Shown piece after piece: positions 1 to 43,586 of a stretch of DNA of 43,586 nt (position 1 is its first letter; each line of letters starts with the position of its first letter). The DNA is from Defluviitaleaceae bacterium (GTDB lineage: Bacteria > Bacillota > Clostridia > Lachnospirales > WQUN01): assembly GCA_009785615.1 (NCBI GenBank), contig WQVX01000005.1, positions 1-43,586 on the forward strand, read 5' to 3'. Position numbers and translations under genes: made by a program. The notes beneath the pieces are model-generated. The model worked only from the letters and a program-made list of their open reading frames with translations, searched no databases and was not told where the DNA came from.

Positions 1-782
1 CTTTTGAACCATCACCACGGGATATTATTGCTCTTAACAATGCAGATTTAATTGTTTATGTTGGAGGACATGGAGAAGCTTGGGTGGATATGATTTTAGA
101 TTCTCTTGATCAACCTAACTTACAGCGTGTAGCTTTGGTAGATTTAGTGGATGTTATACATGAGCACGAGCATAGTCATGGGCATGACGATCATCATGAG
201 CACGAGCATAGTCATGGGCATGACGATCATCATGAGCACGAGCATAGTCATGGTGAATTTGATGAACATGTGTGGACATCCCCGCGTAATGCAATATCAA
301 TTGTAAGAGCATTGACAGATATTTTAACGGAGCTTGACCCGGATAATGCAAATTATTTCCGTGAAAATTCGGAAGTTTTTATTTTGGAACTTGAAGAATT
401 AGACAGAGCTTTTGCGGAAGTAGTAGCCGAAGGAAATCGCTCCACTGTTATTTTTGGAGATAGGTTTCCGTTTCGCTATTTAATGAATGCATATGGTCTA
501 AATTATTATGCTGCATTTCCGGGTTGTTCTGCTGAAACGCAGGCAAGCCCGGCGACAATTGCATTTCTCATTGATAAGGTAAACGCAGAAAGTATCCCGG
601 TGGTATTCTATACAGAATTTTCTGCTCGCATGATTGCAAATGTAATTGTAGAAGCTACAGGGGCACGCCCGTTTGAGCTTCATTCTGCGCATAACGTAAG
701 CCATGCAGATTTTATTGGAGGGGTTACTTATCTTGATATAATGCGTCAAAATCTTGAACAGTTGCGGGAGGCTCTGAATTAA
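1..782 (+). CDS. znuA: Zinc ABC transporter substrate-binding protein (5' partial)
   Basis: This is the C-terminal part of a ZnuA/AdcA-type (cluster A-I) metal-binding protein; the reading frame is open from base 3, so the start and signal peptide lie outside the window. The family captures Zn(II) or Mn(II) outside the membrane and delivers it to the permease. Visible marks are YVGGHGEAW near the start, a His/Asp/Glu-rich loop (bases 159-255) made of two 12-residue HEHEHSHGHDDH units plus a partial third, then DEHVWTSP, which matches the family's conserved DPHxW segment. The segment where many relatives carry a third His ligand reads GDRFPFRY here, followed by AAFPGCSAETQAS, a variant I associate with Gram-positive members. 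The stop codon at 780-782 is separated from the next ATG by one base, so the genes are translationally linked. Zinc is favoured over manganese because of the His-rich loop and the neighbouring lipoprotein. Confidence 0.9.
   Translation, partial: FEPSPRDIIALNNADLIVYVGGHGEAWVDMILDSLDQPNLQRVALVDLVDVIHEHEHSHGHDDHHEHEHSHGHDDHHEHEHSHGEFDEHVWTSPRNAISIVRALTDILTELDPDNANYFRENSEVFILELEELDRAFAEVVAEGNRSTVIFGDRFPFRYLMNAYGLNYYAAFPGCSAETQASPATIAFLIDKVNAESIPVVFYTEFSARMIANVIVEATGARPFELHSAHNVSHADFIGGVTYLDIMRQNLEQLREALN
158..256 (+). repeat. 36-bp tandem repeat encoding the His-rich metal loop
   Basis: A 12-codon unit (catgagcacgagcatagtca and the following 16 bases) is repeated almost perfectly twice with a partial third copy. 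It encodes HEHEHSHGHDDH units inside the zinc-binding protein. The near identity of copies at DNA level suggests recent duplication by slippage. Confidence 0.85.
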
Positions 783-783
783 T

Positions 784-1503
784 ATGCCACTTATCACTTG
801 TAAGGATGTAGCTTTTGCCTATGATGGCAATATAGTTGTGCATGGCCTAAATTTTACAGTGAATCAAGGCGATTATCTTTGTATTGTAGGTGAAAATGGA
901 TCGGGAAAGACAACTTTAATGCAAGGGTTACTTGGCCTAATGCGTCCAAAATCCGGAGAGATAGAGCTTGGCGAGGATCTGCGGCATAATCAAATTGGGT
1001 ACATGCCGCAACAAAATTCATCTCAAAAAGACTTTCCCGCTAGTGTTTATGAAGTTGTTTTATCCGGAAGGCTTAGTAGCCGTGGTGCATTGCCATTCTA
1101 CTCTAAACGTGATAAAGAAATTGCTCTTAGTAATATGGAGAAATTGGGCATTTTGCCTATGCGCAATAAAAGCTTTCGTGAACTCTCCGGCGGGCAACAG
1201 CAAAGGGTTTTGCTTAGCCGTGCGCTTTGTGCTACAGAAAAAATGTTGCTTTTGGATGAACCTGTCAATGGCTTGGATCCCGTTGCTACTTTGGATCTAT
1301 ACCGTGCAATTAATGATTTAAGCCGAGATACGAAAATTACAATAATAATGATTTCTCATGATGTGCGTACGGCAGTTGAGTATGCAAGCCATATCTTGCA
1401 TTTGCAAAATAGCCGGGTTTATTTTGGTACGTCAGATCTATACAAAGAGACGGCGGCAGGCAGGAGATTTTTAGGAGGTGACATAGATGGAACTAATTCT
1501 TGA
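784..1503 (+). CDS. znuC: Metal ABC transporter ATP-binding protein
   Basis: This cytoplasmic ATPase powers the zinc importer. All ABC signatures are visible: Walker A GENGSGKTT (residues 36-44), Q-loop around MPQQN (74-78), signature LSGGQQQR (134-141), Walker B LLLDEP (155-160) and the H-loop ISHD near residue 193. Length (239 residues) is normal for ZnuC/AdcC. It starts one base after the stop of the binding protein and its last 17 bases overlap the permease gene, a compact operon order of binding protein, ATPase, permease. Specificity is inferred from the neighbouring genes; the ATPase alone cannot separate zinc from manganese. Confidence 0.93.
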   Translation: MPLITCKDVAFAYDGNIVVHGLNFTVNQGDYLCIVGENGSGKTTLMQGLLGLMRPKSGEIELGEDLRHNQIGYMPQQNSSQKDFPASVYEVVLSGRLSSRGALPFYSKRDKEIALSNMEKLGILPMRNKSFRELSGGQQQRVLLSRALCATEKMLLLDEPVNGLDPVATLDLYRAINDLSRDTKITIIMISHDVRTAVEYASHILHLQNSRVYFGTSDLYKETAAGRRFLGGDIDGTNS

Positions 1504-2311
1504 AATGTTCTCTCATACTTTTATAGTGCGAGCTATGATCGTAGGGCTTTTGGTTTCTCTATGCGCCGCTTTGCTTGGGGTTAGTTTAGTTTTAAAACGT
1601 TATGCTATGATAGGGACGGGTTTAAGCCATGTAGGGTTTGCTGCAATGGCTATTGCCGGGGTTATAGATATGGCAGAACTAACACTTGCATTGCCGGTTG
1701 TAGTTGCGGCAGCATTTTTGTTGCTTCGCGTTAGCGATAGCAGTAAAATCAAAGGTGATAGTGCTGTTGCTTTAATCTCAACCGGTAGCCTAGCGATAGG
1801 CGTAATTGTAGTTAGCCTTACAACCGGGTTAACTTTGCACATATGTAATGTTATGTTTGGAAGTATTTTTGCAATGACACAAGCAACAGTGCAGCTAAGC
1901 GTAGTATTAAGCATTGTAGTTATCGTGCTTTTTGTATTATTTTATAAACAACTTTTTGCTGTTACCTATGATGAAACATTTGCCCGTGCCACAGGAACAA
2001 AAACTTGGATTTATAAAACATTGCTTGCATTGCTGACTGCGGTTACTGTGGTGCTTGGTATGCAGATGATGGGCGCGCTTTTAATTGCAAGCCTTACTCT
2101 TTTTCCGGCACTTACCGCAATGCGACTTTGCAAAAGATTTCTTTCGGTTGTGATTATGGCGGCGGTTATTGGCGTATCTTGCTTTTTTGTGGGAATGGTA
2201 TTTTCCTTTCAATTTGATTTGCCTCCGGGGGCAAGTGTAGTAGGTGTAAATTTAGTTATATTCTCAGTGTTTAGTGCTATTGGATTTTTTAAGAATGGAG
2301 GGCTAGCATAA
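1487..2311 (+). CDS. znuB: Metal ABC transporter permease (ABC-3 family)
   Basis: A 274-residue, very hydrophobic protein with about eight membrane segments, typical of ABC-3 permeases (ZnuB/AdcB/MntB). Recognisable pieces are VSLCAALLGVSLVLKRYAMI near the N-terminus, GTGLSHVGFAA (about residues 43-53) and GMQMMGALLIASLTLFPA, all conserved positions of this family. An AGGAGGTGACATAG ribosome binding site lies inside the end of the ATPase gene and fixes the ATG at 1487. The next gene begins directly after the stop, so the four genes form one operon. It forms the translocation path for zinc across the membrane. Confidence 0.92.
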   Translation: MELILEMFSHTFIVRAMIVGLLVSLCAALLGVSLVLKRYAMIGTGLSHVGFAAMAIAGVIDMAELTLALPVVVAAAFLLLRVSDSSKIKGDSAVALISTGSLAIGVIVVSLTTGLTLHICNVMFGSIFAMTQATVQLSVVLSIVVIVLFVLFYKQLFAVTYDETFARATGTKTWIYKTLLALLTAVTVVLGMQMMGALLIASLTLFPALTAMRLCKRFLSVVIMAAVIGVSCFFVGMVFSFQFDLPPGASVVGVNLVIFSVFSAIGFFKNGGLA

Positions 2312-2737
2312 ATGAGAAAGTTACTGATAGCGTTTTTGGCGGTAGCCTTGCTTTTTTCGGGCTGTGCCTCAGACCCGGAAGATGTACTTGAAATTGGAGA
2401 GCGATTCTTTGTAAATCAAACTCTTAGCATTGTATTAAATCAGCATGAATATGTTGGACGCATGGTTAGGTATGAAGGCATTTTTGCAACATTCCCTGAT
2501 CAAGGAACAGACACCCATTTAGTTTACCGTTATGTACCGGGATGCTGCTCGCCATCCGGTATTGTAGGGTTTATTGTGGAAATAGGTGATCTTGAGCCGC
2601 TTCCAACAAATGCGTGGGCAGAAGTGGAAGGCGTGTTTGAAGAATTTATAGACCATAATGGTCATACAAGTTTACGTGTAGCGGCTACTTCTCTCAGAGA
2701 ATTAGAAGAGCGAGGATCGGAACTTGTTAGACCTTGA
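2312..2737 (+). CDS. Small lipoprotein with DUF1980/TIGR03943-like domain
   Basis: A 141-residue lipoprotein: the signal peptide MRKLLIAFLAVALLFSGC ends in a lipobox (LFSGC) with Cys18 as the lipidated residue. The mature part contains VGRMVRYEGIF and the unusual GCCSPSGIVGFIVEI segment (from about residue 72), then WAEVEGVFEE. This pattern resembles the C-terminal OB-like domain of YcgQ/DUF1980 proteins, where a double Cys is conserved; in Bacillus that family belongs to metal-related loci. The gene abuts the permease stop with no gap, so co-expression with zinc uptake is expected. The CC pair could bind metal, but that is inference. The family assignment is from the motif only. Confidence 0.65.
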   Translation: MRKLLIAFLAVALLFSGCASDPEDVLEIGERFFVNQTLSIVLNQHEYVGRMVRYEGIFATFPDQGTDTHLVYRYVPGCCSPSGIVGFIVEIGDLEPLPTNAWAEVEGVFEEFIDHNGHTSLRVAATSLRELEERGSELVRP

Positions 2738-2806
2738 TATTTGCACGAACTTTTAAAGAAGGCTTAGCTTGAAACGTTGGTTTAATCAGGTTTTTTGAAA
2801 AATATT

Positions 2807-2852
2807 AAAGGACAACCGGTCTCATTTTGTTACCGGTTGCCCTTTGCTTTTA
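2807..2852 (+). terminator. Bidirectional terminator hairpin between convergent operons
   Basis: A 14-bp stem with one mismatch (2807-2820 with 2832-2845, core CAACCGGT/ACCGGTTG) is flanked by A- and T-rich tails. It sits between the zinc operon (+) and the vWA gene (-), so it can stop both. The 27-base core recurs at 41524-41550. Confidence 0.75.
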
Positions 2853-2855
2853 TCA

Positions 2856-4031
2856 TTACTTACTTTTTTTATCCCGGGTTTTGCAATTTTCAGCTAAGGC
2901 CATAAGATCAAAGCCTTTCATGGCTCCTTCAACCAGCATTGGCAGTGCATCGGAAGAACATGCAAAGCTTGGGATACCTAAGTTAGCTATCTTCTGCCCT
3001 AAATCTCTGTCATAAGATGGTGTACCGCTGTCGCTGAGAGCCAGGAGTACCATACATTTTACGCCGGACTCTTTCATCTCCTGCAATTTGCGTAAAAGTC
3101 CTGCTGCAACGCCGCCTTCGTATAAATCTGATATTAAAATGAACATGGTTTTTTTAGGATTTTCGATTAGGCCGGCGCAGTAATGCACGGATTTATTTAT
3201 ATCTGTGCCGCCGCCAAGCTGTACACCAAACAGCATATCTACCGGGTCTTGGCGAACAACTTCTGTTAAATCCACCACTTCTGTATCAAATGCAACAACC
3301 CTGGTATCCAGTGCAGGCATGGATGCAAAAATTGCTCCCATTACAGATGCGTAAATAATTGAATCTGCCATAGATCCACTTTGGTCTATATCTAAAATAA
3401 CAGTCCAGTCCTTGCTTCTTTTGCGCCGTTCAAAAAAGTAGAATCGCTCAGGGATTATCCGTCGATTGGCCATATCATAATTTTTAAGGTTTTTGGAGAT
3501 AGTGCGCTTCCAATCTGTACCTGAAAGGCTGGGTAGTGGAGAATGCTCTTTTTTATTTAACGCACCTGTAACGGCGCGGCGCAAATCTGTTTCTATGCGC
3601 TTCATGATTTCATCCACCACCGCCTGTACAAGTGCCCCGGCAGATTCCTTGGACTTCTCCGGAATTTGACCTCTTAATGACATCAATGCCCCAACCATGG
3701 AAATATCAGGCTTAACATTAGAAAGGGTTTCCGGCTCGAAGAGGAGCTGAGTTAATCCTTTACGTTCGATTGCATCATTTTGTATAACACTTACAATGTC
3801 CGGAGGAAAAAAGCTGCGGACATCTCCCAACCATTTTGATATGTTAGGGAATCTTTGGCATTGACCGACACCTCCCCATCTATCATCAAGGTCAGTATCT
3901 TTGCCATCATATATAGCTGCCAACGCCGCGTCCATAATGGAATCTTCATCTCCAAGCATAGGAGAACCAAGCTGTTCTTCTGTTCCTTGCCCTAAAATCA
4001 ACCGCCAACGCTTGCTTTGTTTTTCATCCAT
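2856..4031 (-). CDS. vWA (MIDAS) domain protein, YehP-like
   Basis: A 391-residue cytoplasmic protein. The C-terminal half (about 208-375) is a von Willebrand factor A domain with a complete metal-ion-dependent adhesion site: DIDQSGSMADS with the DxSxS residues D216, S218 and S220, GGGTDI further on, and ISDLYEGG. The N-terminal 200 residues are helical and unrecognised, as in CoxE/YehP proteins. vWA proteins paired with MoxR AAA+ ATPases act as substrate or partner adaptors. It is the last gene of the operon, 54 bases after the DUF5682 gene; the ATG follows a GAGG ribosome site 9 bases upstream. Order and lengths match E. coli yehP in the yehLMPQ cluster, whose function is unknown. Confidence 0.85.
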   Translation of the reverse strand: MDEKQSKRWRLILGQGTEEQLGSPMLGDEDSIMDAALAAIYDGKDTDLDDRWGGVGQCQRFPNISKWLGDVRSFFPPDIVSVIQNDAIERKGLTQLLFEPETLSNVKPDISMVGALMSLRGQIPEKSKESAGALVQAVVDEIMKRIETDLRRAVTGALNKKEHSPLPSLSGTDWKRTISKNLKNYDMANRRIIPERFYFFERRKRSKDWTVILDIDQSGSMADSIIYASVMGAIFASMPALDTRVVAFDTEVVDLTEVVRQDPVDMLFGVQLGGGTDINKSVHYCAGLIENPKKTMFILISDLYEGGVAAGLLRKLQEMKESGVKCMVLLALSDSGTPSYDRDLGQKIANLGIPSFACSSDALPMLVEGAMKGFDLMALAENCKTRDKKSK

Positions 4032-4085
4032 GCTTAAAACCTCATTCTACATCCCATATCCTCCGCTACGCCGTTGGTGTGGGGG

Positions 4086-6407
4086 CTATATGTCAAAGTC
4101 AAAATCATCAAGTGCAGCTAATGCGTTCTCTTCTTGTTCATTTAAAGGCTCTTGCAAGAAAATAGCTATATCTTGCGTACTTATTTCATCTACTTTCCAT
4201 AACTCGCCTAAAAGCTCTGCTGCACTGTTTTTTTCTCTTGGATCAAAGCCGGAAAAAGCTCTCCGCAAATACACCAGCCCACGCTTAAATTCTTCATCAT
4301 CAAGGCTTTTAATATATTCGTCCAGTTCCTTCCATAGATTTACGCGAGAAAGCAACGCATATCTATTGCGTAAACTCATACCTTCAAACCAACCTGCACC
4401 TAAATCTGCCGGATTGCCCGGACAAAGTCTGCGCGATATCTCTAGTGAACAAAAACTTTCATCTGCCAAATTTCTTTCCAACAAAATAGCAAATGCCAGC
4501 CCGGATAATTTGGAATTTTTATCATCTCCGGAGGCCAGATCAAATAACTCTTTTACCCATATATCATCATCAACCAAGTCTATGTTTTCTTGCGATACGC
4601 GGTGCATTGCCTCTATTGGTGAAATTGCCATATTTGCTGCCTTGTCATCACAATTAGCGTAGTCAACCAGCAACAACGCCCCGCGCAAGAAAAGTTGCTT
4701 AAATAATGGAATAATCGGCTTTGTATCAAAATTACGCAGATCTCCATATTGGATCAACTGACCCAAAGCATAACAAGCATCGGAGGTTTTTATAAAATTA
4801 TTTGCTTCTGTTGTCAATCTTTGCAAAGTAGAAAGTGCTGACCCGATAACCGTAGTCAATTTACATATACATGCAGTGGTGATAAGCTTTGCCGCTTCAA
4901 ATACATCTGCACAATCTTCCAACTTTTCTTTAAGAGCATAGGCAGTGGCTAACTTGATATTTTCACCTTTTAGCACAGCTTCCACCAGTTGAATTTCTAC
5001 TTCCGGATTCCATTGCAAAACCCATTCTTCTCGCCAAGTAGCATCGGCTTGACGCTTTCTATCTAAAGTAGCAAAATTTATGCCAAGAAAGACCAATCTA
5101 TGCAAGAACGTAGATCTATTTAAGTCCAAAAATGCAGATTTTGCAGACCTTACTCGTATATTTTCACGCAAGTCCAGCTCCAGCTTTGCAGATACGGTGG
5201 ATTTATATCTTTCTAGTTTTAGCCGTTTAAGTTCTCTGTTAAAATCGTCTTGTAAGGGAGTTTGGCTAATCCCTTCAGGGAGTTCGCCAAATTCTGTACC
5301 AACATCTACGTATGCAAAGGCGGTTGCAAGTTTGGAAGCTTCGCCATGCCCAAGGCAAGCAACAGCACTGTCGTGCAAATCTGTTAAAGCGGGCATATTG
5401 CTGTTTCTTATATAAGCTAAACCCTTGGCAAGCCTTACTGCCTCAATTATATTAGAAGCACTTGCGTAACCGCCGCTTTTTCGTATTTCGCGACCCAACC
5501 TTGACATATACTCGGCGGGAAGATCTTCAAGCCTTTCATCTCGCATACATTCCCACATTAATTTGAAGTATGCAGGGGCTTTATTACCGGCACCATAACC
5601 GGTTCTGCTTGATAACCTAAAATAAGAGTGCGGCATTAATGTAAGTTGTGAATTACGCTTGGGTAGGTAATCAAAATCTCTGTCTGTCAGGGGTGCCGTA
5701 TAAATAAGGCGTTCTGCATGGTATGCACCTGTAACAACAACTATTTCTTCCGGTTTGAAGCCTTCCTTTATCGCGTTTTCAATTTGCATGGCCATATAAG
5801 ATTCTCTAATTAAATCTCTTGCGTTGATTTTTGGGGAAGCTCTTGCTTCAAGAGGCTCAAGCAATTTTCTAAGCTCAAAAGATTCTAACCACATGGTATT
5901 ATGAAAACTGCCTTCATTAAGGTTATGTTCAAAATTTCTTTCAAAATAATCGTCATAGTTTTGGGCATTGCCTAGTTGGGCTACTTTTTCATAAATTGAG
6001 TTAACGCGGTTATGATAATCCAAATCTTTTGTTTCTGCTATTATATTCTCTCGTCGCCATCGATTTAAACCCAGCAATACATTAGAAGGTAAATCTATAA
6101 ATCTGGCATTATCTCTTGCATAAAGGAGGGCTTGGTATTCCGGCGAATATTCGGCAAATGGATATAGTACTGTATCTACAGGCAAATCTTGAGTATAAGC
6201 AAGCATAGCAATGGGAACTTTTACTCCCGGGTGCAGTAAATGCTTAATAAGGTTGGTAGCATCGCTAGGGCCTTCAATAAGTACAAGCTTGGGTTTTACC
6301 TGTTTTAGCAGTTTGCTTAAATGATAAGATGCCGCAGGCGAAAGATGCCTAACGCCAAATATATTTACCCGTTCAATTCCCTGCACGCATTGTATAGGCT
6401 TCTCCAT
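4086..6407 (-). CDS. DUF5682 family protein, YehM-like
   Basis: A 773-residue protein without signal peptide or membrane segments. The N-terminal quarter carries the conserved features: GVRHLSPAASYHL (18-30), LVLIEGPSDA (41-50) and VVVTGAYHAERL (about 223-234). The combination of an early H, IEGP and a late GAYHAE is reminiscent of the TraB/TIKI/ChaN-type fold, but this is my inference from pattern only. The rest is alpha-helical and unrecognised. It overlaps the end of the MoxR gene by 43 bases and is preceded by a GGGGGA ribosome site, so it is translated with it. It is the size of E. coli YehM (about 760 residues) and occupies the same place next to MoxR, vWA and SWIM genes. Confidence 0.82.
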   Translation of the reverse strand: MEKPIQCVQGIERVNIFGVRHLSPAASYHLSKLLKQVKPKLVLIEGPSDATNLIKHLLHPGVKVPIAMLAYTQDLPVDTVLYPFAEYSPEYQALLYARDNARFIDLPSNVLLGLNRWRRENIIAETKDLDYHNRVNSIYEKVAQLGNAQNYDDYFERNFEHNLNEGSFHNTMWLESFELRKLLEPLEARASPKINARDLIRESYMAMQIENAIKEGFKPEEIVVVTGAYHAERLIYTAPLTDRDFDYLPKRNSQLTLMPHSYFRLSSRTGYGAGNKAPAYFKLMWECMRDERLEDLPAEYMSRLGREIRKSGGYASASNIIEAVRLAKGLAYIRNSNMPALTDLHDSAVACLGHGEASKLATAFAYVDVGTEFGELPEGISQTPLQDDFNRELKRLKLERYKSTVSAKLELDLRENIRVRSAKSAFLDLNRSTFLHRLVFLGINFATLDRKRQADATWREEWVLQWNPEVEIQLVEAVLKGENIKLATAYALKEKLEDCADVFEAAKLITTACICKLTTVIGSALSTLQRLTTEANNFIKTSDACYALGQLIQYGDLRNFDTKPIIPLFKQLFLRGALLLVDYANCDDKAANMAISPIEAMHRVSQENIDLVDDDIWVKELFDLASGDDKNSKLSGLAFAILLERNLADESFCSLEISRRLCPGNPADLGAGWFEGMSLRNRYALLSRVNLWKELDEYIKSLDDEEFKRGLVYLRRAFSGFDPREKNSAAELLGELWKVDEISTQDIAIFLQEPLNEQEENALAALDDFDFDI

Positions 6408-7456
6408 TGTGTCCCCCGCTTTTTCATGATATTTTCCAGATATTCAGTCCAAGCAATTTTGTCTTTATCTTCATCCTTAACAATGGCACCTTGCAAGCCT
6501 GCGGCTAAGTCGCTGTCACTAATATCACCGGTGCCAAAGCTTGCTGCAAGTGCCATAGAATTTGTAAGTAAAGAAATAGCTTCTGCTGTAGAAATAACCC
6601 CGCTTGGAGATTTTAGCTTGCTTTTATCGTCTAATGTAGCACCTCTGCGCAGCTCGCGAAAAATAGTAACAACTTTTTCTATAGCTTCGTCTGTAGGAAG
6701 AGCAGAACTAAGCTTGTAGCTTGAAGAAATTTCAGCAACGCGCTTGTTAACAATTTGGATTTCTGTTTCTAAATCTGCCGGAGCGGGAAGAACAACAATG
6801 TTAAACCGTCGCTTTAGTGCGGCAGACATATCATGTACACCCCTATCGCGAGTATTGGCTGTAGCGATAATCGAAAAGCCACGTTTAGCAGGAAGTTCAG
6901 TTGAAAGCTCAGGAACAGACAGGCTTTTTTCTGACATAATGGATATAAGTGCGTCCTGTACTTCAGAAGCACAGCGAGTAATTTCTTCAAACCTGGCAAT
7001 AGAGCCATCTTCCATAGAACGGTAGATAGGGCTTTTGATTAAAGCTTCCTCAGAAGGGCCGTTTGCCAGCAACATAGCATAGTTCCAGGAATAGCGAATA
7101 TGGTCTTCGCTTGTTCCTGCCGTTCCTTGAACCACTCTTCCGGAATCATTGCAAACAGCGGCAGATAAATTTTCCGATAGCCAAGATTTTGCGGTTCCGG
7201 GTTTGCCTGTTAATAGTAGCGACCTGTCTGTAAGTAAAGTTGCAATTGCAACTTCTACAAGTCTGTTGTGCCCTACATATTTGGGAGTTATATATACTTT
7301 GCCGGCCTTGCCGCCTACAATAAATTTTAGTACACTACGAGGCGACATTTGCCAGCCTATCGGTTTTTTATCTTTATCTTCCTTAATTAGGGCCTCAATT
7401 TCTTTGGCGTATAATTTTTCTGCCGGAAGGCGCAGTACATCTTGGCTGTTTATCAT
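6365..7456 (-). CDS. MoxR-type AAA+ ATPase, YehL-like
   Basis: A 363-residue AAA+ ATPase of the MoxR group. Walker A is TGKPGTAKS (83-91); the Walker B region reads GSIARFEEITRC with the acidic pair EE; sensor 1 is IIATANTRDRG and the arginine-finger region is ALKRRFN. MoxR ATPases act as chaperone-like machines that remodel or load metal into partners together with vWA proteins. The start ATG overlaps the stop of the upstream helical-repeat gene in an ATGA, and the end overlaps the DUF5682 start, so stoichiometric translation is likely. It corresponds to YehL of E. coli in size and neighbours. The substrate is unknown. Confidence 0.9.
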   Translation of the reverse strand: MINSQDVLRLPAEKLYAKEIEALIKEDKDKKPIGWQMSPRSVLKFIVGGKAGKVYITPKYVGHNRLVEVAIATLLTDRSLLLTGKPGTAKSWLSENLSAAVCNDSGRVVQGTAGTSEDHIRYSWNYAMLLANGPSEEALIKSPIYRSMEDGSIARFEEITRCASEVQDALISIMSEKSLSVPELSTELPAKRGFSIIATANTRDRGVHDMSAALKRRFNIVVLPAPADLETEIQIVNKRVAEISSSYKLSSALPTDEAIEKVVTIFRELRRGATLDDKSKLKSPSGVISTAEAISLLTNSMALAASFGTGDISDSDLAAGLQGAIVKDEDKDKIAWTEYLENIMKKRGTQWRSLYNACRELNG

Positions 7457-9003
7457 TTTTTTATTTCCTTTCTGAATTCCTCCACTTCTGCCGGTGTTAA
7501 ATAAGAGGAAAGTTTTTTAAAATAATCTCTCATAAAAAGTGCAGGTATTTTTTTTGTACGCATATGCACTTTAAGATAGTCTAAAGCATCATCTCTTGCT
7601 TCTGTATTAAGAAGAGAAATAACCCCGGTTATATCTTGCTTTTTTGTAAAAGGTGCTAACCAGCGAATATCCTTTTTTTCTTTATTATACAAACTATTAA
7701 AGTACACATTTGTGCTGTAGAACGGTTCAAAAACATTATACATGCGCTCAGGAGAATATCGTGCTTGAGCCACTTCAAAATAGCTGGTAACTAAATTATC
7801 ACTAGCGTATTCACTATGGCCACTATATCCTTTATAATACCTGTGGTTTTCTTTAAATACCTCTGTATATGCGATGCGCTCATAGATATATAATGAATAA
7901 TCTAAAGGCAGTGAACGAATCACAGTATTTGTTGCCATCAAGTATCCCCCATAGGATTTTTTAACTTTGTTTTCTTTAAATATTTCTACTAAGAATTCCA
8001 AAACATAAGCATCAGACTTATTGCGTAGCGCAAGTAAAATATCTGCAAACTGATCTATATTTTTTATGTCTGTTTCTACTAACTCGTCATAACGTTTTTT
8101 TATGATTTTAAAAATTTTTAGGTTATATAGGGGGTCATTACATTTGGCAGCAGCAGCAATAGCAGGTTTAAAGTTGACAGATGAAAGTAATTTAATCATC
8201 TTATCTTTGCCTGCGTCAGAATCCAAAATTACAAGCCCAACCAGTGCCATATCCTTTATTGCAGAGCGGCGTTCATTGGCTAAAGCAAGCAACAGGTTCT
8301 CATTTTCTTTATTTTTGCCAAGTATAGGAATTGCTGCAAGTTGGATATGTTCATTGCCGGCTTTTATAGCATATTCTGCAAGGGATGCTATTTTTTCATA
8401 GTTTAAATTATCTAGTAAGGTAAGTCGTTTTACATTTGTTTTTGAACCCTGAAGGTCTAAATCTCTCAGCAAAAAAGGTATCATTGCAGACCCGAGAGAA
8501 GGAATCACTTTTTCAAATAAAAAGTCTATAAGAGGTGCATATTTATCCTCTAATCCTTTTGCGATATAAGGATATAACCTAAAGTCGTTAAACTGCTCTT
8601 CTTTAAATGCATTTTCAATAACCTCATAACGGTTAGATCCCGGTTTTGACAGTGCTGCAATAATGGGCGTTAAGGTAGAATAAGGAGCCGTAGAGTAAGG
8701 CAATTCTTTAATAAGTGGCTGATGCTTGATTTCTTCCATATCCTGATTTGTGGTATCCCCTTGTGTACTTAATATGGAATTGAGGTATATACCCAGGTCT
8801 GCCAATGCTACGTCAGGCTCGTTGCCGGTAAGTAGTTCTTGGGTCATTTCAGCCAATTTTTTTATGGCGGGGGCACGTTCTCCCAATTTTGTTAGGGCAG
8901 GTAAATGCTTTGCAATTTTTGGGTCATTTGTTGCAAATTTAGCCCCGGCTATAAACAAGCGATTAACTTCGCCTTGTAAGTCTGTGAGTACAGGTATTTT
9001 CAT
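7453..9003 (-). CDS. Alpha-helical (HEAT-like) repeat protein of the MoxR/vWA operon
   Basis: A 516-residue protein predicted mostly alpha-helical. Segments such as AEYAIKAGNEHIQLAAIPIL and ALANERRSAIKDMALVGLVI have the paired-helix rhythm of HEAT/armadillo repeats, which usually make protein-binding scaffolds. I chose the ATG at 9003, not the first in-frame codon at 9144: it has an AGGGA ribosome site and lies 13 bases after the stop of the SWIM gene, whereas the earlier start would run deep into that gene. It ends in an ATGA overlap with the MoxR gene. Related MoxR/DUF5682/SWIM loci often carry an extra gene of this size (DUF5691 in my memory), but I cannot confirm homology by eye. Confidence 0.75.
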   Translation of the reverse strand: MKIPVLTDLQGEVNRLFIAGAKFATNDPKIAKHLPALTKLGERAPAIKKLAEMTQELLTGNEPDVALADLGIYLNSILSTQGDTTNQDMEEIKHQPLIKELPYSTAPYSTLTPIIAALSKPGSNRYEVIENAFKEEQFNDFRLYPYIAKGLEDKYAPLIDFLFEKVIPSLGSAMIPFLLRDLDLQGSKTNVKRLTLLDNLNYEKIASLAEYAIKAGNEHIQLAAIPILGKNKENENLLLALANERRSAIKDMALVGLVILDSDAGKDKMIKLLSSVNFKPAIAAAAKCNDPLYNLKIFKIIKKRYDELVETDIKNIDQFADILLALRNKSDAYVLEFLVEIFKENKVKKSYGGYLMATNTVIRSLPLDYSLYIYERIAYTEVFKENHRYYKGYSGHSEYASDNLVTSYFEVAQARYSPERMYNVFEPFYSTNVYFNSLYNKEKKDIRWLAPFTKKQDITGVISLLNTEARDDALDYLKVHMRTKKIPALFMRDYFKKLSSYLTPAEVEEFRKEIKK

Positions 9004-9016
9004 TCTGAGTCCCTCA

Positions 9017-10456
9017 TTAATATTCAAGCCGGATAACCCGGTCGTCTGTAATAATTGATAGTGGCTTTGCGGTAAGAAGCCCTGTGTGAATGTCATTTTC
9101 GTATTTAACCAACAAGGCATGTCCGCAAAGCAATGCTTTGTCAATCATCACAAGAACAGGTAATGTATTGCCCTGCAATAGTTGTGATGTACCTCTGGTG
9201 TCTGTAATAGACATATATTCTTGATTTTGAGCATCTTTTAAAACGGCTAAACTATTGATTTTAAGTAACACAACAGGGTTTTTGTCAGCCAAAGGTGATT
9301 TAAGCAAATTTTTAACCGATTTAACTACCATAGCAAAATCGCCGGAAGCATGACTTTTAATAGTGATGTAATCTTTAGGAGTCCAGGGGCGCATAATATG
9401 TTTGCTAAAGCGTACTCTTGGGTTGCCATCGCCGGGGTAGATGTACAAGTTATCCACTACCAAAGGCTCCATTATGCTGTCATCTTGGTCAATATATTTT
9501 AGTGACTTATATGGGCGATAATTTTTTGTGGTATAAATTTTACCATTTTGCAGACATATCACATATCCTGTATCTACCAATTCTTTTTTAGCAGGGTCAT
9601 CATACACATTAAAAGAAAGCTGAACAACATCTGCCTGTGAAATATAGCGTTTATAGGTATGAAGTTCTTCCAACTTCCAAATATGGTCAATTTGCTCTTC
9701 AATTTCGGTTGTAGTGTCTAACCTAAGAATATCTTCTGTATTTTGTTTTTTTGCAGTCAAATGCTCGCGGGCTTTTTTTAGTAAGGCACGCAAAAAAATA
9801 ATTTGAGAAATACTTCCGGTAAAATGAGGATCATCGTCACCTATAAACATGTGCAATTCTCCAAAGGCAGTTTGTATGCCCCTGATACGATAATTGCCAA
9901 GTTGAGTGATTTGATCTTTAACAGCACTTAGGCTGCGGGCATCAATTCCTGCAAGCCCTGTTTTAATGATATTTTTTAAAAGTTTTTCTGCTATCTCAAT
10001 GCCTTCTAACTGGACATCTATCTTTTTGGTAGCGGAAACAATTATTGCTTTATTTCGTAATATGTTCTTTTGTTTTTTTTCTTCCTTTTCTAATTTCTTT
10101 GCCTTGTAATTGGCAAGTTTTTCAGCAATTTCACGTTTTAACACGATCTCTGCCGGGATATCGCTTTCAGTAAATGTACTCCCCTGTACATAAGCATATA
10201 GTAGACCCATTACATGTTTGCATGGGAATTGCCTGCTTGGGCAGTCGCATCTTGGAATAGGTTTTGCTGCATCAATAAAATCCATAGAGCAACTATAAAT
10301 TTTGACGCCACTACTAGAGCATTTTCCGAATAGTAGAACACCATCTGCGCTTGTGTGTAACTCTTTATAGTTACCCTTTTTAACAAGTGCTTTACCATTT
10401 GCGATTGCAGCGGGATTTGGGGCTAGGGAATCTATGTAGCCGACAGTTAATTCCAT
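9017..10456 (-). CDS. SWIM zinc-finger protein, YehQ-like
   Basis: A 479-residue protein beginning with a SWIM domain: CDCPSRQFPCKH gives the C-x-C-x6-C-x-H zinc ligands (C70, C72, C79, H81). SWIM fingers bind DNA or proteins. The following 90 residues are a Lys/Glu-rich helical, possibly coiled-coil stretch (about 110-170); the C-terminal half is mixed alpha/beta and unrecognised. It is shorter than E. coli YehQ (about 630 residues). It is the first gene of the operon, with an AGGTGAT ribosome site 5 bases before the ATG and a good promoter about 190 bases upstream. The zinc finger next to a zinc importer is worth noting, but the two operons are convergent and need not be linked. Confidence 0.85.
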   Translation of the reverse strand: MELTVGYIDSLAPNPAAIANGKALVKKGNYKELHTSADGVLLFGKCSSSGVKIYSCSMDFIDAAKPIPRCDCPSRQFPCKHVMGLLYAYVQGSTFTESDIPAEIVLKREIAEKLANYKAKKLEKEEKKQKNILRNKAIIVSATKKIDVQLEGIEIAEKLLKNIIKTGLAGIDARSLSAVKDQITQLGNYRIRGIQTAFGELHMFIGDDDPHFTGSISQIIFLRALLKKAREHLTAKKQNTEDILRLDTTTEIEEQIDHIWKLEELHTYKRYISQADVVQLSFNVYDDPAKKELVDTGYVICLQNGKIYTTKNYRPYKSLKYIDQDDSIMEPLVVDNLYIYPGDGNPRVRFSKHIMRPWTPKDYITIKSHASGDFAMVVKSVKNLLKSPLADKNPVVLLKINSLAVLKDAQNQEYMSITDTRGTSQLLQGNTLPVLVMIDKALLCGHALLVKYENDIHTGLLTAKPLSIITDDRVIRLEY

Positions 10457-10641
10457 GCTATCACCTCTCTCAATTTTTTACTAAACTTGTACATTAACCT
10501 TATTTCATCGCCTTTTCGTCTTGTTTTATGTCAGAACTTTGTAAAGGTATATTGGAAAAATTTGTATTTGCGTCGTTGGCTTTTTCTTATCTGAAAAAAA
10601 ACGTTTGAAAATTTAACGGAAGTAAGTTATTTGACAGGTCT

Positions 10642-10670
10642 AATATATGATATTTAGCCGCAAAGTTCAA
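10642..10670 (-). promoter_or_regulatory. Promoter of the SWIM/MoxR/vWA operon
   Basis: Reading the minus strand, TTGAAC (10670-10665), a 17-base spacer and TATATT (10647-10642) make a near-consensus vegetative promoter. The predicted leader is about 180 bases and unstructured as far as I can see. The promoter is downstream of copy A of the RNA element and its terminators, so the operon need not depend on read-through. Confidence 0.65.
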
Positions 10671-10801
10671 CATTTTTTATAAAAAATTTTATAAATTTTA
10701 AGGGGTTGAAAATAGCATATGCAGATTAGCAACCTGCAAAGAGATAGCGTTAGAATGGATTTTGCGCCACAATTGGGAGCGTAAATCAGCTAAAATAATA
10801 T

Positions 10802-10846
10802 AAAAAAAAGATACATTGTGCTCTAGCACACAAAGTATCTTTTTTT
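10802..10846 (-). terminator. Terminator closing copy A, module II (usable on both strands)
   Basis: AAAGATAC pairs with GTATCTTT, extended inward by TTGTGCT/AGCACA, with A and T runs outside the stem. The same AAAAAAAGATAC...GTATCTTTTTT arrangement ends copy B at 24824-24863. Confidence 0.75.
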
Positions 10847-11019
10847 GGCAAAGGGGTGAAATAACCCCATGCGTATAGGTGGTTATAATTCAGTTTTTAG
10901 GTCGCTATCCCAATTTATTTTATAGCACTTTCTGTTTCCTTACGGAAACTAAAGCGCAAAGATTTTGCAAAGCAAAATCTTCCCCACCTCCTTTCAGCCT
11001 AATTTATATAAGCTTATAC
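10847..11019 (-). promoter_or_regulatory. Conserved structured module II, copy A
   Basis: A non-coding stretch on the minus strand after the first terminator of copy A. It starts with ATATAAATTAGGC, shared with copy B, then a perfect ribosome-site-like AAAGGAGGTG. A 10-bp perfect hairpin (10959-10968 with 10972-10981), a GTTTCC/GGAAAC hairpin (10934-10949) and a GCTAT/ATAGC closing pair (10904-10908 with 10922-10926) follow. TTGGGATAGC, ACCTAAAAA and TGAAT are shared with copy B. It ends in the terminator at 10802-10846. No open frame of useful length follows the ribosome-site-like sequence. It could be a riboswitch-like leader, a second small RNA, or part of a mobile repeat. Confidence 0.5.
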
Positions 11020-11345
11020 AAAAAAGGCGTACAGGGGATCCTGATCAAAAAACGATCAACATCACCTGCACGCCTGAATATTTTAACTAATTAAAATTAA
11101 TCAATCTACCCAAACCATTCACTCAAAAAATCCAAATGAATAAACACATGCAAACCATACACTGAAGTATCCAACGGTAACAAAATACAACCTACTTTAC
11201 CCTTGTAAAAAAGGCAAAATTAAGTTATACTGTGCCTACTACAGCGACAGATCTTCTGTGTTTGCAGGTGATGCTTGCTGTGCATCCCCTCAGACGTTGG
11301 TTGATGTCGGCTAAAACATCGCCAAACGTTGTAGTTCCACTTACA
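11020..11345 (-). ncRNA. Candidate structured RNA, copy A (module I)
   Basis: Predicted transcript of about 326 nt from the promoter at 11352-11381 to the T-run after the hairpin GGCGTGCAGG/CCTGTACGCC (minus strand). Visible helices in order are a long hairpin built on CGTTTGG/CCAACG plus GATGT/ACATC, a GGGGATG/CATCACC hairpin, and ACAGA-AGA-TCTGT. Copy B on the other strand has the same helices with different bases. The last 70 bases (from AGTTAAAATATTCAGG to the T-run) are identical in both copies, and the stretch ending in TTTTACAAGGG is nearly so. Frames are not conserved: the 34-codon frame of copy B is broken here. I do not recognise a known RNA family. Confidence 0.6.
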
Positions 11346-11351
11346 TTTTTA

Positions 11352-11381
11352 AGTTTATCATACATTTGATAATTTTGGCAA
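11352..11381 (-). promoter_or_regulatory. Promoter of RNA copy A
   Basis: On the minus strand TTGCCA (11381-11376), an 18-base spacer and TAAACT (11357-11352). The -35 box and the following AATTATC are shared with the copy B promoter, and an A/T-tract lies just upstream, as for an UP element. Confidence 0.6.
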
Positions 11382-11396
11382 TCCTTTTTAAAAAAT

Positions 11397-11425
11397 TTTA
11401 TTAAAATTTTAAAAATTTTAATAAA
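11397..11425. repeat. AT-only perfect inverted repeat
   Basis: TTTATTAAAATTTT and its exact reverse complement are separated by one base. It lies between the SDH-operon terminator and the promoter of RNA copy A, where it could serve as an UP element, an operator, or the T-rich tail of the terminator. Confidence 0.6.
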
Positions 11426-11483
11426 GGATCCATGTAATCCCAAGTTTGTAAAATATCAAACAAGGAGATTATGTGGATCCTTT
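11423..11483 (-). terminator. Long terminator hairpin after the SDH proteinase operon
   Basis: AAAGGATCCA (11423-11432) pairs perfectly with TGGATCCTTT (11474-11483), with inner pairing TAATC/GATTA and GTTTG/CAAAC. It lies 22 bases after the stop of the small protein gene and is followed on the minus strand by an AT-rich tail. Confidence 0.65.
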
Positions 11484-11504
11484 GTTTTTCTTCATATATA
11501 ATAT

Positions 11505-11726
11505 TTAATAATGTTTAAATTTTTTTGCAGACGTATTATAAATTATTTTGACTTCTGCTTCATCTTTTTGCTTTTCTTCTATTGTTTGCAAGGTGAAGCC
11601 CCTTTTTTTTACCAGACCCTTGTCCAATAATGCTTGATACTCCTTAACCAAATCAGAATCTTCATAAAACGATGTTCCATTAAGTTTGTTGTTGCATATA
11701 TCGTTTATTTCAGAGGCTAAACTCAT
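11505..11726 (-). CDS. Small protein coupled to the SDH-type proteinase
   Basis: A 73-residue, charged, mostly helical protein starting MSLASEINDICNN. I chose the ATG at 11726, which overlaps the proteinase stop as ATGA and has GGAGGT 8 bases upstream, over the in-frame start at 11759 inside the proteinase gene. There is no signal peptide or membrane segment. The family is unknown to me. Its coupling to the proteinase suggests a partner, inhibitor or adaptor; that is inference from gene order only. The operon ends at the long hairpin at 11423-11483. Confidence 0.6.
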   Translation of the reverse strand: MSLASEINDICNNKLNGTSFYEDSDLVKEYQALLDKGLVKKRGFTLQTIEEKQKDEAEVKIIYNTSAKKFKHY

Positions 11727-12589
11727 TTCATTGCACCTCCAAGCCTTGTTTGCATACATATTATAACCCCATTTTTGATTATATAATCCTTGGACAATCG
11801 ATAGAACTCATCAAGTGTATTTTTCAATGGCTTGTTTTGCCCGTAATCATCAATAAGCAATTTTAAATTCTGTAATTGTTCAAGTCCTATAGGGCGTGAA
11901 TGGGATAACCAGCGTTGATTATTACCTAATTCTTTAGCAATTGATTCTGCACGTTTATTTTTTTCTTCGAGTGAAACAGGTTGTCCGTTAGATCTATGAG
12001 TAGTCCATGTTTTAAATTTGTAATTTACCAGCCATTTTTTAAGCAAATCTACGGTCAAATCTCTAGCTTGTTCATAAGTATGAAGTTCAGCTAAGTCAAA
12101 ATCTCGCAAAAATAAGATTTCTACTGGGCTTAATATATTGGCCTTTTCCTTGGCAATCAGTTCGTTAATTTTATCTAAATATCCCAACGCAGGAACCCAA
12201 TTACCATCTTTACTTTTTACTTGAGGGTCGATTGGCCCAAGCACACTTGCATATGTCATGTGTATGCTGTCTCCACTCATACAAAATATTGTACCTGCAC
12301 TGTAAGCATATTCAGGTACATAAAAGTCAACAGTATCATAATGATGTCGTATTATATTAACCATTCTTTCTACAGCTAAAGCACTTCCCCCTCTAGTTGT
12401 AAGAATAACTGAAAGTTTGTCCCTTTTATTATCATCCTCTGACAGATCATCCATCATTGAAATGAACGGTTGCATAACCTCATCGTCTAATCTCCCATAA
12501 TAATGAAATATGTCAGATTCAAGTATTTGTTCCAGTTTTTCAATTTTTTCTGTAATTAGACCCTGTATAACATTGTCTACAGCCCCCAT
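11723..12589 (-). CDS. SDH-type (ClpP/SppA-fold) serine proteinase
   Basis: A 288-residue protein of the serine dehydrogenase proteinase type (SDH_sah, ClpP/crotonase fold). Key segments are SVILTTRGGSALAVERMV, which resembles the glycine-rich oxyanion region, YAYSAGTIFCMSGDSI with the Ser of YSAGT in the nucleophile position, and VLGPIDPQ, a family hallmark. There is no signal peptide, so a cytoplasmic role is likely. I placed the start at the ATG at 12589, preceded by GGAGGG, and not at the TTG at 12709, which is the -35 box of a promoter. The stop overlaps the next gene by ATGA. The substrate is unknown; relatives are scattered in bacterial genomes and sometimes sit in accessory regions. 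Confidence 0.8.
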   Translation of the reverse strand: MGAVDNVIQGLITEKIEKLEQILESDIFHYYGRLDDEVMQPFISMMDDLSEDDNKRDKLSVILTTRGGSALAVERMVNIIRHHYDTVDFYVPEYAYSAGTIFCMSGDSIHMTYASVLGPIDPQVKSKDGNWVPALGYLDKINELIAKEKANILSPVEILFLRDFDLAELHTYEQARDLTVDLLKKWLVNYKFKTWTTHRSNGQPVSLEEKNKRAESIAKELGNNQRWLSHSRPIGLEQLQNLKLLIDDYGQNKPLKNTLDEFYRLSKDYIIKNGVIICMQTRLGGAMK

Positions 12590-12680
12590 AATATACAATC
12601 CCTCCAATTTTAAATATGTGTTTAATGGATCCGAAAAATATTCAATCAAGCCTATACTATTTGTTACCATTGTAAGCTGT

Positions 12681-12709
12681 ATTTTACCATCTATTATATT
12701 TAACGTCAA
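12681..12709 (-). promoter_or_regulatory. Promoter of the SDH proteinase operon
   Basis: On the minus strand TTGACG (12709-12704), a 17-base spacer and TAAAAT (12686-12681). The leader is about 85 bases to the ATG at 12589. Confidence 0.6.
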
Positions 12710-12742
12710 ATTTACTAGTTTATAAGGTTATATTTATCAATT

Positions 12743-13879
12743 TCATTTCTTCAAATTTTCTATAAAATGCAAATCAGTATCAGAAAGCCCATCAGCCAGT
12801 GCAGCTTGAATGATATGGTCAATCTCTGCCTGACTTTGCACCTCGCCACTATAGCTAACCCCATCTTCACTTAAAGTATTAAGGTTTGCATCATATATAC
12901 TTTTTAATATGTCTTGATCTAATATTTTTTCTTCTTTCATTGCACAGCATACAGCTTCTATCAACTTTTCCGATTGAAACGGTTTAACAATAAAGTTACA
13001 TGCACCCAACATAAGCAATTTTACAACTGTTTTTACTTGACTATGAACAGAACATATAACAATTTTCGCGTTGCTATCAATGGCTTTTATTGTTTGCACT
13101 GCATCAACACCGTTCATGTTTGACATGCAAAGATCCAATATCACTACATCAGGCGATAATTTCTCATACATTTCTGCTGCTTCAATGCCATTGCCGGACT
13201 CGCCTACGATAATACATCCTTTTTTAGCAAAAATAGACTTTATCATCATTCGCATAAATATTGCGTCATCTACAATCAATATCCTTTTTTCAAATAAATC
13301 TTCATCGTACCGGTCTATTGTATTTTCTTCATTTTCTTTTGCCGGCTCATTTTTAACAGGACTGTGAATAGGACTAAGTAATGCTTCTATATCCGCATCA
13401 AAGTTTCTACTCTCTTTAATAGGCGTATAACCTGTTAAATTTCTTATGTTTGAAGGAATTTCTTCACTAAACACCTTTTCGGCCATATTGTCGCCAAGTA
13501 AGAATAGCAGCTTTTCAGCTACTATCCCGGGATTTTCCCCTGCTTGTACAGATAATACGCCGGTCCGTATTATATATTGTTTTAAAAGCTCTACTCCGCA
13601 TTTGCCCGACGCAATCATAAGCGATTCCAACATATCTTTGACTAATTCAGGATAAGTGCCATCTACAATAAGTGCTATTCCATACTTAACAAATGTCTCG
13701 TTAGATTCAATTGCTTTATCTTCCAATGCTAAAATACCTTCACGTCTAGCTGTGATAGCCAGTGAAATTAGCTCTTCAATAATAGGTATGCAACTAAGCT
13801 TTTCTTCAATTGTGCAATCGAAGTACTTTCTGTTTTCCAGTGTAAATATTGGTGGATTTAGATAATATATATCGGGCAC
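12743..13879 (-). CDS. MotA-like domain fused to a CheY-like receiver
   Basis: A 378-residue cytoplasmic protein. Residues 198-314 form a receiver domain: ILIVDDAIFMRMM with D204/D205, phospho-acceptor D249 in VILDLCMSNMNG, S277 in the Thr/Ser position and K299 in FIVKPF. Residues about 25-135 resemble the cytoplasmic part of MotA flagellar stators (AITARREGILALED, then GIALIVDGTYPELV), but no membrane helices are present. A Lys/Glu-rich linker joins the two parts and a 60-residue helical tail follows. The start is a GTG at 13879 with GGAGG 9 bases upstream. It could relay a chemotaxis-like phosphorylation signal to motility, or be a diverged regulator. The MotA resemblance is by eye and should be tested. 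Confidence 0.7.
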   Translation of the reverse strand: MPDIYYLNPPIFTLENRKYFDCTIEEKLSCIPIIEELISLAITARREGILALEDKAIESNETFVKYGIALIVDGTYPELVKDMLESLMIASGKCGVELLKQYIIRTGVLSVQAGENPGIVAEKLLFLLGDNMAEKVFSEEIPSNIRNLTGYTPIKESRNFDADIEALLSPIHSPVKNEPAKENEENTIDRYDEDLFEKRILIVDDAIFMRMMIKSIFAKKGCIIVGESGNGIEAAEMYEKLSPDVVILDLCMSNMNGVDAVQTIKAIDSNAKIVICSVHSQVKTVVKLLMLGACNFIVKPFQSEKLIEAVCCAMKEEKILDQDILKSIYDANLNTLSEDGVSYSGEVQSQAEIDHIIQAALADGLSDTDLHFIENLKK

Positions 13880-13924
13880 GGCAAAATTCCTCCTATATTT
13901 GTGTATTTAAATTTCAATACAGGA

Positions 13925-13971
13925 AAAACCCCTTGAAATAAGGCTTAAAATTGCTTTTTTCAAAGGGTTTT
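13925..13971 (-). terminator. Terminator after the VOC-protein gene
   Basis: A 14-bp stem with one mismatch, AAAACCCCTTGAAA (13925-13938) with TTTCAAAGGGTTTT (13958-13971), ends in T-runs on both strands. It separates the flavin reductase/VOC operon from the receiver-domain gene. Confidence 0.7.
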
Positions 13972-13997
13972 CTTTTTATTTGCTGTTCAAAATCTTG

Positions 13998-14402
13998 CTA
14001 CTTAGAAGTACTGTAGATATGCCAGTGTATTCCAAAGCGATCTTGTATGTTTCCACATAAAGTAGCCCAAAATTGCGGAGCTAATGCTTCAACGACTTGT
14101 CCGCCATCTGCGAGTTTATTAAAAACAGAAGTTACTTCTTCGACAGAGTCAAGAGAAAGCATCAGAGTGAAATAGTCGCCTGCTATTGGTGCTGTTCCTC
14201 CATCAGTCATTATAATTTGTGTGCCATATATCAACAATTCGGAATGCATTACGAAATTTGGTGGCAAAGACTCATCCATGCCGGAATTTGGTGGAGCATC
14301 GCGTAAATAGGCAACCTCTTTTACCACTGCGCCAAGTGTCTCCTTGTAAAATGTAATGGCCTCGTCGCAATTACCTTGAAAACTAATTGTTGTAATAAGC
14401 AT
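13998..14402 (-). CDS. VOC/glyoxalase-like (PhnB-type) protein
   Basis: A 134-residue protein of the vicinal oxygen chelate fold, PhnB/3-demethylubiquinone-methyltransferase-like group. ISFQGNCDEAITFYKETLGA at the start, HSELLIYGTQIIMTD in the middle and FWATLCGNIQDRFGIHWHIY at the end are the standard landmarks. Length is normal. I chose the ATG at 14402, which has AGGAAG 7 bases upstream; an earlier GTG at 14420 would overlap the flavin reductase stop. It is co-transcribed with that gene. Members range from metal enzymes to binding proteins, so the reaction cannot be assigned. Confidence 0.82.
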   Translation of the reverse strand: MLITTISFQGNCDEAITFYKETLGAVVKEVAYLRDAPPNSGMDESLPPNFVMHSELLIYGTQIIMTDGGTAPIAGDYFTLMLSLDSVEEVTSVFNKLADGGQVVEALAPQFWATLCGNIQDRFGIHWHIYSTSK

Positions 14403-14416
14403 GTTTATACTTCCTT

Positions 14417-14995
14417 TCACAGGGTTATGCCGCCTCGAGTATATCCAAATGATCCCACTTTTTCCCCTATTTTATAATATGCCCACTCTGCAAATAACAA
14501 ACCGTCTACCTTTTCAATAATAACTTTTTGATTAGCATCCACTTTATCGTTATCTACATGCATGGCAACTACTTCTCCTAAAAAAAGGTCATGGTCGCCT
14601 ACTTCACTTACATTAAGCATTTTACATTCTAAGTTAACGGGGCATTCTTCTATGATTGGCGGGGCTACTTCTGACGATTGCAGCGGAGTCAGTCCATATT
14701 CGGCAAATTTGTCTAGCCCGTCACGGCCGGTGGATGTGCCAACCAAATCCATTTTCTCCATGATAGCTACTGTAGTAAAATTAACAGTAAATTGCTTACA
14801 TTCTACTATCAATCCATGTGTATAAGTTGCCTTTCTTAAAGCAATGCCTATGATACAAGGCTCTCGCAGGCCAATGTTAAATACTTCTCCGGCCGCCATA
14901 ACATTTGGTTTTCCTTGAGAATCCACTGCAACAATCAAGCCAATAGGGCTTGGATACACCGGGCGAAATGGTGTGGTTATTCGAGTTTTTTCCAT
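14417..14995 (-). CDS. Flavin reductase-like FMN-binding protein
   Basis: A 192-residue protein of the flavin reductase/flavoredoxin family (split-barrel FMN-binding fold). It shows FRPVYPSPIGLIVAVDSQGK followed by NVMAAGEVFNIG, IALRKATYTHGLI, FTVNFTT and ECKMLNVSEVGDHDLFLGEV, the normal order for this group. Such proteins bind FMN and transfer electrons in anaerobes. The ATG has an AAGG site 6 bases upstream. The VOC gene follows after 14 bases, so both probably form one unit; a shared pathway is not evident. Confidence 0.85.
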   Translation of the reverse strand: MEKTRITTPFRPVYPSPIGLIVAVDSQGKPNVMAAGEVFNIGLREPCIIGIALRKATYTHGLIVECKQFTVNFTTVAIMEKMDLVGTSTGRDGLDKFAEYGLTPLQSSEVAPPIIEECPVNLECKMLNVSEVGDHDLFLGEVVAMHVDNDKVDANQKVIIEKVDGLLFAEWAYYKIGEKVGSFGYTRGGITL

Positions 14996-15126
14996 AGCAT
15001 ACCTTCTATAATTTTTTTTGGTAGTATATCACATCAACTCTATTGTAGCCAGACTAATAAATTTGATATAATTTAAAGTGTATTATTGTAAATAAAGTGG
15101 CATAAATCAATGTGAATATGATGAAC

Positions 15127-15178
15127 AAAAAGGTTCTTATTTCGTAACGGTATATCGTACGAAACAAGAACCTTTTTT
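15127..15178 (-). terminator. Bidirectional terminator after the opp operon
   Basis: AAAAGGTTCTT pairs with AAGAACCTTTT, continued inside by TTTCGTA/TACGAAA. A- and T-runs flank both sides. It is 44 bases after the oppA stop on the minus strand. Confidence 0.8.
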
Positions 15179-15221
15179 ATTTTGATTTAATTGCTAAATT
15201 TATTTAATTTCAACTTCTCTA

Positions 15222-17111
15222 TTACTGACCATCTACATATGGTGCAGGTGCTGTTAAGCCCATAAGGTGCCAGCCGGAAAACCCATTATTAGCTGTCATA
15301 TTACCGGGAATATTATGGCCGTTGTCTGTACGTACACGGCTCAAGTTAGCAACCCTGTTATTAACTGCAACAATATCCAAGTTCCATGTTAATGGTAAAG
15401 CCGGTACTTCTTCATAAAATACTTGTTCCCATCTTCTGTAAGCATCAGCCAAGAAGTCAGGATCCCAAGCTTCTTGAGACATTATATCGCCAAGAACTTG
15501 TTCAAATGCAGGGCTTGTGTGACGTGGCATATTAAACAATGCATTAGCCGCCCAAAGTGTTGGATTTGGATTAGCTCCAAGGCTCCAGCCCATTGCAAAT
15601 ATGTCTATTGGGCCGTAATCTTCGCCATGAACAACGATATCTGTAAAGAAGTTCCATTCCAAGAAGTCACCTTGGTACATTACTACTCTAAGACCAATTT
15701 GTCTCCAGTTTTGGATGTTTAAAGGTACCCAAACATCATGAGTTGGGTTAGAGTGCTGCCCATAGGTAAATGTCATTGGTGTGCCATCCAAGTTTAATCT
15801 GTAACCTTCGGCATCTCTTTCTGTAAAGCCTGCTTCATCTAAAATCTGATTAGCCAGGGCTAAGTCGAAAGTAAAGCTTTCAGCGTCAGGATTAATAAAA
15901 TTGCCGGCATTAAATGGGTGTAACACTGATGGTGCAGGTGTCCATAAACCTTGGCCTACAACATCCGACACAGTTTGGCGGTCACTTGCATGAGCAAGAG
16001 CACGACGTATTGCAACATTTGTTATTGGATGACCGTCTGCACGTGGTACAGCAATTGGATCGCCATTAGCATCTACGCCTCTTCTTCCTATCCTAAAGTT
16101 TAAGAAGGTAGTAGAAGCAGCAGCCCAGCCGATAAGTTGATAGTTGCTTGGGTTCATAAGGTTATATTCTGCCAAATTTGCTGCTTGATAATGGACAACG
16201 TCATGTGCTCCGGAACGCATTGCAGCAGGTACTAACGCAAAAGGTACATTTTCAATCAACATTCCATCTACGAGAGGAGCACCTCTGTAATAATTATCAT
16301 TAGGCAATAAAAATACAGATTCGCCCGGTACAACAGTGTCTATTATGAAAGGCCCAAAACCAAGCAGTTGATCTCTGGCACGTGCATGGCCTTCTATGCC
16401 TTCATGGCCTACTTCGGCTATAACAGGCTCAAGGTGATGACGTGCAACAGGATTAACCCAAACACTGCCTGCAAACAAAGCAGATGGTGGCAATGGCTCT
16501 ACATAATAAATACGCAAAGTACGGTTATTGTTTGAAAGTACCATACCGGAAATATAATTTGCTGTTCCTGCTCTGTACGCATCAACACCAACTACATTAG
16601 GTATAAAAGTTTCATCACTAAAGCGTACTCCTGTAAAGTCCGGATGAGCTATAAGTTCATAAGCAAACACAAGGTCATCCATTGTAAGCGGTACTCCGTC
16701 ATGCCAGTAAACATCATGTTGCATTTCCATAATAACAACATTTGCGTCTCTGTCATATTCAAAGGATGCAATACCGCTATTTGTCCATAGGTTTGCTGCA
16801 TCCCAAGCAACAAATGGCGATGTAATAACTTCTCTTACAAAACCGTCAGCAGCATCATCGCTATGTGTAGCTAAAAACAAGCCGGAAAATGTGCTGGCAG
16901 TGGCATTACCAAAGCGCAAAATGTTGTCGGAGCCTGTGCCCCTTGGTAAAACCGGTGCATCGTTAGTTGTGTAAGCAGGAAACTCATCTGAAGTTATGTG
17001 CTGTACCGGGGCGGCACCTCCACCGGCACCACCCGGACCGGCACAAGCTGTAAAAGTAAGTACAGCTACAAGTGACATTGCTAAAATTCTTACATTTCTG
17101 CTTTTTTTCAT
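15222..17111 (-). CDS. oppA: Peptide ABC transporter substrate-binding lipoprotein
   Basis: A 629-residue extracellular lipoprotein of solute-binding family 5. The signal peptide ends in the lipobox TFTAC (Cys23), followed by a Gly/Ala-rich linker. Family landmarks are DVYWHDGVPLTMDDLVFAYE, GFGPFIIDTVVPGESVFLLP, and VAIRRALAHASDRQTV, in the usual order. It binds oligopeptides and hands them to the membrane complex. It is the last gene of the operon, which is often so for an abundant binding protein. It has an AAAAGGAGG ribosome site. Peptide is the likely ligand by family; nickel or sugars cannot be excluded from sequence. Confidence 0.92.
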   Translation of the reverse strand: MKKSRNVRILAMSLVAVLTFTACAGPGGAGGGAAPVQHITSDEFPAYTTNDAPVLPRGTGSDNILRFGNATASTFSGLFLATHSDDAADGFVREVITSPFVAWDAANLWTNSGIASFEYDRDANVVIMEMQHDVYWHDGVPLTMDDLVFAYELIAHPDFTGVRFSDETFIPNVVGVDAYRAGTANYISGMVLSNNNRTLRIYYVEPLPPSALFAGSVWVNPVARHHLEPVIAEVGHEGIEGHARARDQLLGFGPFIIDTVVPGESVFLLPNDNYYRGAPLVDGMLIENVPFALVPAAMRSGAHDVVHYQAANLAEYNLMNPSNYQLIGWAAASTTFLNFRIGRRGVDANGDPIAVPRADGHPITNVAIRRALAHASDRQTVSDVVGQGLWTPAPSVLHPFNAGNFINPDAESFTFDLALANQILDEAGFTERDAEGYRLNLDGTPMTFTYGQHSNPTHDVWVPLNIQNWRQIGLRVVMYQGDFLEWNFFTDIVVHGEDYGPIDIFAMGWSLGANPNPTLWAANALFNMPRHTSPAFEQVLGDIMSQEAWDPDFLADAYRRWEQVFYEEVPALPLTWNLDIVAVNNRVANLSRVRTDNGHNIPGNMTANNGFSGWHLMGLTAPAPYVDGQ

Positions 17112-17144
17112 AAAATCCTCCTTTTAAAAACTTAACAGTAACAT

Positions 17145-18038
17145 TTATGCATACCTTTGCTTGGGGTCTGCGACCCGCTGAAGGGCGTTGCCAACAAAAT
17201 TAACACAAAGCATAATTGTGCAAACCAGTACTAAAGCCGGTGCCCATACCCATGGAAAGTGTTGCAAATACATAGGATTTATGGCATTTTGCATCATAGT
17301 TCCAAGGGAAGGAAAGTCCCATCCAAGTCCAAATCCTAAAAGAGACAGACCGGTTTCTATACCAATACTTGCAGCCAAAGTTAAAACAAAATTGGCTACA
17401 GTTACATCAACTAAGTTAGGAAGCATTTCCCTAAACATTATTACAATATTTGGTGTACCCAGTGTTTTAGAAGCACTAATGTAATCCATTTGCGATTGAG
17501 ATAGGGCTGATGCTCTAAGCAACCTTGCCCTGCCCACCCAACTAAACGCAGTTAAAAGTGCAATGAAAACCGGCACAGTACGGCTTAATACTGAAAGGAG
17601 TGCTATAACAACCATAAGAAAAGGCACCATATTCCAAGTATCAACTATACGCATGATTATATTATCTGTTTTTCCTCCATAAAAGCCCGATATAACACCA
17701 ATTACTATTCCAAATATAAATGAGAAAAACGTAACTCCAAAGGAGATAAGAAGGCTGTTTCTTGCAGCAACAAATATTAAATGAAATTGATTGCGCCCCA
17801 AAGAATCAAGACCCAACAATGTCCCGGAGTTTGCCGGAGAAACAGGGAGTGGCCGAGGTGTTACCCACATAACATCAAATAAGCTTTCTACTATAAAAGC
17901 TCCAATAAAAATTGTCAAAAATATAGCAATAAGCATAACTAAGCTTACCGAGGCTAAAATATCATGCTTTAGTTCATAAAAAAATAATTTCAAAAGACTT
18001 TTTGGTTTTTCTGAAAAACCACTTTCTAAACTTTGCAT
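17145..18038 (-). CDS. oppC: Peptide ABC transporter permease, OppC-type
   Basis: A 297-residue inner membrane protein with about six helices. The N-terminal cytoplasmic tail and first helix (VSLVMLIAIFLTIFIGAFIV) are typical of OppC/DppC, as are TLLGLDSLGRNQFHLIF and the EAA coupling loop around ASKTLGTPNIVIMFREMLPN. It lies between oppB and oppA with 28- and 33-base gaps and has an AAGGAG ribosome site. It pairs with OppB to form the channel. Confidence 0.92.
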   Translation of the reverse strand: MQSLESGFSEKPKSLLKLFFYELKHDILASVSLVMLIAIFLTIFIGAFIVESLFDVMWVTPRPLPVSPANSGTLLGLDSLGRNQFHLIFVAARNSLLISFGVTFFSFIFGIVIGVISGFYGGKTDNIIMRIVDTWNMVPFLMVVIALLSVLSRTVPVFIALLTAFSWVGRARLLRASALSQSQMDYISASKTLGTPNIVIMFREMLPNLVDVTVANFVLTLAASIGIETGLSLLGFGLGWDFPSLGTMMQNAINPMYLQHFPWVWAPALVLVCTIMLCVNFVGNALQRVADPKQRYA

Positions 18039-18066
18039 ATTGACTACTCCTTCCTATGTTTTTATA

Positions 18067-19035
18067 TTACTTGATACGGATCCTGGGATCTACTATAGTT
18101 AAAATTATATCAGAAAGCAACATACCTCCGGCAGCTATAACAGAAAATATTATAATAAGAGCATTTATCACCGCAGAATCCCTCATCAATATAGAAGAAA
18201 AAAAGAGTTGCCCCATACCCGGATATTGAAACATCATTTCAATAAACAAAGCACCTGTAAGCTGAAATACCAATACCAGACTAAAACCGGAAGCTGCGGG
18301 AATTAAAGAATTACGCAGTATATGCTTATTAAATATAACCTTAGAAGGCACTCCCTTAGATCGTGCCATAAGTACATACTCTGAATAAGTTCTATCTATT
18401 ATATTAGCACGCAGCATAAATATTATACCAATTGTGCCTAACAATGCCCCCGTTACAGCAGGTAATATCATGTGGTATATCCTGTTCATTAAAATAACCA
18501 ATGTATTGCCCTCTGATATTATAAGCGCGCTTACAGATCCGCCGGAAGGAAACCATCCTAAATTAAAAGCAAATAAAAGTATCATCAGTATGCTTAAAAC
18601 TAAAGTGGGTAAAGATAGGGCAATAAACGTATATATAAGTATACTTTTATCTAAAACAGCACCTTTGTAACGCCCGGCTAATACCCCAAGTGGTATTGCT
18701 ATCAGGTAGGTTAATATTAGTGTTACAATGGCTAACCAAAACGTATTAACTGCACGTTCGCCAATAATTTCTGTAACAGGACGGCGATGTATAAAACTTT
18801 GGCCAAAATCTCCTGTAAGCATACCGCCAAACCAATCAATGTATCTAACATACCATGGATTGTTAAGCCCTAATCTCTCGCGTTGAGCTTCTATTGCAGC
18901 AGCATCTAAAGATGGGTCTATCCTTCCCGAAAGGGCATCTCCCGGCATAAGATGAGAAAGTAAAAATACTCCAAAGCTTATAACTATAAGTTGTGGTATT
19001 AAAATTAATATCCGCCGTAATACTGTTTTCCACAT
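18067..19035 (-). CDS. oppB: Peptide ABC transporter permease, OppB-type
   Basis: A 322-residue membrane protein with six predicted helices. It opens with VLRRILILIPQLIVISFGVF and SHLMPGDALSG, matches FGQSFIHRRPVTEII and carries the EAA loop ARSKGVPSKVIFNKHILRNS. All of these are standard for OppB/DppB permeases. The ATG has an AAGGAGG ribosome site and the gene follows oppF by 28 bases. Confidence 0.92.
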   Translation of the reverse strand: MWKTVLRRILILIPQLIVISFGVFLLSHLMPGDALSGRIDPSLDAAAIEAQRERLGLNNPWYVRYIDWFGGMLTGDFGQSFIHRRPVTEIIGERAVNTFWLAIVTLILTYLIAIPLGVLAGRYKGAVLDKSILIYTFIALSLPTLVLSILMILLFAFNLGWFPSGGSVSALIISEGNTLVILMNRIYHMILPAVTGALLGTIGIIFMLRANIIDRTYSEYVLMARSKGVPSKVIFNKHILRNSLIPAASGFSLVLVFQLTGALFIEMMFQYPGMGQLFFSSILMRDSAVINALIIIFSVIAAGGMLLSDIILTIVDPRIRIK

Positions 19036-19063
19036 ATTTAAAACCTCCTTATCTATCTGTCGT

Positions 19064-19999
19064 TTATGGCATTGCTACAAAATGAGTGTTATTGTTTTCG
19101 TTTAAAAGGCGCAAGTCGTACACTGATCCGCCTTCTGCATAATATTTATTGTATTGGTTTTTATATTCCTCATTAATTGCATTGCGATGCGCCTCATTAG
19201 CTTCTTTTAAGTCCGGGTTAGTGCTTGGGATTGAAGCTATAAGCCTTCTTGTATATATATGGCAGGGATTTTGATAAATATCTTCCCTGGAGCCAACTTC
19301 AACAAAACGAGAGCTATGCATGATTATTAAAGTTTCACACATATGTTTAACTACTCCTAAGTCATGGCTTATAAATAAATAGGAAAGCCCTAACTCCTCT
19401 TGCACATCTTTCATATAATTTAGAACCTGCGCTTGAATAGATAAGTCAAGTGCTGAAACAGGTTCATCTGCAACAATTAATTTTGGTTTTAAAGCGATAG
19501 CGCGGGCAACTCCTATACGTTGCCTTTGCCCGCCGGAAAATTCGTGGGGATATTTTAATGCATTTTCAGGTGACATACCAACAATTGATAAAAGTTCATC
19601 TACCCGTTTTCGTTCTTCCTCTTTGGTTAACTTTTCAAAATTTCTGATAGGCTCTGCAATAATATCTAAAACACGCTTTTTAGCGTTTAGGGAGGAGTGT
19701 ACATCTTGGAAAATCATTTGCACACTTTTCCTGTATGCAGATCGATTTTTACCTATATATCTGGTGATATCCTCTCCGTTAAAATAAATAGAACCTCCGG
19801 CTAATGGAACAAGTCCTAAAATAGCCTTACCGGTGGTGCTTTTACCGGATCCGCTTTCTCCAACAAGTCCTACTGTTTGCCCTTCGTTTACAGAAAAGCT
19901 TATGCCGTCTACGGCTTTAACATGTCCTACGATACGCCCCATAATGCCACCTCTTATAGGGAAGTATACTTTTAAGTCCTTAACCTCTAAAAGAGCCAT
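19064..19999 (-). CDS. oppF: Peptide ABC transporter ATP-binding protein, OppF-type
   Basis: A 311-residue ATPase with Walker A GESGSGKST, signature FSGGQRQRIGVARA, Walker B LIVADEPVSALD and the H-loop FISHDLGVV. The OppF C-terminal extension is present (CHIYTRRLIASIPSTNPD and onward). I chose the ATG at 19999, with GGAGG 9 bases upstream, over the GTG at 20005, which would be only 3 bases from that site. It starts 3 bases after the oppD stop. Confidence 0.92.
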   Translation of the reverse strand: MALLEVKDLKVYFPIRGGIMGRIVGHVKAVDGISFSVNEGQTVGLVGESGSGKSTTGKAILGLVPLAGGSIYFNGEDITRYIGKNRSAYRKSVQMIFQDVHSSLNAKKRVLDIIAEPIRNFEKLTKEEERKRVDELLSIVGMSPENALKYPHEFSGGQRQRIGVARAIALKPKLIVADEPVSALDLSIQAQVLNYMKDVQEELGLSYLFISHDLGVVKHMCETLIIMHSSRFVEVGSREDIYQNPCHIYTRRLIASIPSTNPDLKEANEAHRNAINEEYKNQYNKYYAEGGSVYDLRLLNENNNTHFVAMP

Positions 20000-20001
20000 T
20001 A

Positions 20002-21000
20002 TCACGCGCCTCCTTCATTTTCAAAATAAAAGTCTTTATAACAAGTACAAAATACAAAATGATTTGGGCGTACTTCATGATAATCCGGATTTTCTTCATG
20101 CATACTACCATCTATCCAAGGGGTGCGGTGCGAAAAACGGCAACCTTCCCTAGGCATATACATTAAGGTGGGAACAATACCCTTGATTGCATTTAGCCTA
20201 TGCAGATCTTCGCCTACATTAGGTATTGAGGCTAACAAGGAACGTGTATAAGGGTGTTGAGGGTTTTTAAAAAGATCATTTGCGCTTGCAAGCTCTACAA
20301 TTTGACCTGCATACATAACCGCTACCCTATCGGCCATTTCTGCAACTACACCTAAATCGTGAGTAATTAATATTATAGAAGATTGCGTTTCTTTTTGCAG
20401 TTTTCTAAGCAAATCTAATATCTGTGCTTGAATGGTAACATCTAATGCTGTTGTAGGTTCGTCTGCAATAATAAGTTTAGGGCTACATGCCAACGATACA
20501 GCTATTGTGGCGCGCTGCCTCATTCCACCGGAAAGCTCATGCGGAAAAGAAGCATATGTTAGCTCAGGATTAACCATACCAACTTCTGATAAGAGCTTTA
20601 TTGCCCTATCTCTTTTTTCTTTTTTATTCATGTTAGTGTGGTACGTAAGAGACTCTTCTATTTGTGGCCCTACTCTTATAACAGGATTTAGGGCAGTTAA
20701 AGGATCTTGGAAAATTACAGAAATATCCTTACCTCTAACTTTATTTAGCTTACTTTCGTTTAAGTCGAGAAGGTTTTGCCCGTTAAAGTTAACTTCACCT
20801 TCAATTCTTGTGTAGTTCATGTTATGCAACTTAGTAATAGAAAGGGACAAGGCACTTTTTCCACATCCACTTTCACCCACGATGGCAAAAACCTCATTAT
20901 GCATAATATCTATGCTGACCCCATCTACAGCCGCATAGTACTGTCCATCTATTCTAAAAGATGTCCGCAAATTATTAATAGATAGCAATATGTCATCCAT
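20002..21000 (-). CDS. oppD: Peptide ABC transporter ATP-binding protein, OppD-type
   Basis: A 332-residue ATPase, first gene of the opp operon. Walker A is GESGCGKSAL, the signature is LSGGMRQRATIAV, Walker B LIIADEPTTALD and H-loop LITHDLGVV. The C-terminal oligopeptide region (YTRSLLASIPNV, then GCRFSHRTPW and FVFCTCYKDF) is recognisable, but the second Cys of the usual GCxFxxRC motif is absent (HRT), so a C-terminal iron-sulfur site of the kind proposed for some relatives is probably incomplete. The ATG follows AAGGAGGT. Two promoters lie just upstream. Confidence 0.92.
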   Translation of the reverse strand: MDDILLSINNLRTSFRIDGQYYAAVDGVSIDIMHNEVFAIVGESGCGKSALSLSITKLHNMNYTRIEGEVNFNGQNLLDLNESKLNKVRGKDISVIFQDPLTALNPVIRVGPQIEESLTYHTNMNKKEKRDRAIKLLSEVGMVNPELTYASFPHELSGGMRQRATIAVSLACSPKLIIADEPTTALDVTIQAQILDLLRKLQKETQSSIILITHDLGVVAEMADRVAVMYAGQIVELASANDLFKNPQHPYTRSLLASIPNVGEDLHRLNAIKGIVPTLMYMPREGCRFSHRTPWIDGSMHEENPDYHEVRPNHFVFCTCYKDFYFENEGGA

Positions 21001-21023
21001 ATATTTGACCTCCTTATCCGTAT

Positions 21024-21052
21024 ATTATAACACTATTGGTAAAAATGTTCAA
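21024..21052 (-). promoter_or_regulatory. opp operon promoter P1
   Basis: On the minus strand TTGAAC (21052-21047), a 17-base spacer and TATAAT (21029-21024) with TGT directly before the -10, an extended -10. The start would lie about 20 bases before the oppD ATG. Confidence 0.75.
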
Positions 21053-21109
21053 TCAACTGACAGCATTTCATTAAAACAATCTGAATTTACGTTAATATTG
21101 TACAATTTA

Positions 21110-21138
21110 AATGTATTAAACAGCAGTTTAGATGTCAA
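21110..21138 (-). promoter_or_regulatory. opp operon promoter P2
   Basis: On the minus strand a perfect TTGACA (21138-21133), 17 bases and TACATT (21115-21110). It sits about 86 bases upstream of P1, giving two tandem candidates. Confidence 0.55.
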
Positions 21139-21242
21139 GTTTCTTGTCTGTTAACATAATTTTATATCGAATAAAGAGGATTTTTTTAGTGTTGATAAGA
21201 ATCAATTGCAAGCAATACAAATAATTTGTGCAAAATTATACG

Positions 21243-21272
21243 AAAAAAAGCCCAACATATTGAGCCGGGCAT
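21243..21272 (-). terminator. Weak terminator after the lipoprotein gene
   Basis: A short GCCC/GGGC stem (21250-21253 with 21267-21270) is followed by seven T on the minus strand. It is about 105 bases after the stop of the 21378-22172 gene. The stem is short, so this is tentative. Confidence 0.4.
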
Positions 21273-21377
21273 AATACTTTTAGGCAAATGCAAGACTTAA
21301 TTCTGCTGAACTCGTAAACTAACACATTTTCATTTTCAACCGGTTAAAGCGATTATTTTGATTTAGTTAGGCTCGTG

Positions 21378-22172
21378 TTAAAAACCTAAAAGAGATGGAT
21401 CTACTTCCATAAAATCATCCAAATAATCCGGGAAATTAATAGTAACTCCGCCTACTTGTACAATTTGTGTATAAGTGGTCATTGTAACATCAATTACTTC
21501 GCCTTCAAATTCCATAGTGTAAGAAAAAGCCATATCCATTGATTGCAACTCATCTGCATTATTCAAAACAACACTAAAATCTATGTCGCCAAAATTTAAA
21601 GTGATGCCCATATCTAAGCTTAAACCAATGGTCTCCAGCATACCGGACACCATTCCATCAAGCAGTTCAGACATAGCAGAAGCTGTAAGCCTAAAAACTA
21701 ATTCAATTCCACTATCAGTAGTTCTAACTTCTTGAAACGCAATGGCTTCTTCTGTAAAGTCAAGGATTCCGGTATTAGCTTGTTCTAAAACATCTTCCAA
21801 AGGAAAAGGCATTCTCATACCCATTCCCATCATGTCCATATAATACCATCCATTGCGGAAATATATGGTGGTTGGGATAGACATTCCTTGGATATCCATG
21901 GTCATTTCCATATGCATATCTACATCAGTTTCGCTATGCATAACTTGGGATGCAGTTGACGAAGAACGGATTTCTTCTACTTCTCCATCAAATGACATAA
22001 TCATAATGGATTGTGATTCCATTCTAAGTGAGCCTGCTTCCATCAAAGTTTCTGATGCTCGCATATAGCGTTCAAAGGCTGCTGTTTCTTCAGGAGACAT
22101 GGCACCACTACCACACGCCACCATTGTTAAAGTCATCATCAGTGTAAAAAATATTAAAATTGCTTTCCTCAC
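21378..22172 (-). CDS. Met-rich lipoprotein, LppX/DUF6612-like
   Basis: A 264-residue lipoprotein with signal peptide ending in the lipobox TMVAC (Cys20). The mature protein is rich in Met and beta-strand patterns (MHMEMTMDIQGMSIPTTIYF, then WYYMDMMGMGMRMPFPLED). The layout of a short helix, a -YMDM- strand and a terminal TYTQIVQVGGVTINFPDYLD fits the LolA/LppX-like DUF6612 lipoproteins of Firmicutes, whose ligand is unknown. The start is a GTG at 22172 with AAGGGG 7 bases upstream. It has its own promoter and is not clearly part of an operon. High Met content (about 10 percent) is unusual. Confidence 0.72.
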   Translation of the reverse strand: MRKAILIFFTLMMTLTMVACGSGAMSPEETAAFERYMRASETLMEAGSLRMESQSIMIMSFDGEVEEIRSSSTASQVMHSETDVDMHMEMTMDIQGMSIPTTIYFRNGWYYMDMMGMGMRMPFPLEDVLEQANTGILDFTEEAIAFQEVRTTDSGIELVFRLTASAMSELLDGMVSGMLETIGLSLDMGITLNFGDIDFSVVLNNADELQSMDMAFSYTMEFEGEVIDVTMTTYTQIVQVGGVTINFPDYLDDFMEVDPSLLGF

Positions 22173-22196
22173 ATTAAAACCCCTTTCGTTATTTTA

Positions 22197-22224
22197 CTTG
22201 CTAACGGAAGAAAAATTTAGCAAG
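22197..22224 (-). promoter_or_regulatory. 5' UTR hairpin of the Met-rich lipoprotein gene
   Basis: CTTGCTAA (22197-22204) pairs perfectly with TTAGCAAG (22217-22224) between the promoter and the ribosome site. It may stabilise the transcript or act as an operator. Confidence 0.4.
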
Positions 22225-22237
22225 CACACGAATAGGG

Positions 22238-22266
22238 ATAATATCATATTTTTGGGATACAATCAA
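22238..22266 (-). promoter_or_regulatory. Promoter of the Met-rich lipoprotein gene
   Basis: On the minus strand TTGATT (22266-22261), 17 bases and TATTAT (22243-22238). The leader is about 60 bases. Confidence 0.6.
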
Positions 22267-22275
22267 TCCCTCAAA

Positions 22276-22314
22276 AAGAAATCGGCCAACGCATATACGT
22301 TAGGCCGATTTCTT
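22276..22314 (-). terminator. Terminator after the PAS methyl-accepting gene
   Basis: AAGAAATCGGCC pairs with GGCCGATTTCTT, with inner AACG/CGTT, followed by TTTTT on the minus strand. It ends transcription about 100 bases beyond the receptor gene. Confidence 0.8.
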
Positions 22315-22414
22315 GATCGCTTAGAATCAAAACAAAACTTTAAGGAAGGATCACATTATACCATGCTTAAAAACCGTTTTCAAGTATAAAATTATGTTCT
22401 GTTTTGTTTTATTA

Positions 22415-24223
22415 TTATCGTGCAACTTGGAACATAGATATAAGGTTATGCAGCTCTTCTGCTTGCGAAGAAAGCTCCTCAGTTAACGAAACAGTTTCTT
22501 GCGACGTAGCAGAGTTGTTAGCCGTAATTTCTGAAATTTGAGATATTCCATCAGTAATTTGACTAAAAGCCATTGCCTGCATATCTGTACCCTTTGCAAT
22601 TTCACTTATAATTTTTGCAATTTGTTCAGAATCTTCAACAATTTTCTCTAGGGAAGAAGCTGTAGTGTTAGCCATCTTCATTCCGCTATCTACTTGACCT
22701 ATAGATTCATCTATAAGAGTGGCTGTGTCTTTTGAAGCGATTTGGCTTTTTGAGGCAAGGTTCCGTACTTCTTCAGCAACAACAGCAAAGCCCTTGCCTG
22801 CATCACCTGCTCTTGCAGCTTCTACAGATGCATTTAAGGCAAGTAAATTTGTTTGGAAAGCAATGTCATCAATTACCTTCATAACCTTTTGTATTTTTGA
22901 AGCAAAATCCTTGATTCCTTCCATAGAAACAAGTAAATCTTTCATATATTTATTACCGTCTTGCGCATTTAACAAAGAACTATCTGTAAATTCGTTAATA
23001 TGCTCTATTTTCTTTAAGTTATTATCCATAACTTTGCCGGTGGTAGCAATTTCCTGATTTAGCTCATAAATGGTGGTAGATTGATCTATGGTTCTTGATG
23101 CCAGTATTCCGTTACCCGCTGAGATTCTTTTGGAGTTGTCAGAAACCAGCATAGCAGCTTCACTTATTTCAGAAATTAAAGAACTCATGGAGTTAATTAA
23201 TTGTTCCATAGACTGCCGGATTGGAACAAAATCGCCATTATAATTTTGATTAAGCTTTACATTAAAGTTTTTAACTGAAAATTGCTGCAAGATATCAGCA
23301 ACTTCATTAATGTAGTTTTTAATTACTAATATTGACGTTTTTAGCTCGCTACCTATTTGGTTGTATATATCAGCTATGGCGGCAGTATCATTGTCATGAG
23401 GCTGTGGAGTATAGTTAAATTCTAATAACCCTTTGCCTAAGCCATCTTTAAGCTTTTGGATAATATTCATTGCTTCAGTTTTTTGATAAATGTTAACTTT
23501 GTTGCCTTGCTCCTCGGCTTTCATTAAGTTGCTAACATTGCTAACATCAAAATTGGCAAACATTGCACCTTTAACTTTTCCGTTGGGATCTTTTATTGGA
23601 TGCAAAACATATTCTTCTATAAGTATTTGGCCGGTAGGTGACTCAAATTCTAACGGGAAATTTACGCCTTGTCCTGTCCGCATAACTTGCTCAATGCGTT
23701 CATCCAATATCCTACCGTTTTCATCCGGAGAAATATCATAGTTAGTTTTTCCGTAGGTTTCCGGGGTAAAGCCTTGCTCTCTGGAAAGTCTGCCGGTATA
23801 GGCAATGTGAGCCTTTTCGTTATAGAAAGCAAATACACAGGGGATATTGTCCATATACCTAATAAGGGTATCCATTATACGGTTAATTCCTTCAACAACT
23901 GCAACATCTGCACCATCAACGTATGATGTATTGCCTCTTACAAATAAATTAACTAAAGAAAGTTCCCTTTCTATACGAGTTATTTCATTTAATATAGAAG
24001 CAGAACTAAGTTGCAAGCCATCTTCTGATTGTTGATAAAGTCTTAAAGAGTCGGATATAAATTTGTTAACAAACAAAAATAAAATAATAATTGCTATTAC
24101 AGCAACGACAATGTTTATCCACAATATACCAACAAAAGCATTAACACCAACAAGCGTTGCTATAACTAAAATAATTAATGTTAATACTTTGATTCTGAAG
24201 CTAGAAAATAAAAATTCTCCCAT
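22415..24223 (-). CDS. Methyl-accepting chemotaxis-type receptor with cytoplasmic PAS domain
   Basis: A 602-residue receptor. Two adjacent membrane helices (about residues 10-28 and 32-53) leave almost no extracellular loop, so sensing is probably inside the cell. A PAS-like domain spans about 105-235 ([18 protein letters not shown], then [20 protein letters not shown]). The C-terminal signalling hairpin contains the core [18 protein letters not shown] and [20 protein letters not shown] that contacts CheA/CheW. No clear HAMP domain is seen between the PAS and signalling parts, though a helical stretch could replace it. It ends in [14 protein letters not shown]. The ATG follows AAAGGG. The ligand is unknown; redox or a small metabolite are possible for PAS. 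Confidence 0.88.
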
Positions 24224-24240
24224 AAGTTTTACCCTTTCTT

Positions 24241-24263
24241 AGAAGCTGTATTATACAGCTTCT
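24241..24263. promoter_or_regulatory. Perfect 23-base palindrome before the receptor gene
   Basis: AGAAGCTGTAT and ATACAGCTTCT flank a single base. It overlaps the outer edge of the -10 box of the receptor promoter and ends 17 bases before the ATG, a good position for a repressor site; as RNA it would form an 11-bp hairpin near the 5' end. Confidence 0.5.
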
Positions 24264-24289
24264 TATACTCATATGGTGTTTATGTCCAA
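24262..24289 (-). promoter_or_regulatory. Promoter of the PAS receptor gene
   Basis: On the minus strand TTGGAC (24289-24284), 16 bases and TATAAG (24267-24262). Moderate match to consensus. Confidence 0.45.
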
Positions 24290-24326
24290 GTGTATAATTT
24301 ATAATCAAAAAATTTAAAAAAATCCA

Positions 24327-24355
24327 TTGCCAATATTATCTAACAATGGTACAAT
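24327..24355 (+). promoter_or_regulatory. Promoter of RNA copy B
   Basis: TTGCCA (24327-24332), a 17-base spacer and TACAAT (24350-24355), with an A-tract just upstream. The -35 box is identical to that of copy A. Confidence 0.7.
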
Positions 24356-24361
24356 GGAAAA

Positions 24362-24683
24362 GTAAGATTGGTAATTACAACGTTCGGTTGCGCCTCCCCA
24401 GGCAACAACCGACGCATGAGGGGATGTCAACGAAACATCACCCTGCAAACACAGAAACTCTGTCGCTGTAGTATGCAACAGTATAACTTAGTTTTGCCTT
24501 TTTTACAAGGGCAGGGTTGGTTATTTTGTTCAGTAGGATACTTTGGTGTATGGTGTGGTATGTGCTTATTCATTTGAATTATTTGAGTGGATGGTTTGAA
24601 TAGTTTAATTTTTTAGTTAAAATATTCAGGCGTGCAGGTGATGTTGATCGTTTTTTGATCAGGATCCCCTGTACGCCTTTTTT
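24362..24683 (+). ncRNA. Candidate structured RNA, copy B (module I)
   Basis: Predicted transcript of about 322 nt from the promoter above to the T-run after the terminator hairpin (24629-24683), practically the same length as copy A. Helices in order are CGGTTG/CAACCG with inner GCCT/AGGC, AGGG/CCCT plus GATG/CATC, ACAGA-AAC-TCTGT, and the terminal GGCGTGCAGG/CCTGTACGCC with an inner TGATC/GATCA. The first helices differ in sequence from copy A but keep pairing. A 34-codon frame (24471-24575) exists here but is not kept in copy A. I see no match to RNase P, tmRNA, SRP or 6S RNA. Confidence 0.62.
24629..24683 (+). terminator. Terminator of RNA copy B (module I)
   Basis: A 10-bp stem GGCGTGCAGG/CCTGTACGCC with one G-T pair, an inner TGATC/GATCA hairpin and six T. 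The matching element of copy A lies at 11020-11074 on the minus strand and is identical. Confidence 0.85.
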
Positions 24684-24863
24684 GTATAGTTTTATATAAA
24701 TTAGGCGATGGAGGTGAGTCCAATGACTTGAAAACCTGCTATGCTAACATTAACGTAGTTGGGATAGCACCTAAAAATTGAATAAATACCTAAAGCCTAT
24801 AGCCTGGGACGTTGCCTATGGCGAAAAAAAGATACTTTGCTAATGTAGCAAGGTATCTTTTTT
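24684..24863 (+). promoter_or_regulatory. Conserved structured module II, copy B, with terminator
   Basis: After the first terminator come ATATAAATTAGGC and GGAGGTG (as in copy A), an AGTC/GACT hairpin, GCTAT (24738-24742) pairing with ATAGC (24764-24768), then ACCTAAAAA, TGAAT, and a GCC(T)ATAG/CTATGGC stem. It closes with a strong terminator at 24824-24863 (GATACTTTGCT/AGCAAGGTATC with A and T runs). The ribosome-like site leads only to five codons. It ends 170 bases before the giant surface-protein gene, in the same direction. Confidence 0.5.
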
Positions 24864-24932
24864 ATGATGAATTTCTTTATTTTGAATTTATTTTAAAGTA
24901 AAAATTCATTACCGCTTTTTTGTTTTAATCTT

Positions 24933-24941
24933 TGTTATAAT
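24933..24941 (+). promoter_or_regulatory. Extended -10 promoter of the giant surface-protein gene
   Basis: TGTTATAAT is an extended -10 box with no good -35 box at the usual distance. It is the best promoter candidate between the RNA terminator and the ATG at 25034, giving a leader of about 85 bases. Confidence 0.5.
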
Positions 24942-25033
24942 CTGTTCTAATGGAACACTGGGACAATCGTCTGATAGAATTTTGTCGAAATTATCTTAAT
25001 TCGTAATCTACGATAAAGAGGAGGGTATTTATA

Positions 25034-28000
25034 ATGAAGGCGATAAAATTAAGCCTTAAAGACAGGTTAACAAAGCGGGTTTTAGCAATTGTTGTTGTTG
25101 TTACTATGTTGGTGTCGCTTTTGCTGGGGTGGTTGCCTAATAGGGATGTAGTGGCGGTGGGGGCGCGGGTTTTAGGGACGCCTATTAGTACTGTTGCACA
25201 ATTTCAAGGTATGGGAGGTGTTGGTAGTAGTGGTGAATATCATCTTATTGATAACTTAACCATTAATTTAAATGAGCCTAACAATTTTCAACCTTTGCAC
25301 TTTAGCGGAATCCTTGATGGAAGAGGGCATACTATCACTGTAACAGGTAACAGAACATTATTAAGTCAATCCTTAAATGATATCTATTGGGGGGCACTAT
25401 TTACAGAAGTTACCGGAACCATTAAAAATTTAGATGTGGTATTAAATGTATCCATAGACATTAGAGACACCTTTAATACATTTTGGACGTCACCAAATTA
25501 TATGAGCCACTGGTTTACAAGAGGGGGTTGGTATTTGGGGCGGAAAGCAACTCATCATTTTCCTGATGCATTTTTAGGGGGAATTGTGGGACACCTTAAC
25601 GGTGGTGAAATCACAAACACCAGTGTGAGGGGAAGTTTTAATGTAATGCGTTCTATTGATACTTATCAGGACTATAGCACTAATCGAGAGCTTCATGCTG
25701 TAATACTTAATTCAAACTATTATGCAGGTGGCATTGCTGGGCAGATGAGTGGATCAGCACTTATTAGTACATGTTTTATTGATGGATTAAATATCATTGG
25801 TAACACTGGGACTAACTCATATAATGATTTTCGTTGTAATAGTCATTTATGTTGTGATCATATGAGTTGGCTATGGTGGTGGGATATGATAGATATTTTT
25901 GGTTGTTGTTGTTACGTAATTTGTTATGATTATGTATGCTGTTGCTATGTTGCATGTTGCTGTTTTCAACTTATAGGTCTTAATCGCACTATTTATCGCT
26001 ATCAGGTATTTGCCGCCAACATTGTTGGACAACTAACAGGCGGATATATTACCAATAATTTGATTGGTAATAACAGTCAAGTTGATATTGGCAGTGTAAG
26101 TAACCGGAATTTTATTGGGTACGCGGGAGGTATATTTGGGCATAATGCATTTAGCACATCAACTACTTATGTAAATAGAAATGTGATTCGTGATGTAACA
26201 ATAAGAGCATCAAACCATGGTGCCACAAATTGCAATTATAATGTTGATGAATTTAATGGAACCAATTATGGTTTTGTTGGTTATATTGGAGGTTTTGCTC
26301 AAGAGAACCCGATAGACTTATTGAATTTTGTTCATAATGTTACTACTATCATGACACCGTTTTGGACTAGTGGTGTTTCGCATTTTTACGGAACTATAAA
26401 TAATCCAAGCCTGGAACAATTCGATGAGAGAAACAGGATGCTACCCATGTATTCCGATCTAAATATAGACCATTGGATAGATTCCAGAGATCTGAATCTC
26501 CTGAATATTTATAACGGGCCGACTTTAAGATGGAATACGGTTATGCCGCCTGAACCTAGGTTCACAGGTTTTGATGATGATGATGATGATGTATTTATTT
26601 TTGAACTCTTTCCTCCTACAGAAGTACAGGAGCCTTGGAGGGGTGACATTGACAGATGGACAGATCCCAATGATATCCGTTTTCGTATAGTCGTAAATAG
26701 TATTGCTCAACTTGCAGCACCAATACTCGAAAAGGATGATAACCGTCCTGGGGTATTTGAAGTAGTTATCCCGGCAGATGCAGATGGAAGCCTTTCAGCA
26801 CTTGGGCTTGATGACGAGGATATAGAAATCTTTTGGTATTACGAATATCGTCTTGATGATGCACCTCCGGGTTCGCCAGATACTATCCGCTTTGATCCTC
26901 TTGAAGGAGATAATTTTATAGACTTGAGACATCATGAAGATGGTTTTGTGACTGTATTTATGCAAACGCAAATGAGGGATGCAAACGACAATATTTCTAA
27001 TAGTGTGATTAGTGAGCATAGGATAACAGTTGCCGATTCTAGCTTTAATATGCCGGGACAACTTACCCCATATACTCCAGCCGATGAAGATATTGCTGAA
27101 GTATATGCAGAATTGTCTATGGACATTTCACTAAACGCAACATCACCTTCCGCATTAATACTGAATTCTAATCATGTAGGACTTACGATAAACTCAACTT
27201 CGCTTAACCTTAACAACAATGAAGTTAACGTTGTATCAAGTTATCCCGAAGGTTATATTATAAGTTATGAAACATGGGCACGTTTTCCTAATGCTTATGC
27301 TGATGAATCTGAAATTATTTTTGATATTAGTGTAATAGAATATTATCCTGATAGCGACCCAACTGTTATTATAACTTTAAGAGAAGATCCATCAATCTCT
27401 ATTGAACAACCATTTGGAATTTTAGCTCAACCCCGTAGAGATAATGATGGTAACAATACGATTAATTTTTATTATCCAGATACAGCAAGGCGTGCAGATA
27501 CACGCTTACATTGGCGCGTAGATGATAGTACATCTCCGATAGGAGGTCAAAGTGCTATAGGAGAGTCTCTAATAATTTCAGCTACCCAACTGCCTACATG
27601 TGATGATTATCCTATTGAAATTTTAGTATGGTCACAATCTTCTAATGACAGCTTTTTACGAAGTTCCCCTGTTACTATAGAAATTTATGTAGAAGGGTAT
27701 GGCTGGGGATTAGAACGCATAGATTCTCCAGGACTGGACGGAAGAGGTTCGGAAGGCCAAATAATACTGTATTGTACCGATTTAGGACGTTTCATAAATA
27801 GAGATAACAATTCAGTTTTATTTAGATATCCTGAAGGAAATCTTATCCCTCCACAATCCAGACTATATATTTATTTTTGGCATAATTCAGACAGAGCCTT
27901 TATTGATCAGCGTACAATAGTACCCCCCGGAATATCTACACCACCAATAATTGAACCTTCTGCCGGGGGGAATGAAGGGCTTCTTAACCCTATAATTTTA

Positions 28001-31000
28001 AGACCGGGTAATTTGATAGATAATGTCTCAACTGTAATTTACTATGAACTATACTTTTTTGGTGATGCTAATCCAATCGTGGGATACACACTACCGTTGT
28101 TAAGGACGGATGCTCACACCATTGAATGGGACACCATAAAATATTATTTTAGAGGAGAAGAAATGAGGCTTACTGCCTCTGCTATTGAAACTCCAATAGG
28201 CGGTGTTCAGGTTCCTATTCCAAATGCCCGCAGTGATAATACAATAAGAGTATTCCACCACACGCAAAAAGCTCGTGATGATCCTCCACTGATTATAGAT
28301 ATTAGATCAGGATTACCAGGTTCAACAATTAATGCTGATAGAACTCACTTTTTTGCAGAAGGGGAAAGGATAGGTATTAGGCTCCCGGATGGTATTTTTG
28401 TTGATGACTCTTTACAAATAAATATTAGTACAGGTGATATGATTGTACACGCTCAAAATGACGGATCTTTTGTTATTGAAGCAGATATGATTGATAGAAA
28501 TAGTCTCACTATAGATGCGTGGTATACTCGTACTAATTTCCCAGACTCAAGACCAATTAGAAGAATAGTCAATATTAGGGCTTATCCTAGACAGCCTATC
28601 CCTTCAATCCCTACAAATGAACGTATAAGAAGAGGAGAAACATTAAGATTTTTCCTGCATCCTGATGATTTTATGAGGGCAGAGCGAGTTTATTATGTAC
28701 CATATGATACGGAATCTCCGGATTGTTTTACCGAGTATACCCAACGATTAGCCTTTGACCGAATACCTCCGGGTATGATACGAAACTTCCGCCCTGTTGT
28801 TATTGTCACTAGTGAGGCAGCAGTTGGATATCTTGAAGGTGCTATGCCAATTTTCCGCTATTATTTAAACAACATAGCAAGTGAATATAATTTTGGAAGG
28901 CCGGAAATATGGCTTTCTAATAATAACGAGTATAGACTTTTAAGAGATTATATCAGTCCAAGGGAAACGAGACCACTTACCGGTGCCGGGCAAAATATTG
29001 TTGTGGATACAGTATTAAATACCAGAAACCCCAATTTTCATCTTGCCCTAAGAGAAGAAGCTTATTTAACATACAATTTCCAAACCCAGCTTCCAACACC
29101 AGAGGGATTGCCATCTGATGAAACAGAAGATGGAATGTCAAGGAGAGAATTAGACTTTAATTACACCGTTTATTTATTTATACCGAGGGATGAATTAATT
29201 CAAATTTCAGCAAATCCTCGAATGTACTATACAGTAAATGAAGATGACCCTGAAGTAATTTGGAATCCACTCACCAGAAGATACGATGTAACTAATGGCA
29301 CATTATATAACCACGATGAAGGTATTTGGGGGTATGACAACCAAGAAGGCAGGTTAACCATAAGAGCAATTGCTGTATTAGAAGGGTACGAACCCAGCAG
29401 AGTTAGTGCCTTGCGGTACTACGTACGGCCTCAAACCAGTGTTCCTTCACCAAGTGTCCTTCCTCCAACCAGTACCGTAGTTGATGCAGATGCTGATAGA
29501 ATAACGGTAGTGGAATCAGGTACGCGCATATCGCTTTTTGCAGCTATTGCAAATGCAAGAATCAGATATGGTATTGGTAGCTATGTTACTAGTGACTACG
29601 TTCATAATCGAACCCAAATTGTGGCTAGGGGTGAGCCTGGTGATTTGTTTATGGTTACAGCCATGGCGTTTCTAAGAACCGGTAACGAAATAACCGGCGA
29701 AGAGATTCTAAGGGATAGCGAACCCGTAACTTTTGTTTTTAGGATAGCAGATCAGGTAACAGCACAACCCCCAACTTCTTGGCCTGTAACCACCAACGAA
29801 AATGTAGCAGTAGTACAACGTGGTAGTAGAGTAACACTACAAAGCCCAAATGGACTGCATGTTATTTATAGTATAGATGGACGCCCAAATCCTGAGCATG
29901 TACGATTTACAGGCCCGGAAAATAATCGACGTCTTGAGCATGTTAATAATAATGCAGTAACCAGGGCAACAAGGATATACGATAGCGCAACCGGTATAAC
30001 CATAGAAGGTGAACTTGGCGGCTTAGTTAACATAAGTGCCATGGCCTTTGCAGGCCCGGATAACCAGAGCTTCCATAATAGCGATATCGTAACTTTTACT
30101 TACAGTATAGAAACTCGACAAGCGGCCACTCCTGTAGCAACGCCTACAACCGAGGATGGGATTCCTCGTATATTACCTAACAATAGCTTGATAACTCTAC
30201 GTACACCTACAACAACAGCAAACATATATTATTCAACTATTGGCACACCCATTCCCGGACATGCAGATACTACTACTTTAGGGGCAAATAGCGGTACCAT
30301 TCAAATCTCCGGTGCTCCGGGAGAATTCGTCAATATCCGTACCATTGCTATAGGCAATAACATGCTTGATTCCGACATGGCCTTATTCACATTCCAAATT
30401 GAGGAATTGCAAGTGGTACAACCTCCTACTGCATGGCCTCGTACTACCCCGGAAGAAACCGCAATAGTACCTTTAGGCAGTTATATATTTCTGCAATCTG
30501 AGACAACAGATGCTACCATCTATTATAGTAGAACCGGCGCACCCAACCGTCGGTTAACGGATGGAGGCATTCGCGTAGAAGGCACTCCCGGTACAACTTT
30601 TAGAATACATGCACAGGCAACAGCTCCGGGTATGCGAGAAAGTGATATAGTTATTTTTACCTACCAAATTGCAGACCTAAATGTGGTGCTTCCTCCTGTA
30701 GCGTGGCCTCGCACTACCCCGGAAGAAATTGCAGTGGTGCCGCTAGGTAGTCATATAGTGTTACAATCTGATACGCCAAATGCTGTCATAAGTTATAGCA
30801 GGAGTGGTACGCCAAACCGACCTTTCCCAAGTGGGGGTATCCCGGTGGAAGGAGATCCGGGCACCACTTTTAGGATACATGCAAGAGCCACAGTTCCGGG
30901 TATGCGAGAAAGTGATGTTGTTATCTTTACCTACCAAATTGCAGACCTTAATAGAGTACTTGCTCCCACTGCTTGGCCTCAAACTACCCCGGAAGTAGAG

Positions 31001-33598
31001 GAAATTGCAGTAGTAGCTTTAGGCAGTCATATATTCCTTCAATCTGATACGCCAAATGCTACCATTTATTACAGCAACACAAGTGTGCCTGACAGACTCT
31101 TTCCAAATGATGGTATTCTTGTAGAAGGTACACCGGGCAGTACCTTTAGAATACATGCTCATGCCAGAGTTCCGGGTATGCAGGAAAGTGATATTATTAT
31201 TTTCACTTATCAAATAGAAACCATGAATGCTGTAGCTGCTCCAATCGCTACCCCGGAAACTAGTGACAGCGAGCCTACTATAATGTCAAGAGGATCTTCT
31301 ATAAGACTACGTAGCCCAACTGCAACGGCAACAATATTCTATTCATTAGAAGGAATGCCGGTAGTAGAAAACAGGGCAGACGGAAGCTTCCACCCGGCCG
31401 AAGGTACCAACCAACTGGATGTAAGCCAAATTATCACTGTGCCTGACGATTGGGAAAGTGAGTTCTTTGTAATAAATGCTATAGCTGTAGCTGATGGAAT
31501 GTACGATAGCGATATTGCTACCTTTACCTATCGCCTCCCGGCATCAGTTCATCCGGTACAAGCAAATCCCGGAAGCAGAACCGTTGTCCGCGGTACAGAA
31601 GTTTCGCTCTCCACTGCAACACAATATGCCACTATATACTTTGAAATCTCTTCCGCATACGCAGAATTAACAGACCCAATTCCGGGAGAAAGCCAAGTAT
31701 TTAATTTGCCAATCGTAATAGAATCTGACACACATATTCGTGCTATTGCCGCAAGAGAAGGGGAATTTAGCAGAATCACTACATTCTCATATACCATGGC
31801 AGATCAATTACCGGCACCAGTACCGTCTATCCCCAGTGGCTCTATTGTGCCAAGAGGTACCATGCTTAACCTTACAACTACCGAAGGAGCAAGCATCACA
31901 TATACCAAAGATGGTACAGATCCAACCAACCCGGATAACCCGTCCAGGATGCATGGATCAACCATTGCCCTTGATGCAGAAGCGGGTCAGAGTATAAGCA
32001 TCTCTGCTTTTGCTCATATGACAGGGCAGACTCCAAGTGAAATTGTTTCCTTTACGTACTCTGTACTGGATTCTAATGCGGCTATAGTAGCGCACCCTCC
32101 TTCCGGCTCTGATGTGCATGTAGGCGGCTGGATTACGCTGGTTACGCAAATCACAGGTGCTGAAATAAGGTATGCTGTGGGGGATACGGATCTTGATAAT
32201 AACGCCGGAACAATATCATCCGGCGGAAGAGTGCAAGTCGCGGGGCAACCCGGTGGAACCTTTATAATTCGTGCGCAAGCGGTATCAGGATCAATAGAGT
32301 CTATGCCAATGATGTTCTACTATAATATATCTTCACGGGCGCATCCTCCAAACCCAAGCATCTTGGACGGGGCACGTGTCACACAAGGTACCCGCTTAGC
32401 CTTTAACGTACCTAACGGAGTTGTTTATTACAGGGTTGACAATATTATAAATGGCCTACGGACAACGGGCAGCTTGCAAACTTATACAGGGCCATTTGTA
32501 CTACAAGGTGATCCCGGTACAGAAATAAGGGTAACTGCCTTTACACGAGCAGAAGGCTTAGAAGATAGCGAAGAAAGAGTTTTTTCATATCGCATGTCTA
32601 ACCAAACTGCGCCACCTGTGGCACGGCAAGTAATAAGTGATGGCACGTTTAATCGCTATGTTGATATCAGCGGTGAGATTAATAACGTAGATAGAAGGCA
32701 AGGAGTCATGATATCGCTTTCCGGTGCCACGCCAAATGCTGTAATCTACTATACTTCTAATGGAACTGTGCCCCCTGTCGGATCTCCTGAATGGATTCGT
32801 TATGAAGGCCCATTCTCAGTGCATCGGTCTGTAACAATAAATATGTTTGCAATAGCCCCGGATATGGATCCAAGCGAAAACGAACGTCAGCACATTAGAA
32901 TTAATTTCATTGGAGATGAAGATTACGACGAAGAATTTGAAATTGACGATGACATGGATTTTATTCTTGTCTATACTCATCTTGAAACTGATGTCCAGTT
33001 GCGCATTAGATTTACTGAAGAAGGGGAAGATCCAATCTTGCCTGAAAACGCACGACTGGAAGTAGTAAGACTGGAACCGAACGATGATACCTTTATCGGC
33101 GTAAGGGATAGGGTTATCCGTGCAAACTTGAGTGCTAACGGCTCTGAAGTGGTAGATGTGCAGGTAGTTGAACTTTATGAAATTCATGTTTATGTAGAAG
33201 AAAACGGACAAACACGACGAATCAACAATGGCTTTGATGAAGGTAGCATAAGAATTGGAATTCCTCTACAAGATAGTTATAGAGATGCTATTGTAAGAGT
33301 ATGGCATATTCCGAATGAAAATGTGTTGCCAAATCCATTATATACCATAAGAAGAGGCAGCAGAGGTACGATTTTCATTCAACCGCCAAGCTTTAGCCAT
33401 TTCGCCGTAGTAGTCCCTTATGTAAGCCATGTGAACCAAAACCAAGGCTTTAATTTTCAATGGCTTATGTTAATACCGCTATTAGTTACATGTATAACTG
33501 TTCCTGTTTTCATCATAAAAAAGAAAAAAAGGGATTCCTATGCACCACTAATAGAAAATGATACAGAAGAAGAAAGTGACACAGAACAGTCAGTATAA
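25034..33598 (+). CDS. Giant membrane-anchored surface protein with chitobiase/Fn3-like repeats
   Basis: A 2854-residue exported protein. Residues 1-42 are a long signal peptide. About 43-480 is a beta-helix-like region with GLUG-type pieces (GILDGRGHTITVTGN, GGIVGHLNGGEITNTSVRGS, NIVGQLTGGYITNNLIGN), interrupted by a Cys/Trp-rich insert (about 267-315). Residues about 480-1465 are unrecognised. About 1466-2625 hold some twelve Ig-like modules of 85-110 residues with the pattern GTxIxLxS...ATIYYS...G...IxAxAxxxGMxxSDIxxFTYxI, which fits the chitobiase C-terminal (CHB_HEX_C/Fn3-like) family; three consecutive modules are very similar. The end has one membrane helix (about 2808-2830) followed by KKKKR and an acidic tail, so it is anchored in the membrane and not by SLH or LPXTG. 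GAGGAGGG lies 8 bases before the ATG. It is probably adhesive or carbohydrate-binding; no catalytic motif was found. Confidence 0.85.
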   Translation: MKAIKLSLKDRLTKRVLAIVVVVTMLVSLLLGWLPNRDVVAVGARVLGTPISTVAQFQGMGGVGSSGEYHLIDNLTINLNEPNNFQPLHFSGILDGRGHTITVTGNRTLLSQSLNDIYWGALFTEVTGTIKNLDVVLNVSIDIRDTFNTFWTSPNYMSHWFTRGGWYLGRKATHHFPDAFLGGIVGHLNGGEITNTSVRGSFNVMRSIDTYQDYSTNRELHAVILNSNYYAGGIAGQMSGSALISTCFIDGLNIIGNTGTNSYNDFRCNSHLCCDHMSWLWWWDMIDIFGCCCYVICYDYVCCCYVACCCFQLIGLNRTIYRYQVFAANIVGQLTGGYITNNLIGNNSQVDIGSVSNRNFIGYAGGIFGHNAFSTSTTYVNRNVIRDVTIRASNHGATNCNYNVDEFNGTNYGFVGYIGGFAQENPIDLLNFVHNVTTIMTPFWTSGVSHFYGTINNPSLEQFDERNRMLPMYSDLNIDHWIDSRDLNLLNIYNGPTLRWNTVMPPEPRFTGFDDDDDDVFIFELFPPTEVQEPWRGDIDRWTDPNDIRFRIVVNSIAQLAAPILEKDDNRPGVFEVVIPADADGSLSALGLDDEDIEIFWYYEYRLDDAPPGSPDTIRFDPLEGDNFIDLRHHEDGFVTVFMQTQMRDANDNISNSVISEHRITVADSSFNMPGQLTPYTPADEDIAEVYAELSMDISLNATSPSALILNSNHVGLTINSTSLNLNNNEVNVVSSYPEGYIISYETWARFPNAYADESEIIFDISVIEYYPDSDPTVIITLREDPSISIEQPFGILAQPRRDNDGNNTINFYYPDTARRADTRLHWRVDDSTSPIGGQSAIGESLIISATQLPTCDDYPIEILVWSQSSNDSFLRSSPVTIEIYVEGYGWGLERIDSPGLDGRGSEGQIILYCTDLGRFINRDNNSVLFRYPEGNLIPPQSRLYIYFWHNSDRAFIDQRTIVPPGISTPPIIEPSAGGNEGLLNPIILRPGNLIDNVSTVIYYELYFFGDANPIVGYTLPLLRTDAHTIEWDTIKYYFRGEEMRLTASAIETPIGGVQVPIPNARSDNTIRVFHHTQKARDDPPLIIDIRSGLPGSTINADRTHFFAEGERIGIRLPDGIFVDDSLQINISTGDMIVHAQNDGSFVIEADMIDRNSLTIDAWYTRTNFPDSRPIRRIVNIRAYPRQPIPSIPTNERIRRGETLRFFLHPDDFMRAERVYYVPYDTESPDCFTEYTQRLAFDRIPPGMIRNFRPVVIVTSEAAVGYLEGAMPIFRYYLNNIASEYNFGRPEIWLSNNNEYRLLRDYISPRETRPLTGAGQNIVVDTVLNTRNPNFHLALREEAYLTYNFQTQLPTPEGLPSDETEDGMSRRELDFNYTVYLFIPRDELIQISANPRMYYTVNEDDPEVIWNPLTRRYDVTNGTLYNHDEGIWGYDNQEGRLTIRAIAVLEGYEPSRVSALRYYVRPQTSVPSPSVLPPTSTVVDADADRITVVESGTRISLFAAIANARIRYGIGSYVTSDYVHNRTQIVARGEPGDLFMVTAMAFLRTGNEITGEEILRDSEPVTFVFRIADQVTAQPPTSWPVTTNENVAVVQRGSRVTLQSPNGLHVIYSIDGRPNPEHVRFTGPENNRRLEHVNNNAVTRATRIYDSATGITIEGELGGLVNISAMAFAGPDNQSFHNSDIVTFTYSIETRQAATPVATPTTEDGIPRILPNNSLITLRTPTTTANIYYSTIGTPIPGHADTTTLGANSGTIQISGAPGEFVNIRTIAIGNNMLDSDMALFTFQIEELQVVQPPTAWPRTTPEETAIVPLGSYIFLQSETTDATIYYSRTGAPNRRLTDGGIRVEGTPGTTFRIHAQATAPGMRESDIVIFTYQIADLNVVLPPVAWPRTTPEEIAVVPLGSHIVLQSDTPNAVISYSRSGTPNRPFPSGGIPVEGDPGTTFRIHARATVPGMRESDVVIFTYQIADLNRVLAPTAWPQTTPEVEEIAVVALGSHIFLQSDTPNATIYYSNTSVPDRLFPNDGILVEGTPGSTFRIHAHARVPGMQESDIIIFTYQIETMNAVAAPIATPETSDSEPTIMSRGSSIRLRSPTATATIFYSLEGMPVVENRADGSFHPAEGTNQLDVSQIITVPDDWESEFFVINAIAVADGMYDSDIATFTYRLPASVHPVQANPGSRTVVRGTEVSLSTATQYATIYFEISSAYAELTDPIPGESQVFNLPIVIESDTHIRAIAAREGEFSRITTFSYTMADQLPAPVPSIPSGSIVPRGTMLNLTTTEGASITYTKDGTDPTNPDNPSRMHGSTIALDAEAGQSISISAFAHMTGQTPSEIVSFTYSVLDSNAAIVAHPPSGSDVHVGGWITLVTQITGAEIRYAVGDTDLDNNAGTISSGGRVQVAGQPGGTFIIRAQAVSGSIESMPMMFYYNISSRAHPPNPSILDGARVTQGTRLAFNVPNGVVYYRVDNIINGLRTTGSLQTYTGPFVLQGDPGTEIRVTAFTRAEGLEDSEERVFSYRMSNQTAPPVARQVISDGTFNRYVDISGEINNVDRRQGVMISLSGATPNAVIYYTSNGTVPPVGSPEWIRYEGPFSVHRSVTINMFAIAPDMDPSENERQHIRINFIGDEDYDEEFEIDDDMDFILVYTHLETDVQLRIRFTEEGEDPILPENARLEVVRLEPNDDTFIGVRDRVIRANLSANGSEVVDVQVVELYEIHVYVEENGQTRRINNGFDEGSIRIGIPLQDSYRDAIVRVWHIPNENVLPNPLYTIRRGSRGTIFIQPPSFSHFAVVVPYVSHVNQNQGFNFQWLMLIPLLVTCITVPVFIIKKKKRDSYAPLIENDTEEESDTEQSV
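25834..25977 (+). other. Cys/Trp-rich low-complexity insert in the giant protein
   Basis: This stretch is rich in tgt/tgc codons and encodes about 13 Cys in fewer than 50 residues (CC, WLWWW, three CCC runs), in contrast to the almost Cys-free rest of the protein. It interrupts the GLUG-like region between two otherwise regular repeats. Confidence 0.75.
30413..31228 (+). repeat. Three near-identical 90-residue modules
   Basis: Units of 270, 270 and 276 bp begin at about 30413, 30683 and 30953 with PPTAWPRTTPEE or a close variant and end with IFTYQIADLN or IFTYQIETMN. High similarity at DNA level (for example the accccggaag segments) points to recent tandem duplication. Confidence 0.8.
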
Positions 33599-33627
33599 TC
33601 ATGCATAAAAAGTGACAACACAAAGAC

Positions 33628-33678
33628 AAAATGACAACAAGACGGCTGATAATAGCCGCTTAGTTGTCATTTTCGTTT
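33628..33678 (+). terminator. Terminator after the giant surface-protein gene
   Basis: AAAATGACAAC (33628-33638) pairs with GTTGTCATTTT (33663-33673), with an inner CGGCT/AGCCG, then a T-rich tail. Confidence 0.8.
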
Positions 33679-33817
33679 TTATCGGCTTCTGAATATTCAG
33701 ACTTTGTTTCCAAAAAAAGGGCTAAATTTGTATTTCAGTATCGCTATATTGCATCTTGGTATTAACCCCATTACGAATTTGGCAATACTACCGATACAAT
33801 ACTGTGGAGGTGATTCC

Positions 33818-34258
33818 TTGATAATAAAGCTCGAACAGGATTCAGCAGTAAAGAAGGGCGAACTTATCATTAAATATTCAGAGATGGACAAAGAAACAAT
33901 TCGTGCTATTGCTCACCTTGAGTTAATAAATACAAAGATTAAATGTAGTAACGATACCGGCGAAGTTTTCGTTAGGGTTTCTGACATCTTCTACTTTGAA
34001 AGTGTGGATAAATCAACCTTTATTTACTGTGAAAAAGAGGTGTATGAAACAGAGTTGAGGTTATATAAAATTGTGGAGGATTTTGCATTGGCAGGTTTTG
34101 TACAAATAAGTAAATCTTGCGTGTTAAATATAAAAACGCTGGATTCAATTTCCCCCTTATATAACAGCCGTATGGAAGCAACATTAACAAATGGCGAAAA
34201 AGTTCGCATTACCCGCAACTATCTAAAAGGCATTAAAGAAGCATTGGAGGGCATCTGA
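33818..34258 (+). CDS. LytTR-domain transcription regulator
   Basis: A 146-residue protein whose C-terminal 100 residues are a LytTR DNA-binding domain: VRVSDIFYFESVDKSTFIYC, YKIVEDFALAGFVQISKSCV, and GEKVRITRNYLKGIKEAL are the standard landmarks (the family normally has H or K and R in these places). There is no receiver domain, as in LytTR regulators controlled by a membrane partner. I chose the TTG at 33818 because GGAGGTGATTCC immediately precedes it; upstream in-frame codons lack a ribosome site. It is followed by a DUF3021 gene 2 bases after its stop. It probably regulates this locus, including its own operon, by binding direct repeats. Confidence 0.88.
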   Translation: MIIKLEQDSAVKKGELIIKYSEMDKETIRAIAHLELINTKIKCSNDTGEVFVRVSDIFYFESVDKSTFIYCEKEVYETELRLYKIVEDFALAGFVQISKSCVLNIKTLDSISPLYNSRMEATLTNGEKVRITRNYLKGIKEALEGI

Positions 34259-34260
34259 AA

Positions 34261-34653
34261 ATGAAAAAATTATTAACAAATACATTTCTTACAACAGGGG
34301 CTTGTCTTATGCTTTTGGCTTTGATTGTAATAGTGAATCAAAGTCACAATGTGGATTTTGTTACTACAATTATACGCACCTTTGCTTCGCATTTGGTAAT
34401 TAATGCTGGTCTAATGATTACGGAACGGCTTGAATTTAGATATCGTGCATTAAATCATGTTATAGACTTTGCGTGGTCAACGGTTGTAGTAATTATAATT
34501 TGGGTGGGATTAGGTTGGTTTGAATTTACCACGATATGGGTGTTATTGGCTATATCTTTGGTGGTGCATTTTATTATCTTTATTTTGGAAATGCATCGTT
34601 CTCATAGTGAAATAGCTGAAATCAACAAGTTAATAAAAGAAAAAAGGCGTTAA
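34261..34653 (+). CDS. DUF3021 family membrane protein
   Basis: A 130-residue protein with four membrane helices (about 10-26, 38-55, 68-88 and 93-113) and a charged cytoplasmic tail (EIAEINKLIKEKRR). Size, topology and position directly after a LytTR gene are typical of DUF3021. By analogy with membrane inhibitors of LytTR regulators in streptococci (HdrM, BrsM), it may hold the regulator inactive until a signal arrives; this is inference. The next gene, the SLH protein, begins 21 bases downstream, so all three are probably co-transcribed. Confidence 0.85.
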   Translation: MKKLLTNTFLTTGACLMLLALIVIVNQSHNVDFVTTIIRTFASHLVINAGLMITERLEFRYRALNHVIDFAWSTVVVIIIWVGLGWFEFTTIWVLLAISLVVHFIIFILEMHRSHSEIAEINKLIKEKRR

Positions 34654-34674
34654 GCCAAATATTGGAGGTATTTT

Positions 34675-37600
34675 ATGAAGTCTGCAAGACGAATATTAGC
34701 AATGGTATTAACTGTAATTCTTGCTGTAAGTGGATTGCCTACGGTTTTTGCCGCCGAACTTGTACCTATAACCGAAACAGCCTACATAAATGAGCAAGAG
34801 GAAGAACGGTTTTTTGTTTCTGCGGAAGAACAGAACGTAGAAGCATTGGTTTTGGGAGTAGGAGAAAGCGTTGACCTTGCTGTTTTGCTTGGCGAAGGAA
34901 TTATGCTTGCTGAAATTACAAGCGATGAGGATTTTGTACCGGTAAGCCCCAATGTCCTTACGGAAGATGGAATTGTAAGAATTGAAGGGCTTTACCTTGG
35001 CGAAAGTGACGTTATGGTTACATTTTGGACGTATCCTAGTTGGAATGTTTCCACCACCACACCAAGTGCGCTTGCTGTGACAACACCGAGTTCGCTTAAC
35101 ACAAATATTTACAACATTGTAAAAACAATTAGGGTTTATGTAATCGAGCCTGTGGCTTTTATGCCTTTGAGCTATAATGCGCCTACATTTTTTGATGACT
35201 TTACGGTAGACACTTTGTTTTGGGACACTTCCGGTCATCAAACAGAGCATAGTATGCGCAGGTATAATGATATGCTTGTTACCAACATTCAAAACCAGTG
35301 GAGCCGCGCCGAAGTCAGAGGCAGACATTGGGATAACTTTATTGCGGAAATTGATTTCAAATTTACATCTGCTACAGGGGTTGATTTTGCCGCCTTTCAT
35401 ATACGATATACGGCGGCAGATAATAATTTAGCTTTTCTAATCCGTGATGGTAGCGTACAAGTTATACGCAACTGGGATTTGTCTGTTGCGGGGGAATTTA
35501 TTGCATATCACCCTTTTACTCGTGGCGAAATGCACAGGATTAGAATTGAAGCACAGGATGAAATTATAAATTTGTTTGTGTGGTGCGATAGTAACGTCGA
35601 TTTCATACAATTAAACAGCACCCCTATCATCAACGGCACTACAGGGCAACCGCCACAAGAAGGCAAAATTGTATTGCGTGCATGGCAGGAGCATATAGCT
35701 ATTGACAGAGTAATGATAGTTGATACCAACCCACAGGATTTTTTCTTTGCAGATAGTATGGTTAGGGTTGAATTAGGAATACCTACGACAATAGCTTATG
35801 TAAACGATACCGGTTATGGGATTACCGGTATATCGTTTATATCTAGCGATCCCGACATTATTTCAGTTGATAGTAATACAGGTGTAGTTACTGCAATTGC
35901 CAATCCTATGAACATGGACGCTGTAACCATTACTGCAACGGCTACGCTATCTAACAATGAAACTCGCACAGCGTCGTACAATGCAGTGGTTTTTTCACGA
36001 CTTAGTAGCTTTAGTTTTATTTTGCGCTCGTGGCTACAGTCAAATACTCACACCATGCGTGTGGGCGATACTTTAAACTTAAACGTGCATACACAACCTA
36101 TACATGTTACAGATGTTGAGTTTGATTGGACAACGAATGCCCCAAGTATCGTTGAGATTGTTGGAAGTAACCAAATACAGCGTGGTATTCGTGCGTTAGC
36201 CCCCGGAACTGCAACGGTGCGTGTTACTCACCCCGAAACTTACCCCACAACAGGAGATTATACAGAAGCCACCATCACTGTATTGCCTAGAATAACCACA
36301 GCAAACGACCATGTTTTTACCAAAGGACATATACCGGAAGCTATACCGCCGCATTTTTGGGGCGTTAACTTGACCATGCCGATAGGTTTCATCAATAATT
36401 GGTTTCACAACGACAACTCTGCTTATAATCAAATGCTAGATGCAGAGCTACCTTTTTTGCAAGAACTTCAATCCCAACTTGTGCGCGTTATTTTAGAGCA
36501 TTATGATAGCCAAACGCACTCTTTGTATGGAGTAATCCAAGGGACGCATAATCAGAATTTCCACAACGCTAATATCGTTCCTTTGTCTAATGTGCTTAGA
36601 CAGGCAAACGACTTGGGTGTACCGGTATATATTGCAACAAGTACCCACAATTCCGCAGACCATAAGGTGGAGTTAATCAGTGCCGCATTAGACATTGTAG
36701 ACGCACGACCGCTTTTTGTATCTATTATGAATGAACCCCATGACCCCACTGATGATATTGCAAATATGGCGGGAAGAAACCCACCCGCAGACGTATACGC
36801 TTATATGGAAATCGTCAGACAAGTATCACGAAGACTCCGTGCAGAGTATCCAAATGAAGATATAGTATTAGCCGTATGCACAAACGCAGACAGCTTTATG
36901 TGGATTGACCCTGCGGATTTAGGTACTACGGGTACACTTGCCCAAAGGCTTGTCTCATGGACAGAATATTTATCCCGCCCGGAAAATCGGTACTACTTTG
37001 ACGCAGTTGTGCATTTTTCATATTCAACCGCGCATGGCCCGGCCTTTTTTGGCGGAATAACAACCGACCAAATTATGTCAACTTTTTCATACCATGCAGC
37101 ACGGGAATTGCAAGTTATCGAAAGGCAGAACAGTCTTTTCCCGGACGAAGAAATTTGGATAGTTGAGTTTGGTGACTTGCCAATTTTTATGTTTCCTCAT
37201 GCCGTTCAAAATAACTTCCCAATGGATGAAAACATACGGGCGCAATGGCAATATATGAAATCTTTGGGTAATGCAATAAGTTATGCACAAAGGCAACTCT
37301 CGTTGCTTAGGCATGGTGGTGCCACTATGGCACTGCACTATTCTTTTAACCATTCCATCGGCTTTGGGGTTATAGAGTGGAATGCAGACCGCGCTTATTA
37401 TGGTTATATTGATTTGGTGGCAATGCCAAATTTTTATGTTTTTAGTGAAATGGGTAGAATTTTTAACGAACACACTCATTTCTTTGACCTTACACCGCCT
37501 AGTAGCAACCCAACTCCTGTGTGGTTTGGTTACTGGCTGGGCAGTTACCCTTGGACAGGCAGCATTACGCTTGATGTTTACCGATTAAACGGATTGGCGT

Positions 37601-39666
37601 TTGGTGATGAATATGGCGCAAAGCAAGCTGTTTTTGTTAATACATCGCCATATCCTGCAAATGTTAGTATACCTTCCTACTATTTTAGAAAGATATGGAG
37701 TTATGGCGATGGCTCAAATCCTCTGCCGGATTTTGCAGTAAACACGGTGGAGCATTTCACACATCAACCAATTCATATTCCACAACCTATGATTCATTCG
37801 GGAGGTTTTACCGACACCCTTTTCGTTCCGGCCTACAGCATGGTAGTAGCCGACATAGGAACTTTTTACCCTGTAACAGTAGAACCTGCGGTAGCTGATT
37901 ATGTAAGCGTAAGCCATGTAACAGCAATGGAAGGGGATATTATCACCGTAACAATCACCCCACCAACAGGGCAAAGGCTTGTAGCAGGCGGAATAACAGC
38001 AACAGGCGTAATCGTATTTACAGATAATACAACAGGCTCAACAACAGTAACTTTTGCAAAAACAGCAGGAGCAACAGAAGTAAACGCCACATTTGAAAAT
38101 ATACCACCCGATATCTTCACAATAACATTCAATCCAAATAGCGGTACAGTAGCCCCAACAAGTGGGCTAACAGGAGCAGATGGCAGACTTGTGACACTAC
38201 CAACGCCCACAAGAGCCAATTACAATTTTGTAGGTTGGTTTACTCAAGCAACAGGGGGAACGCCGGTAATTGCAGGAGTAACAGGCACAGTCTTTGACGC
38301 AGATACTATCATTTTTGCTCAATGGACGGCGGCAGATAACAACCAAGGCGATAATAATCAAGGCAACGATAATAATCAAGGCAACGATAACAATCAAGGC
38401 AACGATAACAATCAAGACAACGATAACAATCAAGACAACGATAATAATCAAGGCAACGATAACAATCAAGGCAATGATAACAACAATCAAGGCGGTAATA
38501 ACCAAGGCAATGATAACAACAATCAAGGCGGCAATAACCAAGGCAACGATAACAACAATCAAGGCGGCAATAGCCAAGGCAACGATAACAACAATCAAGG
38601 TGGCAATAACCAAGGCAATAACAACAACAATCAGGGTGGCAATAACCAAGGCGGTAATGGTGGCAGTAGCGAAAGCCGAAATTACGCATGGATAACTCCA
38701 AACCGAAACACATTCGACACAGCAAATCCGCAGGACATAACAGTAACCTTGCATAGTGGAGATTTCAATTTCCGCAACATAAGGTTTGGAAATGTGACAT
38801 TTGTAAGGGATAGAGATTTTACGGTAAACGGCAATAGATACACCATAAGTGCAGATTTTCTTTCTACCCTCGATTTGGGGCAACGCAGATTAACATTTGA
38901 AATGAGTGGCGGCACAAATCCAACACTTACGCTAACGGTAATTGACGGAACAATAACAACACTGCAACCTGTACCGACGCCACAGCCCACAGAGCCAATG
39001 CTAACACCACAGCCTATACCCGATCCAATGCCACAACCTACGCCAACACCCGTACCATTTCCATTTATAGACGTAAGCACAACAGCATGGTATTATCCGT
39101 TTGTGAGAGCAGTATGGGAACAACAGCTATTCCAAGGCACTTCCCACAATACGTTTACTCCACAAGGTAGTATGACCCGCGCAATGTTTGTGCAAGTGTT
39201 GGCTAATCTGGAAGATGTAGACTTATCAGCCTACAGAACACGAACCGCCACATTCAACGATACTTTGCCGAACACATGGTACTTTGCTGCCGTAGAATGG
39301 GCGGCAAGTCAAGAGCTTGTAAGTGGTGTAGGCAACAACAACTTTGCCCCAAACAGACCTATCACCCGTGAGGAAATGGCGGTAATGCTTAACCGATATA
39401 TCGTGAGCAGAGGCATAGTCTTACCACAGGGCGAAATAAGCCTATTCGCAGACCATGATAACATATCTTATTGGGCGATTGAGGGTGTAACCGCAATCCA
39501 AGCCGCAGGGATTATCACAGGCCACCCGGACGGCAGATTTGCCCCACAAGATACAGCTACTCGTGCAGAAGTAGCTACTATCTTTGCAAGGTTTACAGAA
39601 GTAGCAGACCTACCACGCAGGGATGGGTTATCCATAGTCCAATCTATAGATAAGACCGAAGAATAA
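34675..39666 (+). CDS. SLH-anchored multidomain glycoside hydrolase-like surface protein
   Basis: A 1663-residue secreted protein. After the signal peptide (1-27) come a beta-sandwich (about 165-350, concanavalin-like), two bacterial Ig-like domains (about 360-540), and a GH5/clan-A-like catalytic barrel (about 550-960) with VSIMNEPHDP (E687 as acid/base candidate) and IWIVEFGD (E831 as nucleophile candidate), 144 residues apart. Then a Listeria-Bacteroides (Flg_new/InlB B) repeat (FTITFNPNSGTV...FVGWFTQA, about 1147-1220), an Asn/Gln/Gly/Asp low-complexity linker (1221-1335), a CBM_X2-like domain (1337-1430), a Pro/Thr linker, and three SLH domains (1460-1645) for binding cell-wall polysaccharide. 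A polysaccharide-degrading role is likely, but the substrate is unknown. The gene follows the DUF3021 gene, with GGAGG 8 bases before the ATG. Confidence 0.88.
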   Translation: MKSARRILAMVLTVILAVSGLPTVFAAELVPITETAYINEQEEERFFVSAEEQNVEALVLGVGESVDLAVLLGEGIMLAEITSDEDFVPVSPNVLTEDGIVRIEGLYLGESDVMVTFWTYPSWNVSTTTPSALAVTTPSSLNTNIYNIVKTIRVYVIEPVAFMPLSYNAPTFFDDFTVDTLFWDTSGHQTEHSMRRYNDMLVTNIQNQWSRAEVRGRHWDNFIAEIDFKFTSATGVDFAAFHIRYTAADNNLAFLIRDGSVQVIRNWDLSVAGEFIAYHPFTRGEMHRIRIEAQDEIINLFVWCDSNVDFIQLNSTPIINGTTGQPPQEGKIVLRAWQEHIAIDRVMIVDTNPQDFFFADSMVRVELGIPTTIAYVNDTGYGITGISFISSDPDIISVDSNTGVVTAIANPMNMDAVTITATATLSNNETRTASYNAVVFSRLSSFSFILRSWLQSNTHTMRVGDTLNLNVHTQPIHVTDVEFDWTTNAPSIVEIVGSNQIQRGIRALAPGTATVRVTHPETYPTTGDYTEATITVLPRITTANDHVFTKGHIPEAIPPHFWGVNLTMPIGFINNWFHNDNSAYNQMLDAELPFLQELQSQLVRVILEHYDSQTHSLYGVIQGTHNQNFHNANIVPLSNVLRQANDLGVPVYIATSTHNSADHKVELISAALDIVDARPLFVSIMNEPHDPTDDIANMAGRNPPADVYAYMEIVRQVSRRLRAEYPNEDIVLAVCTNADSFMWIDPADLGTTGTLAQRLVSWTEYLSRPENRYYFDAVVHFSYSTAHGPAFFGGITTDQIMSTFSYHAARELQVIERQNSLFPDEEIWIVEFGDLPIFMFPHAVQNNFPMDENIRAQWQYMKSLGNAISYAQRQLSLLRHGGATMALHYSFNHSIGFGVIEWNADRAYYGYIDLVAMPNFYVFSEMGRIFNEHTHFFDLTPPSSNPTPVWFGYWLGSYPWTGSITLDVYRLNGLAFGDEYGAKQAVFVNTSPYPANVSIPSYYFRKIWSYGDGSNPLPDFAVNTVEHFTHQPIHIPQPMIHSGGFTDTLFVPAYSMVVADIGTFYPVTVEPAVADYVSVSHVTAMEGDIITVTITPPTGQRLVAGGITATGVIVFTDNTTGSTTVTFAKTAGATEVNATFENIPPDIFTITFNPNSGTVAPTSGLTGADGRLVTLPTPTRANYNFVGWFTQATGGTPVIAGVTGTVFDADTIIFAQWTAADNNQGDNNQGNDNNQGNDNNQGNDNNQDNDNNQDNDNNQGNDNNQGNDNNNQGGNNQGNDNNNQGGNNQGNDNNNQGGNSQGNDNNNQGGNNQGNNNNNQGGNNQGGNGGSSESRNYAWITPNRNTFDTANPQDITVTLHSGDFNFRNIRFGNVTFVRDRDFTVNGNRYTISADFLSTLDLGQRRLTFEMSGGTNPTLTLTVIDGTITTLQPVPTPQPTEPMLTPQPIPDPMPQPTPTPVPFPFIDVSTTAWYYPFVRAVWEQQLFQGTSHNTFTPQGSMTRAMFVQVLANLEDVDLSAYRTRTATFNDTLPNTWYFAAVEWAASQELVSGVGNNNFAPNRPITREEMAVMLNRYIVSRGIVLPQGEISLFADHDNISYWAIEGVTAIQAAGIITGHPDGRFAPQDTATRAEVATIFARFTEVADLPRRDGLSIVQSIDKTEE
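38335..38665 (+). repeat. NNQGNDNNQG coding microsatellite
   Basis: A run of about 330 bases made of short units such as aacgataacaatcaaggc, encoding an Asn/Gln/Gly/Asp linker of about 110 residues between the Flg_new and CBM_X2 domains. Units vary in spacing and sequence; slippage can change the length. Confidence 0.85.
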
Positions 39667-39680
39667 AAGCAAGGTAATTC

Positions 39681-39724
39681 AAAAGCCCAACTAATAGGAA
39701 AATTATCCTGTTTGTTGGGCTTTT
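39681..39724 (+). terminator. Terminator after the SLH protein gene
   Basis: AAAAGCCCAAC (39681-39691) pairs with GTTGGGCTTTT (39714-39724) with inner AGGA/TCCT. It ends the surface cluster. Confidence 0.85.
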
Positions 39725-39806
39725 GCAGCAAGAAAAGGATGACAGCACAAATCCAAAGTTCTTTCCGGGATCTTTTGGAGAAGAACCAAGTTTTCACGGA
39801 ATATGT

Positions 39807-39815
39807 GTTATAATT
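39807..39815 (+). promoter_or_regulatory. Extended -10 promoter for the lipoprotein/DUF503 unit
   Basis: TGTTATAAT (39807-39815) is an extended -10 box 19 bases before the ATG at 39834. The -35 region is weak. Confidence 0.45.
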
Positions 39816-39833
39816 ATTGCAGAGGTGATATTA

Positions 39834-41021
39834 ATGAAAAAGCAGAGAATATACCTGTATGCAATGCTATCGCTTATTATTTTAAGTAGCTGTACAAGCC
39901 AACCAACAACAGATGATACTTATACTCTTTATGTAGAATCAAGTCCGATATCATATCCAACAGATTTACCGGAAGAAGAAGCTCCCTACCATGATATAGC
40001 TTTTAGACCGCTGGGGCCTTCACAGGTGCAAGAGGCTTTATGCGTTACCGAGTTAATGGGAAACAATCCATGGCTTGGCTATTCCGGCACAATAGAAAAA
40101 CTACCGATATTTGCAAATCAAATATTTGCTAACTATGTTCCGTTTTATCACTACGAGGCAAATAATAAAATTGCCTTTACTGAAGAAGATATGGTTGAGC
40201 TGGTAAAAGAAGCAGCTTTGGCTATTGGTTGGACTATATATGAAATGGAAGTTAAGTCCCACAGCTTGGGTCATATTGAAGTTATTGCTCATATGGATGA
40301 AGGTAGGCGCATTGATATATGGAGAAATGCCAAAGCATTAGTATTTACCTTTGAAGATGATTTGGAGTTAACCCGCGGGATATATGGTCGCACTAAAGAA
40401 GAGGCGGAAGAAACCGTAAAATACTTGGTAGAACGTTTTTCTCATGCGTTGAATATGAAAAATCCAACGCCAAGCATTACTAAATCTTATAGCTTTAATG
40501 GGGAATATTTAATTGAATACAGAGCTTTTGATGCAGGTGACGGAGATATAGTAGATGCCATTGTAGGCTACAATTTTAGTGGCGTAAATTTTTGGATGAG
40601 TCCTTATTTTGATGAAAGAGGACAGTCAGATAGAATGCGGTTGCATATGCGTTTGAATTTACCTCAATTATCAATATCGCAACCTATAGGTGAATATCCG
40701 ATTATCACTGCTGATGAGGCCAGAAGGCTGTTGTTGGAAGGGTTTTATACTTCTACCATAGGTGAGATGCATTGGCCCGGGGATGAATTAGCTCTTCAAG
40801 CCCCTGTAGAACTGATGTATCTCACAGGACAATTTTATGATGTTTTTATGCCGTATTATGTGTTTCGTATAGAGATACCCGAACATATTTCAGGTCGGCA
40901 AATGGCTGAATCTTGGCCCGAAAGGCTGGAGGAGCAAAAAAGTTTTGGCTGGTGGTGGGTTCCTGCAATACAAGAAGCATATTTGCCATATCCACCTTTA
41001 CGCGAGATTATGTTTAATTAA
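39834..41021 (+). CDS. Lipoprotein of unknown function
   Basis: A 395-residue lipoprotein. I chose the ATG at 39834 (GAGGTGATATTA upstream) because it begins a clean signal peptide, MKKQRIYLYAMLSLIILSSC, with the lipobox LSSC; the frame is open upstream to 39723 but that would place the signal internally and overlap the terminator. The mature protein is acidic and looks like two related halves, each with an alpha/beta pattern (WTIYEMEVKSHSLGHIEVIA; ITADEARRLLLEGFYTST). I do not recognise the family. It forms one unit with the DUF503 gene, 20 bases downstream. Confidence 0.75.
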   Translation: MKKQRIYLYAMLSLIILSSCTSQPTTDDTYTLYVESSPISYPTDLPEEEAPYHDIAFRPLGPSQVQEALCVTELMGNNPWLGYSGTIEKLPIFANQIFANYVPFYHYEANNKIAFTEEDMVELVKEAALAIGWTIYEMEVKSHSLGHIEVIAHMDEGRRIDIWRNAKALVFTFEDDLELTRGIYGRTKEEAEETVKYLVERFSHALNMKNPTPSITKSYSFNGEYLIEYRAFDAGDGDIVDAIVGYNFSGVNFWMSPYFDERGQSDRMRLHMRLNLPQLSISQPIGEYPIITADEARRLLLEGFYTSTIGEMHWPGDELALQAPVELMYLTGQFYDVFMPYYVFRIEIPEHISGRQMAESWPERLEEQKSFGWWWVPAIQEAYLPYPPLREIMFN

Positions 41022-41041
41022 CTTTATTATAGGAGAGTGAA

Positions 41042-41314
41042 ATGTATACTACATCAGCCAAATTGACCTTTTATATCCCACATGCAAACTCCCTAAAAGA
41101 CAAACGGCAAGTATGCCGCAGTCTTATAGATAAATGCCGACAACGATTTAACGCCTCCATATCCGAGGTAGATACACAAGACTTTCATCAAACATTAACC
41201 GTTGGCATAGCTGTGGTTTCCGGAGATGCAGCACATGCTCAAAAATCAATAGATGAGATTATCCGTTTTATGGAAGGTCATACAGACGCGGAATTAATGG
41301 AAATTGAAGTATAA
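41042..41314 (+). CDS. DUF503 family protein
   Basis: A 90-residue cytoplasmic protein of the DUF503 family (YlxP-like). The pattern AKLTFYIPHANSLKDKRQV and RQRFNASISEVDTQD, then LTVGIAVVSGDA, is diagnostic. The fold is ferredoxin-like and the function is not established; in Bacillus ylxP lies in the nusA-infB operon and is linked to ribosome maturation. Here it follows a lipoprotein gene with an AGGAGAG ribosome site. The location is unusual for the family but the sequence fits well. Confidence 0.88.
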   Translation: MYTTSAKLTFYIPHANSLKDKRQVCRSLIDKCRQRFNASISEVDTQDFHQTLTVGIAVVSGDAAHAQKSIDEIIRFMEGHTDAELMEIEV

Positions 41315-41426
41315 TCGAATGATACAGCACCTCCACTTCGCACTAACATGCTTCGTGTCGGTGAAGGGGGCGCAATTTTCACTTGCATCAACACGTAAAC
41401 GTGTTAATATCAATCGGAATTGCTAT

Positions 41427-41464
41427 AAACGGCAAATTGCTTTCACAGTTTTGCCGTTTTTTTT
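41427..41464 (+). terminator. Terminator hairpin downstream of DUF503
   Basis: AAACGGCAAA pairs with TTTGCCGTTT (41427-41436 with 41450-41459), followed by a run of eight T. It may end the lipoprotein/DUF503 transcript, about 110 bases past the stop. Confidence 0.75.
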
Positions 41465-41523
41465 ATTCTCACGAAGCTAACCTGTTTCACTATTATGCTG
41501 CTTTCCAACGCTTTAATGTTGTC

Positions 41524-41550
41524 CAACCGGTGACAAAATGGAACCGGTTG
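41524..41550 (+). repeat. CAACCGGT hairpin repeat, second copy
   Basis: CAACCGGT, an 11-base loop GACAAAATGGA and ACCGGTTG. The minus strand of 2813-2839 has the same stem and the loop AACAAAATGAG: 24 of 27 bases agree, including most of the loop. Confidence 0.65.
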
Positions 41551-41745
41551 CAAGCCGTGTATAAAGAATATGTTGTTAGATCTTTAAAGTCAGATCGAGT
41601 TATGTTAAACTGGGACTATGAATGCGCAAAAAAGTACAAAAAAAGCGGTAAATATTGAAGTTTCTACATTATTATACTAAGTAATCAAAGTCAGATTGCA
41701 CATTCATATGAAAATAAAAATACATATTTATGGAGGTTATTGCCC

Positions 41746-43554
41746 ATGTTTAACAGTTTAAAGAGCAAGTTGATCGTCCCCACTTTACTTGTAGTTTTGG
41801 TACTGGTTGGGGCAATTGTTATATTTGCAGTGATGCAGACTCACCGCTTGTCAGATAACCTTACACATGATCGTATTATATCTATGTCAGGATTCTCAGA
41901 AAACTGGTTAGAGACCTTTGACGATATGAGTAGAGTGGTGGCTTTGTCTGTGTCCAGAAGCCCCGGCCTAATAAATGCCATTGATACATGGATGGATGGT
42001 TACAGACCTGCTGCTCGTGCTGAAATGTTGCCATACTTGCAAGTTACAGCCCGTGAAATGAGTGTTAGCAGTTTTATAATCCATGCCAATGATGGCACTG
42101 TCATTTTGCGTATGCATGACCCGCGAACTTTTGATGACGACAATAGTAATTATCATTTTGTAGCAGCCGCTATGCAGGGGCACACTACTACTACTTATGC
42201 TGTTACAGACGACATACCATTTGGACTGTTAACTACCATTCCCATAAACCGTGATGGACAAAATATCGGCTCTGTTACTGCAATTTTCTATATGTTTACA
42301 GAAGAATTTGTAGACGATGCAGCAAGAATTTTTAATGCACAAGTTACCGTTTTTGCCGGAAGTCGCCGTGTAGCTACTACCCTGCGTGATGAGCATAACA
42401 ATAGAGTAATAGGTACACACTTAGATAATGAAGAAGTACTTAATACTGTGTTAGCGCAAGGACGCCCTATCTATTTGCAAACGGAACTGTTAGGGATGTC
42501 ACATACTGCAATGTACCTTCCGCTTCGCGATGCTGCCGGGGTAATAATAGGTATGTTTTCTGCCACCTTTTCAAATGAATATGCTATGTCTCAAACTAAT
42601 ACCATGGTTGCTTTGCTTATTCTCATCGGTATTGTGGGTATAGTGGTAGCGGCAGTACTTATGTATTTCTTAATTGCGAAATCATTAAAACCTCTTACCA
42701 CTCTTTCAAAAATTGTAGAGGATGTATCTAGCGGTAATATTAATGTAAACATAGACAGGTCAAACTTACCTAAAGATGAAATAGGTGTGCTTACTTATGA
42801 TGTTTCCATCCTTGTGGATGTCATAAAAACAATGGTGGATGATTTATCGAGTGTGCATACAGAATATGTTAAATTAGGCCATATCCACTATAGAATTGAT
42901 GATAGCAAGTACCAAAACTCTTTTAAAGAAATGATTGCACTGGTAAATCAACTTCTGCATTTAACTACAACAGATATAAAAGAAATTGTTGATACATTGG
43001 ATCTTATAAGCAATGGCGATTTTAGCAAAGAGGTACAACATAATGTTTGGATAGGCGAATGGGTGATGGTGCCTAATGCACTTAGCAAGCTTATCAACAA
43101 TTTAAAAGGGGTTAGCACAGAAGTAAAGGCTATGATTGAAGCAACCGCCATTAAAGGCGATTTAAGTTTTAGAATTAATGCGGACGATTATAAAGGTGAC
43201 TGGCATGACATTATGGAAGGGCTTAATAACATAGCACAAGCTGTGGATAGGCCGCTTAAAGTTATTGAATTATCTATGAGAGAGATGCAATCAGGTAATT
43301 TAAGTTTAGATAATATTAATAAGAAAATTGGCGAGGTTGGCGTTGATGGAGATGCAGAACATTATAATGGAGTGTTTAGAAATATTATAGCTGCTTTTGA
43401 CGAAAGCCTTATTGACGTAGCTTCCTATGTTAATGAAATATCAGAAAACTTAGTTTTAATCTCTAATAGACCTGTCCCTGAACCAAGAAGTATGATAAAA
43501 TGCGTATGGGTGAATGAGAATGAACGCATACGAAAAAATAGAGAAATTGAATGA
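41746..43554 (+). CDS. dCache/HAMP methyl-accepting receptor, disrupted by an insertion sequence
   Basis: The genuine part (41746-43467) encodes a first membrane helix (about 10-30), an extracellular dCache-like sensor (31-283, with VSSFIIHANDGTVILRMHD and HFVAAAMQGHTTTTYAVTD), a second helix (286-310), HAMP (311-365, SLKPLTTLSKIVEDVSSGNI) and further HAMP-like helical repeats. It stops being receptor-like at ENLVLISN: the next residues RPVPEPRSMIKC... to the stop at 43554 are encoded by an insertion sequence, and the CheA-binding signalling tip is missing. The product is probably non-functional in signalling. The ATG at 41746 has GGAGG 9 bases upstream; the TTG two codons earlier lacks a suitable site. 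Confidence 0.78.
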   Translation: MFNSLKSKLIVPTLLVVLVLVGAIVIFAVMQTHRLSDNLTHDRIISMSGFSENWLETFDDMSRVVALSVSRSPGLINAIDTWMDGYRPAARAEMLPYLQVTAREMSVSSFIIHANDGTVILRMHDPRTFDDDNSNYHFVAAAMQGHTTTTYAVTDDIPFGLLTTIPINRDGQNIGSVTAIFYMFTEEFVDDAARIFNAQVTVFAGSRRVATTLRDEHNNRVIGTHLDNEEVLNTVLAQGRPIYLQTELLGMSHTAMYLPLRDAAGVIIGMFSATFSNEYAMSQTNTMVALLILIGIVGIVVAAVLMYFLIAKSLKPLTTLSKIVEDVSSGNINVNIDRSNLPKDEIGVLTYDVSILVDVIKTMVDDLSSVHTEYVKLGHIHYRIDDSKYQNSFKEMIALVNQLLHLTTTDIKEIVDTLDLISNGDFSKEVQHNVWIGEWVMVPNALSKLINNLKGVSTEVKAMIEATAIKGDLSFRINADDYKGDWHDIMEGLNNIAQAVDRPLKVIELSMREMQSGNLSLDNINKKIGEVGVDGDAEHYNGVFRNIIAAFDESLIDVASYVNEISENLVLISNRPVPEPRSMIKCVWVNENERIRKNREIE

Positions 43555-43586
43555 AAAAGAATTCAAGCTGATAACGGGAGTTACAA
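43467..43586 (+). mobile_element. Left end of an insertion sequence (cut by the window edge)
   Basis: The receptor coding pattern breaks at about 43467, and AGACCTGTCCCTGAA, an end sequence of the type seen on IS5-like elements, follows. About 50 bases later a new frame starts that reads like a transposase. The right end and target duplication are outside the window. Confidence 0.65.
43520..43586 (+). CDS. Transposase, N-terminal fragment (IS5-type, HTH_Tnp_4-like)
   Basis: Starts ATG at 43520 and reads MNAYEKIEKLNEKEFKLITG, running out of the window after 22 codons. The pattern of a short helix, EKLxxxEFKxxTGV, is typical of the N-terminal helix-turn-helix region of IS5-superfamily DDE transposases. 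It overlaps the false C-terminus of the disrupted receptor in another frame. Only a short piece is visible, so the family is tentative. Confidence 0.6.
   Translation, partial: MNAYEKIEKLNEKEFKLITGVT

What the first reader, a model, noticed from the sequence alone, without database searches (positions are those of the whole stretch)
11020..11381. Candidate new structured RNA: two diverged copies with promoter, conserved helices and terminator
Copy A (minus, 11020-11381) and copy B (plus, 24327-24683) share an identical -35 box, a transcript length of about 325 nt and a 70-base identical 3' end including a terminator. Between them the first helices differ in bases but keep pairing: CGTTTGG..GATGT/ACATC..CCAACG in A, CGGTTG..GCCT/AGGC..CAACCG in B. 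ACAGA/TCTGT has a changed loop (AGA versus AAC). Reading frames are not conserved. This is the pattern of a functional non-coding RNA and not of a peptide gene. I do not recognise the family.
Basis: partly seen in the sequence, partly recalled or inferred. Interest (0 to 1): 0.88.

Follow-up and report, generated by a model that had tools for sequence, protein, structure and literature searches.

The report
Family of antisense-controlled RNA attenuators
The two sequences belong to a large, previously unlisted family of bacterial RNA switches in which a short RNA made from the opposite DNA strand probably decides whether transcription of the leader stops early, and each of the dozens of copies in this genome carries its own changed recognition loop, apparently so that the copies do not interfere with one another.

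Summary
Both copies exist as described. The genome holds 30 strong copies (58 with a second model), not two; relatives and scattered Bacillota hold more. Rfam has no match. Covariation is overwhelming (26 of 30 pairs), and wobble asymmetry (70 C.A versus 13 G.U cells on the sense strand) shows that selection keeps the antisense RNA folded as a four-way junction. The 3' strand of sense helix P3 pairs over about 10-13 bp with the 5' strand of the terminator, so P3 either opens the terminator or is captured by the antisense RNA. All 37 P3 loops compared differ, even between copies 94-97% identical elsewhere. Best reading: cis-antisense transcription attenuation, as in plasmids pT181/pIP501, but chromosomal and in dozens of mutually orthogonal copies. 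Function is inferred; no RNA data exist here. Most copies in this genome lack an adjacent gene, which is unexplained.

The parts
11352..11381 (-). Copy A sense promoter: -35 TTGCCA (11381-11376), -10 TAAACT (11357-11352), spacer 18
   Evidence: read; homologous promoters in the alignment
11239..11334 (-). Copy A 5' domain of the sense leader: P1 (11334-11327 with 11246-11239), P2 (11328-11322 with 11300-11295), P3 and P4
11275..11281 (-). Copy A hypervariable P3 loop (ACAGCAA), proposed kissing/recognition loop
11262..11274 (-). Copy A X': P3 3' strand GCATCACCTGCAA, antiterminator half
   Evidence: 12 bp with 11071-11058
11203..11231 (+). Copy A antisense promoter: -35 TTGTAA (11203-11208), 17-nt spacer, -10 TATACT (11226-11231)
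11238..11345 (+). Copy A proposed antisense RNA, about 110 nt, four-way junction; 3' end uncertain
11020..11074 (-). Copy A intrinsic terminator; 5' strand Y = 11071-11058, T-run 11025-11020
24327..24355 (+). Copy B sense promoter: TTGCCA (24327-24332), 17-nt spacer, TACAAT (24350-24355)
24375..24471 (+). Copy B 5' domain of the sense leader (P1-P4)
24428..24434 (+). Copy B hypervariable P3 loop (CAACGAA)
24435..24448 (+). Copy B X': ACATCACCCTGCAA, antiterminator half
24480..24508 (-). Copy B antisense promoter: -35 TTGTAA (24508-24503), 17-nt spacer, -10 TATACT (24485-24480)
24370..24473 (-). Copy B proposed antisense RNA; 3' end uncertain
24629..24683 (+). Copy B intrinsic terminator; 5' strand Y = 24632-24645, T-run 24678-24683
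24710..24731 (+). Copy B downstream GGAGGTGAGTCCA-ATG-ACT-TGA: ribosome site with a two-codon ORF, recurring in group-1 copies

Best explanation
Each copy is a cis-antisense transcription attenuator. The sense promoter makes a leader with helices P1-P4, then an intrinsic terminator. Without the antisense RNA, the 3' strand of P3 (X') pairs with the 5' strand of the terminator (Y), and the 5' strand of P3 can pair with the 3' strand (Y'); the terminator is broken and transcription reads on. A second promoter inside the leader fires backwards and makes an antisense RNA of about 110 nt that folds as a four-way junction. Its P3 arm has the same stem sequence as the terminator, plus a loop complementary to the sense P3 loop. 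Loop-loop contact starts pairing, the antisense RNA captures X', the terminator forms and transcription stops. The P3 loop, and less strongly the P2 loop, differ between copies so that each antisense RNA acts on its own leader. Shown by sequence: both promoters, terminator, X'/Y complementarity, antisense-strand covariation, loop diversity. Inferred: transcription of both RNAs, duplex formation, direction of control, orthogonality, and what signal if any changes the balance.
For: Antisense promoter TTG-N17/18-TATAMT or TAAACT in 53/56 copies, with TTG seen 0-2 times at most other spacings; 38/39 in remote homologs; the -35 lies outside the covariance models used to find them. Four-way junction with double changes in 19/29 pairs in relatives and 26/30 in a Bacillota-wide set, 149 cells, 0/500 shuffles reach these values. 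Wobble asymmetry: sense C.A 70 versus G.U 13 cells, so the antisense fold is the one kept; antisense folds are also more stable. X' pairs best with the terminator 5' strand in nearly all of 56 copies, with compensatory changes, e.g. CATCGCC/GGCGATG in L083 and CGCCTAC/GTAGGCG in L068. Folding: the antiterminator forms in 41/54 nascent prefixes; with the 5' domain blocked the terminator forms in 52/54. P3 loop identity about 0.35-0.51 against 0.88-0.97 for the rest of the domain within subgroups; 37 loops tested, 37 distinct. In relatives 22/25 terminators are followed within 250 nt by an SD-preceded ORF on the same strand, control 10/25.
Against: No transcript data. In the window's own genome only 4/24 copies have an ORF close behind the terminator (control 7/22); copies A and B have the next gene about 560 and 350 nt away, behind a second terminator-like hairpin. 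13/54 nascent prefixes are not predicted to form the antiterminator, and for many full leaders the free minimum-energy fold is the terminator, so kinetics must matter. The antisense 3' end is unclear in this genome: the T-run after P1 seen in relatives is weak here. L080 and L087 lack a recognisable terminator.
Confidence: 0.77

Rival explanations
1. RNA antitoxin family of type I toxin-antitoxin loci (SymE/SymR-like): the antisense RNA is the antitoxin and the downstream ORF the toxin; repression may act on translation or decay as well as on termination.
For: Two downstream ORFs outside the family are SymE_toxin (PF08845, E 3e-12 and 2e-11); others are small unknown proteins, XRE or AbrB-fold proteins.
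Against: Most downstream ORFs are not toxin-like: AbrB, stalk-domain or SLH secreted proteins, a response regulator, DUF6809. The antisense RNA covers the distal leader, not the ribosome site. Most copies in this genome have no ORF close behind.
Confidence: 0.15
2. The antisense RNA is itself the product: a trans-acting or guide-like small RNA with a variable loop aimed at targets elsewhere, or the RNA of a non-coding mobile element; the sense transcript is its regulator.
For: Fold selected on the antisense strand; hypervariable loop; many copies without a neighbouring gene and many near contig ends.
Against: The X'/Y antiterminator pairing and the leader position before ORFs in relatives are not needed for a trans RNA. 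No recurrent dedicated protein noticed near copies; no hits in viral contigs, plasmids or phages.
Confidence: 0.13
3. A ligand-sensing riboswitch on the sense strand with a coincidental conserved internal promoter.
For: Leader, junction domain, terminator with antiterminator, many genes.
Against: Loops are hypervariable; the sense strand tolerates C.A rather than G.U; downstream genes share no pathway; antisense promoter nearly universal.
Confidence: 0.04
4. Ordinary repeat or MITE with chance hairpins.
For: Multicopy; blocks of sequence after the terminator are shared within subgroups.
Against: Deep covariation across Bacillota, two precisely spaced promoters, homologs with only a few copies in complete genomes.
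Confidence: 0.02

Closest known systems
Antisense-RNA transcription attenuators of plasmids pT181 and pIP501
   Same: Counter-transcribed RNA, hairpin loop recognition, antiterminator/terminator choice in the leader (PMC5415839, PMC3753616; details of pIP501 partly from memory).
   Different: Those control rep genes and copy number on plasmids; here chromosomal, dozens of paralogs per genome, antisense RNA is a conserved four-way junction, no match in plasmid or phage collections.
SymE/SymR type I toxin-antitoxin
   Same: Cis-encoded antisense RNA over the 5' leader; two remote homologs precede SymE-fold ORFs.
   Different: SymR acts on symE mRNA translation and stability in E. coli (from memory); here a terminator switch, and mostly other genes.
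Riboswitch expression platforms (Rfam classes)
   Same: Junction domain plus terminator/antiterminator in a 5' leader.
   Different: No Rfam match; the variable part is a loop that differs in each copy; antisense promoter present.
Engineered orthogonal pT181 attenuator sets (PMC3753616)
   Same: Different kissing hairpins on a common attenuator.
   Different: Engineered 7 x 7 set; here nature appears to hold 30-58 variants in one genome.

Membership tests
Antisense transcription attenuators (pT181/pIP501 kind) | Antisense promoter inside the leader, counter-transcribed RNA over the 5' part | tested here: met
   promoter present; transcription itself not testable
Antisense transcription attenuators (pT181/pIP501 kind) | Leader strand pairs alternatively with terminator 5' half | tested here: met
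Antisense transcription attenuators (pT181/pIP501 kind) | Loop recognition between complementary hairpins | tested here: inconclusive
   hypervariable loops fit; contact not measured
Antisense transcription attenuators (pT181/pIP501 kind) | Antisense RNA raises termination | not testable with these tools
   needs RNA or reporter assay
Antisense transcription attenuators (pT181/pIP501 kind) | Downstream gene under control | tested here: inconclusive
   22/25 in relatives, 4/24 in this genome
SymE/SymR type I TA | Toxin ORF of SymE family downstream | tested here: not met
   only two remote homologs; none next to copies A and B
Any Rfam family (riboswitch, sRNA) | Score above gathering cut-off | tested here: not met
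   relaxed search
Insertion sequence or MITE | Terminal inverted repeats and target duplications at element ends | not tested
   ends not mapped systematically

The most novel reading that the evidence does not exclude
A chromosomal family of up to about 58 mutually orthogonal antisense attenuators in one genome, with a two-loop recognition code that diversifies after each duplication, serving as a general plug-in gene-control module in Bacillota.
Probability: 0.55. Interest if true: 0.9.

Novelty: new variant of a known kind. Interest (0 to 1): 0.8.

Why it matters
Natural antisense attenuators are few, and the textbook ones are plasmid copy-control units; designers of RNA circuits complained of a dearth of natural ones (PMC3753616). 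A natural library of dozens of paralogs that differ mainly in the recognition loops would make the rules of RNA-RNA specificity directly testable. It also adds an unlisted, widespread RNA family with a conserved antisense four-way junction, and raises the question why one gut lineage multiplied it.

Tried and rejected
Rfam at gathering and relaxed thresholds: only chance-level hits such as the trpB motif, 19-21 bits against a cut-off of 59. A first blastn of 60 relatives found only short chance-like matches outside this genome, which a covariance model overturned. Considered from the alignment alone and dropped: MITE, bridge RNA or other guide RNA, T-box-like specifier, retron; none explains both promoters and X'/Y pairing. 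P2 loop to P3 loop pairing within a copy: not consistent by eye. Plasmid, phage and viral searches: nothing. Literature searches for a prior description found none; one query failed; only open-licence papers are covered, so an unseen description is possible.

Full report
Observation. Copy A (11020-11381, minus) and copy B (24327-24683, plus) are as described: TTGCCA promoters, a helical 5' domain, and about 70 identical 3' bases holding a terminator. Rfam 15 has no match to the window, and relaxed searches give only chance-level scores.

Copy number and spread. blastn against the own genome returned nine alignable copies and a second diverged group. A covariance model of the 5' domain, R1, found 30 copies at about 73 bits or more; model R2, built from relatives, found 58 at E<=0.001 in the own genome and hits in 25 of 38 genomes of the family, up to 24 in a relative. 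Calibration is short, so E-values are rough. A DNA pattern scan of 84,980 species gave 36 loci, all in MAGs titled Defluviitaleaceae; the isolate names suggest termite-gut samples, which is my inference. R3, built on the antisense strand from a wider set, found the element in 14 of 391 genomes of the class draw and 4 of 398 of the phylum draw, counting this genome in both. Seven remote sequences from the class draw (L207-L213) were in R3's training set; the other remote hits were not.

Antisense promoter. The conserved motif after P1 (AAGTATACACATT, CAGTATAACTTAG) followed by CAAG reads on the other strand as TTGNNN-N17-TATACT/TATAAT. Scoring gave it in nearly all of 56 copies. Fixing the -10 and counting TTG by spacing gave 48 at 17 and 5 at 18 nt, with mostly 0-2 elsewhere, except 5 at 23 and 14 at 28. 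Of 39 remote hits, 38 have TTG at 16-18 nt. The -10 lies within the models; the -35 does not, so it is an independent check. The predicted antisense start falls at the P1 3' strand.

Structure and strand. In 36 relatives 19 of 29 pairs change on both sides, in 34 diverse sequences 26 of 30 with 149 cells; no shuffle reached these values and slid controls are far lower. On the sense strand departures from Watson-Crick pairing are C.A (70) rather than G.U (13), which means G.U on the antisense strand. In the own-genome set it is 24 against 13. So the antisense RNA, with its two ends paired in P1, is the folded species under selection; P3 hardly varies and could serve both strands.

Attenuator. 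The 3' strand of P3 (X') has its best downstream duplex with the 5' strand of the terminator in nearly all of 56 copies; L050 is cut by a contig end, L061 fails, and L078 and L058 are weak. P3 and the terminator each carry a bulge in the relatives' consensus (GTAGGGATG/CATCACCTAC and GTAGGTGATG/CATCCCTAC), while the long-range duplexes are perfect. Prefix folding gives the antiterminator in 41 of 54, and blocking the 5' domain gives the terminator in 52 of 54. An earlier run of this test cut some terminators short and is superseded.

Loops. Within subgroups of this genome the P3 loop is 0.35-0.51 identical against 0.88-0.97 for the rest of the domain, except one pair of group 1a (0.25 against 0.86); 37 loops gave 37 sequences. 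The loop windows include a few closing-stem bases, so the true contrast is larger. Middle-region identities for groups with copies cut at contig ends are underestimates. Three group-1 copies, copy B among them, were missed by the regular expression; their loops are visibly different. The P2 loop varies too.

Genes. Relatives: 22 of 25 have an SD-preceded ORF within 250 nt behind the terminator, control 10 of 25; own genome 4 of 24, control 7 of 22. Products are mixed: AbrB-type, stalk or secreted proteins, XRE, response regulator, DUF6809, SymE. DUF6809 genes lie beside elements in some genomes but not all.

Verdict. The most economical account is antisense-controlled transcription attenuation with locus-specific loops. 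It works like pT181/pIP501 control (PMC5415839, PMC3753616) but differs in location, number, antisense fold and targets. The mechanism is inferred from sequence. The many gene-less copies of this genome are the main open point.

Noticed in passing
window 24710-24731 and several of loci L002-L009: After the terminator several group-1 copies have a ribosome site and a two-codon ORF ATG-ACN-stop, then a hairpin and a second terminator; copy A lacks it.
   Followed up: partly
L190 (G000:C39:231-348): The P2 hairpin top looks inverted relative to its near-identical sister copies.
   Followed up: no
L132 and L143: Two copies in one genome share the same P3 loop; in L143 the 5' half is replaced, so it may be a broken copy.
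   Followed up: no
L190, L191, L195, L196, L198, L200 and others: Many copies lie within a few hundred bases of contig ends, so repeats probably break the assembly there and copy counts may be too low.
   Followed up: no
L193-L200: Group-4 copies have GCTTGCCC-like sequence upstream and GGGCAGGCTCT downstream, possibly element ends.
   Followed up: no
L067 874-911: Rfam SECIS_4 hit, 63.6 bits, in a Defluviitaleaceae relative.
   Followed up: no
window 25034-33598: 2854-aa repetitive surface-type protein gene downstream of copy B.
   Followed up: no
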